From Gilvimarinus sp. DA14 (GTDB lineage Bacteria > Pseudomonadota > Gammaproteobacteria > Pseudomonadales > Cellvibrionaceae), in assembly GCF_024204685.1 (NCBI RefSeq), contig NZ_CP100350.1, positions 2,582,501 to 2,646,500 on the forward strand: a DNA stretch of 64,000 nt, read 5' to 3'. The notes under the pieces are model-generated. The model had not been told where the DNA came from and ran no database searches. It saw only the letters and a list, made by a program, of their open reading frames with translations. A program made the position numbers and the translations under genes. Shown one piece after another: positions 1-64,000 of the stretch. The stretch's first letter is position 1. Each line of letters starts with the position of its first letter.

Positions 1-1396
1 GAATCCATAAAAAAGGCGTATGGCGCAGCTCTACCGACTCCATCAGCACCCAATAAAGGGCCAGGAATACCGGCATTTGGATCAGCATGGGCAAACAGCC
101 ACCCAAAGGATTCACTTTTTCGTCGCGATAGAGCTTCATGGTCTCTTGCGACATTTTCTGGCGGTCGTCGCCGTAGCGCTCCTTGATGTCTTTCATTTTG
201 GGCGCGAGCTTGCGCATGCGTGCCATCGAGCGGTAGCTGGTGGCGCTCAGTTTGAAAAACAGCGCTTTGATTAATACGGTTAGCAGAATAATCGCCAGGC
301 CCCAGTTACCGATCAGGCCGTGAATCCAATCCAATACACTGAAAAGTGGCTTGGCTAACCACCACAACCAGCCGTAATCGACGGTTAAATCCAGGTAGGG
401 AGCAATCTGTTCCAGCTTGCCTGTATCTTTGGGGCCGGCGTACAGCTGAGACTTAATCGTACCGGTTTGGCCCGGAGCGACAACGAGAGGCGCCGAGGTA
501 AAGCCCATCAGGAACAGGTCTTGATTGCCCAGTTGACGCAAAAAGTAGTTGTTGGTCTGCTCCTGATCTGGAATCCAAGCACTGATAAAGTAGTGCTGCA
601 CCATGGAAACCCAGCCACCTTGAGTCTGAGTTTTGAAGCTTTCGTCTTCCAGATCGTCAAAGCTGAACTTTTTGTAACGCTCATCGTTGGTGGTAAGCGC
701 GGCGCCCACAAAGGGCTGCATGCCAAAGCCGGTGCCGGCGTAAGGCTCGTGACTGTCGCGCTTAATTTGTCCGTACAGGCTGGCTTGCCAAGGCTGATCG
801 CCCGTGTTTTCTACCAGGTAGTCCAGCTCGACCCGGTATTCACCGCGATAAAAAGTAAAGCGTTTGGTGATGGTGGCGTTTTGCTGCTGATGTGTCAGGT
901 CAACCACCAGGGTGTCTGCACCTTCTGTGAGTGAATACGCGGCGCTTTCACTGGCAAACACCGGCCGCCCTTCGGCGCTGTCGGTACCGTTTTGACCAAT
1001 CAGGCCACTTTGCAAACTGTAGGTTTCAGAATTGTTGTTTTCCACCAAAACAAACGGCTGATCTGGCGTATCGATTTCGGCATAGTGCTGCGGCAGTGCC
1101 ACGTGGACGATATCGCCACCGCGTGTGTTAATGCTCACCTGCAAGGTATCGGTGTTTACCTGAATGGTTTGTGCACTGGCCTGCGGCGTATCGGTACTGG
1201 TGTCGGCGCTTTGCGGAACGTCACTGGCAGTGGCTACTGGATTGGGGATGTCTCCGCCGGAGGCTGTGCTGGCCTGTGCTTGTGCCTGGGCAGGTTCAGC
1301 CGCCATTTTTGCCTGCTGAAAATCATCCCAGCGCATAATCAGCATAATCACAACGGCGCCCATGGCCGCGAGTAACAGGTTTTTTTGCCAATCCAT
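1..1396 (-). CDS. yidC: Membrane protein insertase YidC (3' end outside window)
   Basis: YidC inserts and folds inner-membrane proteins, alone or with the Sec translocon. Reading down from the ATG at 1396, the protein begins MDWQKNLLLAAMGAVV, a single N-terminal membrane anchor typical of Gram-negative YidC, followed by a Gln/Ala-rich linker and the large periplasmic domain. The frame is open to base 1, so about 465 residues are present and the end of the C-terminal insertase core is missing. It lies directly after yidD (stop at 1398) in the conserved rpmH-rnpA-yidD-yidC order. The start is supported by the family-typical N-terminus. Confidence 0.95.
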   Translation of the reverse strand, partial: MDWQKNLLLAAMGAVVIMLIMRWDDFQQAKMAAEPAQAQAQASTASGGDIPNPVATASDVPQSADTSTDTPQASAQTIQVNTDTLQVSINTRGGDIVHVALPQHYAEIDTPDQPFVLVENNNSETYSLQSGLIGQNGTDSAEGRPVFASESAAYSLTEGADTLVVDLTHQQQNATITKRFTFYRGEYRVELDYLVENTGDQPWQASLYGQIKRDSHEPYAGTGFGMQPFVGAALTTNDERYKKFSFDDLEDESFKTQTQGGWVSMVQHYFISAWIPDQEQTNNYFLRQLGNQDLFLMGFTSAPLVVAPGQTGTIKSQLYAGPKDTGKLEQIAPYLDLTVDYGWLWWLAKPLFSVLDWIHGLIGNWGLAIILLTVLIKALFFKLSATSYRSMARMRKLAPKMKDIKERYGDDRQKMSQETMKLYRDEKVNPLGGCLPMLIQMPVFLALYWVLMESVELRHTPFLWI

Positions 1397-1397
1397 C

Positions 1398-1646
1398 TTA
1401 AAGTTTGCCATCAGTCAGTTCGTGTTCGTTTTTTCCACCGGGAACCGGATCGATACCGCCGGGGTGCCAAGGGTGGCATTTTAAAAGGCGGCGCACGGTA
1501 AGATAACCCCCTTTTATAAAGCCGTGAGTTTTTATTGCTTCTTCACTATAGTGAGAGCAGCTGGGGTAAAAGCGACATTGGTTGCCAATCCAAGGGCTCA
1601 ACAGGTATCGGTATAAATGTATAAGTTTGATCGCCAGCCAGCTCAC
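1398..1646 (-). CDS. yidD: Membrane protein insertion efficiency factor YidD
   Basis: Small (82 aa) YidD-family protein that assists YidC-dependent membrane insertion at the inner face of the membrane. It shows the family signature: an N-terminal amphipathic stretch (LIHLYRYLLSPW), the CRFYPSCSHY cysteine motif, and the CHPWHPGGIDPVP motif. Its start codon overlaps the rnpA stop by 4 nt, and it ends 1 nt before yidC, so the two flanking genes are probably translationally coupled to it. Confidence 0.95.
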   Translation of the reverse strand: MSWLAIKLIHLYRYLLSPWIGNQCRFYPSCSHYSEEAIKTHGFIKGGYLTVRRLLKCHPWHPGGIDPVPGGKNEHELTDGKL

Positions 1647-2023
1647 GTCTGGTCTCCCGATGCCTGATCCCGTTTACGGATTATGCGTTGCCACTGTTTG
1701 CTTAACAGTTTGTGAATGCTTGGATTGTCCAGCTCATCCAAACCCCGGCGCGCCAGTACAATAACATCTAAACCCGCCAATTGATGCTGGTGCTGGCGAA
1801 AACTTTCCCGAATCAGACGTTTCACGCGGTTGCGGTCTACGGCGTGGCGGATATTTTTTTTCGCAATCACTAGGCCCAATCTGGCGCAGTCACTTTGGTT
1901 GTCACGTGATAGCAAAAGCAGATGCTGATGGGAGGCACGAAAGGGCGCATCGTCAAATACGGCCTTAAAATCGCGAGCGTTTAATAGTCGCTGATGTTTG
2001 CGAAACGCGAGAGAGGTGCTCAC
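1643..2023 (-). CDS. rnpA: Ribonuclease P protein component
   Basis: Protein subunit of RNase P, which matures the 5' ends of tRNAs. The RNR-type signature is visible (KKNIRHAVDRNRVKRLIRES) together with the N-terminal RLLNARDFKAVF motif. The open frame extends upstream to a TTG at 2065, but that gives a proline-rich 14-residue extension. The GTG at 2023 yields STSLAFRKHQRLLNARDF, the usual start of the family, so I prefer it; 126 aa then results. It sits between rpmH and yidD and overlaps yidD by 4 nt. Confidence 0.92.
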   Translation of the reverse strand: MSTSLAFRKHQRLLNARDFKAVFDDAPFRASHQHLLLLSRDNQSDCARLGLVIAKKNIRHAVDRNRVKRLIRESFRQHQHQLAGLDVIVLARRGLDELDNPSIHKLLSKQWQRIIRKRDQASGDQT

Positions 2024-2147
2024 AGGGGGTGCGGCCTCGGGGTTGGAGCGGTTAGCGCAGTGCAAATACTAAAGGGCACCGCAGTAAGCCCTGCACCAGT
2101 GGATTGGTACAAAACTTACAGCAGTGCCCTCGGGGTCACGCAGAGTT

Positions 2148-2175
2148 GTAAAAGCTTAAACTGCTAAGCTTTTAC
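2148..2175 (-). repeat. 11-bp perfect inverted repeat at the rpmH 3' end
   Basis: GTAAAAGCTTA (2148-2158) and TAAGCTTTTAC (2165-2175) form a perfect 11-bp stem with a 6-nt loop. The hairpin covers the last codons and stop of rpmH and lies just before rnpA. There is no T-run after it on the minus strand, so it is more likely an mRNA processing or attenuation element than a strong terminator. Confidence 0.6.
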
Positions 2176-2290
2176 GACCTTTAGCGCGACGACGAGCCAG
2201 TACGGCACGACCGTTTTTGGTGGCCATACGAGCGCGGAAGCCGTGGGTACGGGCGCGCTTCAAAACGCTGGGCTGAAATGTTCTTTTCAT
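2156..2290 (-). CDS. rpmH: Large ribosomal subunit protein bL34
   Basis: Ribosomal protein bL34. Translating down from the ATG at 2290 gives exactly 44 residues, [18 protein letters not shown]... ending in SLAV and a TAA stop, the standard length and sequence pattern of the family, including the basic RRRAKGRK tail. It is the first gene of the rpmH-rnpA-yidD-yidC operon, and its promoter must lie in the AT-rich oriC region to its right. Confidence 0.97.
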
Positions 2291-2450
2291 GGTTAACCTA
2301 CCGATTACCTATTCGTTGATCACACAGTGTGCGAAAAAGAGGCGGCGATTCTATAGAAAAATATTCGCTGTGGCAATCGTAAACACAATTTTTTGGTGAT
2401 TTTTCGAACGCACAGCTTCCACCGTGGTTATACCTTTATTGTTTACAGGT

Positions 2451-2459
2451 TTATCCACA
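2451..2459 (+). promoter_or_regulatory. DnaA box, perfect consensus
   Basis: TTATCCACA on the plus strand, identical to the gammaproteobacterial DnaA-box consensus, at the left edge of the A/T-rich part of the origin. Confidence 0.85.
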
Positions 2460-2525
2460 GATGTTTTCCGTTTTTTATTTTTTGAGTGTTGTCTTACTGC
2501 TCTCCTTTATTTTTGTTTATAAGTC

Positions 2526-2534
2526 TGTGGAAAA
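2526..2534 (-). promoter_or_regulatory. DnaA box, one mismatch
   Basis: Reads TTTTCCACA on the minus strand, one base away from the DnaA-box consensus, in the middle of the origin. Confidence 0.6.
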
Positions 2535-2616
2535 ACTTTTTATAACCTGAATAAAACCTCTGGAAATTAAAGGTTTAGGCTAATTTTTGGCAATTTCATG
2601 GATTAATCCATATTCG

Positions 2617-2625
2617 TGTGGATAA
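2617..2625 (-). promoter_or_regulatory. DnaA box, perfect consensus
   Basis: Reads TTATCCACA on the minus strand, 80 bp before the dnaA start. It is inverted with respect to the 2451 box and could serve both origin firing and dnaA autoregulation. Confidence 0.8.
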
Positions 2626-2704
2626 CTAATCCGCTTGGCGTTACACTAGCTGGCTATCGATTGGGGCGGGCCCGCCGTCCCGATTTGACTATAAGTTTTG
2701 GGGG

Positions 2705-4171
2705 TTGGAGATTTTGCCGCAGTCGGTGTGGAATTATTGCGTGTCCAATTTGCAGGAGGAGCTGCCATCACAGCAGTTCAATACCTGGATTCGGCCATTA
2801 CGAATTGACGAAAATGCCGACGGGCAAAGCCTAAAACTGTTGGCGCCGAATCGCTTTGTGTGCGATTGGGTGTGTGAGAAGTTTCTGGCTCGGATCACCG
2901 AGCTGGTAAAACAGTATGATGCCAATTGCGCCATGGATATAGAGGTGGGTGTGGGCGCGCGGCAGGCTTCAAGCCCGCGTTTTAGTAAGCCCAGTCCTTC
3001 CTTTAACACAGCCACACCTAACCCTGCTGCTCAGGCCGAGCCGCAAGCCCCAGCGCCACGCCCGAATACATCATCTCCAATAGCCCCAAGCCCTGAGCCA
3101 CTGGATAAACCTGTCCCAGCCGAGCCAGTAGTTGAAGGTGGTCTAAAGCACCAGGATAACCTTAATCGTGGCTTTTCCTTTGCGAGCTTTGTCGAGGGTA
3201 AATCCAACCAACTTGGATTGGCAGCCGCAAGGCAGGTGGCGGATAACCCGGGCGGCGCTTACAACCCTCTGTTTATATACGGCGGGGTAGGCTTGGGTAA
3301 AACACACCTGATGCAGGCTGTGGGCAACGAGCTGTTGAAAAAAAACGGCAATGCCAAGGTGATATATCTGCACTCAGAGCGGTTCGTGGCTGATATGGTA
3401 AAGGCCCTTCAGCTCAACGCAATTAATGACTTTAAGCGTTACTACCGCTCGGTCGATGCGCTGTTGATTGACGATATCCAGTTTTTTGCCGGTAAAGAGC
3501 GTTCTCAGGAGGAGTTCTTCCATACCTTTAACTCTCTTTTAGAGGGTGGGCAGCAAATTATTCTTACCTGTGATCGCTACCCTAAAGAAATTAACGGATT
3601 GGAGGAGCGCTTAAAATCCCGCTTTGGCTGGGGATTAACCGTAGCTGTGGAGCCACCAGAGCTTGAGATGCGTGTAGCCATTCTGAAAAAGAAAGCCCAT
3701 CAGGTGGCGGTGGATTTGCCCGATGATGCGGCCTTTTTTATCGCCCAGCGAATTCGCTCTAATGTGCGCGAGCTCGAAGGCGCCTTAAAAAGGGTGATAG
3801 CGAGTGCTCACTTCACTGGTAGACCAATAGATGTGGAGCTTGTACGCGAAGCGCTTAAAGATTTGCTAGCGTTGCAGGACAAGCAGGTTAGTGTTGAAAA
3901 CATTCAGCGGGTAGTGGGCGAATACTACAAAATAAAAATAGCCGATATGTTGTCCAAGCGTCGCTCGCGCTCGGTAGCCAGACCGCGCCAGGTGGCAATG
4001 GCCCTGGCAAAAGAGTTAACCAACCACAGTCTGCCGGAAATAGGTGAGGCCTTTGGCGGCCGCGATCACACCACCGTTTTGCACGCCTGTCGCAAGATTA
4101 AAGAGTTGGAAGAAGAAGACGCGGATATTCGCGAGGATTTAAAAAACCTGATGCGATCACTGACCACCTGA
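2705..4171 (+). CDS. dnaA: Chromosomal replication initiator DnaA
   Basis: DnaA binds DnaA boxes and melts oriC. Visible parts: domain I ([13 protein letters not shown]), a Pro/Ala-rich linker at about residues 85-145, the AAA+ core with Walker [10 protein letters not shown] near residue 193-201 and Walker B LLIDDIQF near 253, and the C-terminal helix-turn-helix signature [11 protein letters not shown] near 450. The start is a non-ATG codon. TTG at 2705 gives the longest form; TTG at 2714 places the conserved W at the same distance as in E. coli DnaA and has TTGGAG just upstream, so the true N-terminus may be 3 residues shorter. Confidence 0.97.
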
Positions 4172-4211
4172 TTGCGCACATTATTATCAAGGACCTAAAA
4201 GAGAACTGCTC

Positions 4212-5318
4212 ATGAAATTTGTCGTTTCCCGAGAGGCATTGATTAAACCCCTGCAACTGGTCGCCGGTGTCGTAGAGCGTCGTCAAACCCTGCCGGTATT
4301 GTCGAACGTACTGCTGGTGCTCGAGGGAAGTAAGTTATCTTTAACGGGCACCGATTTGGAGGTTGAGATAGTCGGCCGGGTAGAGCTGGATAACCCGGGC
4401 TTGGACGGTGAGGTCACCGTACCGGCACGCAAGTTTGTCGATATTGTTCGGTCTCTGCCTGATGATGCCGTATTGGAGCTACACGAGGAAGATGGCCGAG
4501 TGCTGCTAAAAAGCGGACGCAGCCGCTTTACTCTCTCCACCTTACCGGCCAGTGATTTCCCTAATGTAGAGGACGGCCCCAGCGATTTGCAGTTCAGCTG
4601 CCAGCAGGGCGAGGTTAAGCGCTTAATTGACCGCACCGCCTTTGCTATGGCACAGCAGGACGTCCGCTATTATTTGAATGGCATGCTGTGGGAGGTGAAA
4701 CAGGATCAACTTCGTGTGGTCGCGACGGATGGACACCGGATGGCAATGTGTACTCGTTTTGTAGGGGTTAATACCCAGGAAACGGTACAAGCCATTTTGC
4801 CCCGCAAAGGTGTGTTGGAGTTGGTGCGCTTGATGAGCGATGGCGAAGAGGTGGTTGATATTAGCCTGAGTGCGAATCATATTCGTGTGACTTCTTCGGA
4901 CTATACCTTTACCTCTAAACTGGTTGACGGCAAGTTCCCGGACTATGAGCGAGTGCTTCCTCGCGGAGGGGACAAGGTTATGTATGGCTCGCGTAGCGAG
5001 TTGAAACAGGCCTTTTCTCGCACGGCAATTCTCTCTAATGAAAAGTATCGCGGTGTGCGGCTGCTGCTGGATAACGGCCAGCTTACTATCGTAGCCAACA
5101 ACCCCGAACAGGAGGAGGCAGAAGAGCAGCTTACCGTTGATTACACTGGGGATTCGCTGGAGGTGGGCTTTAATGTAAGTTATCTCACCGATGTTACTAA
5201 TGTGATTGACAGTGATACGGTAAAAATCACACTTTCCGACGCCAACAGTAGCGCTCTGCTTGAGGAGCCCGAAGAGGGTGGCGATTCACTGTATGTTGTT
5301 ATGCCCATGAGGCTATAA
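4212..5318 (+). CDS. dnaN: DNA polymerase III beta subunit (sliding clamp)
   Basis: Ring-shaped clamp that tethers DNA polymerase III to the template. At 368 aa it has the full three-domain length, begins MKFVVSREALIKPLQLVAGVVERRQTLPVLSN and ends with YVVMPMRL, both hallmarks of DnaN. It starts 40 bp after dnaA and stops 10 bp before recF, so the three genes are probably co-transcribed. Confidence 0.98.
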   Translation: MKFVVSREALIKPLQLVAGVVERRQTLPVLSNVLLVLEGSKLSLTGTDLEVEIVGRVELDNPGLDGEVTVPARKFVDIVRSLPDDAVLELHEEDGRVLLKSGRSRFTLSTLPASDFPNVEDGPSDLQFSCQQGEVKRLIDRTAFAMAQQDVRYYLNGMLWEVKQDQLRVVATDGHRMAMCTRFVGVNTQETVQAILPRKGVLELVRLMSDGEEVVDISLSANHIRVTSSDYTFTSKLVDGKFPDYERVLPRGGDKVMYGSRSELKQAFSRTAILSNEKYRGVRLLLDNGQLTIVANNPEQEEAEEQLTVDYTGDSLEVGFNVSYLTDVTNVIDSDTVKITLSDANSSALLEEPEEGGDSLYVVMPMRL

Positions 5319-5328
5319 GCTATATTGT

Positions 5329-6429
5329 ATGGCGTTAACCCGGCTGGCTGTCACTAATCTGCGCAATTTGGCTCAGGTAGATATCCAGCCTACAGCCGCT
5401 GTAAATCTTATTTACGGCGAAAACGGCTCTGGTAAAACCTCTTTACTGGAGTCAGTAAACCTTCTTTCTATGGGGCGCTCGTTCCGTAGCCATAAAATCA
5501 AACCATTAATTACTCAGTCTGCGCCAGAGCTTACCGTGTTTGGGCGGCTAAAGCTTAACGATGTGGAGCTGCCTTTGGGAGTTTCCAGGTCAAGAAATGG
5601 CGACTCTCAGTTCCGTGTTCAGGGACGGGCTGTTGAGTCTCTCGCTGAGCTGGCATCCTATCTTCCTCTACAGGTTATCAACGCAGACGCTTTCAGCCTT
5701 CTAGAGGGGCCACCCAAGGTTCGGAGGCAGTTTCTAGATTGGTTGGTGTTCCACGTGGAACATGAGTTTTATGCTGTGTGGAAGCAAGCACAGCGAAGCT
5801 TAAAACAACGGAACACAATTCTGCGCCGTGGTAGAATAGAAGGTTGTGAGCTGACTCCTTGGAGCCGCGAACTTATCGCGGCGACGGAGCGTATTCAGGC
5901 AATGCGGCAATCCAGTTTTGATAAGCTGCTGACCGTATTCGAACCCTTGGTGGCGGAATTTGTAGCGGTTGAGGGGCTAAACCTTGGTTTGTATCAGGGG
6001 TGGGAGCGAGATAAGAGTTATGCTGATCTGTTAGAGCAAACCCTGGATCGAGATTTAAAGCAGGGTTTCACCGGCTCTGGGTTTCACCGGGCAGAGATAC
6101 GGATAAAAATAGCCGGACAAAATGCGGCCGACGTTTTATCTCGTGGCCAGCAAAAGCTTTTAGTGTGCGCCCTCAAGCTCGCTCAGGGACAACTGTTCGA
6201 GAAGATCACAGGGCGTAAGTGTGTGTATCTGGTGGATGATCTACCGGCTGAGCTGGATGAAAGGCACCGTCATTTACTGGTGAAATGGTTGAACATATTA
6301 AACACTCAGGTGTTTATTACCGGGGTTGATGTAGATCCGCTTATACAGCCTTGGCGGCATTTAAACAGAGATATTAAAGTGTTCCACGTGGAACATGGCG
6401 CAATAACAAGTAAAGACTACTCAGGTTAG
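5329..6429 (+). CDS. recF: DNA replication and repair protein RecF
   Basis: SMC-like ATPase of the RecFOR pathway that helps load RecA at gaps. Walker A GENGSGKT is at residues 30-37, the ABC-type signature LSRGQQKLLV is near 270 and Walker B YLVDDLPAELD near 300. The 366-aa length is normal. Two perfect parS palindromes sit inside the gene and both encode the same hexapeptide, VFHVEH (residues 140-145 and 351-356), the second in the C-terminal tail. The DNA-level requirement of the partition site probably constrains the protein here. Confidence 0.97.
   Translation: MALTRLAVTNLRNLAQVDIQPTAAVNLIYGENGSGKTSLLESVNLLSMGRSFRSHKIKPLITQSAPELTVFGRLKLNDVELPLGVSRSRNGDSQFRVQGRAVESLAELASYLPLQVINADAFSLLEGPPKVRRQFLDWLVFHVEHEFYAVWKQAQRSLKQRNTILRRGRIEGCELTPWSRELIAATERIQAMRQSSFDKLLTVFEPLVAEFVAVEGLNLGLYQGWERDKSYADLLEQTLDRDLKQGFTGSGFHRAEIRIKIAGQNAADVLSRGQQKLLVCALKLAQGQLFEKITGRKCVYLVDDLPAELDERHRHLLVKWLNILNTQVFITGVDVDPLIQPWRHLNRDIKVFHVEHGAITSKDYSG
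5747..5762. promoter_or_regulatory. parS centromere-like site 1
   Basis: TGTTCCACGTGGAACA, a perfect 16-bp palindrome with the CCACGTGG core of bacterial parS sites, the loading sites for ParB. It is embedded in the recF coding frame about 3 kb from the origin. parA and parB are not in the window; they often lie upstream of yidC. Confidence 0.88.
6380..6395. promoter_or_regulatory. parS centromere-like site 2
   Basis: A second copy identical over all 16 bp to the site at 5747, located 633 bp further on, near the 3' end of recF and in the same reading-frame phase. Two identical perfect palindromes this close together are not expected by chance. Confidence 0.88.
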
Positions 6430-6432
6430 AAG

Positions 6433-6446
6433 AGGCCGCAAGGCCT
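6433..6446 (+). other. Small GNRA-loop hairpin upstream of gyrB
   Basis: AGGCC (6433-6437) and GGCCT (6442-6446) pair around a GCAA tetraloop just after the recF stop and 27 bp before the gyrB ATG. No T-run follows. It could affect gyrB mRNA stability or translation. Confidence 0.4.
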
Positions 6447-6455
6447 GCTTGCTAA

Positions 6456-8892
<2,437 letters not shown>

Positions 8893-8894
<2 letters not shown>

Positions 8895-8955
8895 GTAAGT
8901 GCTTACTTTTTAAAACTTAAACCCCCCGTGTGGCATCGTCAGGCGGGGGGTTTTT
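8893..8955 (+). terminator. Terminator(s) after gyrB
   Basis: Two consecutive structures follow the gyrB stop. First AAGTAA/TTACTT around a GTGC loop (8893-8908) with a short T-run. Then a strong GC stem, ACCCCCCG (8921-8928) with CGGGGGGT (8944-8951), running into TTTTT (8951-8955). The second is a canonical Rho-independent terminator closing the dnaA-gyrB block. Confidence 0.85.
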
Positions 8956-9317
8956 GCGTCTATAGCTAGCTAAATGACATTAGTTTTACGCAAAGCAAGC
9001 AGAAGTTTTTGCTCGAAACCCTTGTGACTAACTTCATTTAGATGAAGCTATCTGGTTGTTCGGAGGCTAGGAAGATTTTTATCAAATCCACCGAATATTA
9101 AATTATTATTTAAAATCAATTAGTTACACTAAGGCTCACTTTGCTGAGCAAAGTGAATCGGGTCAATTTGCCTAAATCGGGGAAATGAGTCGAGCTATTT
9201 CTCGCCAAGACGGACTATGCATCTCAAGGAGCGCCAAAGTTTCCATTCCGCGTAACGCGGAACCTTGCCCAACGAGAACAATGAGTCTTAGCAACCAGTC
9301 ACTTGGGGGAATACAGA
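8956..9317 (+). promoter_or_regulatory. Regulatory/leader region of the TonB receptor with two inverted repeats
   Basis: This 360-bp stretch has no supported gene. It contains a perfect inverted repeat TCACTTTGC-TGA-GCAAAGTGA (9136-9156) and a second, TTCCGCG-TAA-CGCGGAA (9246-9262), lying 55 bp before the receptor ATG. The first looks like an operator or hairpin; the second would fold in the mRNA leader. I could not assign a promoter or a regulator with confidence. Confidence 0.5.
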
Positions 9318-12134
9318 ATGTTTAAAAGGTCTGCACTGTCCGTCGCCATAGTCGGAACCTTATCCGCAGCATCAATCGGTGCGAGCGCGCAATCAGCTGA
9401 CGATCAGCTGATGGAAGAGGTAATCGTAACCGGCATTGCCGGAAGTATTGAAAGAAGTATCGACCGCAAGCGAAATCAAGCTCTTATATCCGACAGTATT
9501 TCAGCAGAAGATCTGGGTAAATTTCCCGATAATAATATCGCCGATTCGCTGCAACGCGTGCCGGGTGTGGCGATTGATCGCGACGGCGGCGAAGGTCGCT
9601 TTGTGAGCATCCGGGGTTTGGGTCCGGACTTTACCGCGGTAACGGTCAATGGTCGCACGCCAGCAACTGAGAATGAAGAGCGCGCTTTCAGCTTTGACAC
9701 ACTGGCTTCCGAGTTGGTTAGCACAGTGGACGTATTTAAGACTTCCTCGGCTGATCTGAAAGAAGGTGGCTTAGGCGGCACGATTGATATAGTCACTGCC
9801 AGACCTTTCGATTTCGACGGATTCAAATTTGCCGGTAGCCTGAAGGGTCAGTACGAAGAAAACAGTGAGGAAACCAGCCCCCAGGGTTCGTTTATTATCA
9901 GCAATACCTTTAACGATGGTATGTTTGGTGTTCTCGCTTCTATGACCTATCAGGAGCGTAATACTGTTGAATACGTTGTTCGCAACGAGCATATCGCCAA
10001 TACAGACCTAGAGCCCTTCCTGACTTTTACCACACCCAGCCAGGGCTGGGCGGGTGGCTACGCCTATTCGGGCGATGGCTTGGAAGAGGATACCTACCGT
10101 ATCCAAAGTATATATGCCGGAGCTGAAGAGGTAACTCGCGAGCGTATTGGTGGCAACTTGGTGTTTCAGGCCAGGCCCACCGATGATCTGACCTTAACTG
10201 CCGATGTTATCTATTCTGATTACAACACCTCGTCAAAAGAGTACTCCACCGGCTCCTACCTGTGGGCCCCGACACTGTCCGATCACAATGTGGTGGACGA
10301 GAACGGTTTTTACGAAGTACTGAATCATGGTTATGACGAAGGCTATGATATTACCGGCTATGCTCATCTTTTAACCACCAAAGAGAGACCAACAGAGTCA
10401 TTTATTGGCGGGTTTAACGCCGAGTGGTATATCACCGATAACTTCTCTATGGTTGCCGACTACTCGCACTCCGAGGCAGAGTTGGACAACCGTGGACTAG
10501 ATCGTTTGTACATTGTCGAGTTTCTGGACCGCCCGGGTTACCTAATAACCTCTAACGGCGGCATACCCACCTATGAGTATCGCGATGAAGCGGCTATTAA
10601 GCCGGAGATGGGTAGTCAGAATATGCGCGACTTGCGCGCGCGGATTACCTCCAACGATGGTATTTACAATAAGGGCACCAACGATGAGTTTAAGCTGGAC
10701 TTTGCCTGGGACAGTGACGGTAAATATCTGCAGGGCGTAAAGTTCGGTGTGAACAACACGGTTGCCGAAAAACAGACAGAGTACTGGTCGACACCAGATT
10801 TGATTCGCCGAATGTATCACGGTCTCGCGACCCAACAGGAAATCGACTACGACAGTATTATCGTTGGCGTAAGGGAGTCGGGTGATCACTTTGGTGGCCT
10901 GAACGGCGATGTCTATATGATCGATCCGGTGGCCTACCGCGATTGGATGGCGGCCAATATTGACGGGCGAACCCGCGCCGATACGGCGACAGGCATCGCC
11001 TCTAAAGAAGCCTTTATTGAAAATGGCAGCAGCTGGGCAGCGGTTAAGTCTAATGACTCTTATGTCATCGAAGAAGACGTTCTTTCTGCTTATTTTGAAG
11101 TGGATTTCTTGTTTGATTTGGCGGGCATGCCGCTGTCCGTGAATGGTGGGGTGCGCTACACCGCAACAGAGGTTAACTCTGACGGTACCTCTCAGGTGCT
11201 GGAGTCGATGGAGCGTGAATCCACAGGACCCGGTGAACCACCGTCGCCCTGGTTAGTGCAAAATTTCGCCGACGCTGCTGGCACCGCCGTGACAATCGAC
11301 AGCGATTACGACAACTGGCTGCCGTCTATTAATGCCACTTTAGAAGTGACCGAAGACTTTTATGTAAGGGCTGCTGTCAGTGAAACACTGACTCGTCCAA
11401 CACTGTCGGCATTGGCGCCATACACGACTTACCAAACCACCACGGTATCCACCCGTACCGCAATGGGTGGTAACCCCAACCTGAAGCCTTACAAATCGAC
11501 AAACTACGATTTGGCTTTTGAGTACTACTATGGCGATGCCGATATTCTGTCGCTTGCGTTGTACCAAAAAGATTTAGAGGACTATATTGTTCGCTACTCG
11601 CAAATGGAAGTATTTGACCAGATAGAGGTTGAAGATCCCAGTTGGCGGGAGTTTCTCGTTACCCGTCCCCGCAATAGTAAATCGGCCACCATTGAAGGTG
11701 CTGAAATTAATATTACTCACTCTTTTGATAATGGATTTGGGGTAACGGCTAACTACACCTTTGTGAACAGCAGCGCGTCATTAAGTGATGCGGATGACGC
11801 AGAACAGTTTGCATTGCCCGGGTTGAGTGATACCGGTAACGTCTCGGTATTCTATGGAAATGAAAACTACGAAGGGCGTTTAGCATACAACTACCGAACT
11901 GATTTTCTCGGTCTGGTGTTCAATGGCCCATCCAACGAGCCTGTGCATTACGATGCTTACGGCACCCTGGATTTCTCGTTCAGCTATAACCTCACCGATG
12001 ATATCTCCGCTTTCATTGAAGGCATCAACGTAACAGGCGAAACCGTCGAGAAGTACGGTCGTCATGAAAACCAGTTTATGGGTTACGAAGATACCGGATC
12101 TATCTATACCTTCGGCCTTCGCGCCAACTTCTAG
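9318..12134 (+). CDS. TonB-dependent outer-membrane receptor (carbohydrate-type)
   Basis: Outer-membrane active transporter, 938 aa. A signal peptide (to about residue 24, ending GASAQ) is followed by EEVIVTG, the TonB-box-like start, a plug domain with FPDNNIADSLQRVPGV and FVSIRGLGPDFTAVTVNGR, and a long beta-barrel ending in aromatic RANF. This is the Caulobacter-type receptor family usually found in polysaccharide-uptake loci. The longer TTG start at 9303 is rejected because GGGGGA lies 7 nt before the ATG at 9318. The neighbouring GH20 hexosaminidase suggests an amino-sugar oligosaccharide as substrate; this is inference. Confidence 0.92.
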   Translation: MFKRSALSVAIVGTLSAASIGASAQSADDQLMEEVIVTGIAGSIERSIDRKRNQALISDSISAEDLGKFPDNNIADSLQRVPGVAIDRDGGEGRFVSIRGLGPDFTAVTVNGRTPATENEERAFSFDTLASELVSTVDVFKTSSADLKEGGLGGTIDIVTARPFDFDGFKFAGSLKGQYEENSEETSPQGSFIISNTFNDGMFGVLASMTYQERNTVEYVVRNEHIANTDLEPFLTFTTPSQGWAGGYAYSGDGLEEDTYRIQSIYAGAEEVTRERIGGNLVFQARPTDDLTLTADVIYSDYNTSSKEYSTGSYLWAPTLSDHNVVDENGFYEVLNHGYDEGYDITGYAHLLTTKERPTESFIGGFNAEWYITDNFSMVADYSHSEAELDNRGLDRLYIVEFLDRPGYLITSNGGIPTYEYRDEAAIKPEMGSQNMRDLRARITSNDGIYNKGTNDEFKLDFAWDSDGKYLQGVKFGVNNTVAEKQTEYWSTPDLIRRMYHGLATQQEIDYDSIIVGVRESGDHFGGLNGDVYMIDPVAYRDWMAANIDGRTRADTATGIASKEAFIENGSSWAAVKSNDSYVIEEDVLSAYFEVDFLFDLAGMPLSVNGGVRYTATEVNSDGTSQVLESMERESTGPGEPPSPWLVQNFADAAGTAVTIDSDYDNWLPSINATLEVTEDFYVRAAVSETLTRPTLSALAPYTTYQTTTVSTRTAMGGNPNLKPYKSTNYDLAFEYYYGDADILSLALYQKDLEDYIVRYSQMEVFDQIEVEDPSWREFLVTRPRNSKSATIEGAEINITHSFDNGFGVTANYTFVNSSASLSDADDAEQFALPGLSDTGNVSVFYGNENYEGRLAYNYRTDFLGLVFNGPSNEPVHYDAYGTLDFSFSYNLTDDISAFIEGINVTGETVEKYGRHENQFMGYEDTGSIYTFGLRANF

Positions 12135-12146
12135 TTTCCTCACTTT

Positions 12147-12170
12147 GCCCGGCCTTGTCCGGGCTTTTTT
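12147..12170 (+). terminator. Rho-independent terminator after the TonB receptor
   Basis: GCCCGG (12147-12152) pairs with CCGGGC (12159-12164) around a 6-nt loop, followed by TTTTTT. It lies only 13 bp after the receptor stop and 22 bp before the next gene, so it may set a high-receptor/low-enzyme ratio by partial termination. Confidence 0.8.
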
Positions 12171-12192
12171 AATACTAGTTAGGGAAAAGACA

Positions 12193-13809
12193 ATGAATTC
12201 GTGTATAAAAAAAACGCTTGTTCTTCTAAAGTTCGTTATTCTAATTTCATTGAGTCACTCGGTTAACGCACAGACGTCTGCTTTCGTAGGCGGAGAATGT
12301 GTAGCCATTAATGGTATGTATGTCTCGCTCAAGCGAGGTCAGGATTCTCTTTTAGGGGATTTCAATCAGGAAACTGAGCTGTTGGAGTTCAGCCAAGCCA
12401 ATGGCATTAACTATCTAATCTTGTATGATCTGGAGGGCATGGGCGACGAGCCTCAGCGTCAGACGCAGCTCGCGAACTTTATTTCCAGAGCAAAAAACAA
12501 CTATGGTATACAGGAAATTGCTGCCGCCTTAGGAGCAGCCTCCTCGGCCGATGAAGTAGCGGCGTACAATGATTCACATGCTTACAATGAGCGCATTGAC
12601 GTCCTGAACCTGGAGTATGAATTCTGGCATCAATCCGACCGCATCCAAGCATTCAGTGACACCCTAAGTATACTGGCGCACTTTGAAACTATTGCCAGCA
12701 GTCATAATTTACAAACCGAAATCTATATCGGTTGGATTACCGCCAGCGAAGGTGCTGCACTGGCGGATGCCGTTGATCGCGTACTGGTTCACTACTACAG
12801 GCAGAACGATATCAATATTCTGCAGTATGGTCTTGACCGGTTAGAGTATCTGGCATCGGGGAATACCTCGGTAAAAATAGCCCCTATTTTCTCGAATGAA
12901 GGTCCGTTAAATACCGGAGACCCCACGGGTTACTTTATGGGTCCCTGGCTCGAGACTCATTCGATTGATCAACCCTTTAAAACCTGGATAACCGAGTATC
13001 AGCAGTTAACCGATAGCTGGAAGCAAAAGCTCGATGTAATGGGCAGCACATGGTTCCTGTATAACTACTTTGCAGATATACCTTACGTCAATACCAATCA
13101 CATTACCCTGCAACCGCAATCGCAGCAGATGTGTCTGGGAGACAGCGCTACGCTGGAACTAGATACCAGCGCGGTGGAGCGTGATATTGCCTGGTTTCAC
13201 AACGGCCAGTGCCTGAACGACTCGGCAAATGTGCAGGGCAGTAGCACCGATACCCTACAAATTGCGAACCTGAGTGCTGATCATCTCGGTCAGTACCACG
13301 CGCGTATTGCCAGTTACGATAGCGCCAACCCCTCAAGTCACCTGACGCTAAGCGCCAATATTAGCCAAGACCAAAGTTGCTCAGCCGTGCAAAACCTTGC
13401 AATCGGCAAAGTGGCCTCGGCGTCTTCTTATATAGCAGCGGGCTATGAGCCGAATCGAATTACCGATGGTGATACCACAAACAGTCGTTGGGCGAGTGCT
13501 TACAGTGGTGATCAGTGGGTCCAGGTGGATCTTGGTGAAGAAGTGGTTATTAGCGGTTTAACCCTGACCTGGGAAGCCGCCTATGCCATCGATTATCAAA
13601 TTTTGTACTCCAGCGATGGCAGCAACTGGCAACTGTTACAGGATATTACCAATAACCAACAACTTATCAACAGCCACACTGGGTTTAGCCAGAATGCTCG
13701 CTTTGTGCGAATTCTGGGAACGAAAAAGGCGCTGCCGCAATGGGGGTTCTCTCTTTACGAGCTGGAAGTGTTTGGATCTAAAGCCTCTGGCGCTTGCTCT
13801 TTAAACTGA
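12193..13809 (+). CDS. Secreted multidomain protein: TIM-barrel-like + Ig-like + F5/8 type C (CBM32-like)
   Basis: 538 aa, exported by an N-terminal signal peptide (cleavage near HSVNAQ). Residues about 25-300 alternate strands and helices like a TIM barrel. The segment D136-V-L-N-L-E-Y-E143 can be laid on the GH18 DxxDxDxE catalytic signature with two substitutions (N139, E141). Residues about 300-395 look Ig-like (LGDSATLELD, LGQYHARIAS). Residues 400-535 are a clear discoidin/CBM32 domain (NLAIGKVASASS, ITDGDTTNSRWAS, FVRILG, ELEVFG). No family could be named for the first domain. ATG 12193 has AGGGA upstream; the longer frame from inside the receptor gene is rejected. Between a TonB receptor and a GH20 enzyme, it is likely a glycan-binding or hydrolysing protein. 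Confidence 0.85.
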   Translation: MNSCIKKTLVLLKFVILISLSHSVNAQTSAFVGGECVAINGMYVSLKRGQDSLLGDFNQETELLEFSQANGINYLILYDLEGMGDEPQRQTQLANFISRAKNNYGIQEIAAALGAASSADEVAAYNDSHAYNERIDVLNLEYEFWHQSDRIQAFSDTLSILAHFETIASSHNLQTEIYIGWITASEGAALADAVDRVLVHYYRQNDINILQYGLDRLEYLASGNTSVKIAPIFSNEGPLNTGDPTGYFMGPWLETHSIDQPFKTWITEYQQLTDSWKQKLDVMGSTWFLYNYFADIPYVNTNHITLQPQSQQMCLGDSATLELDTSAVERDIAWFHNGQCLNDSANVQGSSTDTLQIANLSADHLGQYHARIASYDSANPSSHLTLSANISQDQSCSAVQNLAIGKVASASSYIAAGYEPNRITDGDTTNSRWASAYSGDQWVQVDLGEEVVISGLTLTWEAAYAIDYQILYSSDGSNWQLLQDITNNQQLINSHTGFSQNARFVRILGTKKALPQWGFSLYELEVFGSKASGACSLN

Positions 13810-13818
13810 TAATGCTCG

Positions 13819-13841
13819 AGCTCTATCTTATGGGTAGAGCT
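13819..13841 (+). other. Hairpin between the secreted protein and GH20 gene
   Basis: AGCTCTA (13819-13825) pairs with TAGAGCT (13835-13841). It has no T-run, so it is not a clear terminator; it may be an mRNA-processing structure inside the operon. Confidence 0.35.
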
Positions 13842-13876
13842 TCAGCGCGATATCACTGATGTAACAGCAGGACTTT

Positions 13877-16411
13877 ATGAAGAAAATACTAATGATGGTG
13901 CTTGGATGGTGTATTCTCCACAGCGCCTATGCTTTTGACCATCAAGCTTTTGCCGAAAAAGCGCAGGTTACCTTTGGCGTATCCAGTAACTTTCTGCCCG
14001 AGGGAAAGTTTAAAGCTTACCTGGACATTAATAACACCTCGAGCGAGAGCCTGCCACCAGGCGATACTCAGTGGCGTATTTACCTTCACTTTGTTCGCCG
14101 TGTAACGGCTATTGATTCCAACGAGTTCACACTCGAGAGAGTTCAGGGAGACCTTTACCGGTTAACGCCCACCGAAGATTTTGAGGGTATTTTCAGCGGC
14201 GAAAGTAAGCGCATAACGTTTGAAGCTTTGGGTTATATTTCCAGCTATAGCTACTTTATGCCTAATGCATTTATCGTCGATGGCGAAGGTAAAAGTTATA
14301 TCTTTGCCAGCACGGCGAAAGAAGATCCTAAAGAGTTCTCCGCTGCATTAAGCCGGCCCGAGCAATACCTGCGATTCGACCAACCCAATCCCGATCTCTA
14401 TCCAGTGGCAACTCCCCAAAGCCGATTTGAGGAAAATCTGGATGTATCTATTCCGGAAAAAACGGTAGGTATTATTCCATCTCCAAAGGAAATACACCTG
14501 AGTAAGGGGCGTGCAAAAATCACCAGCGATTGGTCTCTTTACCAGAGCGGTGGCTTGAATTTTTCCGCCAGTTATTTAAAGCGGGAGCTTTCTAATTTAG
14601 GGGTGACTCTTGCCGATACGAAAAAATCTAAACCGGAACATTCTATAGCGTTATTAATAGATAAAAGCTTCACTCAGCCCGAGCACTACGAGCTTAATAT
14701 AAAGAGTAATCAGGTCATCATTAGGGCGGGTGATAAAGCCGGAATATATTATGGGGTTCAGAGTTTTATAAAGCTTCTACCTCTGTCGGCAGAGGGTAAT
14801 CTTGTATCAGTTCCTGCGGTCAGAATTTTTGATGAACCTCGCTACCCGTGGCGGGGTATGCATTATGATGTTGCCCGGAATTTCCACGGCAAACAGACAA
14901 TTCTATCGCTCGTGGAGCAGATGGGTCGTTATAAACTCAACAAGCTGCATTTGCATCTGACCGATGACGAGGGCTGGCGATTAGAAATTCCTGATCTTCC
15001 AGAGCTTACCGATGTCGGTGCAAACCGTTGTTTTGATCTATCGGAAACCAATTGCTTGCTGACGCAGTTGGGCAGTGGCCCTAAACCGGCACAGCAGAAG
15101 CAGTATCTATCGCGTCAGGATTATATCGATATTGTCCGCTACGCTAGTGACCGGAATATCGAAGTCATCCCAGAGATTGACATGCCCGGGCATGCGCGAG
15201 CGGCGATCGTGTCCATGAAAGCGCGCTATCGCAAACTACTCGAAACTTCGAGTGAAGAAGAGGCCAAGCGTTATCTTCTCTCTGACCCCCAGGACAAGTC
15301 GCAATACTTGACGGTTCAAAGCTACACTGACAATTCGATTAATGTCTGTATGGAGTCGACTTATCACTTTGTAGAAAAAGTGATGTATGAAATCCAGCGT
15401 ATGCATCGTGACGCCGGCGAGCCTCTGCGCACCTTTCATATGGGAGGGGATGAAGTCGGACGTGGGTCTTGGGAAGGATCTCCAATTTGTCAGGCGCTTT
15501 TTACGGATTCCGACTCAGGTATTCTGGGCGCTGATGACCTTAAGCCTTATTTCGTTAAGCGGGTTGCCAAGCTCGCCAGTGATCGTGGAATGGCCATCGC
15601 GGGTTGGGAAGATGGTTTAATGTACGACAAGAACACACCATTTTTGCGCAAGAACCTGGAAAATCACAGTGTGATTGCCAACGCGTGGGACAATATCTGG
15701 GAGTTGGGCGTTTCTGATCGAGCTTATCTGTTAGCCAATGCCGGGTACGAGGTGGTCTTGTCATCGGCAACTCATCTGTACTTCGATCACCCCTATGAAA
15801 GCAGTCCGGATGAGCTTGGCTATAACTGGGCGACTCGTTACACCGATGTAGAAAAAGTATTTTCGTTCCGCCCGGATGATCTCTACGCCAATGCCAGCAG
15901 AACGTTCAGTGGAGCAAAAATCGATAACCTGGAAAAGCTGACCAACAAGCTGCATGTTGGTTTGGAGCGGCCAGAGAACATTCTTGGAATTCAAGGGCAG
16001 TTGTGGACTGAGACGCTGCGCACGCCAAACAGCGTGGAGACCATGATTTTTCCGCGACTTATTGCACTCGCCGAGCGAGCTTGGCGTAAAGCCGAGTGGG
16101 AAAAAAGCGCCGCCGAAGGTGAAGCCTACCAAGAGGATTGGACCCGCTTTCTCTCCATATTGGTGAACTACGAATTGCCTAAATTGGATCAAAGCGGCGT
16201 TCAGTTTTATGTTCCACCCCCGGGTTTGAAAGTAAAAGGCGAATCAGTGCAGTTGAACAGCGCTTTACCCAATGTAAACTATGATTTTAGCGTAAACAGC
16301 GGTAACACTTGGAAGCCTGTCTCTGAGAACCGTACAGCACTGAAACCGGATGCGCTCTATCGGTCGCGAATCGGCGGGCAGGTCAGCCGGGCTGTCACAC
16401 TGAGCCAATAA
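13877..16411 (+). CDS. Beta-N-acetylhexosaminidase, GH20
   Basis: Removes terminal beta-linked GlcNAc/GalNAc from chitooligosaccharides or glycans. A signal peptide (to about residue 19, HSAYA) precedes an N-terminal carbohydrate-binding CHB_HEX-type domain (about 20-175), a GH20b domain (about 190-320) and the catalytic barrel. The catalytic Asp-Glu pair is D525-E526 in HMGGDEVGRGSW. Other GH20 marks are RGMHYDVARNFH, LHLHLTDDEGWRLEI and EIDMPGHARA. A small C-terminal beta domain ends the 844-aa protein. It is probably periplasmic or outer-membrane-associated and digests what the upstream receptor imports. Confidence 0.95.
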   Translation: MKKILMMVLGWCILHSAYAFDHQAFAEKAQVTFGVSSNFLPEGKFKAYLDINNTSSESLPPGDTQWRIYLHFVRRVTAIDSNEFTLERVQGDLYRLTPTEDFEGIFSGESKRITFEALGYISSYSYFMPNAFIVDGEGKSYIFASTAKEDPKEFSAALSRPEQYLRFDQPNPDLYPVATPQSRFEENLDVSIPEKTVGIIPSPKEIHLSKGRAKITSDWSLYQSGGLNFSASYLKRELSNLGVTLADTKKSKPEHSIALLIDKSFTQPEHYELNIKSNQVIIRAGDKAGIYYGVQSFIKLLPLSAEGNLVSVPAVRIFDEPRYPWRGMHYDVARNFHGKQTILSLVEQMGRYKLNKLHLHLTDDEGWRLEIPDLPELTDVGANRCFDLSETNCLLTQLGSGPKPAQQKQYLSRQDYIDIVRYASDRNIEVIPEIDMPGHARAAIVSMKARYRKLLETSSEEEAKRYLLSDPQDKSQYLTVQSYTDNSINVCMESTYHFVEKVMYEIQRMHRDAGEPLRTFHMGGDEVGRGSWEGSPICQALFTDSDSGILGADDLKPYFVKRVAKLASDRGMAIAGWEDGLMYDKNTPFLRKNLENHSVIANAWDNIWELGVSDRAYLLANAGYEVVLSSATHLYFDHPYESSPDELGYNWATRYTDVEKVFSFRPDDLYANASRTFSGAKIDNLEKLTNKLHVGLERPENILGIQGQLWTETLRTPNSVETMIFPRLIALAERAWRKAEWEKSAAEGEAYQEDWTRFLSILVNYELPKLDQSGVQFYVPPPGLKVKGESVQLNSALPNVNYDFSVNSGNTWKPVSENRTALKPDALYRSRIGGQVSRAVTLSQ

Positions 16412-16443
16412 CTGGACCCTTGACCCGCGCACAGGAGAAACTC

Positions 16444-18027
16444 GTGTTATCAACTTCTTCTAAGTCACTGGAAAATATGGCAAGGCAAGCGCTCGGGGAT
16501 GGGCGTGATGAAGCCGCCTTTAAGCTCTTAGGAGAGCTTTTGCAGCGACAGCCGGGTCACGCTCAGGCTAACTACCTACTGAGCTATATCGCGCACAAAT
16601 ATGGCAACTACGAAAAGGAAGTCGAGCTGTTGCAAAATGCCGTCAAAAGTGAGCCGGATACTGTGCTTTTCAAAGCTTATCTGGCTCGTGCCCTGGCGTT
16701 ATGTGGACAGATGTTGTCATCTTATCAGCAGCTGAAAACTATCGACTTGGAAGAATCGGACAACCCCGAAGTGATAGACGTGGTTGCCACGACTTATAAC
16801 CGTTTAAACCTTTACACCCAGGCGTGTCGTTGCTATCAACGTTTAGTAAAAATTGACGATAGTAGGGCTCTTATCTGGTTCAACCTATCCACCTGTTACA
16901 AGTATCTGGGTGAATTTGATAAGACCGAACAAGCGCTGGAAAAAGCGATTGAGCTTAAGCCACACTATGAGAAAGCTCAGGCGGCCTTGTCGTTATTAAA
17001 CACTCGAAAGAGCAGCACAGAAAACCAGGTCGCCGAACGGGTTGCAACACTCAGTAATATCCAAAAAGCCAGCCATCATCCTGAGGCCAGGTTGCACCTT
17101 GCCCACGCCATGGCGAAAGAGCTGGAGATGGTCGGTGATTACTCCAGGGCCTTTTCTATATTAAAGCGCCACAAAGATGTTCAACGCCGGGCTATAGGTT
17201 ACGAGTTTGAGCGCGATCGAGCACTTCTAAGCAATCTGGCCGCCAGAGGTTCTTACCCGCTAGCAAAAGCCCGAACCGTTGAAAACATCTTCGTGACCGG
17301 TATGCCGAGAACAGGCACAACCATGGTAGAGCGCTTGCTATGCAGTGCTCCCGATCTGGCCTCTGCCGGAGAGCTTCCATGCTTTCGCACAAGTTTACGC
17401 AAGGTGTTAGGGGAGATGAGCACAGCTTTTATTACCGAGGCCTGTGGGCGGACGCTGGATAAAAAATCGAGCGAAGAGGTCGGCCGTTTATACCGACATA
17501 ATACCCGTTACTTAAAAGGCGATTGCACAATTCTTCTGGACAAGCTGCCCTTAAACATACTCTTGACCGATCAAATTCTTCACTGTCTGGAAAATAGTGT
17601 GGTTGTGTGCCTGGAGCGTCACCCACTGGATACGATAGTGGGCAACTATCGCCAGCTATTTAGCTTTGCCGATGGCTTATACAGCTATTCGTTATCCCTG
17701 GAAGATACGGCAAGATTCTACCTCTGCTTTCGCGCGCTTACACAGCGATTAGCCAGAGACTACCCGGACAGGTTTTACCGGGTGAGCTATGAAGCCTTGG
17801 TTCAGAACCCTGAGCGGGAAGCTGAAAAGTTGTTTGATTTCTGCCAGCTTCCATGGAAGTCGGAGTATGTATCGATTGAAAAAAACCGGTCACCGGTGGC
17901 GACGGCCAGCGCATTACAGGTGCGCGAAAAAATTCATACTCGCGCTCTTGGCCAGTGGCGCCGATATGAGGATTCTTTAACCGAAGTGAAACGCCTTCTT
18001 GATGAAGGCGGAGTGAGTTACGAGTGA
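16444..18027 (+). CDS. TPR-containing sulfotransferase family protein
   Basis: 527 aa with no signal peptide, so cytoplasmic. The first 200 residues are tetratricopeptide repeats (for example ALIWFNLSTCYKYLGEFDKTEQALEKAIEL). The C-terminal half carries the sulfotransferase PAPS-binding P-loop-like motif VTGMPRTGTTMVERLL near residue 283 and a later ERHPLDTIVGNYRQLF segment. GTG at 16444 is chosen over the upstream TTG at 16420 because CAGGAG lies 6 nt before it. Its acceptor is unknown. TPR-sulfotransferases recur beside TonB receptors in marine proteobacteria, but their role there is not established. Confidence 0.85.
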   Translation: MLSTSSKSLENMARQALGDGRDEAAFKLLGELLQRQPGHAQANYLLSYIAHKYGNYEKEVELLQNAVKSEPDTVLFKAYLARALALCGQMLSSYQQLKTIDLEESDNPEVIDVVATTYNRLNLYTQACRCYQRLVKIDDSRALIWFNLSTCYKYLGEFDKTEQALEKAIELKPHYEKAQAALSLLNTRKSSTENQVAERVATLSNIQKASHHPEARLHLAHAMAKELEMVGDYSRAFSILKRHKDVQRRAIGYEFERDRALLSNLAARGSYPLAKARTVENIFVTGMPRTGTTMVERLLCSAPDLASAGELPCFRTSLRKVLGEMSTAFITEACGRTLDKKSSEEVGRLYRHNTRYLKGDCTILLDKLPLNILLTDQILHCLENSVVVCLERHPLDTIVGNYRQLFSFADGLYSYSLSLEDTARFYLCFRALTQRLARDYPDRFYRVSYEALVQNPEREAEKLFDFCQLPWKSEYVSIEKNRSPVATASALQVREKIHTRALGQWRRYEDSLTEVKRLLDEGGVSYE

Positions 18028-18053
18028 TTTCTACAGGCTGCTAAAAACGCTTC

Positions 18054-19181
18054 TTATTTAGCTTGGCTGATCACCCGGTTTCGATACTCTGTGGGAGACT
18101 CTCCAGTCAGCCGCTTGAAAAAGCGTTGAAAAGAAGATTTGCTGTTAAACCCTGACTCCAGAAGAATCTCCATAACCGACATATGCAAGCAGTTCTTATC
18201 GCCTAGGTATCGCTTGGCTTCCTCGACGCGGTAGGTGTTGATAAACTCAAAAAAGTTTCGATCAAAGGCTCGGTTGATCGCGAAGGATACATCTCGGTAC
18301 GGCAAACCAACCATTTCGGAAAATTGTTCGACGTTGATATTCGGCTTCAAATACAGTTTTTGCTCATTGATTCCGAGCATTATCTTGCCGATCAAGTTGT
18401 CTATATTATCGTTATATCGGCTCTCTGGGCTCTTTGTAGCCTTGGTGGTAGTTAATTTCTGTGCATGAGAAACACTGTAGAAAAATAGAGCGATCAATAG
18501 AATAAAATTAATATAGTTGTCGGTAACGCCCAGCGGCAATCGGTAGATAACGGCAAGTATGCTAAGTAGAATTGACCAGGCCGCCGAACAGATATAGGCA
18601 ATCGTTAACAGGTAAAGCCAGACAATAGCCTCTTCGTTTACTTCTGAATTGTGTGAAAAAACAGTTCGATGATATTTCCACACCGTGTACAGTGCATACA
18701 AAAAATAGCATAGAGGAGTAATCTTTACGAACCACCAAATAAAGTCTACTGCGCGATAGACAGCGCTATCTATGCCAAAGGTGTCGAGCCGCAATAATTT
18801 ATTGTCTATTCCAAAAACTGCAATAACAATAATTATTAGTATGGATGGCAGAAGGTGGAACCAATCTTTTATCCTGATACGGAAGTCATCGTGGGTAATG
18901 CTGGCGACATAAAGCACCAAAATAGGGCCTTTTAGTAAGATAGCTGGTGCATAAAGGTAGGGAGTGGCCAGGTTTAGTAGCTCAGATTTTGGAAGGTGAT
19001 CATTCCAAATGAGCATAATTCCAATATCGGAAATTGCGATTGAAATAAAAAATGCTGACAGCAAATACTTGGATATTGTCAGCTTGGTCGTTAACAGCGG
19101 TTGTGATAGGGCTAAAACCACACTCAGGCCGATAGAAAGAATTAGGATGACATCGTTTAAATTAAAATAGAGTGTGGTCAT
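18054..19181 (-). CDS. Membrane-anchored AraC-family transcriptional regulator
   Basis: 375 aa. The N-terminal two thirds hold about seven hydrophobic helices (for example NDVILILSIGLSVVLALS, LLPSILIIIVIAVFG, NYINFILLIALFFYSV). The last 100 residues are an AraC-type double helix-turn-helix (VEQFSEMVGLPYRDVSFAIN and VMEILLESGFNSKSSFQRFFKRLTGESPTEYR). It is convergent to the sulfotransferase gene and is the obvious candidate regulator of the 9318-18027 locus. No signal-binding domain is recognisable, so the ligand may be sensed in or across the membrane. The ATG at 19181 is used; neither it nor the TTG at 19190 has a good Shine-Dalgarno. The gene looks more A/T-rich than the housekeeping genes. 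Confidence 0.85.
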   Translation of the reverse strand: MTTLYFNLNDVILILSIGLSVVLALSQPLLTTKLTISKYLLSAFFISIAISDIGIMLIWNDHLPKSELLNLATPYLYAPAILLKGPILVLYVASITHDDFRIRIKDWFHLLPSILIIIVIAVFGIDNKLLRLDTFGIDSAVYRAVDFIWWFVKITPLCYFLYALYTVWKYHRTVFSHNSEVNEEAIVWLYLLTIAYICSAAWSILLSILAVIYRLPLGVTDNYINFILLIALFFYSVSHAQKLTTTKATKSPESRYNDNIDNLIGKIMLGINEQKLYLKPNINVEQFSEMVGLPYRDVSFAINRAFDRNFFEFINTYRVEEAKRYLGDKNCLHMSVMEILLESGFNSKSSFQRFFKRLTGESPTEYRNRVISQAK

Positions 19182-19387
19182 TATGCGCAATTTCGGTTTA
19201 ACAGATTTCTATTGTTAGTCAATATATAAGTCAAGATGACCGCTTTGATCGTAAATTTTTTTAATGCGCTATTGCCTTGCTAGGTTGTCTATCTGGACAA
19301 TCGGGCTAGACGCAAGCAATACGGTAAATATTACTACAGACCAGAAGTTATATAGAACAGTGCCCAGTTACATTCTAGGTTAGGCGA

Positions 19388-20770
19388 CTATAGTCGGGCA
19401 GATATATCCACCGCTCTTTCTTTTTCAATTTCTATGTGCAACTCATCGATGGTTTCAACAATGACCTGTATTTTACCAGGGCCTAACAGCTCATCGGCAA
19501 ATGCTTGTGAAAATGGCCAGTAATGGAGCTTAGCGGTTATCCGAAAGGGCGGTATTGCATCCTCAGGTACAGAGAAGCGGTAGTCTACAACTTCATGCCC
19601 TTTGGGCAGGATGCGGTTATCTGAAATCACGTGGGTTATGCGCCAGACTTCTACTTCAACTTTTTTCCCTTCCTTATCTCCCAGTTTGACCATAAAGTTT
19701 TTTGTTCCCGGTTCGGTTTTTCCCTGTTCTACCTTTCCAAGACGGTAAATTTCGCGATTATTGGCATCTGTCACCGCAAGATCTATCCAAACTTCTCGAC
19801 CTTCGGGAAAACCGGTTGGGAGTTTATGTCCGGCGCCTGTGTTAGAAACCTTGAGACTGATCGCGGCAAGTTTTCCGGGTTCGAGGTTTGTTTGTTCAAG
19901 CAATTCAATCTGGCCACTACTGCGCAGTAACTTTCTGACATTATCTGCATTTTTAGTGCGACCAAAGTGCTCTAGAATTGTTGTGTTGCCACCGGCGAAG
20001 TAGTGGGTTGCGCGATCACTTCTCTCTGGCCCCATGATGGCGCTTTTTCCTTTTACGGGGGGCATATGGCAATCCTGACAGCCAATACCCGCTTCACGGT
20101 ATGGGCTTTCATACCACTCGTCGTAAGTTCTCTCGACGGGTACGCCGTTTCCAGGGTGAGTTACATTATGACAGCTTGCACACATGGCAGAGTCGGTATG
20201 TACAGAGGAGTAGGCTGTCTGATGATAGGGGGACTCGGCGTCGCGCCTGGGGCCGAATTTAATCTTAGCTCCTGCGCTACTATTCATTATGTAAGCGCCA
20301 TTATCCAAGCCGCTTAGGGCACTAATATTATGGCAGGACTCACAGTCGACACCAGGCATATCAGTTTCAGGGTTTTTAATATCTGGTGGTGTTTGATTGT
20401 CTAATGTAGAAACTGATCCCGATACCAATCCCGTCGGCGTATGGCAACCCGTACAAAAATTATCTAGCTTTCCGTTTGTAGCTTTGCTTGCGCGAGCGAG
20501 CAACGCCCGATAAATGGGATCGTCCCAGGCATGGGACATCATTGAAGAGCGCCATTCTCGAAAAATTTCAGTATGGCAGGCACCACAAACCTGCGCATCA
20601 TCGAACTGATGTGCAGGAATCAACTCACCGGATGACGTACTGGCACGGTGAAGATTAAACTGAGGTGTAAGAACCTCTTGTATGATTTTTTGTTCAATTG
20701 GTGTTTTTGCAAACCCCGATACAGAGCAGAAAATACAGCTAATGATTATTGTTAATTTAAAAAATTGCAT
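19388..20770 (-). CDS. Pentaheme c-type cytochrome, cytochrome c554-like
   Basis: Exported 460-aa protein (signal peptide ending VSGFAK) with five CxxCH heme-binding motifs: CGACH, CTGCH, CESCH, CASCH and CQDCH, all in the first 250 residues. The arrangement resembles the cytochrome c554 family of periplasmic multiheme proteins. The last 170 residues lack heme motifs and look like a beta-rich domain (AAISLKVSNTGAGHKLPTGFPEGREVWIDL). No reductase or quinol oxidase partner lies beside it, so its redox partner is unknown. AAGGA precedes the ATG at 20770. Confidence 0.88.
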   Translation of the reverse strand: MQFFKLTIIISCIFCSVSGFAKTPIEQKIIQEVLTPQFNLHRASTSSGELIPAHQFDDAQVCGACHTEIFREWRSSMMSHAWDDPIYRALLARASKATNGKLDNFCTGCHTPTGLVSGSVSTLDNQTPPDIKNPETDMPGVDCESCHNISALSGLDNGAYIMNSSAGAKIKFGPRRDAESPYHQTAYSSVHTDSAMCASCHNVTHPGNGVPVERTYDEWYESPYREAGIGCQDCHMPPVKGKSAIMGPERSDRATHYFAGGNTTILEHFGRTKNADNVRKLLRSSGQIELLEQTNLEPGKLAAISLKVSNTGAGHKLPTGFPEGREVWIDLAVTDANNREIYRLGKVEQGKTEPGTKNFMVKLGDKEGKKVEVEVWRITHVISDNRILPKGHEVVDYRFSVPEDAIPPFRITAKLHYWPFSQAFADELLGPGKIQVIVETIDELHIEIEKERAVDISARL

Positions 20771-20920
20771 GGTCTTATCCTTAAACCCTGCGGGTGTTAA
20801 TGGAGACCATCTATCAGGCTTATTTGATTATTATTTTGGAGGCTGATAATAAGTTATAGCGGTAGGAAATCAACAGAAAATAATTTCAGTGGTGTTTGTT
20901 GTGCAGAAGATCACGTTAGA

Positions 20921-23590
20921 TTACTGATCATCAACCAAGGTTCTGTGGATTCTTTGCTCAAAATCAACCGCTGATAGGGGTTTGTCAAAATAATAGCCTT
21001 GACCATAATCGCAGTTCCATTTTTTTAGCATAGTCAATTGTTCCAGTGTTTCTATGCCTTCTGCAACGATCTCTAAATCCAGTTTGTGTGATAATGTGAT
21101 CATAGTTTCAATGAGTGCTTCAGGGACGGGTTCCTCTCCCAGTTTTCTGACAAATGATTGATCAATTTTAATAATATCAATAGGAAATTTTGTCAGATAG
21201 CTCAGCGAAGAATAACCAGTTCCAAAATCGTCAATGGCTATCGCAATTCCTAAGGCCTTCAGTTTGGTAAGAACCCACATGATTCTGTCTGACTCTTCGA
21301 TCAGAAGGCGTTCAGTGATTTCCACCGTAATAGCCATATGCTCTGATGCTCGACTTAATATCGTCAGCCACTGATCTAGCGCGTTATCTTTACTGGAAAA
21401 CACCCGCGGAGAGACATTAATAGATAGCTCAATCGGATAAGAATAGGTTTTTGATAAGGAGGATATATGCTCACTGGCTGTTTTCAGAACGAATCGATCA
21501 ATTTCGTTTATGCGGCCGGTTTCTTCCGCAAGACTAATGAACTCGTCCGTGGGAATAAACTGTCCATTGTGCTGCCATCTGACCAGTGCTTCGCATTTTT
21601 TTATTTTATTGTCGGTTAAGTCAACTATTGGCTGATAAACCACGCTGAACTCATTGTTGTGAACGGCTGTTACTAATTTGTTTCTGAGCAAGTGTCGTTT
21701 TTCGGAGACGACCTGCATTGCCTTGGTGAAAAACTGCCAGCCATTTCGGCCGCTTCTTTTTACCTCGTACATGGCTTGGTCTGCATTAGAGACTAGCTCT
21801 TCAACGCTGTCTCCATCGTCGGGGAAGACCGAAATACCGATGCTGGCTCCACAGTAAACTTTATTTTTATTAATAGTGAAGGTTTTGCTAATCGAGTCGA
21901 TTATGTTTTGTGAAATGCTAACGGGTATTTTAGTTTCCTTGATATCGTTGAGTATTACGATAAATTCATCACCACTGTATCTGGCTACTGTGTCAGATTC
22001 TCGAATACAGTTTCGGATCCTATTTCCCACCTCTTTTAACAGAAAGTCTCCGGCGCTGTGTCCCAGGTTATCATTGACCGGTTTAAAGTGATCGAGATCG
22101 ATAAAAAGTACAGCTAGTTTTTTATTCTCACGCCGACATTTGACAATGGACTTTTTAAGGCGATTGTTAAACAGCAAACGGTTGGGTAAACCGGTTAATT
22201 GATCGTAAATGGCTTGATGCTGAATTTTATCAGTAAACCGTTTTCGCTCGGTTATGTCTTGCACGGATCCAAGCACTGAAAACGGTGGTTCGGTGTTTGC
22301 TATCGGCTTTCCGATAATGCGAATCCAGCGGTCACTTTTTGCGGATACTTGCAGTTCAGTGTCGAACGTATGACCTAGAGTGGCATTAGTAATACAGGAG
22401 CGTAAGTGATTGGCTTGCGGTTTATCAAACTGGCAAAGTACTTCCTCTGTCAGTGGGTGTTGGCTATCCGTTTGTAGACCGAATATTTTAGCGGTTTGTT
22501 CGTTCCACAGAGTAAAGCGAAAAGTGCGTTTTTCCGGGGTTATCTGCCAGCCACCAACTAGTGCTATTTTACTCACTTCCTCAAGCAGGGCTTGGTTTTT
22601 TTGCAGGGTCTGGCGAAAATTTTTCTCGTTATAGAATTGTCGGTAGCGATAACTAACAATAATGGTAAGCAGTAAGGCGAGAATAATAAATGAAATACGC
22701 AATAACCAAATAGTACCCGATGCATCTTGCCATCCATCGCGCGGTTGGGCGGCCAGTTGCCAGCTACCTGTTGTTCCCACGTCCAGGGTGGTCGTGATGC
22801 TGCGCTGGTCGGTAAACAGTGTGGCGTTACCGTAAAAGACTTCGCCGTTGATGCCGCGACCATCTTTGCCGCGAATGGCAACCTCAATGGTGAGATTGTC
22901 CTGTAGCAGTCCTGCTGCCTGGTATAGCTTTCGAGTTAAAATAGGGGCTGACGTTATGCCCCAAAACTTATCGTCTGCGGTAAATACTGTTACCCGACCG
23001 ATAATGGCCTCGCCGCCCTGTACCATGTCCAGTGGGCCCGCCACCACCATTTCTCCACGCGTATCAAGAATTTTAACGGCATTCCACTGTTTTTCTGTAA
23101 GTCGATAATTTAGACCCAAAGCGGCAAGGTTTTGCTTGAGGGGATAAATATGAGTAATAACCAGATCCCTTGCGGCGGCCATGTTTACCAACAGGGGTTC
23201 CTGGCGAAAAATGCTGCTGGCGTAGGCTTCAAACTCGGCTTGGGTTATGTCGGGCTTCATGCCAATGTGGGCTGACAAGCCACTGAGTAGAAATAGGTTA
23301 CTGTTGATTAAGCCACTTAGTTTTGATGTTAAGCCCGTTAATTGCTGGGTAACCTGTAGTTGTTTATTTTGATAGTCGGCTTCTTTGAAGTACTTTTCCA
23401 GAATCAGTTCTGCCGTAAACACCAATATTATAACCAGAACGCAAATATAGGCCGCCCGCCGGCGTAGCAGGTTGAGCTCTATGCTTAGGTTTTGCGTCAT
23501 TTTCGCCAGTGGCATCAAGCTGGCCTCGTCAATGGACTTGGGCGGGGGTAAATATAAGCGTCTTGCACAATATAGCGCGTAAAGCGACAT
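20921..23590 (-). CDS. CHASE-PAS-GGDEF-EAL cyclic-di-GMP protein
   Basis: 889 aa, inner-membrane. Two membrane segments (about 45-65 and 290-315) flank a periplasmic CHASE sensor (LVITHIYPLKQNLAALGLNYR). Next come a PAS domain, a GGDEF domain with the active-site variant SGDEF near residue 538, and an EAL domain with intact CEALVRW near 667 and DDFGTGYSSL. All residues for phosphodiesterase activity appear present. SGDEF is a tolerated variant, so the protein may be bifunctional. It is the first gene upstream of the cytochrome on the same strand, with a 150-bp gap. Confidence 0.93.
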   Translation of the reverse strand: MSLYALYCARRLYLPPPKSIDEASLMPLAKMTQNLSIELNLLRRRAAYICVLVIILVFTAELILEKYFKEADYQNKQLQVTQQLTGLTSKLSGLINSNLFLLSGLSAHIGMKPDITQAEFEAYASSIFRQEPLLVNMAAARDLVITHIYPLKQNLAALGLNYRLTEKQWNAVKILDTRGEMVVAGPLDMVQGGEAIIGRVTVFTADDKFWGITSAPILTRKLYQAAGLLQDNLTIEVAIRGKDGRGINGEVFYGNATLFTDQRSITTTLDVGTTGSWQLAAQPRDGWQDASGTIWLLRISFIILALLLTIIVSYRYRQFYNEKNFRQTLQKNQALLEEVSKIALVGGWQITPEKRTFRFTLWNEQTAKIFGLQTDSQHPLTEEVLCQFDKPQANHLRSCITNATLGHTFDTELQVSAKSDRWIRIIGKPIANTEPPFSVLGSVQDITERKRFTDKIQHQAIYDQLTGLPNRLLFNNRLKKSIVKCRRENKKLAVLFIDLDHFKPVNDNLGHSAGDFLLKEVGNRIRNCIRESDTVARYSGDEFIVILNDIKETKIPVSISQNIIDSISKTFTINKNKVYCGASIGISVFPDDGDSVEELVSNADQAMYEVKRSGRNGWQFFTKAMQVVSEKRHLLRNKLVTAVHNNEFSVVYQPIVDLTDNKIKKCEALVRWQHNGQFIPTDEFISLAEETGRINEIDRFVLKTASEHISSLSKTYSYPIELSINVSPRVFSSKDNALDQWLTILSRASEHMAITVEITERLLIEESDRIMWVLTKLKALGIAIAIDDFGTGYSSLSYLTKFPIDIIKIDQSFVRKLGEEPVPEALIETMITLSHKLDLEIVAEGIETLEQLTMLKKWNCDYGQGYYFDKPLSAVDFEQRIHRTLVDDQ

Positions 23591-23696
23591 TATTTAACCA
23601 CTAGCAAGGGATAGGAGTTTACTAAAGAGCCGCTTTCCATAATTGGGGCGGGTAGAGATGGGGTGACTGGTAGTCGCTGGTGAGGGGAGTTATGGT

Positions 23697-23720
23697 GAAA
23701 ATACGCCCGTGGTACGGGCG
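23697..23720 (-). terminator. Rho-independent terminator after the esterase gene
   Basis: CGCCCGT (23704-23710) and ACGGGCG (23714-23720) form a 7-bp stem around GGT. On the minus strand it is followed by TATTTT, 19 bp beyond the esterase stop. Confidence 0.75.
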
Positions 23721-23738
23721 CTTATAGAACGCGTTGGC

Positions 23739-24656
23739 TTAGCGACTTTGGTTTAATAGCCACTGATAGAAATCATCGCTGCGGTACACGCGTCGCCAGG
23801 CATCGTGTCCCATATCCTCGTGTGTGGTGAACCTCACCCTTGGGTGGCCCAGTTGCTCAAGACGGTTTAACCCAGGGTAGAAATATTGGATGGGTACAGT
23901 GTGATCCCGGCCTCCGGCGAATTGCCAGACGGGAATTTGGTGCTTGGCTATCGGGGCGATGTATGAGGGATGACCCCACCCTACCACCGGAGCGATTGCG
24001 GCAAACATCTCCGGATGCTGGCTTGCCAGCCACCAAGTACCAAAGCCGCCGTAGCTCAAGCCGGTTAAGTACAGGCGGTTTTTATCAGTGTTAAAGTTCT
24101 TTTGCACATGGCTTACGATGTGTAACAAGTCTTTTTCTACCTTGTCCCATCCCTCTGGTAATAGCGCAGGTATTTCGCTCATATCATCATGGGTGGCGAC
24201 GCCGGACATAGGTCGTGGGGTAGCGAAGTGCGGGTCGCGCGGTGGCACGCCTTCGGTTTGTCGTTCGGGAATCTGTGAAGCTGAGCGATTATCGATATAG
24301 CTGATGCCGCGTTTGTCCATATCGAACATGTGTAGCTGCGGCGAAATAATGATAAACGGCAGGTCTTTCTTTTGTATCCAGGCTTCGTAAAGCGGCCCGT
24401 GTAGCAGCACATAGTCTAGTTCGTCTTTGCCATTGCCCCGTTCACCGTTGCCGTGTAAAAACAGAATAACGGGCCATTTCTTATCCGCTTTATCGTCATA
24501 GCCGCTGGGCAGATAGAGAAAAAAGTCTCTCTCTTTTTGGTCGACGCTGCTGGTATAGCTGATGCGCTCGAGTTTCGGTTCCATAGCCGTCGCCTGGAGG
24601 CTGATTCCCGTTAGCAAAGCGAGGATCAGAGGTAGCAGAGCATTAACTGATTTCAT
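23739..24656 (-). CDS. Secreted alpha/beta-hydrolase esterase
   Basis: 305 aa with a signal peptide (ending LQATAM) and an alpha/beta-hydrolase fold. The oxyanion region is VILFLHGNGERGNG, the nucleophile elbow GLSYGGFG, and the likely acid and histidine lie in GGRDHTVP and DMGHDAW. It resembles PHB-depolymerase/CE1-like esterases, some of which remove acyl or feruloyl groups from plant polysaccharides; the substrate cannot be read from sequence. It lies 20 bp after the Lrp-type gene and is probably co-transcribed with it. Confidence 0.85.
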   Translation of the reverse strand: MKSVNALLPLILALLTGISLQATAMEPKLERISYTSSVDQKERDFFLYLPSGYDDKADKKWPVILFLHGNGERGNGKDELDYVLLHGPLYEAWIQKKDLPFIIISPQLHMFDMDKRGISYIDNRSASQIPERQTEGVPPRDPHFATPRPMSGVATHDDMSEIPALLPEGWDKVEKDLLHIVSHVQKNFNTDKNRLYLTGLSYGGFGTWWLASQHPEMFAAIAPVVGWGHPSYIAPIAKHQIPVWQFAGGRDHTVPIQYFYPGLNRLEQLGHPRVRFTTHEDMGHDAWRRVYRSDDFYQWLLNQSR

Positions 24657-24676
24657 AGTGTCATTTAAAGTGATTG

Positions 24677-25156
24677 TTATGCTTTATGTTGTATCGGTAA
24701 AGCTGTGGTGCGTATGGGAGACTTGAGTACGAACGAGGACTGTACACCGGTCACTCCTTCGGTGCGAGTCAGTTTGCCGAGCAGAAACTGTTGGAAGGCA
24801 TCCATGTCTTCGACAATTACTTTTAACAAGTAATCGGCAGTTTGTCCGGTAATCAGGTGGCACTCCAACACCTCGGGGTAACCGGCGATGGTGCGCTCAA
24901 AGTTTTCAAATCGCTCTGGGGTGTGTTTATCCATACTGATATGGATAAACGCGGTTAAATTTAGCCCTAGTTTGCGTGCGTTCAATAGCGCGACATAACC
25001 ATCGATCAAACCCTCTTCTTCCAGCTGGCGCACACGTCGCAGGCACGGAGACGGAGACAGGCTAATGGCATCGGCCAGCTCCTGGTTAGAGATACGCCCA
25101 TCGCGTTGCAGGCGTTCCAGAATCATGCCGTCGTAGCGGTCAAGTTGCGTTGCCAC
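24677..25156 (-). CDS. Lrp/AsnC-family transcriptional regulator
   Basis: 159 aa, the family's standard length. It has an N-terminal helix-turn-helix (DGRISNQELADAISLSPSPCLRRVRQLEEEGLI) and a C-terminal RAM ligand-binding domain (EVLECHLITGQTADYLLKVIVED). The start is GTG at 25156 with AAGGATG just upstream. It is divergent from leuA across a 263-bp gap, so it may control leucine biosynthesis, its own operon with the esterase, or both. Confidence 0.92.
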   Translation of the reverse strand: MATQLDRYDGMILERLQRDGRISNQELADAISLSPSPCLRRVRQLEEEGLIDGYVALLNARKLGLNLTAFIHISMDKHTPERFENFERTIAGYPEVLECHLITGQTADYLLKVIVEDMDAFQQFLLGKLTRTEGVTGVQSSFVLKSPIRTTALPIQHKA

Positions 25157-25263
25157 ACTTCCATCCTTCTCAAAATTCTACACATGAGCATGGTAGCGCA
25201 ACATTATGCTAATTAATGTAAATAAAACCGGGTTTTCGCAATCGACTGCCAAGGGGTCTTTTC

Positions 25264-25269
25264 TATACT
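25264..25269 (+). promoter_or_regulatory. Likely -10 element of the leuA promoter
   Basis: TATACT matches five of six bases of the sigma-70 -10 consensus; a weak TCGACT (25242-25247) sits 16 bp upstream as -35. Transcription from here would give a leader of about 145 nt before leuA. Confidence 0.45.
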
Positions 25270-25276
25270 GATCACA

Positions 25277-25419
25277 TCAGGAGGCCGGTGCAGGTATACC
25301 CCAGCCCAATCCGGCAGAGCCAAAAGCTCGGTGGTGAATACTTTGGGTGATCCTCAGGGTCATAAATTCGCACCGCTCCGCTATCTTAAGCAAAAGCCCA
25401 TGAGGGCCAGGAGAATCAG
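25277..25419 (+). other. Structured leader of leuA
   Basis: This 143-nt stretch contains pairings GCCGG (25284-25288) with CCGGC (25311-25315), and GAGC-CAAAA-GCTC (25317-25329). A 20-codon frame from GTG 25288 to a TGA just before 25352 follows AGGAGG (25279-25284), but it is not leucine-rich and its spacing is short. It could be an attenuator, a riboregulator or only a long leader. I do not recognise a known RNA family. Confidence 0.35.
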
Positions 25420-27108
25420 ATGTTAGATCAACCACAGAGCAAATATCGCCGGTTTGCACCGATCGATCTTCCCGATCGCCAGTGGCCTGGTAACACCATT
25501 GAATGCGCGCCTATCTGGATGAGTACCGACCTGCGCGATGGTAACCAGGCGCTGATTGATCCTATGTCCGTGGCAACTAAGTTGAAGTTCTTTCTGGCGT
25601 TGGTGCAAATGGGATTTAAAGAAATCGAGGTGGGGTTTCCCTCGGCATCGCAAACGGACTTTGATTTTGTCCGTCTGTTAATCGAAGAGAACCACATACC
25701 CAAGGACGTCACCATTGAGGTGTTGACTCAGGCTCGCAAAGAGCTAATCGATCGCACTGTAGAGTCTTTGCAGGGTGTGCATCGCGCTATCGTACATATG
25801 TACAACCCCACCGCACCGGATTTTCGTGAAATTGTGTATCGCACTGACAAGGCCGGAGTGAAAGCTATGGCCGAGCAGGGTACACAGTGGGTGAAGGAGG
25901 CCGTTGCCAGATACCCAGATACCGAATGGGTGTATCAGTATTCGCCTGAGGTGTTCTCTGGTACCGAGCTTGCCTTTGCCAAAGAAGTGGTCGATGCCGT
26001 CAGTGCCGTTTGGCAGCCCTCGGCAGAGCGCAAGATGATTGTAAATTTGCCGGCAACGGTCGAGATGTCGACCCCCAATACCTACGCTGACCAGATAGAG
26101 TGGATGCATCGCAACCTGGAGCGACGCGAGGCCATTGTCTTGAGTGTGCATCCGCACAATGATCGGGGCACGGCCGTAGCGGCCGCAGAGCTTGCGGTAA
26201 TGGCTGGTGCAGATCGGGTTGAAGGCTGTTTATTTGGCAATGGCGAGCGCACTGGTAATGTGGATTTGGTGACTCTGGCACTCAACCTTTATACCCAGGG
26301 TATTCATCCGGGTGTGGATTTCAGTCAGATTGATCAGGTGCGCCAGCTGGTTGAGCAATGCAATAAGTTGCCGGTGCATCCGCGCCACCCCTACGCTGGC
26401 GAGCTGGTGTTTACCGCCTTTTCCGGTTCCCACCAGGATGCGATCAAAAAAGGCTTTGCTGTACAGCAGGCAGACGAACCCTGGCGGGTGCCTTATTTGC
26501 CGATTGATCCGGCGGATTTGGGTCGCAGTTATGAATCGGTAGTGCGGGTCAACAGCCAGTCAGGTAAGGGCGGTATCGCCTTTTTGTTGGCACAGGAATA
26601 CGGCCTGGATATCCCTCGGCGGTTGCAAATTGAGTTTAGCCGCTTGGTACAGCAACACACCGACGCCAGTGGCAAAGAGGCAGATAGCGCAACAATTTTC
26701 GAACTTTTTGAGCGCGAGTACCTGGACGATGCCGGTGACCTGGCATACCGGCACAATGAGCAACACAGCCGCGATCAGGAGGTGACGCTGTCCGTTGATG
26801 TCAGCATTCACGGTAAGGAGTGTCGCTTAACCGGCAATGGTGCTGGCCCGGTTGCCGCTGCAGTGAACGCCTTGCAACCTCTGGTAGGAGAGGTAAGTGT
26901 GGTCGATTATCACGAGCACGCTGTTAAAGGTGGTGGCGCTGCGGGCGAAGCTGTGGGGTACATTGAGCTGCGGGTAAATGATTCCGACCCAGTATTCGGA
27001 GTAGGGCGAGATAGCAGTATTGTTGCTGCAGCGCTGAAAGCCTTAATCAATGGTATTAATCGTTGCGGGCTACAACTTGATGTCGGGAAGTTAACAAAAG
27101 CCTCCTAA
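25420..27108 (+). CDS. leuA: 2-isopropylmalate synthase
   Basis: Condenses acetyl-CoA with 2-ketoisovalerate, the first committed step of leucine synthesis. The 562-aa form, beginning with [38 protein letters not shown], is the long type found in pseudomonads and actinobacteria. The metal/substrate motif STDLRDGNQ lies near residue 35-43, [12 protein letters not shown] and [11 protein letters not shown] are in the barrel, and the C-terminal LeuA dimerisation/regulatory domain that binds leucine covers about 430-555. AGGAG precedes the ATG. Confidence 0.97.
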
Positions 27109-27180
27109 TAAAGGCATGCCGGCGTTCCTGTGCTAACCTTCCTTTACATAAGACGGAAGATGCCTGCCAGGTAGTTCATA

Positions 27181-28506
27181 TTGAATACAGCCGCCCCAAA
27201 ACAACTAAAATTCGGTCGAGTAACTTTACTTGTTTTGCTGCTTATCACAGTGGTATTAGTTGTCTTGCCTGAATTGTTGCCCCCGCGAGAAAAAGTATTA
27301 TTACCGAATGATAATGCCACTCGGTTTATTTATGACGATCAGGATGCTGGCGGCGGTAACCGCGTACAGTGGGTAAACTTTGAGAAAAATCACTGGCGCT
27401 GTAGCCGAGACGAGTCACTTCCCTCAATCTATTGCGGCTTTAATTTGTCACTAAGTGACGATGACTTTACCTCGGGAGAGGATTTTTCCGGCTACACCAG
27501 TCTCGCTTTTGAATTGGATTTACAAAGCACCTCACCTGAAATAACTGTTTTTCTGCGCAACTTTAATCCGGCTTATTCAACCGTTGAAGACGGCAACAGC
27601 GCCCAGTACATTCACTTTATTCTTCAACCTAACGATCTTGCACCTCGTGTGGTGGTCAACTTTAATGAGTTTCGCTTAGCCGAGTGGTGGTTATCGGGGC
27701 GAAATCTAGCGCGCGAATACCGCAGTCCAGAGTTTACCAATATCACAATAGTGGGAATGAACCTAGGAGGTGACCTAGAGCCCGGGGATCACGAGGTAAC
27801 TCTTAATCGAATCGTACTCTTGGGTCCGTGGATTGATGCCGAAGCATGGTACCTGGGTTTGCTGATTATTTGGCTGGGGGGCGCGATTGGTGTTCTGTCC
27901 TTAAAAATGCTTTACCAGCGCCAACAAACTCTGCAGGTTCGCAGTCAGTATTCCGATTTACATCAACGTCATCGACAGTTACACGATGAGGCTCGAGTGC
28001 TGAGCGACCTGAGTCAGCGTGACGGCCTGTCCGGATTATTAAATCGGTATGGATTGACCAAGGCGTTGGAGGGGCCGCTGACAGCTAATCGGCCTTGTGC
28101 ATTACTGCTGGTAGATATTGACCATTTTAAACGCATTAATGATCGCCGAGGCCACCTGGAGGGCGATCAGGTAATTGTGCAGGTCGCCGAGATCCTCAAG
28201 TCCCAGGGACGTGCCAGTGATATTGTCGCCCGTTGGGGTGGTGAGGAGTTTGTTCTGGTGCTGCCGGCAACCCCCGCACAGGAGGCTTTAGCCTTGGCGG
28301 AGAGAATCCGTAACCAGGTGTTTGATAGTCCGGTATTTGCCGAAAAAAAACTAGCTGTGAGTGTCAGCATCGGCGTGGATGAGCTAGCGCCCGGAGCTGA
28401 ATTTTCAGCGGCTTTAGCGCGCGCCGATCGTGCGCTTTACAAAGCCAAAGAGCTGGGCCGAAACTGCACTGTGCTTGCACAAACACTGGAAGAGCCGAGC
28501 GACTAA
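27181..28506 (+). CDS. Diguanylate cyclase with unassigned periplasmic domain (copy 1)
   Basis: 441 aa. One N-terminal membrane helix, a periplasmic beta-rich domain (about 45-210), a second helix (about 222-240), a short coiled stretch and a GGDEF domain with the active motif RWGGEEF near residue 352. The inhibitory I-site RASD lies five residues before GGEEF, so product feedback is expected. The periplasmic domain has the pattern FIYDDQDAGGG, CSRDESLPSIYCG and VFLRNFNP, with two conserved cysteines, and resembles a galactose-binding-like sandwich. It starts at TTG 27181 and is followed 74 bp later by a paralogue. Confidence 0.88.
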   Translation: MNTAAPKQLKFGRVTLLVLLLITVVLVVLPELLPPREKVLLPNDNATRFIYDDQDAGGGNRVQWVNFEKNHWRCSRDESLPSIYCGFNLSLSDDDFTSGEDFSGYTSLAFELDLQSTSPEITVFLRNFNPAYSTVEDGNSAQYIHFILQPNDLAPRVVVNFNEFRLAEWWLSGRNLAREYRSPEFTNITIVGMNLGGDLEPGDHEVTLNRIVLLGPWIDAEAWYLGLLIIWLGGAIGVLSLKMLYQRQQTLQVRSQYSDLHQRHRQLHDEARVLSDLSQRDGLSGLLNRYGLTKALEGPLTANRPCALLLVDIDHFKRINDRRGHLEGDQVIVQVAEILKSQGRASDIVARWGGEEFVLVLPATPAQEALALAERIRNQVFDSPVFAEKKLAVSVSIGVDELAPGAEFSAALARADRALYKAKELGRNCTVLAQTLEEPSD

Positions 28507-28580
28507 TTAGTCAAAATGTTGTATTTTGCGCCACGTTTGCTGCTAGACTGTCAGTTGCAGCTATTCAGTGAGGGGCGTGC

Positions 28581-29891
28581 GTGGCGATACGGCTAAAAGG
28601 TGGATATACCGGGCTATTACTGGCGCTTCTGCTTACCGCTATTGCCATCGCGGCGCACCCCTATTTACCGGCGAGACAATTGGACCTGTTAGCATCGCCC
28701 GAGCGCACCACTTATCTATACTACGACCAGGTAGAGGGCGGCGGCACCCAGGGCGCCTGGCTTAATGATTCCGGTCTGGCGTTTCGCTGTAGCCGTTATG
28801 ATCCGGCAAAGCCTTCCACCTATTGTGGTATGAGCCTGGAGCTTTTGCCGCAAGCCGATGATCCTGCCCACGGATTAAATCTGGCGGCCTACGATAGTTT
28901 GTATCTCGATATAGATGTTAAAAGCACACAGCCACGGCTGTCGATTATCCTGCGCAACTTCGATCCAAGATACGCCAAACCCGGTGATATAAATTCGGCC
29001 CAGCATATAGTTGTGACTCTACGCCGCGGTGACTTGCAGCGGCCGATACAAGTCAACTTTTCTGAATTTGCGGTTTCCGAGTGGTGGCTGGTTAACCGGG
29101 ATATGCCGAGACCGTTAACTCTTCCGAGCTTTGACAATATTATTCTGTTAGGGGTGGATCTGCGCAATAACCTGGGGCCGGGTAGTCACGAGGTGGTGGT
29201 TAACGAGATAGTCGCGTTGGGTGAATGGGTGAGTGCCGAGCGCTGGTACCTGGGTATTCTTTTACTGTGGATGTTGGGTCTCACCGCCTATGGCGTAACG
29301 CGTTCTTTTCACTGGAAGCATCAAGCCCATGGCAAGCAAGTGCAGTTTAATGTCCTGGCCAATAAACACAGAGAGTTGCGCGAGCACGCGCGCGAACTCA
29401 AACAGCTGTCAGAGCGGGATAGTTTGACAGGGTTACTGAATCGAATGGGACTGGAATTGGCGTTCGAAAGGATGGATAAAACACCCGATAATCAGATTGC
29501 GCTTTTACTCCTTGATATAGATTATTTTAAGACAATTAACGACCACTATGGTCACGTCGAAGGCGACAGAGTTATTTTCGAAGTAAGCCAGTTGTTGCAA
29601 GACAGTGTGCGCGCCACCGACGTACTCGCTCGTTGGGGGGGTGAGGAGTTTTTACTTATTTGTCCGCACGCTAATTTAGAGCAAGCCTTCAGCCTCAGCG
29701 AAAAAATCCGTATGCGGGTGCACAACAGGTTGTGGTTTGCAGACAGCAAGACGCAAATATCCGTCAGTGTCGGTGTAGTCAGTATGCGGCGTGATGAAAC
29801 CTTTCCCCAGGTGTTTGCCAGAGCTGACACCTGTCTTTACCGAGCCAAAAATTTAGGTCGTAACCGCACCGTCACCGAGCGGGAGCTATAG
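28581..29891 (+). CDS. Diguanylate cyclase with unassigned periplasmic domain (copy 2)
   Basis: 436 aa, paralogue of the preceding gene with the same layout: membrane helix, periplasmic domain (YLYYDQVEGGG, CSRYDPAKPSTYCG, IILRNFDPRYA), a second helix, a coiled stretch, and GGDEF with RWGGEEF near residue 352 and I-site RATD. GTG 28581 is the start, with GAGGGG upstream. The conserved two-cysteine motif CSRx6PSxYCG (5-residue gap variants) and the RNFxP motif are shared. Tandem duplication followed by divergence suggests that the two copies sense related but different signals. Confidence 0.88.
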   Translation: MAIRLKGGYTGLLLALLLTAIAIAAHPYLPARQLDLLASPERTTYLYYDQVEGGGTQGAWLNDSGLAFRCSRYDPAKPSTYCGMSLELLPQADDPAHGLNLAAYDSLYLDIDVKSTQPRLSIILRNFDPRYAKPGDINSAQHIVVTLRRGDLQRPIQVNFSEFAVSEWWLVNRDMPRPLTLPSFDNIILLGVDLRNNLGPGSHEVVVNEIVALGEWVSAERWYLGILLLWMLGLTAYGVTRSFHWKHQAHGKQVQFNVLANKHRELREHARELKQLSERDSLTGLLNRMGLELAFERMDKTPDNQIALLLLDIDYFKTINDHYGHVEGDRVIFEVSQLLQDSVRATDVLARWGGEEFLLICPHANLEQAFSLSEKIRMRVHNRLWFADSKTQISVSVGVVSMRRDETFPQVFARADTCLYRAKNLGRNRTVTEREL

Positions 29892-29970
29892 GCGAGCGCC
29901 CCAGGTTAAACTTTAGCTCTGGCGCCCACTGTGGGTTACAATACGCCGTCCGTTCCGCCAGACTGACGTT

Positions 29971-31104
29971 ATGAGATTGATAAAGCCCGTTGCACCCAGC
30001 TTGCCCGCACTTATAGTTGCGTTACTGCTGAGCGCGTGCGCCCACGAAAAGCCGATTTACCGGCCGATTTTGACAGAGGGTTTTGCCGATTCTCTAGAAC
30101 GCTGGAACAGCCATCACCCCGATCGTAAAATCGATCAGTATGATACCAATCAAATTCTCGCCATCGCCGATAACCTGTTACTGATGCAGCGAAACAACGG
30201 TGGTTGGCCCGCGCATACCAACCCCTTTCGCCCATTAAGCGGCGATGAAAAACTGCGCTTTCTTAAAGACCAGAACGCCTCCGACGCCAGCTTTGTGGAT
30301 CATAATGTGTTTCCGCAAATTTACTATTTGTCCCATGTGTATTTGCAAACCGGCGATGTGCGCTATCGCAACGCCGCGCGCCGCGCGCTGCGTTTAACCA
30401 TAAGCGCCCAGCTATACAATGGCGGCTGGACCGAGCGCGCTGTGGCCAGTACCAAACTGGAAGTCGCGCGAGCCCGGGTAGATACCCAAGTGACCTTGGA
30501 TGCGCTGATATTCTTGCGCAAAATCGCCTCCGGCAGTATGCCCTATGGCTATATTTCATTTGAGACTCGCCGCGAAGCGGCCGATGCGGTGCGCAAAGGC
30601 GATGCCTTGCTGTTGCGCCTGCAGCAGGCCCACAACAGCCGCGCCAGTATATGGGCTAGCGCCTATGAGCTGGAGACGAACCTTCCGGCGCCCGCAAGTG
30701 ATGAGTATTTGCCCAGTTTGAATACGCCCCTAAGTGTGGCAATCAGCCGCTACCTGATGCGTATCAAACGTCCGCCAGCGGAGGTAAAGCGCGCGGTTCG
30801 GGGTGCTCACGATTGGTTTATCAACAATACCTTACAGCGCTGGCAGACTCGCTACCGGGCTGAATTTGCCGAGGGGGACTTGCGCTTGCCGCGCTCCCAG
30901 AGCAACTTGCCTGCAGAGCCTCTCTGGGCAGAGCGTTATGTGTTGGAAACCTCGGAGCCGCAGCTGGCCTGCGCCAGTATGAGTGCGACCACTCAGTGGC
31001 TGGAGCACCCACAGGAGACAGGTGATTGGCCTTTGGATTTAATTGAAGACGATTACCCCAAATGGCAATCAATCAACAATCAAGCGCAGGTGCCCACTCT
31101 TTAG
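29971..31104 (+). CDS. Pectate-lyase-like (PL10-type) lipoprotein
   Basis: 377 aa with a lipoprotein signal (LLSACAHE), so membrane-anchored. The core DTNQILAIADNLLLMQRNNGGWP, the SFVDHNVFPQIYYLSHVYLQTGDVRYRNAARRAL stretch and a second AQLYNGGW repeat resemble the alpha/alpha-toroid of polysaccharide lyase family 10. The match is divergent, and I cannot identify the catalytic arginine and calcium-binding aspartates with certainty, so activity on pectate is not assured. It follows the two sensory GGDEF genes by 79 bp and overlaps the plsC stop tail-to-tail by 4 bp. Confidence 0.7.
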   Translation: MRLIKPVAPSLPALIVALLLSACAHEKPIYRPILTEGFADSLERWNSHHPDRKIDQYDTNQILAIADNLLLMQRNNGGWPAHTNPFRPLSGDEKLRFLKDQNASDASFVDHNVFPQIYYLSHVYLQTGDVRYRNAARRALRLTISAQLYNGGWTERAVASTKLEVARARVDTQVTLDALIFLRKIASGSMPYGYISFETRREAADAVRKGDALLLRLQQAHNSRASIWASAYELETNLPAPASDEYLPSLNTPLSVAISRYLMRIKRPPAEVKRAVRGAHDWFINNTLQRWQTRYRAEFAEGDLRLPRSQSNLPAEPLWAERYVLETSEPQLACASMSATTQWLEHPQETGDWPLDLIEDDYPKWQSINNQAQVPTL

Positions 31105-31871
31105 CTGGCGTCGGGTTTGTCTTTTTGCAGTGGGCTGTAAATGCCGTCATCGCGGGCCAAAGGTAGCGCGGCAATTTGTTGCTCGGTCCAGATTTTGACT
31201 TCTTCCGTCAGACTTTTGCGGTCCCGGCCCTCAGTGTTGATTGCCTCGCCAATAATCACGGTAATAGTGCCCGGATACTTTAAGTAGTGTTTATGCGGCC
31301 AGCACTCGGCGGCATTGTGCGCAACCGGCACCACAGGTACACCGGCACCACAGGCGATATCTGGCCCACTCTTATAATAGGTGCCCACTTTACCCAGAGG
31401 CATGCGGGTGCCCTCGGGGAAAATGAGTACGCTTACACCTTCACGCAAACGCTCAATACCTTTGCTTTTAACATCCTTCAGGGCCTGCATACGATTACTG
31501 CGGTCAATCGCGATGGGTTTGAGTGTGGCTAAGCCCCAACCGAAAAACGGAATGCGCATCAGCTCTTTTTTTAAGATGGTACTGATAGGCGCCATGTAAT
31601 ATTGCAAAAACATGGTTTCCCAAGTGCTTTGGTGTTTGGCCATCACTACCACAGGGTGTTCTGCCTTGCTGCGCTGATCGATGACTTTAAAGCGAATATT
31701 GCAGGTCACACGCAGCCATAACATTACAAACCGGTTCCAGCAGGTAATGATTCGCCAGCGCCATGAGTAAGGCATGAGAGGCCAAATTAAGATCGCTAAG
31801 CAGCCAAAAAAAACGCCGGTAGAGTAGTAGCCGATGTTGAACAATGTGGTGCGAAGGTAAAGCAAAGGCAA
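31101..31871 (-). CDS. plsC: 1-acyl-sn-glycerol-3-phosphate acyltransferase
   Basis: Makes phosphatidic acid in the inner membrane. Two N-terminal hydrophobic segments are followed by the acyltransferase motif KHQSTWE (H80 to E85, the HX4E variant of HX4D), LKKELMRIPFFGW and FPEGTRMPLG. The start is non-ATG: TTG 31871 or TTG 31865; the second has AAGGA at better spacing. It lies 5 bp after gmhB and is likely co-transcribed. Confidence 0.92.
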   Translation of the reverse strand: MPLLYLRTTLFNIGYYSTGVFFGCLAILIWPLMPYSWRWRIITCWNRFVMLWLRVTCNIRFKVIDQRSKAEHPVVVMAKHQSTWETMFLQYYMAPISTILKKELMRIPFFGWGLATLKPIAIDRSNRMQALKDVKSKGIERLREGVSVLIFPEGTRMPLGKVGTYYKSGPDIACGAGVPVVPVAHNAAECWPHKHYLKYPGTITVIIGEAINTEGRDRKSLTEEVKIWTEQQIAALPLARDDGIYSPLQKDKPDAS

Positions 31872-31876
31872 GATCC

Positions 31877-32434
31877 TTATGAGGTGAGCGTATCCACAGC
31901 TTGAGCAAGATTGGCGAATACCTCGACGTCTCGCTCATCAAGGTAATACGCATCGTCGGCTTGGCGGAGCTTGTTCAAGGTGGTTTCGCCTTTACCGGTT
32001 GTTACCAGCATGAGGCGGCAGCCTTTGGCGGCGCCAGCTTCTAAATCGCGCATGCTGTCGCCGATAAAAGGCACATCCTGCGCACTGGTATTAAACTCCG
32101 CCTCAATGGCATCAATGAGCCCTGGCAGAGGTTTGCGGCACTTGCATTCATCATCCGGGCCGTGGGGGCAGTAAAAAATAGCCCCTAACTGGCCCCCGGC
32201 GGCCTCGACCAGTTCGGTCAGTTTAGCGTGCATGGCTTCCAGATCATCCAGATCAAACAGCCCCCGGGCCAACCCGGACTGATTGGTGGCCACCACCACG
32301 GTGAAACCCGCTTGAGACAAACGGGCAATGGCCTCAATGCTGCCTTCAATCGGGGTCCACTGCTCGGCCGAGCGCACATAGTCATCACTGTCGTGATTGA
32401 TAACGCCGTCGCGGTCGAGAATAACCAGTTGCAT
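31877..32434 (-). CDS. gmhB: D-glycero-beta-D-manno-heptose 1,7-bisphosphate 7-phosphatase
   Basis: HAD-superfamily phosphatase in ADP-heptose synthesis for the LPS inner core. The catalytic DRDGVIN motif is at residues 8-14, the zinc-binding CPHGPDDECKCRKP region near 90-110, and the third HAD motif FIGDSMRDLEAG follows. At 185 aa it has normal length. It lies 9 bp after glyS, a common gammaproteobacterial neighbourhood. Confidence 0.95.
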   Translation of the reverse strand: MQLVILDRDGVINHDSDDYVRSAEQWTPIEGSIEAIARLSQAGFTVVVATNQSGLARGLFDLDDLEAMHAKLTELVEAAGGQLGAIFYCPHGPDDECKCRKPLPGLIDAIEAEFNTSAQDVPFIGDSMRDLEAGAAKGCRLMLVTTGKGETTLNKLRQADDAYYLDERDVEVFANLAQAVDTLTS

Positions 32435-32443
32435 AAAGTGCCC

Positions 32444-34522
32444 TTAGCCTTTGGTGGGTGCCAATAAGGAAATGTCGGCGACTTGCAAAAACAATCCACG
32501 CAGCTTCGCCAGCAGTGCCAGACGATTGTTTTTCAGCGCTTCGTCATCGGCCATTACCATCACCTGATCAAAAAAGGTGTCAACAGGTTCACGCAAGCTG
32601 GCGAGCGTTGCCAGAGCATCGGCATACCGGCGCTCGGCAAATAAAGGCGCAACGCTTTCGGCCTTGTGGGCTACGGCCTCGGCCAGCTGTTTCTCCGCAG
32701 GCTCTTGCAGTAGTGATTCGTTGACTTGTTCGCTCGGGGCACTATCGAGCTTGCCCAGAATATTCGAAACGCGCTTATTGGCTGCAGCGAGTGCCTGGGC
32801 CTCGCTCATACGGGCAAAGGCGTCAACCGCCAGGACGCGGGCATTAATATCCAGCGGATGGGACAGCTCTTTTGCGGCCACTGCCAGGTACATCTCGGTG
32901 GCGATCTGGTCTTCTTCGTACCAGGCGCGAAAGCGCTCCAACATATACGCCAGGGCATCGTTCACGGTAGCGGCGGGATCTTTTATATTTTCTCCGTGGG
33001 CTGCCACCGCCTGTTCCAGCAGCATGCGCAAGTCCAGGTTGATGTCTTGCTCAACCATCAGGCGCAGAGCGCCCAGGCTGGCCCGGCGCAGGCCAAAGGG
33101 GTCTTTAGAGCCGGTGGGCTTCTGGCCGATACCGAAAATTCCGCTGATGGTGTCCAGACGATCGGCGAGGGCGATCAGGGTGCCGGTTTGCGTTTGCGGC
33201 AGCTTGTCACCGGCAAACTTAGGTAAGTACTGCTCGGTCAGAGCCTGGGCGACCTCGGCGTCTTCACCATCATTGAGGGCGTAGTAGTAGCCAGCAATAC
33301 CTTGCATTTTGTCGAATTCCAGCACCATTTCGGTTACCAGATCCGCCTTGGATAACTCGCCGGCGCGGCGCGCCTTAGCGGCATCGCCACCGAGTTGTTC
33401 GGCGATCCTGGAGGCCAGCTGCGCGATGCGCTCTGTTTTGTCGAAAATGCTGCCCAGCTTGGCCTGGAACACGATACTTTTTAAGCGCTCGCGCTGGCTT
33501 TCCAGGCTGTGCTTCTTATCGGTTTCAAAGAAGAATGCGGCGTCAGACAAGCGCGGGCGAATCACCCGCTCGTTGCCGTCGATCACTTGCGCTGGATCTT
33601 TGGACTCGATATTCGCAAGGGTAATAAAGTTGGGCTTGAGATTGCCTTCGCCATCTACCACGTGAAAGTATTTCTGGTGTTCGGCCATCGAGGAGATCAA
33701 AGCCTCGGCGGGTACCTGCAGGAAGCGCTCTTCAAATTTACCGGTGAGGGCCACTGGCCACTCCACCAGTGCAGTCACTTCGTCCAACAGGTCTTCATCG
33801 ATCACCGCGGTGCCGCTAATGGCCGAGGCTTCGCGGTTGACCTGCTCGATAATCAACGCCTGGCGCTCGGCGCGATCCACCAGCACATAGGCCTGGCGTA
33901 ATGCTTCTACGTAATCGCAAGCGTTAGCGAGTGAAATTTCTTGGTTGTGATGGAAGCGATGACCGCGAGAGTTGCGGCCCGAGCTAACGCCCAAGATTTC
34001 GCCTTCAACCACCTCTGAGCCATATAGCATGACCACCCAGTGTACAGGGCGAACAAATTCCGTGCGCGAGGCGCCCCAGCGCATACGCTTGGGAATGGGC
34101 AGCTTGGCCAGAGAGTCGCTGATAATTCCGGCGATTAAATTTGTGGCTTGTTCGCCGCCGGCCTGTTGGCGTGCGACTAACTTGTCAGCCTTGCCGTCAT
34201 TTTCAGTGGTGAGCTGATCGACGCTCAATCCGTTTTTGCTGGCAAAAGCTTCGGCGGCTTTGCTGGGTTTACCTTCAGCATCAAACGCGATTTTGGCCGG
34301 CGGGCCCCACACGGTCACTTCTTTGACCGGGGTGGCTGCTTCCAGGCTTTTAATTAAAAAGGCCAGGCGGCGCGGCGCGCAGTAGCTTTGGATTGCGCTG
34401 TAATTCAATCCGGCTTTTTCCAGGCCTTCTTCTACACCAGTTTGCAGCGCAGCGCTGAGAGACTTAAGGGCGACGGGGGGCAGCTCTTCGGTGCCCAGTT
34501 CAAACAGAAAATCGGCAGACAT
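32444..34522 (-). CDS. glyS: Glycine--tRNA ligase beta subunit
   Basis: Beta subunit of the tetrameric bacterial glycyl-tRNA synthetase. The 692-aa protein begins ADFLFELGTEELPP, the family hallmark, and contains VEWPVALTGKFEERFLQVP and the C-terminal anticodon/HD-like region. It follows glyQ by 3 bp, so the two subunits are translated from one message. Confidence 0.98.
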   Translation of the reverse strand: MSADFLFELGTEELPPVALKSLSAALQTGVEEGLEKAGLNYSAIQSYCAPRRLAFLIKSLEAATPVKEVTVWGPPAKIAFDAEGKPSKAAEAFASKNGLSVDQLTTENDGKADKLVARQQAGGEQATNLIAGIISDSLAKLPIPKRMRWGASRTEFVRPVHWVVMLYGSEVVEGEILGVSSGRNSRGHRFHHNQEISLANACDYVEALRQAYVLVDRAERQALIIEQVNREASAISGTAVIDEDLLDEVTALVEWPVALTGKFEERFLQVPAEALISSMAEHQKYFHVVDGEGNLKPNFITLANIESKDPAQVIDGNERVIRPRLSDAAFFFETDKKHSLESQRERLKSIVFQAKLGSIFDKTERIAQLASRIAEQLGGDAAKARRAGELSKADLVTEMVLEFDKMQGIAGYYYALNDGEDAEVAQALTEQYLPKFAGDKLPQTQTGTLIALADRLDTISGIFGIGQKPTGSKDPFGLRRASLGALRLMVEQDINLDLRMLLEQAVAAHGENIKDPAATVNDALAYMLERFRAWYEEDQIATEMYLAVAAKELSHPLDINARVLAVDAFARMSEAQALAAANKRVSNILGKLDSAPSEQVNESLLQEPAEKQLAEAVAHKAESVAPLFAERRYADALATLASLREPVDTFFDQVMVMADDEALKNNRLALLAKLRGLFLQVADISLLAPTKG

Positions 34523-34525
34523 GTG

Positions 34526-35473
34526 TTATTGCTCCTCCGCGGCTAAAACTTCCTGGCGCAGCGATTCCTCGGCCAGAGGGAAGCCCAGAGATTTACGGGT
34601 ATCAAAATAGGCCTGGGCCACGGCGCGGGCCAGGGTGCGCACACGCAGAATAAAGCGCTGGCGCTCGGTCACCGAGATGGCGTGGCGGGCATCCAATAGG
34701 TTAAACGCGTGGGAGGCCTTCATCACCATTTCATAGGCGGGCAGAGGCAGATTGGCCTCGACCAGGCGCTGGCTTTCGCGTTCACAGACATCAAAGGTCT
34801 GAAACAGAAAATCCACATCCGCCTGTTCAAAGTTGTAATGGGACATTTCCACTTCGTTCTGGTGAAAGACATCGCCGTAGGTGACTTTGTCGCCGGTGGG
34901 GCTGATGGTCCAGACCAAATCGAAAATAGAGTCCACACCTTGCAGGTACATGGCGATACGCTCAAGCCCGTAGGTGATCTCACCCGTCACCGGGTAGCAT
35001 TCAAGCCCACCCACTTGCTGAAAGTAGGTAAATTGAGTGACTTCCATGCCGTTTAACCAGACCTCCCAGCCCAAGCCCCAGGCGCCGAGGGTGGGGGACT
35101 CCCAGTTGTCTTCCACAAAACGGATGTCATGAATACTGGTGTCGATACCCAGCTCGCGCAGCGAGCCCAGATACAGCTCCTGGATATTGTCCGGCGAGGG
35201 TTTTAATACCACTTGAAACTGATAGTAGTGCTGCAGGCGATTGGGGTTTTCGCCATAGCGACCGTCGGTGGGTCGGCGGCATGGTTGCACGTAAGCGCTG
35301 TTCCAGGTCTCGGGGCCGATGGCGCGCAGGAAGGTAGCAGGGTGAAAGGTGCCCGCGCCCACTTCCATATCCAGTGGTTGCAGAATCACGCAGCCCTGGC
35401 GGGCCCAATATTCCTGCAGGGCAAGAATCAGCCCTTGAAACGTGCTTACATCGGCTTTGGGTCTATCAGACAC
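34526..35473 (-). CDS. glyQ: Glycine--tRNA ligase alpha subunit
   Basis: Catalytic alpha subunit, 315 aa, with [39 protein letters not shown] and [25 protein letters not shown], all typical of GlyQ. It is the first gene of the glyQ-glyS-gmhB-plsC block and is divergent from the acyltransferase at 35687. A perfect TATAAT lies upstream on the minus strand (35549-35544). Confidence 0.98.
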
Positions 35474-35543
35474 AGGGTAAGGCCTCCGGTGTGTGCAAAA
35501 TATGAACGGCCCTTTGCGAGCCCGCTTAAAATCGAAGGGGCGA

Positions 35544-35549
35544 ATTATA
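35544..35549 (-). promoter_or_regulatory. -10 element of the glyQ promoter
   Basis: Minus-strand TATAAT, an exact sigma-70 -10 hexamer, about 70 bp before the glyQ start. No strong -35 is seen at 16-18 bp upstream. Confidence 0.5.
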
Positions 35550-35686
35550 GCGTCACAACAGGGCTATTGGTATGGCACAGGCGCAAACTGGCGGCCTTTT
35601 GCCGCTAAACTGTGGCGATGTGCTTTTCGCTGGCACGAGAATTCCGGTAAGCTTCACCATCTTTTTGTGATGGGCGGGAGTTTCGC

Positions 35687-36559
35687 TTGAAACAACGTGT
35701 AGTACTGGCGCTGGTAAAGGGTGTGGGTTGTCTGCCGCTGTGGTGTGCCCGCAGTCTGGGCGCCGCCATTGGGTGGTTGCTCTGGCTGACTAACTCTAGA
35801 GCCAGGCGTGTCACTCAGACTAACCTGCGTTTGTGCTTCGCCAATATGCCTGAGGCTGAGCTAAACGCTCTGGTACGTAAAAGTTTAATAGAAACCGGTA
35901 AAGCTGGGGCAGAGATCCCGGTTATCTGGCGCCGGCGCGACAGTTGGTTGCGGCAAAAAGTGCTGGAGTACGAGGGCACGGATCTGTTGCGCCGTTCCAT
36001 TGAGCGGGGCAAGGGTGTGATTATGCTGACCCCACACCTGGGTGACTGGGAGGTGCTGCCCTGCATTATCGCGCTGCACGGCAAGATGACCATTCTCTAC
36101 CAGCCGCCGGGGGATTCCGCATTAGATGAATACATCTGCCAGGCGCGCAAACGGGCGCATCTGGAGCTGGCACCCACTAATAGACGCGGCGTGACTTCAT
36201 TGATCAAGGCCCTGCGCAAAGGGGAAATGGTGGGCATATTGCCAGATCAGGTGCCAGACCCCGGCAATGGTGGTCTGGAAGCGCCTTTTTTTGGTGAGCA
36301 GGCGCTGACTATGACACTGGTGCACAGCTTGATGCGCAGTACCGAGTGTGAAGTTTTAATGTGCTATGCGCTACGCATTGCCGGCGGTTTTAAAGTCGTG
36401 TTCAGCGCCTGCGATAGCGAAATCTACGCCGAGCAAACCGAGCGAGGCGTCAAAGGACTAAACCTGTCGGTTGAGCAGGCGGTGCGCCAGGCTCCCAGTC
36501 AATACCAGTGGGAATACAAACGATTTAAAAGCCGTTCAACGGGTGAGCCCTACAGCTAG
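35687..36559 (+). CDS. LpxL/HtrB-type lysophospholipid or lipid A acyltransferase
   Basis: 290-aa inner-membrane acyltransferase of the family that adds secondary acyl chains to lipid A. A short N-terminal hydrophobic segment is followed by the active-site motif HLGDWE (H117-E122), an Asn-rich RVTQTNLRLCF region and ILPDQVPDPGNGG. Start TTG 35687 has GGGAG six bases upstream. It cannot be assigned to LpxL or LpxM by sequence alone. Confidence 0.9.
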   Translation: MKQRVVLALVKGVGCLPLWCARSLGAAIGWLLWLTNSRARRVTQTNLRLCFANMPEAELNALVRKSLIETGKAGAEIPVIWRRRDSWLRQKVLEYEGTDLLRRSIERGKGVIMLTPHLGDWEVLPCIIALHGKMTILYQPPGDSALDEYICQARKRAHLELAPTNRRGVTSLIKALRKGEMVGILPDQVPDPGNGGLEAPFFGEQALTMTLVHSLMRSTECEVLMCYALRIAGGFKVVFSACDSEIYAEQTERGVKGLNLSVEQAVRQAPSQYQWEYKRFKSRSTGEPYS

Positions 36560-36576
36560 CCAGCGGTGTGGACAAC

Positions 36577-36598
36577 GGTGTTCAGGAAGAACCTTTTT
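36577..36598 (+). terminator. Weak terminator-like hairpin
   Basis: GG-T-GTTC pairs with GAACC across AGGAA, with a bulged T, followed by TTTTT (36594-36598). It lies just after the acyltransferase gene and separates it from the next operon. Confidence 0.4.
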
Positions 36599-36664
36599 GT
36601 TGCCAAATATCTGTGCAGCCAAGCGGCCCCAGATCGTCGCTGTGGCAAACTTGAGGTGAATACA

Positions 36665-37402
36665 ATGTCAGTGTTTAAAGGGTTGCTCTTGGCGACCTTG
36701 GTAATCGTCACTAGCGGTTGCAGCAATCATTATCGTTTGGTTAAAACCACCGATTTAGAGTCGGTAAATCAGTGCGCCATGGTGTCTGATCACAACCACC
36801 AGCAGCTGCTACTGCAGCAACAAGAACTGGCGGGGGGGATGCAGCAATTGCAAACGGACTTAAATGCCACACGCGAGCAAATTCAAACCCTGGCGCCTGC
36901 GCCGGCACGGTGCCCGGACCCAAGCTACACACCTCCTGTGAGCCAGCCCCAGTCTGTTACCGCTGCCGTAGAGCAGGCCGATAAGCAGATGGTCGGTGCG
37001 CTGGAGCAACTGCGATTTGAAGACCTCTCCATCGATAACCAGGCGCGCATCGATACCGGCATTGCCACCGCCATTTTACCGGTGCGCGACTTACAACCCT
37101 TTGAGCGCAACGGCGAAGCCTGGGTGCGTTTTTTGTTTGTCGCTGACAGTGGCAAAGAGCAGGAAGTGGAGCGCCAAGTAGTACGCCAGGCAAGCCTCAC
37201 GGGCAGTGATAAGCAGCGCCCGGTGGTTCGCTTGCGCTTCACTCTTGGCAGCATCACCCAGCACGGCGAATTTATTTTGACGGAGCGCAAGTCCGACACT
37301 CAGGAGTTGCGCCTGGGTCGCCTGGTGCTGCGCGATGTAATGGTGGTCGACGTCAGCCGCGATAATCTGACGTCTTTGCCTGAACCGCAAGGGGCTAAAT
37401 AA
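36665..37402 (+). CDS. Retropepsin-like (RimB/DUF785-type) lipoprotein
   Basis: 245-aa lipoprotein (signal ending VTSGCS). The C-terminal half is the 'ATP-dependent zinc protease' domain, a retropepsin-like aspartic protease fold: ARIDTGIATAIL with the catalytic D130-T-G, FERNGEAWVRF, RPVVRLRFTLG and LRLGRLVLRDVMVVDVSR. The first half has coiled, Gln-rich sequence. ATG 36665 is chosen over the longer TTG frame at 36566 because it follows GAGGTGA and gives the lipoprotein signal. It overlaps the next gene by 1 nt in the first of two TAATG/TGATG couplings. Confidence 0.85.
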   Translation: MSVFKGLLLATLVIVTSGCSNHYRLVKTTDLESVNQCAMVSDHNHQQLLLQQQELAGGMQQLQTDLNATREQIQTLAPAPARCPDPSYTPPVSQPQSVTAAVEQADKQMVGALEQLRFEDLSIDNQARIDTGIATAILPVRDLQPFERNGEAWVRFLFVADSGKEQEVERQVVRQASLTGSDKQRPVVRLRFTLGSITQHGEFILTERKSDTQELRLGRLVLRDVMVVDVSRDNLTSLPEPQGAK

Positions 37403-38919
37403 TGAAAATGCAGCGCATTCCCTTCTACGCCATGGTGCTTTTGCTGATCGTGGCGGGTTTGGTGACCGCTTGGCTAAGGCACACGACCACCGAAGTACCT
37501 TTTTTGCCAGGTGAGCAAAAACCGGTTTGGCTGGTAGAAGCGCGCATCGACTTTATGGCCACCGGCGGGCAGACGACCGTGCGCCTCGACTTGCCGGATG
37601 ATGCACCTGGGTTTCGCTTAATTCGCGAGCAGGCGGCATCGCCCGGCTATGGCTTTGCGGTATTGGATGATAACCAAAACCGGCGCGCGGAGTGGACCCG
37701 TCGTCAGGTGGCCGGGCCGCAAACGCTTTACTATAACGCCCAGTATCTGCCCACCGGTCAAAATAGCGCGACAACGGATGCCGAAGCGCCCAAAGTGGCG
37801 GAGGTGTTTTGGGACGAGCCAGAGGCAACTGCCGCCAGAGAACTGTTGCGCGGCGCTCTGTCCCGCTCGACCACGCCGGCCAGTACCGCCCGCGAATTGA
37901 TTAAACTGCTCAGCCCCAACTCCCCCGATCAGAACGCGCAATTGTTATTGGTGGCCGAACCACAGCGTTCTCAGTTGTTGGTCAAACTATTAAATCAGGC
38001 CGGCGTGGCGGCGCGCACGGCATTGGGTTTGTACCTGGAAGATGCACGGCGGCGGCAAAGCCTAACCTCGATGGTCGAGCTGTACACAGAAGAGGGATGG
38101 TTGCTGATTAATGCCACCACCGGCGAGCAAGGTGTGCCCGAAAACCTATTGCTCTGGTCGCGGGGGGAAAATGCTCAACTGGACGTGATCGGTGGTCAGA
38201 ACTCGCGTCTGAGTTTTTCCATGATTAAGCAAACCGTTCCCGCTATGGCGCTGTCGCAGGTGCAGTTTCAAGACAACATTTTTAGCATGCTTGGAGTTTA
38301 CAGTCTGCCCATTGAAGAGCAGAGCATGTTCAAGTTGCTTTTTTTGTTGCCCTTAGGGGCGCTGGTGGTGGTGTTTATGCGGGTGATTGTCGGTTTGAGA
38401 ACCGCTGGCACCTTTATGCCTATTCTGATCTCGCTGGCTTTTTTGCAAACCTCTCTCGTGCCCGGCCTGATTAGTTTTATTCTGATCGTTGGGTTTGGCT
38501 TGCTGCTGCGCAATTACTTGTCTTATTTAAACTTATTATTGGTCGCGCGTATTGCCACCTTGATAGTGCTAGTCATATTCCTGATTTCTATCTTGAGTTT
38601 GCTGGGTTATCAAATGGGGTTAAACGCGGGTATTACCGTGACATTCTTCCCTATGATTATTATTGCTTGGACCATCGAGCGTATGAGTATTCTGTGGGAG
38701 GAAGAGGGCGCCCATGAAGTGTTAATTCAGGGTGGCGGTAGTTTGCTAGTGGCGGTAATCGCTTATTTGTTGATGAGCCTAACGGTCGTTAATCATCTCA
38801 GTTTTAATTTTCCGGAATTAAACTTGATTATCCTGGCATTGATTTTAATGATGGGGCAGTACACGGGTTATAAGCTCTCCGAGCTGCGACGTTTCCGTTC
38901 CATGGAGCAGTTTGACTGA
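37402..38919 (+). CDS. Inactive transglutaminase / seven-transmembrane protein (UUP1 type)
   Basis: 505 aa. One N-terminal membrane helix, a periplasmic transglutaminase-like domain (about 30-300) and a C-terminal block of about seven membrane helices (from LFLLPLGALVVVFMRVIVG to LNLIILALILMMG). Proteins of this layout are annotated 'inactive transglutaminase family protein' and accompany a RimK-like ligase and a DUF785 protease. ATG 37402 overlaps the previous stop (TAATG), and its own TGA overlaps the next ATG (TGATG), indicating strict translational coupling. Confidence 0.85.
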   Translation: MKMQRIPFYAMVLLLIVAGLVTAWLRHTTTEVPFLPGEQKPVWLVEARIDFMATGGQTTVRLDLPDDAPGFRLIREQAASPGYGFAVLDDNQNRRAEWTRRQVAGPQTLYYNAQYLPTGQNSATTDAEAPKVAEVFWDEPEATAARELLRGALSRSTTPASTARELIKLLSPNSPDQNAQLLLVAEPQRSQLLVKLLNQAGVAARTALGLYLEDARRRQSLTSMVELYTEEGWLLINATTGEQGVPENLLLWSRGENAQLDVIGGQNSRLSFSMIKQTVPAMALSQVQFQDNIFSMLGVYSLPIEEQSMFKLLFLLPLGALVVVFMRVIVGLRTAGTFMPILISLAFLQTSLVPGLISFILIVGFGLLLRNYLSYLNLLLVARIATLIVLVIFLISILSLLGYQMGLNAGITVTFFPMIIIAWTIERMSILWEEEGAHEVLIQGGGSLLVAVIAYLLMSLTVVNHLSFNFPELNLIILALILMMGQYTGYKLSELRRFRSMEQFD

Positions 38920-39875
38920 TGTTTATCAGCCCTTTCAAACTGCGGCGCCTGGGTATGCTGGGTATGAACTGTCGCAACCGGGACTTTATTGGCCGCTACA
39001 ACGACCGGCGCCTGTATCCGTTAGTGGATAATAAGCTGGAAACAAAGCTGCTGGCGCAAGAGTATCAGGTGGCGACACCGCAACTGCGTTTTGTGGTGAA
39101 AGAACAACACGAAATCTCGCAAATTGAAAAGTCTCTAGATAAGTTGTCCGGCTTTGCTATCAAGCCTGCCAAAGGCTCTGGCGGAAAAGGTATCTGGGTA
39201 ATCATCAAGCGCGACGGTGCCGACTTTATCAAATCCAGTGGAGCGAAAATTACCCTGGAGGATATTCGCCGTCATATGAGTAACACCCTGGCTGGCTTAT
39301 ATTCGCTGGGCGGCGTCAGTGATGAAGTGATCGTTGAGGACTTGATCGAATTTGATGATTGCTTTGACGGCTTTTCGTTTGAAGGGGTACCGGATATTCG
39401 CGTGGTGGTATTTCGCGGTTTTCCGGTCATGGCGATGTTGCGGTTGGCCACCCACGCTTCGGATGGTAAAGCTAATTTACACCAAGGCGCAGTGGGAGTG
39501 GGACTGGATTTGGCCACGGGGCGTTGTTTGAATGCGGTGCAGTTTGGTAAACCTGTTTACCAGCATCCGGATACTAAACGTTCTTTGAAAGAGATTCGAG
39601 TTCCCGACTGGCGTGGCTTGCTGTGCCTTGCATCGCGCTGCTACGACATGACGGGGCTCGGATATATAGGCGCCGACTTGGTGTTGGATGCCAACCGTGG
39701 TCCCGAATTGTTGGAGTTAAACGCGCGCCCCGGCTTGGCCATTCAGGTGGCCAATGGGTTCGGTTTGTTGCCGCGTTTGCGGCATATAGAAAAATTAAAA
39801 GAAAAACACTACCGTACGGCGGAGGCGCGCGTCGATTATGTAATGCAGGAGTTCGCCGCGAAGACTTTGTTATGA
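38919..39875 (+). CDS. Alpha-L-glutamate ligase-like ATP-grasp protein
   Basis: 318 aa, cytoplasmic. ATP-grasp features: GFAIKPAKGSGGKGIWVI (nucleotide-binding loop), DLIEFDDCFDGFSFEGVPDIRVVVFRG and the metal site ELLELNARPGLAIQ. The closest recognisable family is the RimK-like 'alpha-L-glutamate ligase homolog', which adds glutamate to a substrate carboxylate. It is the third gene of the coupled unit. The stop overlaps the stop of the convergent DUF748 gene by 6 bp. Confidence 0.88.
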   Translation: MFISPFKLRRLGMLGMNCRNRDFIGRYNDRRLYPLVDNKLETKLLAQEYQVATPQLRFVVKEQHEISQIEKSLDKLSGFAIKPAKGSGGKGIWVIIKRDGADFIKSSGAKITLEDIRRHMSNTLAGLYSLGGVSDEVIVEDLIEFDDCFDGFSFEGVPDIRVVVFRGFPVMAMLRLATHASDGKANLHQGAVGVGLDLATGRCLNAVQFGKPVYQHPDTKRSLKEIRVPDWRGLLCLASRCYDMTGLGYIGADLVLDANRGPELLELNARPGLAIQVANGFGLLPRLRHIEKLKEKHYRTAEARVDYVMQEFAAKTLL

Positions 39876-40955
39876 GTCTTCGGTCAGCGGAGTTATTTCA
39901 TTAAAGCGAGATTCGACGGCTTCAACAAACGCGTTTTTTACGATTCCCCAGGCGGCCTGCCAAGAACTGACTCGGGTATCGTCCAAGGTGCCTTCAATTT
40001 CAATTTCGGTGGCCAGCTTATCAGTTTCCAAGTTGGTGAAGAGCAGGCCGAGAAAGCCCATCAAACTTTCCCAGGTGAGTTGAAACGGATTGTCCCCTTG
40101 AGAAATCACGTCTTGTTGCCAGCTGGCGATATTCACGTCTTCCATTAGCGGTTTGATATAACCGGACATCTTACCGGCTTCGGCTTCAATTTCTGTATAA
40201 AGCTCTATTTGCCCGGATTTAAAATCGATATTGCCATAGGCTTGAGAAAAATCGTTTAGCTGGCGCAGCGCAATCGGGTCTGTTTTGGCAGCGAACATAA
40301 AATCATCGTGCTGAAAGGGATCGAATTCGGCATGGGCCTCAATCGCTACCTCTGAAAATAATTTCGCTGTTAGTTCGGCATTGGCCACTCGCCGGCCACT
40401 TTGATCTTTGACGTTAGTCAGGTTGGACACTGTGGCATTAATGTCACTAAGTACAATATCAACCTTGGGAGTTGTTTCTTCATTGGCAAAATGAATGGTG
40501 CCGTTGTTGATATCCAACTGGTTTAACGTGGTGGGTAGAATTTCTTCCAGCACCGCCAGCCAGTTGGTTCCCTCACCGACTTGCTGATTGTCATTGGACC
40601 GAGTATCCAGAAGGTTTAACCGTGGTTGGTTTAACGCTGCATCCACCAGCAGTTCGCCGTGGCGCAGGGCTAACCAGCTGACACTGATGTCTAAACTGTC
40701 GCTGTAGTAAAAAGGCGTTTGGGGAGATTTCTCTTTTAAATGAATATTTAAGTTATTGAGTTGATATGCGCCTTTAAACAGCCGCACCCGCACGCTCTCC
40801 ACCGTGCCGGTGTAGCGGCCCATATCTTTGAGAACATAGTTGTTGAGGTAGTGTTTGGCTGCGGCCGGTATCGCCAGATACAAAGCGACCACTAGTAGCC
40901 CCAGCACAGCTGTAGCCGCGACGAATCGTTTTGAGTTTCTGGACAACGCTGACAC
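39870..40955 (-). CDS. DUF748 / AsmA-like membrane-anchored protein
   Basis: About 361 aa with one N-terminal membrane helix (FVAATAVLGLLVVALYLAIPA) and a long beta-rich periplasmic body typical of DUF748/AsmA proteins (YYSDSLDISVSWLALRHGELLVDAALNQPRLNLLD). Such proteins act at the cell envelope, probably in lipid transport or outer-membrane homeostasis. The frame extends to GTG 40970, but GTG 40955 follows GAAGGTG at good spacing and is preferred. Confidence 0.8.
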   Translation of the reverse strand: MSALSRNSKRFVAATAVLGLLVVALYLAIPAAAKHYLNNYVLKDMGRYTGTVESVRVRLFKGAYQLNNLNIHLKEKSPQTPFYYSDSLDISVSWLALRHGELLVDAALNQPRLNLLDTRSNDNQQVGEGTNWLAVLEEILPTTLNQLDINNGTIHFANEETTPKVDIVLSDINATVSNLTNVKDQSGRRVANAELTAKLFSEVAIEAHAEFDPFQHDDFMFAAKTDPIALRQLNDFSQAYGNIDFKSGQIELYTEIEAEAGKMSGYIKPLMEDVNIASWQQDVISQGDNPFQLTWESLMGFLGLLFTNLETDKLATEIEIEGTLDDTRVSSWQAAWGIVKNAFVEAVESRFNEITPLTEDS

Positions 40956-41084
40956 TGGATTCACCTTCACAAATACTGATAAGAAATCAAGTTTTGTGCC
41001 AGCGAAACAACGGTGATATTGGCCGAAAGAATGTCGAATTTAAGAGTATTGCTGTAGGCTTTGCAAAACTGGTGTAATTTCGAC

Positions 41085-41528
41085 TTACCAGTACTTCTTT
41101 TCGTCGTGAATAATCCAGCCGTGGGGGTGGCGGGCTTGAGGATCCTTGTGAGTCCAGTGTACCAAGCCGCCTTTAGGGTTCCAGATGTATTCGCCGTAGA
41201 ATTCCACAGGATCACTTACCGCTAGGTTTTCGATACGCGGTGCAATATCAATATTGTGCACAATCAATAAAGAAGTGCCATCGCGAACATGGATAATAAA
41301 GCGTTGATGCTGCGAGCCTTTGGTGTCGTCTGGCAGCAGGCGGGTAACTTCGCCCTTACCGCGCACCTGAATTTCTGTCGTCTGGTTACGCCAGAGTTGC
41401 GCGAAGTTACTTGGTGTATCAGCCTGTTGACAGGCTGAACCCAAAAACGTCAGCAATAACGCGAGACAAAAAATCAGGCCCGAGCGGTCGTTGCGACGGT
41501 GAAGGCTAGCGATCGGACCAGACAGCAA
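41085..41528 (-). CDS. DUF3465 lipoprotein
   Basis: 147 aa with a lipoprotein-like signal (LLLTFLGSACQQ) and a DUF3465 domain: VRGKGEVTRLLPDDTKGSQHQRFIIHVRDGTSLLIVHNIDIAPRI and EFYGEYIWNPKGGLVHWTHKDP. The TTG at 41528 is preferred because GGAGG lies 8 nt upstream; the longer frame to 41615 runs inside the VOC gene. The function of DUF3465 is unknown. It overlaps the VOC gene by about 23 bp. Confidence 0.8.
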   Translation of the reverse strand: MLSGPIASLHRRNDRSGLIFCLALLLTFLGSACQQADTPSNFAQLWRNQTTEIQVRGKGEVTRLLPDDTKGSQHQRFIIHVRDGTSLLIVHNIDIAPRIENLAVSDPVEFYGEYIWNPKGGLVHWTHKDPQARHPHGWIIHDEKKYW

Positions 41529-41859
41529 ATTCGCTGCCTCCAGGCTCGGTAAAGTGGAAGCGTCTGCCGCCGGGAAAGGTGAAAGTGGGTCTGCAGATAG
41601 TGCCGCCTGCAGCAATCACTTCTTTTTCTGTCTGCGCCAGGCTTTCACTGTAAAGCACGATCAGGCAGGAGCTCTGAGCACCGCTAGACACAGTGGCGGA
41701 TAAGTAAAATCCGCCCAAGTTAAAGCCGGAGTCAAAGGCGCAGTACTCGGCGCCGTAGTCGGTGAAGCTCCAGTGAAAAACGCGGGTGAAAAATTCTTTG
41801 CTTGCGCTCAGTGAACGCGAAGGGATTTCCAGGTAGGGGGCTTGCTGTGAGTCGATCAT
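41506..41859 (-). CDS. VOC-family (glyoxalase-fold) protein
   Basis: 117-aa single-domain VOC protein: begins YLEIPSRSLSASKEFFTRVFHWSFTDYG, ends FPGGRRFHFTEPGGSEFAVWSDR, with paired beta-alpha-beta-beta-beta units. Members of this fold range from dioxygenases to resistance proteins, so the reaction cannot be assigned. Confidence 0.85.
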   Translation of the reverse strand: MIDSQQAPYLEIPSRSLSASKEFFTRVFHWSFTDYGAEYCAFDSGFNLGGFYLSATVSSGAQSSCLIVLYSESLAQTEKEVIAAGGTICRPTFTFPGGRRFHFTEPGGSEFAVWSDR

Positions 41860-41899
41860 TGCAAAAGGCGGCGGCCAGTAGCTGGCCGCCGACGGCCAC

Positions 41900-42454
41900 T
41901 TAGATGCGCATTTTGCGGCGCAAAATGGTCAGGCCCAGTGCCAGTGAACAGGCCAGTGAACCCAATAACGCGTAGAGGGTAACATTCGAGGCGGTAGAAG
42001 GCAGAGCGGTGTAAGCCACTTCTTCCTCAACTGCTTCTGGCTCGTGTGGCATATCGTCAACGCTGGCGACAATGGCGAAGCGGTCGGTGGGGATAAACAA
42101 TTCCAGAGTAGAGTCGCGCGTCAGCGTGTGAATGCTGTGCTTGCGGCCGTCAATATCAATCTGGAAGTGCGGTGGCAGGTTTTTGGTTTGATAGGTTTCA
42201 CCGTAGCTACCGTCTTGGTGTTTAAACTGCAAACGAACCTGATCACCCGCAGAGCGTATATATTTGGCGTCCAGTTCTACGTATTCGCGACCGTTCATTT
42301 CCACGACACCCATACAGGCGTCGGCAATTTCAGGGTATTCGTTGAGTACCCCGGGCTTCCAATCGATTTCCGAGCATTCCTTTGCCATTGCCGCTGAACT
42401 GGCAACAAGTGCAACTCCCAAAGTGGCTGTTTTGATACAAGTAGAGATCTTCAT
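41900..42454 (-). CDS. Putative sortase substrate with LPSTA tail
   Basis: 184 aa. A signal peptide (MKISTCIKTATLGVALVASSAAMA) exports the protein; the mature part has three cysteines and beta-rich sequence with no family I know. The C-terminus has the three-part sorting signal of surface proteins: LPSTA at residues 151-155, a hydrophobic helix (LYALLGSLACSLALGLTIL) and a basic tail RRKMRI. The class D sortase gene lies 14 bp upstream on the same strand, so this is its likely dedicated substrate. ATG 42454 is preferred over 42460 because AAGGA then has proper spacing. Confidence 0.8.
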   Translation of the reverse strand: MKISTCIKTATLGVALVASSAAMAKECSEIDWKPGVLNEYPEIADACMGVVEMNGREYVELDAKYIRSAGDQVRLQFKHQDGSYGETYQTKNLPPHFQIDIDGRKHSIHTLTRDSTLELFIPTDRFAIVASVDDMPHEPEAVEEEVAYTALPSTASNVTLYALLGSLACSLALGLTILRRKMRI

Positions 42455-42468
42455 AGTCATTTCCTTTT

Positions 42469-43176
42469 TTAATGAAGTGTTGCAGGTGAGTTTTCTGTGG
42501 CCGTTACGATAAATCGCTCCGGTGCACTTCCAACATGGTAGAACGGGTAGCAGGTAATCAGGGTTAGCTGATTGTGCTCGGTGGGGGCGAGCACACTGAC
42601 ATTTGAGGGCAAGACGATTTGCAGTTCAGTGACCGTGTAGCTTTTTTCTCCCTCAAGCGTTGTCACATCAATGCGATCTCCAATTTCGATATCTTTAAGA
42701 ACCCGGAAGAAACTGTCTCTGTGTCCGGCGATAGCGATATTGCCGCCACCGGTAACGGGCGCTGTCTTATCCAGCCAGCCCAGGCCGCGGTTTAAGTTGT
42801 GGTCTGTCGGCTCGGTGAAAATGGGTGCGCTCAGGCCCAGCGTATCGATTTCCAGTACTGCGATGATATCGTCACTTGCAGGGGCGATGGCGCTGAACTG
42901 TTCGATGCGTTTGGGGCTCCACAGGCTGGTATCAATATCCCCAGGGGCAGTCAGAGGAGGGTTTGTCGATACGGAAGTTTCGGTGGTCGTTGCGCTTGCC
43001 GCCTGGGCACGGGCCAGAAATAAATCCGTCTGCCGTTCGGCCATCGGACCTTGGCGCAGCATTTGGGTGCCCCACACGCAGAGCAATGCAATGCCCAAAA
43101 GCCAGAGGCTGGTTTCGACAAAGCGACACAAAGCTGAGACTAATTTCACACGACCCATTGCAGTTTCAGTATCCAT
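42469..43176 (-). CDS. Class D-like sortase
   Basis: 235-aa membrane-anchored transpeptidase. The N-terminal helix (LWLLGIALLCVWG) is followed by the sortase beta-barrel. The catalytic histidine is in AIAGHRDSFF, the catalytic cysteine in LTLITCYPFYHVG, and the arginine in SAPERFIV. TLxTCYPF and the YHVGSAPERF tail are typical of class D sortases, which favour LPxTA-type signals; the next gene encodes an LPSTA protein. Sortases are uncommon in Gram-negatives, which lack the thick wall that usually serves as acceptor. Confidence 0.88.
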   Translation of the reverse strand: MDTETAMGRVKLVSALCRFVETSLWLLGIALLCVWGTQMLRQGPMAERQTDLFLARAQAASATTTETSVSTNPPLTAPGDIDTSLWSPKRIEQFSAIAPASDDIIAVLEIDTLGLSAPIFTEPTDHNLNRGLGWLDKTAPVTGGGNIAIAGHRDSFFRVLKDIEIGDRIDVTTLEGEKSYTVTELQIVLPSNVSVLAPTEHNQLTLITCYPFYHVGSAPERFIVTATENSPATLH

Positions 43177-43364
43177 TGAACAGTGCTTTTACAGCGAGCA
43201 ACCGGGGGTATTGACCGTTAACTCTAGCATAGAGATAACAAAAACGTATGAACGTTATAACCTTATTCTCTAATTTGTGGCGTAATAAACGGCTTTTTTG
43301 CGGGGAAATATCAGTCGATGATTTTCAGGCTATATAAAAAGTTTGTTTTTATGTTTTAAAGAAA

Positions 43365-44810
43365 TTAACGACGCCAAAATGCGGGACTAAACAGAACCAG
43401 TAAAGTAAAGACTTCCAGTCGTCCTAATAGCATGGCGAAACACAGCACCCACTTGGCCGGGCTGTTTATATCGCCATAGTGTGCCGCGACCTCTCCCATT
43501 CCTGGGCCTAGGTTGGTGATGCAGGCGCCCACCGCCGAGAAAGATGTGCGTAAATCCAGTCCGGTGGCGATCAGCATCAGAAACATGGCTGCGAAAGCGA
43601 CCACGTACATAGCGAAAAAACCCCATACGGATTCCACTACCCGATCCGGCACGGTCAATTTACCCACTTTAACCGAAATAACGGCGTTGGGATGGATGAG
43701 GCGATGGATTTCGCGCACCCCTTGCTTGTATAGCAGCAACACACGTATCGCCTTCATACCGCCGCCGGTTGAGCTGGCACAGCCGCCCACAAAAGCAAAA
43801 ATAAACAGCATATAGGGCAAAAAGCTGGGAAAGCTGGAGTAGTTGGAGGCAAAGCCCGCGGTGGTCATGGTGGAGACAAAATTAAATGTGCCCAGATAAA
43901 AGCTGTCGCTAAACGAATAGGTTTGCGAGCCGGCCAAATAGGCAACGGTAATTAATACCCCGACCACCATGCAGGAGATATAAAAACGCAATTCGGCATC
44001 TTGGAAATAGTGGCGCAAGGATTTTTCTCGCCAGACCAAAAAGTGCAGGGCGAAGTTGACCGCCGCAATCAGCATAAACACGGTGCACACCATCATAATG
44101 GCCGGCGACTGATAGTGCAGAATGCTGGCGTCGTGGGTAGAGAAGCCGCCGTTGGCAATGGTGGAAAAGGCGTGGCAAATGGCCTCGAACCAGCTCATGC
44201 CCGCCAGTTTGTAGCTGAGGGCGCAGGCTGCGGTAAAAACCAGATAGGTAGTAAACAATGCCTTGGCTGTTTCAGTAATGCGCGGCGTGAGCTTGCTGTC
44301 TTTTACCGGGCCAGGGGCTTCGGCGCGGTACAGCTGCATACCACCAATACCCAGCATGGGTAAAATAGCTACGGCGATAACAATAATACCAATACCACCC
44401 AGCCACTGTAGCTGCTGGCGGTAAAATAAAATGGAGGGCGGCAGGGTGTCCAGCCCGGTGATTACCGTTGCCCCGGTGGTGGTAAGGCCCGAGATAGATT
44501 CAAAGATGGCGTCGGTAACTGAAAGCTCTAGGCCATTGGAAAAATACAGTGGCAGGGCACCGAAAGTGCCCAGTACAAACCAGAATAAGGCGGTCACCAA
44601 AAAGCCATCGCGGGTGCGCAGATCCGCCCGGCTTTTATAAACCGGCGCCCAGATAGCCAGCCCAGAACCAAATGCCAGGGCGAAGCCCCATAGAAATGTC
44701 ATGTAGTTGTGGTCGTTAAACCAGAGGCTGACACTGATGGGAAGCAACAGCGTCAAACTGAACATCATCAGCAGTGTGCCCAAAACCCTGGCGATTACGG
44801 CAAAGTGCAT
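43365..44810 (-). CDS. trkH: Trk potassium uptake protein TrkH
   Basis: Membrane subunit of the Trk K+ uptake system. 481 aa with about 10-12 membrane segments and four selectivity-filter-like loops, including SGLTTTGATVITGLD, STIANGGFSTHD, STMTTAGFASN and TNLGPGMG. It lies just after trkA on the same strand, which supplies the NAD-binding regulatory subunit. Confidence 0.96.
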   Translation of the reverse strand: MHFAVIARVLGTLLMMFSLTLLLPISVSLWFNDHNYMTFLWGFALAFGSGLAIWAPVYKSRADLRTRDGFLVTALFWFVLGTFGALPLYFSNGLELSVTDAIFESISGLTTTGATVITGLDTLPPSILFYRQQLQWLGGIGIIVIAVAILPMLGIGGMQLYRAEAPGPVKDSKLTPRITETAKALFTTYLVFTAACALSYKLAGMSWFEAICHAFSTIANGGFSTHDASILHYQSPAIMMVCTVFMLIAAVNFALHFLVWREKSLRHYFQDAELRFYISCMVVGVLITVAYLAGSQTYSFSDSFYLGTFNFVSTMTTAGFASNYSSFPSFLPYMLFIFAFVGGCASSTGGGMKAIRVLLLYKQGVREIHRLIHPNAVISVKVGKLTVPDRVVESVWGFFAMYVVAFAAMFLMLIATGLDLRTSFSAVGACITNLGPGMGEVAAHYGDINSPAKWVLCFAMLLGRLEVFTLLVLFSPAFWRR

Positions 44811-44852
44811 CGGCTCTCCGGTGGCGTTGTTTCACTGTGCATGATGTAAGCC

Positions 44853-46238
44853 CTAGAAAAAGGTAAACCCAACCTGGAACAGTTTTTCGATATCGCGAAT
44901 GTGTTTTTTATTGAGCAAAAACACAATCACATGATCGCCGCTCTCAACAACTACATCGTCATGGGCAATGATGACCTCACTGCCCGAGTCTTTCTCGCGC
45001 ACAATCGCACCGATATTGGCGCCCTGGGGCAGGTCGATGTCCTCCAGCGCGCGCCCCACCACCTTGGATGAGTTTTTATCGCCGTGGGCAATCAGTTCAA
45101 TAGCCTCGGCGGCGCCGCGGCGCAGCGAGTAAACGCTGACCATATCGCCGCGTCTTACGTGGGTGAGCAGGCTGCCGATGGTGGTGGTTTGCGGGGAAAT
45201 GGCAATGTCGATATCGCCGCCCTGCACCAAATCCACATAGGCGGGGTTGTTAATCAGCGCCATCACTTTGCGCGCGCCTAATCGTTTAGCGAGCATTGAC
45301 GACATGATATTGGCTTCGTCGTCATTGGTTAGGGCGAGAAACACATCGGTGTCTTCAATGTTTTCTTCGCTCAGTAAGTCCTGATCAGAGGCGCTGCCCT
45401 GCAGCACAATGGCGCGCTCTAGGTGCTCAGCCAGGTGTGCGGCGCGGGCCTTGTTGTGTTCAATCACCCGCACGCTATAGCGTCCCTCTAGCTTGCGCGC
45501 CAGGCGCATGCCGATATTGCCGCCGCCGGCAATAATGATTCGCTTATAGGCGGTTTCCATACGCCGCAATTCGCTGATGACCGCGCGGATGTCATTCTTT
45601 CCGGCGAGAAAAAACACTTCGTCGTCCGCTTCAATGACCGTGGCGCCGGTGGGCATAATCGCCTGACCGCGGCGGTATATGGCGGCAACCCGGGTATCGA
45701 CGGCGGGCATATGCTCACGTAAAAAGCGCAGTTCTTGTCCCACCAGGGGCCCGCCGTGATAGGCTTTTACCGCCACCAGCTGTACTTTGCCCTCGGCAAA
45801 ATCCAGCACTTGCAGCGCGCCCGGGGTTTCGATCAGGCGGTGGATATAATCCGAGACCAGCTGTTCCGGGCTAATCAGCACGTCGATGGGGATTGCTTCG
45901 TTGGCAAACAGCTTGTTGTTGGTGAGGTAGGCCGTGGCGCGCACCCGGGCAATTTTGGTGGGGGTGCGAAACAAACTGTGCGCCACCTGGCAGGCGACCA
46001 TATTGATTTCATCGTTGTTGGTCACCGCTACCAGCATATCCGCGTCTTCCACACCGGCTTGCACCAGCACATCCGGGTGCGATCCTTCACCGTTAACCAC
46101 ACCGATATCCAGCCGATCGCGCAGTTCGCGCAGGCGAGAGTCGTTGGTGTCAATCATGGTGATGTCGTTGGATTCGTCGGCGAGGTTTTCAGCCAGGCTG
46201 GCGCCTACTTGTCCTGCACCCAGAATAATAATCTTCAT
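44853..46238 (-). CDS. trkA: Trk system potassium uptake protein TrkA
   Basis: Cytoplasmic gating subunit of Trk channels with two tandem RCK units (Rossmann NAD-binding [13 protein letters not shown] and [14 protein letters not shown], each followed by a TrkA-C domain). The frame reaches TTG 46271, but ATG 46238 gives the classical [12 protein letters not shown] start and 461 aa, the expected length. Confidence 0.97.
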
Positions 46239-46298
46239 AATACTGCCAGGTTGGTCCTCAACGATTGGCAAACTTTACCGCCTTTGGCGGGCATTTGG

Positions 46299-47597
46299 CT
46301 ATTTTTCTGCTTTTTTAAACTTGGCGTAATAGAAGCCGTCGTGGCCATCTTGCTGTGGCAATAATTGTCTGCCTGCCTTTTGCGCTATACCCCAGTCTGC
46401 GTCAATAACAATCTCTTGCGCGTTGTGGGTGCGCTGCAAAAAGGCGCTGGCCTGTTCGCTGTTTTCGGCTGGCAGTGCCGAGCAGGTAGCATAGACCAGG
46501 ATACCGCCGGGTTTCAGCAGAGGCCAAAGTGCATCCAGCAGCTGGCTTTGCAGCTGGACCAGGCGGTTGATATCGGCGGCGCTGCGCAGCAGTTTGATAT
46601 CGCTTTGGCGGCGAATAATGCCCGTGGCCGAACAAGGCGCATCCAGCAAAATTCGATCGAAAAGTTGGCCGTCCCACCACTGTTCGGGTTTGCCGGCATC
46701 ACCGGCAAGAACCTGGGCGTCTAGCTGTAAGCGCTGCAGATTCTGTTTTACTTTTGCCAGACGGCGCTCTTCTATATCAAGCGCCACCACTTCGCCGAGC
46801 TGGGGCTCGCTTTGCAGAATGTGGCCGGTTTTACCGCCGGGCGCCGCGCAGGCGTCGAGCACTCTCTGTCCGGGTTGTAGCTCCAGCAATGGGGCAGCAA
46901 ATTGCGTCGCCTCGTCCTGCACGCTGATCAGTCCGCTGGTAAAACCTGGCAGCATTGTCGGGTCGCAGGGTGGGAGGGTGATACCGCAGTCGCTAAAGCG
47001 CGTGGGGCTGGCTGTAAACTCCTCTTTGGCAAGTATTCGTAAATAGTCGGCACGAGAGGTTTGCTCCGTATTCACCCTTATTGTAAGTGGTGGATGAGCA
47101 TTGTTAGCACTTACTATCTGATCTGTGGCAGAGCCCCAGGCGATGCGGTAGGCATCAAGTAACCACTGCGGGTGGGCGCTGGTAAATTCCGGGATCTCTG
47201 CCAGGCGGGCGGTAAGCTCGTCGCGCTCGCGCTGGTAGCGGCGCAGCACACCGTTAACTAACCCCGTGGCCCAGGGCTTTTTTAGCGCCTTGGCGGCACC
47301 TGCGGTTTCACCGATGGCGGCGTGATCCGGTATGCGGGTGTAATCCAGCTGATACAAGCCCAGCAAAATCAGCGCCTGAACATCGCTGTCTTTGGCGCGC
47401 AGAGGCTTATCCAATAATTGTTCTGCAATAGTGTTGAGGCGCGGGTAGTAGCGCATGCTGCCGTAGCAAAGCTCGCGCACCAAAGCGCGGTCGGCCGGTT
47501 CTACCTTGTCCTGCCACTGGGGCAGGCTGCTTGCCAGCGAGCCGCGCTGGCGCAGCAGCTCGGCCAGTGCGCGGGCGCATGCAACCCGGGGTTTCAA
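46299..47597 (-). CDS. rsmB: 16S rRNA (cytosine(967)-C(5))-methyltransferase
   Basis: Methylates C967 of 16S rRNA. It has an N-terminal NusB-like domain (ELCYGSMRYYPRLN), then the SAM-dependent domain with VLDACAAPGGKTGHIL, the first catalytic cysteine in DAPCSATGI and the second in YATCSALPAEN. 432 aa, starting at TTG 47597 and overlapping the fmt stop by 4 nt; the MKPRVACARALAELL N-terminus is family-typical. Confidence 0.96.
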   Translation of the reverse strand: MKPRVACARALAELLRQRGSLASSLPQWQDKVEPADRALVRELCYGSMRYYPRLNTIAEQLLDKPLRAKDSDVQALILLGLYQLDYTRIPDHAAIGETAGAAKALKKPWATGLVNGVLRRYQRERDELTARLAEIPEFTSAHPQWLLDAYRIAWGSATDQIVSANNAHPPLTIRVNTEQTSRADYLRILAKEEFTASPTRFSDCGITLPPCDPTMLPGFTSGLISVQDEATQFAAPLLELQPGQRVLDACAAPGGKTGHILQSEPQLGEVVALDIEERRLAKVKQNLQRLQLDAQVLAGDAGKPEQWWDGQLFDRILLDAPCSATGIIRRQSDIKLLRSAADINRLVQLQSQLLDALWPLLKPGGILVYATCSALPAENSEQASAFLQRTHNAQEIVIDADWGIAQKAGRQLLPQQDGHDGFYYAKFKKAEK

Positions 47598-48559
47598 GCT
47601 TCCGGCCCTGTGAATCGGTCGCCAATCTTAAACAGGTCGCTATTGCCGCGCAGCAAGTCGGCTACCGCCATGGGCTTTTTGCCCGGCATTTGCAGTTGAG
47701 TTATAGCGATACCGCCTGTGCCGCAGGCCACGGTGATCCGATCGGCATCAAGCTCAATAATGGTGCCTGGGGAGCCCGACGCCGCTGGTGCAAGCTCGCA
47801 TTGCCATAGCCGAATGGCGGCCTCTGGTTTGGCGCTGTGGCGGGTAAAGGCCACCGGGAAGGGGTTAAAGGCGCGAATTTTCCGGTCGATATTTTCTGCG
47901 CTGTCGCTCCAGTTAATCTGCGCTTCGGCCTTACTGATCTTGGGCGCGTAATTGGAGAGCGAATCCTCCTGGGTTTGCGGCAGCGCTGAATCGGTCGCCA
48001 GTTGGGCCAGAGCTTTCTCAAGCGCCGGTCCACCCAAGCTCAGCAATTTGTCGTGCAGGCTACCGCCGGTGTCGCTGACCGTGATAGGACAGCTGGCCGT
48101 GACCAGCATGTCGCCGGTGTCCAAGCCCTCGTCCATTTGCATAATGGTAATGCCGGATTCACGGTCGCCAGCTTCGATGGCACGCTGAATGGGGGCGGCG
48201 CCGCGCCAACGCGGTAGGAGCGAAGCGTGTACATTAATACAGCCGAGTCTGGGTGTTTCTAACACCGCCTTAGGCAGCAATAAGCCGTAGGCGACCACCA
48301 CCATTATATCGGCGTCCAGTGCTGCCAGCTCACTCTGAGCGACAGGGTCTTTTAGTGAATGCGGTTGATACACCGCAATGCCTGCCTGCTCGGCGAGGCT
48401 TTTGACCGGGCTAGGTTTAAGCTTTTTACCGCGACCGGCGGGGCGGTCGGGCTGGGTGTAGCAGGCGATGACTTGGTGTGGGCCGTCGAGCAGTACCTGT
48501 AAGTGGTGAGCGGCAAAATCGGGGGTGCCGGCGAAAACGATTCGCAGTGGAGCAGTCAT
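47594..48559 (-). CDS. fmt: Methionyl-tRNA formyltransferase
   Basis: Formylates initiator Met-tRNA. 321 aa with RIVFAGTPDFAAHHL, the folate-binding CINVHASLLPRWRGAAPIQRAI and the C-terminal OB-like domain. It is placed between def and rsmB in the conserved def-fmt-rsmB-trkA order. Confidence 0.97.
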   Translation of the reverse strand: MTAPLRIVFAGTPDFAAHHLQVLLDGPHQVIACYTQPDRPAGRGKKLKPSPVKSLAEQAGIAVYQPHSLKDPVAQSELAALDADIMVVVAYGLLLPKAVLETPRLGCINVHASLLPRWRGAAPIQRAIEAGDRESGITIMQMDEGLDTGDMLVTASCPITVSDTGGSLHDKLLSLGGPALEKALAQLATDSALPQTQEDSLSNYAPKISKAEAQINWSDSAENIDRKIRAFNPFPVAFTRHSAKPEAAIRLWQCELAPAASGSPGTIIELDADRITVACGTGGIAITQLQMPGKKPMAVADLLRGNSDLFKIGDRFTGPEA

Positions 48560-48592
48560 TAATCTGTGTCCGGGCCTGAGGGCGCCGGGGCG

Positions 48593-49099
48593 TCAGGCCC
48601 GGGCGCGATGGAGTTTTTCGAGTTTTTTGCGAATCCGCTGGCGCTTCATTTGCGACAGGTAATCGACAAAAAGCTTGCCGTTGAGGTGATCCAGCTCGTG
48701 CTGAATGCATACGGCCAGCAGGCCGTCGGGCTCCAGGGTGAAGGGCTTGCCGTCGCGATCGAGCGCTTCAACCCGAATTTGAGTGGGGCGATCGACACTT
48801 TCATAGAAGCCGGGCACCGACAGGCAACCCTCGTCATAGGGGGCTTCGTCTCCCCCAAGAACGGTGACCTCGGGGTTGATAAAGACACGCGGTTCGCTCT
48901 GATCTTCCGACAGGTCCATGACCACAATACGGCGGTGGACATTGACCTGAGTGGCCGCCAAACCGATACCCGGCGCGGCGTACATGGTTTCAAACATGTT
49001 GTCGATCAGCTCACGGACACTGTCGTCCACAGTCTCTACCGGCTTGGCGATGGTGCGCAGACGCGGGTCGGGAAATTCAAGAATTTCAAGTAGGGCCAT
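48593..49099 (-). CDS. def: Peptide deformylase
   Basis: Removes the N-formyl group from nascent proteins. 168 aa with the three family motifs [15 protein letters not shown] (metal-binding cysteine) and HELDH (catalytic Glu and metal-binding His). It is the first gene of the def-fmt-rsmB-trkA-trkH series and is divergent from the LysM gene. Confidence 0.98.
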
Positions 49100-49218
49100 A
49101 GGCTTTGTGACAAACTTCTAGTAAAAAGGTAACAAGCGCTGCTAACATGATGATCGTACAGGATTTAACCTGGGTGGAACTCATAGCAGACCGGTCGCAC
49201 AGCGCGGCCGGTTGCGCT

Positions 49219-49224
49219 ATTATA
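49219..49224. promoter_or_regulatory. Overlapping -10 elements for def and the LysM gene
   Basis: Plus-strand TATTATAAC at 49218-49226 contains a minus-strand TATAAT (49224-49219), suited to def, and plus-strand TATTAT/TATAAC hexamers, suited to the LysM gene. It sits in the 169-bp divergent gap. The -35 elements are weak. Confidence 0.4.
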
Positions 49225-49268
49225 ACGGCTAAACCGCTCAGGACCGAACAAAAACAGGATCGGTTTCT

Positions 49269-50306
49269 ATGAAAAAAATGATTTTTGCTGTTCTGGCGTT
49301 AACGGCCGCCAGTGTCTTTTCTTGGGCCGATTCGTCGCCTTTCAAGTCTGATTCACCCGATGAGTATGTAGTTGAGAAGGGGGATACTCTCTGGGATATA
49401 TCGGAAACATTTCTCGATTCACCGTGGTTGTGGCCGGAGATTTGGCACGCCAACCCGGAAATCGAAAACCCGCACTTGATCTTCCCAGGCGATGTGGTGC
49501 GTCTTGTTTATATCGACGGCCAGCCGCGTCTAACCGTAGATCGCACTGTCAGACTCACACCCGGTGGCGATGCCAAGCTTGAGCCAACCGTGCGGGTACT
49601 ACCTATAGAAGAAGCTATTCCCGCGGTATCTCTGGACAAAATCGCCTCTTATCTGTCTCGCTCGCGCATCGTTATGCCCGACGAGGTAGAAGGTGTGCCC
49701 TATATTGTGGGCGGTTCGGAAAAGCGCTTGATCACCGGTAAAGGCGATACCGCCTACGCCCGTGGCACTGTGCCCGATGGCATCGGCAACTTCGACGTAT
49801 TCCGCCAGGGCGAAACTTTTGTCGATGAGCAGACCGACGAAGTTCTGGGTATTCACGCGCTGGGTATTGGCGGCGTCAGCATCGATAAAATCGACGGTGA
49901 AATTATTCGTGTGCACGTAACCCGCTCGGACGAGGAGCTGCGCGCAGGCGATATTCTGCTGCCTAACGTCGAGCGCTCGGTAGATTCAATCTTCTACCCC
50001 AGCGCACCGGACTTTCCGATCGAGGCCGAAGTATTGGCTGTAGAAGGCGGTGTTACGCAAATTGGTAAAATGGACATCATGATCATCAATCAGGGTGATC
50101 GCGATGGCGTTCAGGTGGGCAATGTGTTTGAGGCCTTTGTTAGAGGTGAGACCATTGAAGATCGTGTTACTGGCGATACCCTCAAATTAATGGACGAACG
50201 TGCCGGCCTGGTGATGGTGTTCCGCACTTTTGAAAAACTCAGCTTTGCCATTGTTATGGAGGCTACTCGCCCCATGGCGGTGGGCGATCTATTGCGCAAC
50301 CCGTAA
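49269..50306 (+). CDS. LysM-domain periplasmic protein
   Basis: 345 aa with a signal peptide (FAVLALTAASVFSWA) and one LysM peptidoglycan-binding domain at about 34-82 (YVVEKGDTLWDISETFLDSPWLWPEIWHANPEI). The rest is a repeated beta-rich region of unknown function. The same gene lies between def and dprA in many gammaproteobacteria, which argues for an envelope housekeeping role. Confidence 0.9.
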   Translation: MKKMIFAVLALTAASVFSWADSSPFKSDSPDEYVVEKGDTLWDISETFLDSPWLWPEIWHANPEIENPHLIFPGDVVRLVYIDGQPRLTVDRTVRLTPGGDAKLEPTVRVLPIEEAIPAVSLDKIASYLSRSRIVMPDEVEGVPYIVGGSEKRLITGKGDTAYARGTVPDGIGNFDVFRQGETFVDEQTDEVLGIHALGIGGVSIDKIDGEIIRVHVTRSDEELRAGDILLPNVERSVDSIFYPSAPDFPIEAEVLAVEGGVTQIGKMDIMIINQGDRDGVQVGNVFEAFVRGETIEDRVTGDTLKLMDERAGLVMVFRTFEKLSFAIVMEATRPMAVGDLLRNP

Positions 50307-50354
50307 TTCTCCAAACAAGCCCAGGGAAGGGCGAGCGCTAACAGGGACGTTACT

Positions 50355-51449
50355 ATGCAAGCTTTCACTCCCGCCTTTCTTCTCTCCCGCGTTCGGGGTC
50401 TTGGCCCGAGCAAAATCAAACAGCTTTACAGCCAGTTTGGCTCTCTTCAATCAGTCTTAAATACCAGTGCCGAGCGCCTAGAGCAGTGCTTAAGCGCCGA
50501 TATCTGCCGGCAGATTAAGGCATTGCAGAACCGCGATAGTGAGGAGCACTGGCGGGCGGCGGAAGATCTCGCCTGCTGGCTTGAGCAGCACCCGGAAGTT
50601 AGCCTGCTGAGTCTCGACGATGAAGATTACCCGGCCCTGTTGGCGGATACACCGGCGCCGCCGCCTCTGCTGTATGTACGCGGAAATCTCAATGCCTTGG
50701 AATTGCCCCAGCTGGCCGTGGTAGGCAGTCGCAACCCTACGGCCGGTGGCAGCAAGACGGCGTTTGAATTTTCCCGCTGTCTGGCCTCAGGTGGTTTTGC
50801 GATTACAAGTGGTCTGGCGTTAGGCGTCGATGCCTGTGCCCATCGCGGCGCCCTGGCGGGCGATGGTATTACCCTTGCGGTTATGGGAACGGGCATTGAT
50901 CGCCTATACCCGGCGCGCAACCGCGCCCTGGCCGAAGAGATAGTGGCAGGTGGTGGCGCGCTGGTCACAGAATTTGCGCCTGGCACCGCATCCGAGGCCG
51001 CCAATTTCCCACGGCGCAACAGAATTATCAGCGGCTTGAGTTTGGGGACTATGGTGGTCGAGGCTGCGGTGAAAAGTGGTTCGTTAATCACTGCACGCTA
51101 CGCCGTCGAGCATCAGCGCGAGGTGTTTGCTGTGCCCGGTTCTATTAATAATCCGTTAAGTCGCGGCTGCCACGCGTTGATCAAAAACGGCGCCAAGCTG
51201 GTGGAGTGTGCCGATGATATTATCGCTGAGCTGAATGGCGCACTGGCCTACAAGCACGAGCAGTTAGCTGCCCAGGCGCCCACCGAAGCTGAGCACTGGC
51301 TGCTGGGATTTATGGGCTATGACCCGGTCACCCTGGATCACTTGTGCGAGCGCAGTGGCAAAAACGCGGGCGAGTTGGCCGCCGCGCTGCTGGACTTAGA
51401 GCTTGAGGGCGTTGTCGCTCAGCGCGGCAGTTATTACAGCCGTTTGTGA
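50355..51449 (+). CDS. dprA: DNA-processing protein DprA
   Basis: Loads RecA on incoming single-stranded DNA during natural transformation; present in most bacteria even without proven competence. 364 aa with the Rossmann-like core LAVVGSRNPTAGG, ITSGLALGVDACAHRGAL and FPRRNRIISGLS, plus a C-terminal winged-helix domain (GYDPVTLDHLCERSG). Its last 16 bp overlap the small gene on the opposite strand. Confidence 0.96.
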   Translation: MQAFTPAFLLSRVRGLGPSKIKQLYSQFGSLQSVLNTSAERLEQCLSADICRQIKALQNRDSEEHWRAAEDLACWLEQHPEVSLLSLDDEDYPALLADTPAPPPLLYVRGNLNALELPQLAVVGSRNPTAGGSKTAFEFSRCLASGGFAITSGLALGVDACAHRGALAGDGITLAVMGTGIDRLYPARNRALAEEIVAGGGALVTEFAPGTASEAANFPRRNRIISGLSLGTMVVEAAVKSGSLITARYAVEHQREVFAVPGSINNPLSRGCHALIKNGAKLVECADDIIAELNGALAYKHEQLAAQAPTEAEHWLLGFMGYDPVTLDHLCERSGKNAGELAAALLDLELEGVVAQRGSYYSRL

Positions 51450-51583
51450 GATGTTTTGGCGACCGCGAGAGCGGCGCGGCTATCGTCGCGAATATGGCGG
51501 TAGGCGTACCAAGCCAAATAACCCATGATGGCAAAAATGGCGAAAATAGTGGCCAAGCTGAGTACCAGTACAGAGTCAATCAT
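51434..51583 (-). CDS. Small single-helix membrane protein (49 aa)
   Basis: Reading down from the ATG at 51583 gives 49 residues: MIDSVLVLSLATIFAIFAI continuing into MGYLAWYAYRHIRDDSRAA and ending HKRL. Residues 4-27 form one membrane helix followed by a basic/polar cytoplasmic tail. GAGGT lies 7 nt before the ATG, and an FNR-type site lies at class II distance upstream. It overlaps the dprA 3' end. I know no function; size and context fit a small regulator or subunit of a membrane complex. Confidence 0.7.
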   Translation of the reverse strand: MIDSVLVLSLATIFAIFAIMGYLAWYAYRHIRDDSRAALAVAKTSHKRL

Positions 51584-51650
51584 GGTTAGTACCTCTTTGT
51601 GTTAAAGGCAATCTTGTATTTGGTGGCATGTGCCACACTCTCTGAGTATT

Positions 51651-51656
51651 AATTTA
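51651..51656 (-). promoter_or_regulatory. Likely -10 element of the 49-aa membrane protein gene
   Basis: Minus-strand TAAATT. With a start about 7-8 bp downstream (near 51644), the centre of the FNR-like site falls at about -40.5, the class II activation position. Confidence 0.4.
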
Positions 51657-51677
51657 CGCCTTTGCGGCCCAGGCGTT

Positions 51678-51691
51678 TTGATTTGGGTCAA
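51678..51691 (-). promoter_or_regulatory. FNR/Anr-type operator
   Basis: TTGATTTGGGTCAA matches the FNR/Anr consensus TTGAT-N4-ATCAA at 9 of 10 defined positions. It lies between the divergent small membrane protein gene and tsaC-hemF. Geometry favours oxygen-dependent control of the small gene; an effect on hemF, which is Anr-controlled in Pseudomonas aeruginosa, is also possible. Confidence 0.7.
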
Positions 51692-51847
51692 GTTCCCCGC
51701 GCTTGTTTAAAGACGCGAGTTAGGTTAATTTTCGCGCTTTCACGCCCCGCGGCGAGTCGTTTCTGGTTCGGTAAAACAACTTTATCAGTCGAGTCGCAGC
51801 GGTAACTGGCAAGAGACGTGATAGATAAATCCGGGCGGTGTTGATGT

Positions 51848-52414
51848 ATGAAGGGTTGGGTTGAGCATATTGGGGTCAAGCGTTGCGCCCAGGTGATGCG
51901 CGCCGGTGGGGTAATCGCCTATCCCACGGAGTCTGTCTGGGGGTTGGGCGCTGACCCACATAACTCTGATGCTATTGCCCGCTTGCTACAGCTTAAACAC
52001 CGGGCGCCGGCAAAAGGCCTGATTCTTATCGCCGCGAATGTAAATCAGGTTGAGCCCTGGTTGGCAACGCTTTCGGCGCCCGAGCGCGAAACCCTGTTGG
52101 CGAGCTGGCCAGGCCCCAACACTTGGCTGGTGCCCAATCGCGGCCTGGCATCCAGTTGGGTTACCGGCAAGCACAGCTCCGTGGCGCTGCGCGTTACCGC
52201 CCACCCAGTGGCTGCGGCTTTGTGTCAGGCTTTTGGTGGGCCCATTATCAGTACTTCCGCCAATCCTCAGGCTCGCCCCGCCGCCAGGGATGCAACCCAG
52301 GTGCGGCGCTATTTTGGCTCTCAGCTTGACGCTATAGCCCCGGGCCGCACCGGTGGCCGTCGCCAACCTTCAAAGATACGGGATTTGGCCACAGGCAAAA
52401 CTCTTCGTGCATAG
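51848..52414 (+). CDS. tsaC: Threonylcarbamoyl-AMP synthase TsaC
   Basis: Makes threonylcarbamoyl-AMP for the universal t6A37 tRNA modification. 188 aa, YrdC/Sua5 fold: GGVIAYPTESVWGLGADP, LKHRAPAKGLILIA (with the K-x-R-x3-K pattern), WPGPNTWLVP and PIISTSANPQ. It lacks the Sua5 C-terminal domain, hence TsaC. It lies 33 bp before hemF. Confidence 0.96.
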   Translation: MKGWVEHIGVKRCAQVMRAGGVIAYPTESVWGLGADPHNSDAIARLLQLKHRAPAKGLILIAANVNQVEPWLATLSAPERETLLASWPGPNTWLVPNRGLASSWVTGKHSSVALRVTAHPVAAALCQAFGGPIISTSANPQARPAARDATQVRRYFGSQLDAIAPGRTGGRRQPSKIRDLATGKTLRA

Positions 52415-52426
52415 CTGGTACAATAG

Positions 52427-53365
<939 letters not shown>

Positions 53366-53439
53366 CAATAACGAACTCAGTAAACGTTCGGTAAGAAAAC
53401 TCTGGTAGTTTTGCCGCTCGTTTTAACTATAGGTACCCC

Positions 53440-54282
53440 ATGAGCGATTCTTACGCAGTATTTGGCAACCCCATTGCGCAGAGCAAGTCCCCCGCCATCC
53501 ACCGGCATTTTTGTGAGCAGACCGGTGAAGATATGACCTATACCAAGCAGCTGGTAGCCGAGGGCGAATTCCAAACCGCCGCCGATGCATTTTTTGCCGA
53601 CGGTGGCCGGGGTCTGAATATTACCTCACCGTTTAAACTGGATGCTTTTCAGTACGCCGATCGTCGTACCCCTCGTGCCGAGCGCGCCGGGGCGGTCAAT
53701 TTATTGATTAAAGAAAACGACGGCAGCATCACCGGCGATACCTCCGACGGTGTGGGTATGGTTAACGATATGCTCAATATGGGCTGGGAGTTGGGCGGCA
53801 AAAAACTGCTGATTTTGGGCGCGGGTGGCGCGGTGCGCGGTGTACTTGAACCACTGCTGGGGCAGCAGCCCGCTAATCTGACGATTGCCAATCGCACCCT
53901 GGCAAAGGCAGAGCAGCTGGTAAAAGATTTCCATGATTTGGGAGAGTTAAAAGCCTGCAGTTTCGACGATCTGGCAGGTCGCCAATTTGATGTGATTATC
54001 AACGGCACTTCGGCCGGCTTGCACGGTGAGCGCGTGAACCTGCCTGCCAACCTGTTGGCGCCAGATTCCGCCTGCTACGACATGAGCTACGCCGCCGAGC
54101 CCACGGGGTTTTTATGCTGGGCCGAGCGGGAGGGCTGTAAGCAGTTGTCGGATGGTTTGGGCATGCTGGTGGGCCAGGCGGCGGAATCCTTCTATGCCTG
54201 GCGCCATATTCGCCCCGAAGTCGTACCGGTGATTACCGAGCTGCGCCGTAAAATGACAGAGAGTAAAAAGAAAGCCAGTTAG
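53440..54282 (+). CDS. aroE: Shikimate dehydrogenase
   Basis: NADP-dependent reduction of 3-dehydroshikimate in the aromatic amino acid pathway. 280 aa with YAVFGNPIAQSKSPAIH at the N-terminus (shikimate site), LILGAGGAVRGVLEPLL and IANRTLAKA (NADP site), and NGTSAGLHGE. GGTACCCC precedes ATG 53440. Confidence 0.97.
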   Translation: MSDSYAVFGNPIAQSKSPAIHRHFCEQTGEDMTYTKQLVAEGEFQTAADAFFADGGRGLNITSPFKLDAFQYADRRTPRAERAGAVNLLIKENDGSITGDTSDGVGMVNDMLNMGWELGGKKLLILGAGGAVRGVLEPLLGQQPANLTIANRTLAKAEQLVKDFHDLGELKACSFDDLAGRQFDVIINGTSAGLHGERVNLPANLLAPDSACYDMSYAAEPTGFLCWAEREGCKQLSDGLGMLVGQAAESFYAWRHIRPEVVPVITELRRKMTESKKKAS

Positions 54283-54445
54283 CAGCCTCTGCTTGAATCT
54301 GGGGGTTTGTGCCAGGGCAATTATCTGGCGGCGTCAATAGGGTCGTTCTGTGGCGGTTGCGTCGTAGCTGCGGCAAATAGAATATTAGCTTGAAACGCTC
54401 GGGTGATTGGCTGGTAAAATCACAAATCTAGAAAAGCAGACCGCA

Positions 54446-54479
54446 CCCCAGCCACAAAGGGCTGGGGCCCGGGTTTTTT
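54446..54479 (+). terminator. Rho-independent terminator after aroE
   Basis: CCCCAGCC (54446-54453) pairs with GGCTGGGG (54460-54467) around ACAAAG, followed by CCCGGG and TTTTTT (54474-54479). It abuts the convergent sulfatase stop at 54478. Confidence 0.75.
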
Positions 54480-55980
54480 ACTGTTTCGGCGTAAAACTGC
54501 CGCCTTCCTGGCGAGGCGGGAATTCTTTAAAGGTCGCCATAAAGTTTTTCACTAAGTTTTGCAGCGGGACGAACGCGTACATGTGCCGCACCATCCAGTC
54601 GTCGTGGTAAGACGAGTCTTCGGGTGCCATTTCGAAGGGGTCAGCGCGCAGGTCAACCAGCAGTGGTGCTTTTAAGACGGTTTGTGCGTGCATCCAAGAG
54701 CCCAGACCGTCGTGTTCCTGGATAGAGAAATGTGCTTTCCAGGGGCCATAGCGCACCGCCCCCAGAGTTCCATCATCCACAAAGGCAAAGAACTCGTTGC
54801 GCGGCCACTCGTCTGAATTGCCTGTCAGGTTGGGCAAGACATTGTAGCCATCCAGATGTACTTTAAACTTCTTGTTGCCAGCCTGGTGGCCTTTTAACAG
54901 TTTCGCCTTAATATCGGAATCACCGGCTGCGGCCATCAGTGTCGGCACCCAGTCCTCCAGCGAAATGATCTCGTTGTTAACCTGTCCGCCAGAAATCTGA
55001 GCGGGCCAGCGAACTAACATGGGTACGCGAATACCGCCTTCCCAGGTTGAGGCCTTTTCGCCGCGGAAGGGGCTGGTGCCGCCGTCGGGCCAGCTGAATT
55101 TCTCTGCGCCATTGTCGGTGGTGTAAACGACAATGGTGTTATCGGTAATGCCCAGCTCGTCCAGTTTATCCAGCAGCACGCCGACCTGACCATCGTGCTC
55201 GATCATCCCGTCGGCATAAATACCGCGACCGGTTTTACCTTCCGACTCGGGTTTCAGGTGGGTAAAAATATGCATCCGCGAGGTGTTGTGCCACACGAAG
55301 AAAGGCTTATTGGCTTTGTGCGCTCGTTCAATAAAATCGAGTGTGGCGGCCAAAAACTCTTCGTCAATGGTTTCCATGCGCTTGCTGGTCAAGGGGCCGG
55401 TATCTTCAACTTTACCGTCGGCGGTCGATTTAATCACACCGCGGGGGCCGAATTTTTTGCGAAACTCAGGATCTTTGGGGTAGTCGGGGTTTTCCGGCTC
55501 TTCTTCCGCGTTCAGATGGTAAAGGTTGCCAAAAAATTCATCGAAACCATGGTTGGTTGGGAGAAACTTATCTAAATCGCCCAAATGGTTTTTGCCAAAC
55601 TGGCCGGTGGTATAGCCCAGGGGTTTGAGCAGTTCGGCCAGGGTGGGGTCTTTTTCCGAAATACCAATGGGGTCGCCGGGCATACCAATTTTTAACAGAC
55701 CGGTGCGTTTAGGCGATTGACCGGTAATAAAAGCGGCGCGCCCAGCGGTACAGCTTTGCTGACCATAACCATCGGTGAACAGAACACCTTCGTCGGCGAT
55801 TCGATCGATATTGGGGGTGGTGTAGCCCATCATGCCGTGGTTGTAGGCGCTGGTGTTAAACCAGCCGATATCATCGCCCATGATCACCAAAATATTGGGT
55901 TTGTCGGCAGCGGTTACCGACGCTGATAGCAATAGAGCACCTATAGCACTCATTACTTTATGAAAGGTCAGTTTTTTCAT
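54478..55980 (-). CDS. Secreted sulfatase (type I, arylsulfatase-like)
   Basis: 500 aa with a signal peptide (ALLLSASVTAA). The metal-binding GDD pair is at D36-D37. The formylglycine site is C77 in CTAGRAAFITGQ, fitting the CxAxR form of the type I motif; PNIDRIADEGVLFTDGY and FGKNHLGD are also typical. An anaerobic or aerobic formylglycine-generating enzyme must be encoded elsewhere. The target may be a sulfated polysaccharide. There is no TonB receptor beside it; it is flanked by aroE and a GFA gene. Confidence 0.92.
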   Translation of the reverse strand: MKKLTFHKVMSAIGALLLSASVTAADKPNILVIMGDDIGWFNTSAYNHGMMGYTTPNIDRIADEGVLFTDGYGQQSCTAGRAAFITGQSPKRTGLLKIGMPGDPIGISEKDPTLAELLKPLGYTTGQFGKNHLGDLDKFLPTNHGFDEFFGNLYHLNAEEEPENPDYPKDPEFRKKFGPRGVIKSTADGKVEDTGPLTSKRMETIDEEFLAATLDFIERAHKANKPFFVWHNTSRMHIFTHLKPESEGKTGRGIYADGMIEHDGQVGVLLDKLDELGITDNTIVVYTTDNGAEKFSWPDGGTSPFRGEKASTWEGGIRVPMLVRWPAQISGGQVNNEIISLEDWVPTLMAAAGDSDIKAKLLKGHQAGNKKFKVHLDGYNVLPNLTGNSDEWPRNEFFAFVDDGTLGAVRYGPWKAHFSIQEHDGLGSWMHAQTVLKAPLLVDLRADPFEMAPEDSSYHDDWMVRHMYAFVPLQNLVKNFMATFKEFPPRQEGGSFTPKQ

Positions 55981-56110
55981 TGCAACGTCCTGTATAGATT
56001 GCTTGATGGGTGTTTAAGAGTAGACGATTTTTATGAAGGTATGGAAATATAGAGACATTTCATTACCTGTCTGCTCAGGGTGGCTGGTTGTCTTTCGCGG
56101 CGTCTAGTGG

Positions 56111-56503
56111 CTATTGTTTATATAGCGCAAAGACTTCCGCGCCGGTCATTTTGCTGGTGTTGTCCTGCAAAGGGTAATAGCCGGGTGCTTCGTCCACAAA
56201 GACCTCGGTGGTAAGGCTAAAGGTATGATTTTGAAACAGGCCAGCGGACAAAATATATTCTTTGGCCGGTATTAAATAGTAAAACAAATGGGTGCCGCAG
56301 TTGTTGCAAAAGCCGCGTTCGGCCCAGTCTGATGATTGATACCGACTGGGTTCGGCACCGCTAAAGTTCACCCCTGCGCCGCAGTGAATCGCGTGCATGG
56401 GCCCGCTGCCCCAGCGGCGGCACATTTGGCAGTGGCACAGGGCAACTTCTTCGGCATCTGGCGCGGTAACAGAAATGGCGCCGCACAGGCAGTTTCCTTG
56501 CAT
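56111..56503 (-). CDS. GFA-family zinc protein
   Basis: 130 aa with the GFA/Mss4-type fold. Cysteines C5, C7, C23, C25 and C28 are in place (CLCGAI and CHCQMCRRW), and the second zinc set lies in FCNNCGTHLFYYL. Some relatives act on S-hydroxymethylglutathione, but most GFA proteins have no proven reaction. Confidence 0.9.
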   Translation of the reverse strand: MQGNCLCGAISVTAPDAEEVALCHCQMCRRWGSGPMHAIHCGAGVNFSGAEPSRYQSSDWAERGFCNNCGTHLFYYLIPAKEYILSAGLFQNHTFSLTTEVFVDEAPGYYPLQDNTSKMTGAEVFALYKQ

Positions 56504-56644
56504 GGTGTGAACCTCCTACTCGCAAATGGATAAAAGCAGAGTATAGGAGAGATGTGAGGCTGTTACTCAACTTAGCGCAGAGAGGTCAGGGTATTTATTA
56601 CTAGTGGACTGATGGGCCTCCCTGCCCATTGTTTGGTACTGCGC

Positions 56645-58273
56645 TTAATGCTCCCAATCCAGGCGAATATCCCACTGGTGGCGGAATTCACCGGCCAGAG
56701 GTTCGATGCTGGTATCGATTTCCCGGAATACGTTATCGGCGGGGCTGAGCACCGCATCGCGGCCGAAGATAAAGCTCTGTTCTTGCACAATGCGGTAGTA
56801 GGCCTTATTCAAATCCAGCGCCCGGCGGGTAGAGGGAGTGATTAGATCGTAGAGCGACTCTTGCGCCTGTACCTTGGCAACATCCACCTGGCCCTGGTCG
56901 TCAAACCAGCGCTGCAGCATTTCGGCATTTTGCCGGAACTCATCGCCGCCGCCCACGCGCTGCAGGTAGGTTAAATACTCGCCCTGTTGCTCGCCCAGGT
57001 TAGGAGTGTCCTGCAGGGTTTTTAAATTGATATAGCCCCAGCCAGCTGCGCCCGGTTTTTTACGGGCAAAGGCAAAGGTACTGTCGATGGTGGTGCCGAT
57101 GGTTTTGTGGCAGCCCATGCAGAAGAAAGTCTCCTGTTGGTTTTGCTCGCGCAGCTCGCCGTTGGCGTCTTCAATAAAGCCCCACAGTAGCCAGCCCATA
57201 CCGTTACTGGTGCCTCTGTCGCCGTGGCTTGAGACCGCCGGCAAATTGCCAAAATGTTTTTCTTTGGCTTCGCGGTAGTAACTGTTTTTCAGGCGCTCTT
57301 TGGGCATGAACGAGTGTTTGCGCATATAGCGTACTTCTTTCATACGCCGGGAATTGACGATCTCGTCGCCATCCACGCCCACATAGCGCACTGTATGTAA
57401 AAACTCTGTGCCTTTGGGGTAGAGCATGTGGGCGACGCTTACTTTTGCGGCATCGCCGAAGTAGGTATCGCGGCGCGGTATCTCGGTGATTTGCGCTTCT
57501 AGCTCGCCATTACCGTTAAAGTCGATACCTGCAGCGCGCTCATTCAGAGCGAGGGTGCTGGTGACTTGAGTCTCGGCTATGGCCATTTCCACCAGCGCTA
57601 AGTTGGCGAAGTAAACATCGCGCGAATAGTTGCCATCTACCTGACGGAACTTTTCCGGCAAACGAATCATGACATCGTCGGTAGAGCCATTGGTGGGCCA
57701 GAAGGTACTGGGAACAGGTTTGTAATTGAATGCCACCCAGCGGCTGCCGTCTTTTGCCAGGCCGTGCTCATCGAAGGCATCGGCGCCCTCGGCCAGGTTT
57801 TTGATGTTGGGCGCCTGACCTTGCCATGCGTCCGATTCGAGCCAGTTGGCCAGGGCGGTGTAATTGTCCTGGTCGATGTAGCGGCGCATAAATTCGTCGC
57901 TAATGTCGCCGATTTCGGCGCGCCGGTTTTTAAATAAGTTAGCCCAACGGTTGGTGTTGCCAATATCCGAGAAATCGTAGGCGCCCTGCAGGAAACCGTC
58001 GTTCATCATATTGGGGCGGTTTCTGTCGCTGTAGCTCTGATGGCAAATATAGCAGGGGTTATGTTTGCCTTCGGTTTTGGTGTAGCACTGGGGTGGTATT
58101 ACTGCTTCGGGATTATAGGTTTCGCCGTGCTCAATATAGGCCTGCGGCGGATGTTGGGGAATAAATCCCGAGTCGGCCTGAGCGCTGCTGACTAAGCTAG
58201 TGGAGTTGGGTTGTTGGTCGCAGCCGGTGTTGCAACACACGGCGAGCAAGAACAAAAAAACTGTGCGATACAT
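56645..58273 (-). CDS. Diheme c-type cytochrome lipoprotein
   Basis: 542 aa. The N-terminal LLAVC gives a lipobox with C13. Two heme motifs are visible, CYICH (C74-H78) and CMGCH in FFCMGCHKTIGTT near residue 390. The large separation of the two motifs and the absence of further CxxCH suggest a large single-chain electron-transfer or peroxidase-like protein. It lies 79 bp downstream of the PhoX-like gene, beyond a strong terminator. Confidence 0.82.
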   Translation of the reverse strand: MYRTVFLFLLAVCCNTGCDQQPNSTSLVSSAQADSGFIPQHPPQAYIEHGETYNPEAVIPPQCYTKTEGKHNPCYICHQSYSDRNRPNMMNDGFLQGAYDFSDIGNTNRWANLFKNRRAEIGDISDEFMRRYIDQDNYTALANWLESDAWQGQAPNIKNLAEGADAFDEHGLAKDGSRWVAFNYKPVPSTFWPTNGSTDDVMIRLPEKFRQVDGNYSRDVYFANLALVEMAIAETQVTSTLALNERAAGIDFNGNGELEAQITEIPRRDTYFGDAAKVSVAHMLYPKGTEFLHTVRYVGVDGDEIVNSRRMKEVRYMRKHSFMPKERLKNSYYREAKEKHFGNLPAVSSHGDRGTSNGMGWLLWGFIEDANGELREQNQQETFFCMGCHKTIGTTIDSTFAFARKKPGAAGWGYINLKTLQDTPNLGEQQGEYLTYLQRVGGGDEFRQNAEMLQRWFDDQGQVDVAKVQAQESLYDLITPSTRRALDLNKAYYRIVQEQSFIFGRDAVLSPADNVFREIDTSIEPLAGEFRHQWDIRLDWEH

Positions 58274-58301
58274 GTTTGTACCTTTCGCTATTTCTTATAC
58301 G

Positions 58302-58326
58302 AAAAAAGGAGCCGCAAAGCGGCTCC
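58302..58326 (-). terminator. Rho-independent terminator after the PhoX-like gene
   Basis: GGAGCCGC (58308-58315) pairs with GCGGCTCC (58319-58326) around AAA. On the minus strand it runs into TTTTTT, 26 bp after the stop of the PhoX-like gene. Confidence 0.88.
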
Positions 58327-58351
58327 TGACAAGCGGAAATAAAATAATGGC

Positions 58352-60277
58352 TTATTCGTTAACAGTGGGGTCGTACATCCACAGAGTGTTATTTTCCTGG
58401 AAGCCGTCTTCACCGATAACAATGCGACCGTCGTCCAGTACGATTACGTTATCCGGTTGTGACAGAGCGTTAACGTCGCAGCGCTCGGCACCGTCCAGGG
58501 TAGAGCGGTAGGTGGAGCCCATAACAACCGGCTCAATGCGGTTAACATCGTAGGCATCAGCGCCGGTCAACAGGGGCATGCGGTAAACGCCGCCGCACTC
58601 TTTTACCCGTGGAGACAGTTGAATGTCGCCCTCGTTGTCCACCATGCCGTTATCCATGTCGGCGATCGCAAAGTAAACATAGGCTTGGTTGACCTCTTCG
58701 CCTTCGATCAGGTCGGTGCCTTCAACCGCTTCTTCGGCGCGCTTGTGGTTAACGTAGATACCTTCAAACTTGCGCCATTCAGCGGTTGCACCCTTGGCGC
58801 GTGCCGCTTTGCGAGATTCCAAAAAGGCGATGCGATCATCCATGGCCATACCCGCAGTAGTGCTGCCGCCGCCATTGGCAACGCTTGGGTAGTTAGCTTC
58901 ACCGGCGGCCCAGGCCTCGGCGTCGGCATCGGTCAGGTAGTTACTTTGGCCTTCCACAAAGTCGGCAGTGGTAATGTCGTCAAAGTCGGCGATCCAACCG
59001 TCAATGGTGGTGTTGTCGCTGTGAGCCAGCTCAATCCACTGGACATCAAAGCCTGTGGTCAGCGGCTCGAAGCTACCGGCGTCCTGAGTTAGCTTGGCGG
59101 CGAACAGAGTACCGGCTGACAAATCGCCCGCGGTGTCGGCAACGAACTTGAACATCACACCGTTGGTGTCGTCCTGCGACAGGTATACGGTTTTTGAGTC
59201 GGGCATTACGATAGAGTTTTCGTGCTCAAAGCGGCCTAAAGTGTAATGCTTAACCGGAACCGGCTTGTCGCTGGTGGGCTCGGTAATTTCCACGATGTAG
59301 TGGTAGCGGTAAGTGTTAGGGAAGCTCGACGCGCCATCGGCATCGGTGGCGGTTGGGTCGATGTACATGGCCAGCATGTCGCGCGCTGTTTGCTGCGATG
59401 GGTCGTTCCACTCTTGGGTATCATCGCCCTGGTTGCCCCACTCTTCAGAGGTCAGTGGTGTGCCCCAGGGGGAAACTGAACCGAAGCAGTTGGCGATGGT
59501 GCCGTAGGTGCCAAAGTCCAGCATCTGCACATCGTTGCTGTCGACGCTCCAGTAACCGGTGCTGGCGTCTTTATTGAGCTTTAAGCGGCTCATGGCGCCT
59601 GGGATGGACTCCCAGTTGGTGAACAGGTAGCCCTGGTTGTCGCCGGTTGCGATAAAGCCGTTAAAGTCCGGATCATCGATGGAGGCGACAGTAGTGGATT
59701 TGTCAGTTGCCACTACAGTACCCAGGCCTTCGGGCATAGCGCCGCCAAAGGTATCCATGGTTTGCGCGATCACTTGATATTCGCCGTAAGCAACCTGAAC
59801 GGTTTCACGCTCCTGTTGAGTTTGCGGTACACCCACAGAGACGAGATTTTTCGGCAGGTTGTTGATGTTAACGCCCGCCAACACCCCTACAGTGCCGTGG
59901 TTAAACACTTTGCCTTCGCTGTCGGCTGCGGTGTTAGCGTCGCTTGGATGCTGCACGTTAAAGAACAGGTCGCCCCACTCAGTTACGTAGGCACCAGTTA
60001 CTTCCGCCCCCGCGGGCACGGTGGCCAGACGGGTCAACCCCGGAGTCATCAGGCTGGCATTGCCGCCGCCCGAGCCATTTGCGCCATCGCTGCCGTCGGC
60101 ACCGTTTTCTCCATCGGCGCCGTCTTCACCGGCGGGACCCTGAGGGCCTGCGGGACCCTGCGGGCCAGCCGGGCCCTGGGCGCCATCGTTGCCATCGTCG
60201 CCGTCACAGGCGGCGAGCATCATTGCACTGATAACCGCCAGAGCAAGACGGCCTTTTCCGTTTAAAGTAAAAGTCAT
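58352..60277 (-). CDS. PhoX/DUF839-like lipoprotein with collagen-like repeat
   Basis: 641 aa. The lipobox LAAC places the lipid anchor at C24. Residues 26-70 are 15 uninterrupted collagen-like Gly-X-Y triplets (GPAGPQGPAGPQGPAGED is part). The rest resembles the PhoX/DUF839 beta-propeller phosphatase family (TPLTSEEWGN, GRFEHENSIVMPDSKTVYLSQDD, FVADTAGDLSAGTLFAAKL, DNVIVLDDGRIVIGEDG). Such enzymes use calcium and iron to hydrolyse phosphate esters; the exact substrate is not known here. AGGAG precedes the ATG. Confidence 0.85.
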   Translation of the reverse strand: MTFTLNGKGRLALAVISAMMLAACDGDDGNDGAQGPAGPQGPAGPQGPAGEDGADGENGADGSDGANGSGGGNASLMTPGLTRLATVPAGAEVTGAYVTEWGDLFFNVQHPSDANTAADSEGKVFNHGTVGVLAGVNINNLPKNLVSVGVPQTQQERETVQVAYGEYQVIAQTMDTFGGAMPEGLGTVVATDKSTTVASIDDPDFNGFIATGDNQGYLFTNWESIPGAMSRLKLNKDASTGYWSVDSNDVQMLDFGTYGTIANCFGSVSPWGTPLTSEEWGNQGDDTQEWNDPSQQTARDMLAMYIDPTATDADGASSFPNTYRYHYIVEITEPTSDKPVPVKHYTLGRFEHENSIVMPDSKTVYLSQDDTNGVMFKFVADTAGDLSAGTLFAAKLTQDAGSFEPLTTGFDVQWIELAHSDNTTIDGWIADFDDITTADFVEGQSNYLTDADAEAWAAGEANYPSVANGGGSTTAGMAMDDRIAFLESRKAARAKGATAEWRKFEGIYVNHKRAEEAVEGTDLIEGEEVNQAYVYFAIADMDNGMVDNEGDIQLSPRVKECGGVYRMPLLTGADAYDVNRIEPVVMGSTYRSTLDGAERCDVNALSQPDNVIVLDDGRIVIGEDGFQENNTLWMYDPTVNE

Positions 60278-60383
60278 GTGATCTCCTCGTTTTTTATGGC
60301 TGACTAAGCACGACGGCCAACATTAGGGAGAACAAATGACGGGTAAAGAACTGTTCGGTGAAGTTTTCGTGAATCTTTAAAGA

Positions 60384-60411
60384 CAAAAAAGCCACAGCAA
60401 TTGCTGTGGCT
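60384..60411 (-). terminator. Rho-independent terminator after hpf
   Basis: GCCACAGCAA (60391-60400) and TTGCTGTGGC (60401-60410) form a perfect self-complementary stem; on the minus strand it is followed by TTTTTT (60385-60390). It closes the hpf transcript. Confidence 0.85.
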
Positions 60412-60440
60412 TATTACTAGAGATGATAAAAAATGTATGG

Positions 60441-60770
60441 CTAGCTGGCTATGGCGTCGGCGTCGAGCGCGGGTTTGTCGTGACGGTTACCTTTCACCGC
60501 GCCTTTGCGATGGGCCAGAGCCGCCTCCATTTTTTTCGCCGCCTGAGCGATGGCGGTGTACATGTCGTGGTCGGCCGCTTGTACGGCTACCGGGGCGCCC
60601 AGATATTGGGTTGTGGCCTCAATACTCTGGCTCGCGCGCTCTACGGTAAGGGTGATATTAAGGGAGTCGAGCTGGGGAAAATGATTGGCGACTTTGCCAA
60701 ACTTTGCTTCTACATTCTCTTTGATAGCGTCAGTAACAGTAACGTGATGACCGGATACATTGATTTGCAT
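60441..60770 (-). CDS. hpf: Ribosome hibernation-promoting factor (short form)
   Basis: 109-aa HPF/RaiA family protein that binds the decoding centre of idle ribosomes. It has the single beta-alpha-beta domain (INVSGHHVTVTDAIKENVEAKFGKVANHF, LNITLTVERASQSIEAT, DHDMYTAIAQAAKKMEAAL) without the long C-terminal dimerisation domain. It is usually next to rpoN; here it stands alone with its own terminator. Confidence 0.94.
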   Translation of the reverse strand: MQINVSGHHVTVTDAIKENVEAKFGKVANHFPQLDSLNITLTVERASQSIEATTQYLGAPVAVQAADHDMYTAIAQAAKKMEAALAHRKGAVKGNRHDKPALDADAIAS

Positions 60771-60935
60771 AGACTTGCTTCCTTTTACCGCTTACCTCTG
60801 GAGTCGTTGTGCGGCCCTTTTTGCTGGGCCACGGTTTAAACATGAGCCCGAAGCGGCAAAATATCAAGCACGAACTGAGGAAAATTTGACAGATCTGTAA
60901 TATTTACGCAGATCAGATTGACTGGGAGATGTTTT

Positions 60936-61361
60936 ATGTGGATTCAAGCGGAAATTCAGCTCGCCCCCAAAACCCGGGGTTTTCACCTTATAACCGGCGA
61001 GGTAGAGCGTCAGCTGCCGGATTTAGAAAGTGTGGCCATGGGATGGCTGCAGCTGTTTATTCAGCACACCTCCGCCAGCCTGACCATAAATGAGAATGCC
61101 GATCCTACAGTGCGCGGTGATATGGAGCGGCACTTCAATAAGTTTGTGCCCGAACGGGCACCCTACTATGAGCATGATTACGAGGGCGATGACGATATGC
61201 CCGCGCACATCAAAAGCAGTATTTTAGGTGCCAGCGTGATGGTGCCGATCAGTGATGGGCGGCTAAATCTGGGTACTTGGCAGGGTATTTACCTGGGGGA
61301 GCATCGCGATCGCGGTGGTGCGCGTCGGTTGGTCGCGACCATCAACGGCAAGCCGTGGTAA
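60936..61361 (+). CDS. YjbQ-family protein
   Basis: 141-aa UPF0047/YjbQ protein with the conserved core [47 protein letters not shown] and [13 protein letters not shown]. Weak thiamin-phosphate synthase activity has been reported for some members, and the true role is unclear. The TTG frame at 60918 is set aside because GGGAG lies 7 nt before ATG 60936. Confidence 0.92.
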
Positions 61362-61375
61362 CCACTTTACGATAA

Positions 61376-61389
61376 TGATAACGCTATCA
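61376..61389. promoter_or_regulatory. LacI-type operator-like site
   Basis: TGATAACGCTATCA is symmetric around a central CG at 12 of 14 positions, the form of LacI/GalR-family operators. It lies 135 bp before the GntR gene. No LacI gene is in the window. Confidence 0.4.
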
Positions 61390-61405
61390 GGTCGTGTGCA
61401 TTAAT

Positions 61406-61426
61406 TTTTAGGTTTTAAGCCTAAAA
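61406..61426. repeat. Inverted repeat TTTTAGG-N7-CCTAAAA
   Basis: Perfect 7-bp arms (61406-61412 and 61420-61426) in the promoter region of the GntR gene. Confidence 0.45.
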
Positions 61427-61435
61427 TTAGGCAGA

Positions 61436-61469
61436 TTTTTGCCAATGGTTGCGGTAACATTGGCAAAAA
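61436..61469. promoter_or_regulatory. 12-bp perfect inverted repeat (candidate operator)
   Basis: TTTTTGCCAATG (61436-61447) and CATTGGCAAAAA (61458-61469) are perfect reverse complements separated by 10 bp. The arms end in A-runs, not T-runs, on either strand, so it is not a terminator. It sits 54 bp before the GntR start and may be its own operator. Confidence 0.55.
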
Positions 61470-61522
61470 ATAACCGATAATGCTGTACGGGATGATTCAA
61501 CTATATCGAGTGGTAACGGACT

Positions 61523-62227
61523 ATGAGCACCTTTGATGGTAACCGCAATCTCACCCATCAGATTACCTATCAATTAGGGCGCGCAATTGTGCAGGGCAAG
61601 TACCCGGTGGGAGATAGCTTCCCCACCGAGGCGCAGATGTGTCGCGACTATCAGATCAGCCGCAGCGTGATTCGCGAAGCGGTAAAAATGCTCACCGCGA
61701 AGGGACTTGTTTCATCGCGCCCGCGTCAGGGTATACGGGTGCTGCCGCCCTCGGCCTGGAATGTATTTGATCCGGATGTGTTGCAGTGGAGCTTCAGTGG
61801 CCGGCCCTCGCTGGCTTTGCAGCGCGAATTTACTGAATTGCGGTTGGCGCTGGAGCCCGACGCTGCGGCGCTGGCCGCACGGCGCAGCAGCGAGGCGAGC
61901 CTGGCAAAGCTTGAGGGCGGGCTGGCGCGTCTTGCCGCCGCAGCGCGCGGCGCGGAGGACCCACTCGAAGCCGTTATCGACTTTCACTCCGCAGTGTTGC
62001 AGGCCAGTGGCAATCGGTTTTTTGTCCAGCTGTGCCATTTTATCCGTATTGCCATAGGCGTTGAGGTGGCTGCTGGGCACTATTCGCCAGATGGCCTTCC
62101 CGATTATCAGGCCGTAGTGGAAGCCATAGCGGAGGCCAACGAATTAGCCGCCCGCGGCGCTATGACCCGCCTGCTGGCGCTCACCGGTAGTCGCGCCGAT
62201 GTCGCCCCCGTGGCCGCCGCCTCTTAG
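61523..62227 (+). CDS. GntR/FadR-subfamily transcriptional regulator
   Basis: 234 aa. N-terminal winged helix of the GntR type (QITYQLGRAIVQGKYPVGDSFPTEAQMCRDYQISRSVIREAVKMLTAKGLVSSRPRQG), then an FCD ligand-binding domain (EFTELRLALEPDAAALAA, DFHSAVLQASGNRFF) whose His residues typically hold a metal and bind a carboxylic-acid ligand. It is upstream of a sugar dehydrogenase and a sugar symporter, so it probably represses them until a sugar acid appears. The palindromes just before it are candidate binding sites. Confidence 0.93.
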   Translation: MSTFDGNRNLTHQITYQLGRAIVQGKYPVGDSFPTEAQMCRDYQISRSVIREAVKMLTAKGLVSSRPRQGIRVLPPSAWNVFDPDVLQWSFSGRPSLALQREFTELRLALEPDAAALAARRSSEASLAKLEGGLARLAAAARGAEDPLEAVIDFHSAVLQASGNRFFVQLCHFIRIAIGVEVAAGHYSPDGLPDYQAVVEAIAEANELAARGAMTRLLALTGSRADVAPVAAAS

Positions 62228-62343
62228 GTGATCGGATTATAAGGGCATTATTAGTTCATATCTGACGCAGCATTCACTGGCGCAAAGCGATATACTCTGC
62301 ACCCAATCGGAAACTTTACCGAGTCGGTGTTTAGAGGTGAGAC

Positions 62344-63120
62344 ATGTCCCAAACCGCTGAGCGTACGCTCTACCCCAGCTTGAAGGGCCAAACGGTATTT
62401 ATTACCGGCGGCGCTACGGGTATTGGGGCGTGCATGGTTGAAGCCTTTTTGTACCAGGGGTGCAAGGTTGGCTTTGTGGATATCGCTGCAGCCGATGGTG
62501 AGCAGCTGTGCCACGAGCTGGAGTCCAGCTACCCCGGCGCGGTAATCTTCCAGCCCTGTGATGTCACCGATGTGGCCGCACTGCGCCGTGCTATCGAGTC
62601 CATCGAGGCTGGGCTCGGCACAATCGAAGTGTTGATCAATAATGTTGCCAACGACAAGCGCTGCGACCCGCGCAGCTTGTCGGATGAAAATTGGCACAGC
62701 TCACTCGCGGTCAATCTAGACGCCGCTTTCTTTACCACCCGCGCCATTGCCCCGGGTATGGCCGCCAGTGGCGGTGGTTCAATTATCAACTTCAGCTCCA
62801 TCAACGCTGTGCTGGGCCCGGCCCAGATGCCCAGCTATGTCACCGCCAAGGCCGGTTTGTTGGGGCTTACCCGGGCACTTGCCTCGGATTTTGCGCCGGA
62901 TAATATTCGTGTGAACGCCATTATTCCGGGCTGGGTAGCCACCGATAAGCAATTGGAGAAATGGCTCACCCCGGAAATGGAAGCCCAGTGGATGGAAAGT
63001 GTGCGTTTGAAACGGCGGCTAATGCCTTCCGATGTGGCCAATATGGCGCTGTTTTTGGCATCTAGCGACGCGGCTATGATTACCGGTCAACAGTTTGTGG
63101 TAGACGGCGGACGCCTGTAG
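62344..63120 (+). CDS. SDR-family sugar 1-dehydrogenase
   Basis: 258-aa short-chain dehydrogenase. Cofactor site TGGATGIG, NNVAN in place of the usual NNAG, catalytic Ser in NFSSINAV and the Tyr-x3-Lys in YVTAKAG. Overall sequence resembles Caulobacter XylB-type xylose dehydrogenase and galactose/fucose dehydrogenases, which oxidise aldoses at C1. The substrate is uncertain, but the adjacent transporter favours galactose or a related sugar. Confidence 0.88.
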   Translation: MSQTAERTLYPSLKGQTVFITGGATGIGACMVEAFLYQGCKVGFVDIAAADGEQLCHELESSYPGAVIFQPCDVTDVAALRRAIESIEAGLGTIEVLINNVANDKRCDPRSLSDENWHSSLAVNLDAAFFTTRAIAPGMAASGGGSIINFSSINAVLGPAQMPSYVTAKAGLLGLTRALASDFAPDNIRVNAIIPGWVATDKQLEKWLTPEMEAQWMESVRLKRRLMPSDVANMALFLASSDAAMITGQQFVVDGGRL

Positions 63121-63181
63121 TTCTCGGCATTCCCGCTGTTTGATTGCAAGGTAAAAACACAACAATAAACCCGCTCAAGCG

Positions 63182-63193
63182 GAATAATTATTC
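63182..63193. repeat. Palindrome GAATAATTATTC before the symporter gene
   Basis: A perfect 12-bp palindrome lying 25 bp upstream of the symporter start, just after a CCGC-TCAA-GCGG hairpin (63171-63182). Confidence 0.4.
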
Positions 63194-63217
63194 TAAGAGA
63201 CCATTCTGGAGTTGCCT

Positions 63218-64000
63218 ATGTCTTTATCTGCGGTCGATATAGCGGCCTTTGTTATTTATTGTGTGGCCCTGGTTGCCATTGCCTGGTGGGTATCGCGGGA
63301 AAAAGCCGGCCACGATAAAAATACCGAAGATTACTTTCTCGCGGGCAAGTCGCTGCCCTGGTGGGCCATTGGTGCGTCACTGATTGCGGCCAATATTTCC
63401 GCCGAGCAAATTATTGGTATGTCCGGCTCGGGCTTTGCCATCGGTCTGGGGATAGCCTCCTACGAGTGGATGGCGGCCATTACGCTGCTGATTATCGGTA
63501 AATACTTTCTGCCGATTTTCCTCAGCAAGGGCATTTACACCATGCCCCACTTTCTCGAAGAGCGCTATGACCACCGAGTGCGGATCATTATGGCCGTGTT
63601 CTGGCTGGCGCTGTATGTGTTGGTAAATCTTACCTCGGTGCTCTGGCTGGGCGCCTTGGCCATTAATGCCATTACCGGATTGGAGCTGGTGTACGGCCTG
63701 ATCTTCCTCGCCGTGTTCTCGGTGGGTTATTCAATTTACGGCGGTCTTAAAGCCGTGGCCATGACCGATATTATCCAGGTGGTACTGCTGATTTTCGGCG
63801 GGCTGCTGGTCTCTTACCTGGCATTGGATAAAATTGCCGACGGCGAGGGCGCCTGGACAGGCTTTAGCATTATGCTGGCCGAAATGCCCGAAAAGTTCGA
63901 TATGATTCTCGACCCCTCCAACGAGCACTATGTCAGCTTGCCCGGTATCTCCGTGCTGGTGGGCGGCCTGTGGATTATGAACCTGTCCTACTGGGGCTTT
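63218..64000 (+). CDS. SSS-family Na+/sugar symporter, vSGLT-like (3' end outside window)
   Basis: 261 residues are present, covering about the first half. The sequence is very close in pattern to the Vibrio Na+/galactose symporter: TEDYFLAGKSLPWWAIGASLIAANISAEQIIGMSGSGFAIGL, ASYEWMAAITLLIIGKYFLPIFL, LVNLTSVLWLGALAI and SIYGGLKAVAMTDIIQVV. It belongs to the sodium:solute symporter family with LeuT-like fold. ATG 63218 has TGGAG 7 nt upstream. It is the third gene of the GntR-SDR-symporter group. Confidence 0.93.
   Translation, partial: MSLSAVDIAAFVIYCVALVAIAWWVSREKAGHDKNTEDYFLAGKSLPWWAIGASLIAANISAEQIIGMSGSGFAIGLGIASYEWMAAITLLIIGKYFLPIFLSKGIYTMPHFLEERYDHRVRIIMAVFWLALYVLVNLTSVLWLGALAINAITGLELVYGLIFLAVFSVGYSIYGGLKAVAMTDIIQVVLLIFGGLLVSYLALDKIADGEGAWTGFSIMLAEMPEKFDMILDPSNEHYVSLPGISVLVGGLWIMNLSYWGF

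Follow-up and report, generated by a model that had tools for sequence, protein, structure and literature searches.

The window (the 64,000-nucleotide stretch analyzed here, from the genome of Gilvimarinus sp. DA14, a marine Gram-negative bacterium) encodes a sortase together with a small secreted protein that ends in an LPSTA-type sorting signal, and this sortase belongs to a clade of gammaproteobacterial enzymes that, as judged by sequence comparison, is separate from the known Gram-negative class GN. We propose, with slightly better than even confidence, that the two genes form a self-contained sortase unit with which a diderm cell would fix a small domain to its thin periplasmic peptidoglycan. 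A more far-reaching version, in which the pair is a movable two-gene unit representing an unnamed, separate class of gammaproteobacterial sortases and covalently places a family-specific, disulfide-bonded beta domain on the diaminopimelate (DAP) of periplasmic peptidoglycan, beside the class GN system, is put forward tentatively, as something short of an even chance. No description of the pair was found in the open-access literature searched, where most subscription papers are absent.

The sortase gene (42469..43176, minus strand) encodes a protein of 235 aa, delimited by the ORF table and by its matches to PF04203 and to curated models, which is laid out as a short N-terminus, one predicted N-terminal membrane helix, a linker, and the sortase catalytic domain. 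A sequence-only reading of this DNA had reported both open reading frames and the sortase motifs AGHRD, TLITCYPF and APERF; the two frames lie at the positions it gave, and the motifs are present. The His/Cys/Arg triad is intact and in the expected order: the codons for His152 (42721..42723), Cys209 of TCYPF (42550..42552) and Arg221 of APERF (42514..42516) are on the minus strand, and each residue is invariant in 16/16 aligned relatives. PF04203 (Sortase; E 1.2e-28; 99.8 bits, cut-off 26.6) and TIGR01076 (72.1 bits, cut-off 39.35) both score above their thresholds, and the protein belongs to the sortase superfamily, with a predicted transpeptidase activity. Its closest sequence match among solved structures is PDB 2LN7 (E 2.7e-14), the title of which names B. 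anthracis SrtD, and it also matches two unnamed PHROGs (best 7e-14).

For an AlphaFold model of the sortase (mean pLDDT 69), the best 50 of 138 PDB matches at E <= 0.001 are all sortases; class C enzymes are frequent among the top matches to this predicted structure, and the first match is one of them. Along with a class C model match of 73.9 bits, this would speak for an enzyme that polymerizes its substrate into a fiber through isopeptide bonds to lysine, as class C pilin sortases do. That outcome appears very improbable, given that the class C cut-off is 160 bits, that there is no second signal-bearing gene among the window ORFs, and that the best lysine column in the alignment of two-cysteine (type-1) substrates is filled in 7/21; with a conserved pilin-type lysine absent, pilin-type polymerization was rejected.

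Downstream of the sortase, a probable ribosome-binding site for the substrate gene, AAGGAA (42461..42466, minus strand, read from the sequence), sits 6 nt before the second of two candidate start codons (ATG 42454), the likelier start. Counted from this codon, the gap between the two genes is 14 bp, as had been reported; from the first ATG it is 8 bp. A promoter and terminator scan returned nothing above chance.

The substrate precursor (41900..42460, minus strand) is 186 aa long, or 184 aa if translation begins at the likelier start, 42454. It begins with a putative signal peptide (residues 1-26; 42383..42460, minus strand, read from the sequence), which ends in SSAAMA and has no visible lipobox; A26 is invariant in the substrate alignment (15 rows). 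The signal peptide is followed by a mature, beta-rich domain and an acidic linker (42005..42382, minus strand, from the alignment and the predicted model), by the sorting motif LPSTA (41990..42004, minus strand), with a predicted cut between Thr156 and Ala157, and by the remainder of the sorting signal, a membrane helix with the basic tail RRKMRI (41903..41989, minus strand, from the filter described below and the alignment). The motif reads LPSTAS in the C-terminal signal, and its P, T, and A are invariant in 15/15 aligned partners. Where the sequence-only reading had counted three cysteines in the mature domain, there are only two (C29 and C49); these are invariant in 21/21 aligned type-1 substrates and may form a disulfide, while the further cysteines of the precursor, one in the C-terminal helix and one in the signal peptide, both lie outside the mature part.

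A simple sorting-signal filter (motif, hydrophobic helix and basic tail) was passed by the substrate alone among 92 window ORFs, counting closed ORFs of at least 100 aa within the window, and by 13 of 200,000 shuffles of the substrate's own 50-residue tail. The curated anchor models score below their cut-offs on this protein (TIGR01167, 15.5 bits against 15.9; NF058670, 12.3 against 32; PF00746, 13.7 against 20), and it is by the filter and the alignment that a motif, membrane helix and basic tail are recognized at the C-terminus of a secreted protein. The earlier claim that a sortase of a Gram-negative bacterium has its own, dedicated substrate of the LPxTA type is supported.

For the mature domain, scans of the 15 members of the substrate alignment against Pfam and NCBIfam yielded nothing but weak matches to anchor models or matches attributable to chance, three substrates gave no match in PHROGs, and a sequence search of solved structures gave no match of worth for the type-1 mature domain. 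The predicted model (mean pLDDT 77, from six input sequences) has two short helices and seven strands, and a Foldseek search with it returned nothing at E <= 0.001. Small barrels (aIF5A, CusF) are among the best, non-significant matches to this model, and, because no structural match reaches that threshold, the small-barrel reading is treated as a hint only. The conserved residues of the domain look structural, not catalytic, and a binding or structural role may be suggested for it.

The genome of this organism is a single contig of 3.96 Mb, and when all of it was searched with a profile of the substrate tails, the window substrate scored E 1.9e-14, and the only other matches, at three places, had E 0.28, 0.31, and 1.9; this profile was built partly from the window substrate gene and misses the class GN target, so that the search covers the LPSTA-type signal only. 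With that restriction to the LPSTA-type signal, the earlier proposal of one enzyme and one substrate holds for the window genome. A second sortase of the genome (L002:1453-2229, minus strand) scores 178.3 bits on TIGR03784 (cut-off 158.25) and is thus assigned to class GN. It overlaps a VWA-type neighbor (L002:2087-3334, minus strand; both at ~C1:2021.5-2023.3 kb), an ORF that begins close to the end of its locus and matches TIGR03788 at 451.2 bits, short of the cut-off of 551.65. The cell thus combines two sortase systems, the class D-like pair of the window and the class GN enzyme with its VWA-type neighbor.

Class GN (TIGR03784) is described as a dedicated Gram-negative sortase whose target is encoded in the adjacent gene (PMC3237569), and, with reference to this class, the role of sortases in Gram-negative organisms has been called unknown (PMC10581121). 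As this is the known Gram-negative kind of sortase, and its model matches the window sortase at 81.4 bits, the pair might be considered another member of the class GN/VWA-target system, a view to which we give almost no weight. The score falls below the cut-off of 158.25, which is exceeded by the genome's own GN enzyme, with its own VWA-type neighbor, and by two further GN controls (L014, 201.1; L018, 219.8), and the window partner (186 aa) has no VIT/VWA (TIGR03788) match in the curated-model scan. Gene order differs as well, in that the gene upstream of 59 of 75 GN-like sortases encodes a signal-bearing protein of 353-493 aa (one of these 59 loci also has a chance-looking downstream match), with none found for the other 16. 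When 18 clade members and 25 class GN sequences were placed in one tree, the two groups separated at 100/99, with a bootstrap that is not fully settled and long branches that include L003, L013, and L038. As far as profiles and trees can decide the matter, scores, gene order and tree together refute class GN membership. Of the 11 family genomes with a class D-like sortase, 9 show one or more additional matches that are GN-like.

The sequence-only reading had proposed a neighborhood search in other gammaproteobacteria, and in such a search the pair recurs: an adjacent protein of the [LM]Px[TS]A-TM-Arg kind is found for 24/25 distinct clade sortases (23 downstream and 1 upstream, at L040; loci L142 and L143 duplicate L033 and L034 and are not counted), and these 25 are not independent because they come partly from one genus. 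The adjacent partners are 172-247 aa long and end in [LM]Px[TS]A[STG]. Among sortases first met after the pairing rule was formed, 7/7 have a partner, six with the Thr form of the motif and one with LPDSAS. The sortase without an adjacent substrate is that of genome G003, where the LPDSAS form was first met, in a protein ~23 kb away on the same contig; Ser replaces Thr in this way in two substrates, L121 and L150. When 11 other genomes were searched with the tail profile, the partner was the top match in 10 of them and, in the remaining one, the distant protein of G003 was, and, as most of those partners were in the profile, the informative part of this result is that no other place scored better than E 0.0158. 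Across the 144 genomes of the family, the type-1 substrate domain occurs in 9, all of them among the 11 that have a clade sortase, and the remaining two (G999 and G1094) have type-2 partners; 5 of these 11 genomes are in one genus, and few genomes were sampled.

The distribution of the clade was surveyed with a profile of 16 clade sortases, and the scores obtained fall into two groups. In the phylum sample (398 genomes), 37 matched, with two above 297 bits (the window genome and one congener) and the rest at or below 96.6; in the class sample (369 genomes), 55 matched, with two above 270 bits and the rest at or below 94.3; and in the family (144 genomes), 87 matched, with 11 at 180.6 bits or more and the rest at or below 86.4. 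For the order sample (244 genomes), NF058671 was used as the query and loci were examined for the best matches only; 55 genomes matched, and at least 11 of them hold clade members, with at least 12 sortases. The closest named relative of the window sortase is from Gilvimarinus chinensis (83% identity), and the named relatives are G. chinensis and G. xylanilyticus. A contig scan with one sequence as the query gave at least six loci, which include one of an Erysipelotrichaceae. One genome, G221, has two separate clade pairs (L104:2140-3323 and L003:1309-2688), with the signals MPKTAS and LPTTAS. Among plasmid records, 40 match the sortase; the best 12 of the 40 are from Bacillota or Streptomyces, and the tallies add Rhizobium (7), Novosphingobium (3), and Phyllobacterium (2). 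As none of these matches covers more than 80% of the sortase, plasmid carriage of the clade is not supported.

The sequence-only reading had also assigned the sortase to class D, which can be retained only in part. Class D models are the top-scoring models in 19/19 clade sortases scanned singly, but the window sortase falls below both cut-offs (NF058671, 120 against 140; NF033746, 110.5 against 165), and within the clade the former cut-off is passed by 1/19 (L003, 145.2 against 140) and the latter by 0/19. A second tree omitted L003 and L013 and combined 16 clade rows with eight other sortases, namely four annotated as class D, two of class C, one of class A, and one unclassified. In it the clade stands apart at 94/92, while the deeper branches (51/38) do not separate a position nearer class D from one nearer GN or the others. 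Since class D models score best, their cut-offs are mostly missed and placement in the tree is weak, we refer to the clade as class D-like, not class D; it is a sortase group that the Pfam and NCBIfam models used do not name as such.

The mature domain of the substrate is not fixed in the clade. The two-cysteine type 1 accounts for 21/24 adjacent partners, whereas the adjacent partners at L040, L149, and L150 carry a different domain with no cysteine in the mature part (type 2, found also in the distant L121). A profile comparison of the two types (hhalign) gave 94.4% for whole proteins, with the shared sorting signal included, and a probability of 19.8% for the mature parts only, after a rough signal-peptide cut that truncated the window row and left L150 with its signal peptide; with the mature parts alone at that level, homology of the type-1 and type-2 domains is not claimed. 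The type-2 protein of L149 matches DUF5666 at 2.5e-4, below the DUF5666 cut-off. This match, along with the non-significant small-barrel matches of the type-1 fold, recalls the DUF5666/CusF-like small periplasmic barrels, from which the window protein differs in that its mature domain has neither a Pfam match nor a structural match at the threshold given above.

In genome G991, the substrate gene is followed by a tandem paralogue of the type-1 domain (L145:2081-2536, plus strand), the ORF of which is without a sorting signal and which may be either a soluble form or a decayed copy. Such a paralogue would fit a sortase that acts mainly as a processing protease, with water taking the acyl group and a soluble periplasmic domain being released, as would the very small size of the substrate, which would work as a free protein. 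In sortases generally, transpeptidation resolves the acyl-enzyme much more rapidly than hydrolysis does, which argues against such a role, and a signal peptide alone would yield a soluble protein, making the sorting signal pointless. We regard the processing role as unlikely, and take transpeptidation to be the probable outcome.

We propose the standard sortase reaction for the pair, with which its intact triad, predicted membrane topology and tripartite signal agree. The substrate would be exported by Sec and its signal peptide removed. Its C-terminal helix, secured by the Arg/Lys tail, would then keep it in the inner membrane, and LPSTA would lie at the periplasmic face. There the sortase, anchored by its N-terminal helix, would attack the Thr-Ala bond through Cys209, assisted by His152 and Arg221, forming a thioester with the new C-terminal Thr that is then transferred to an amine. 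The likeliest amine would be the side chain of meso-diaminopimelate in lipid II or in the peptidoglycan stem peptide, and the end product would be a small beta domain, presumably with a disulfide, that an acidic tether links to the thin peptidoglycan layer of the periplasm. Sequence evidence establishes the gene pair with its triad and three-part signal, the repeated pairing and co-occurrence, and the distinctness from class GN; topology, cut site, transfer to an amine in preference to hydrolysis, the acceptor, the disulfide and the role of the domain are inferred.

The sequence-only reading had left open what the substrate could be linked to, on the grounds that Gram-negative cells lack the thick wall normally used as the acceptor. 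The window genome encodes a MurE (524.9 bits) that carries the DNPR motif, which we take to mark the meso-DAP-adding enzyme. Gram-negative peptidoglycan carries the meso-diaminopimelate amine, the one used by SrtA of B. anthracis (PMC7759979), and this amine should therefore be on hand in the periplasm, which weakens the concern. The peptidoglycan of B. anthracis is of the directly cross-linked meso-DAP kind, and there the acceptor to which SrtA couples proteins is the meso-DAP amine of lipid II; on the class D enzyme of this organism, the statement is limited to the attachment of two proteins (PMC7759979). Peptidoglycan as the acceptor is argued from chemistry alone, and we judge it to have a little more than an even chance of being correct.

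The genomic site is consistent with a unit that comes and goes. In the window and in G. chinensis alike, trkH precedes the pair and a DUF3465-like ORF follows it (the G. chinensis neighbors were identified by eye). In three Gilvimarinus genomes of the family sample, the only sortase match is GN-like, and the site is empty in 3/3 Gilvimarinus genomes without a clade sortase: the next ORF after trkH is glyoxalase-like in two of these congeners, at a distance of ~44 and ~37 bp, and DUF3465-like in the third, at ~52 bp, with gaps computed by hand from coordinates and ORFs identified by eye through their resemblance to those of the window. The corresponding interval in the window is 1505 bp and contains the pair. 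Directly after the pair, the window has a glyoxalase-like ORF and a DUF3465 ORF (41085-41859, minus strand), and, because one or both follow trkH in the three pair-less congeners, they belong to the site and not to the unit. The congener G057 has two further genes between trkH and the pair, and in other lineages the neighbors beyond the pair differ (ORFs identified by eye); given this variation, only the sortase and substrate genes are seen traveling together. Beside the site, the window encodes (36566-39875, plus strand) a secreted protein, a membrane protein, and an ATP-grasp protein of the sugar-transfer type (PF14397, 2.3e-91).

The composition of this unit bears on whether the acceptor could instead be an amine on an outer-membrane lipid, a polysaccharide, or an envelope protein, which would place the substrate at the outer membrane or the cell surface. 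Type IX secretion offers a Gram-negative precedent, in which glycolipid anchors hold other proteins at the outer membrane (PMC7468200), and no evidence of peptidoglycan binding was found in this analysis. No transport, glycan or lipid genes are seen traveling with the pair, among neighbor ORFs identified by eye, and a two-gene unit without an exporter suggests a periplasmic end point. We therefore consider attachment outside the peptidoglycan to be a minority possibility, at roughly one chance in five, and retain peptidoglycan as the favored acceptor. If this is correct, the pair represents sortase-made wall anchoring inside a diderm periplasm. It is also the simplest case of its kind, with one enzyme, one small substrate, no co-traveling neighbor seen and a clean presence/absence site, and because the unit is simple, the site clean, and the relatives named, the question of the Gram-negative acceptor becomes directly testable. 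In addition, the pair contributes a substrate domain that matches nothing in the copies of Pfam and NCBIfam used.

Among known systems, the pair is like class D of Bacillota (NF033746, NF058671; B. anthracis SrtD/SrtC, 2LN7) in its best-scoring models and top structural sequence match, and in the LPxTA-type signal (LPSTA in the window) on the cognate substrate. It is unlike class D in the missed cut-offs, in that the clade does not demonstrably nest with the four annotated class D enzymes, and in its diderm host and different substrate domain. Class D sortases are regarded as LPXTA-specific (PMC5148588), and the signal type of the pair agrees with this; the SrtD of B. anthracis prefers LPNTA, and a class D enzyme of C. 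perfringens prefers LPQTGS (PMC4498605), and, given these differing preferences, class alone does not fix the motif. With class GN, the clade shares a Gram-negative host, an adjacent dedicated target, a TM helix with a basic tail, and an xPxTA core; it differs in its smaller substrate (172-247 aa), which is without a VWA domain and is encoded downstream in 23/24. The exosortase/PEP-CTERM and rhombosortase/GlyGly-CTERM systems, as described in PMC1569441 and PMC3237569, likewise combine a Gram-negative C-terminal tripartite signal with a dedicated enzyme, but their enzymes and motifs are unrelated, the window enzyme being a true sortase.

A Gram-positive parallel to the window pair is found on two Priestia plasmids (L136:393-1650 and L137:391-1575), where an annotated class D sortase lies beside a small LPETASN or LPKTATN protein. 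The term LPXTATN occurs in a Gram-positive paper (PMC3617157). The small Priestia proteins have a weak match to the Excalibur domain (E 1.4 and 0.31, below cut-off).
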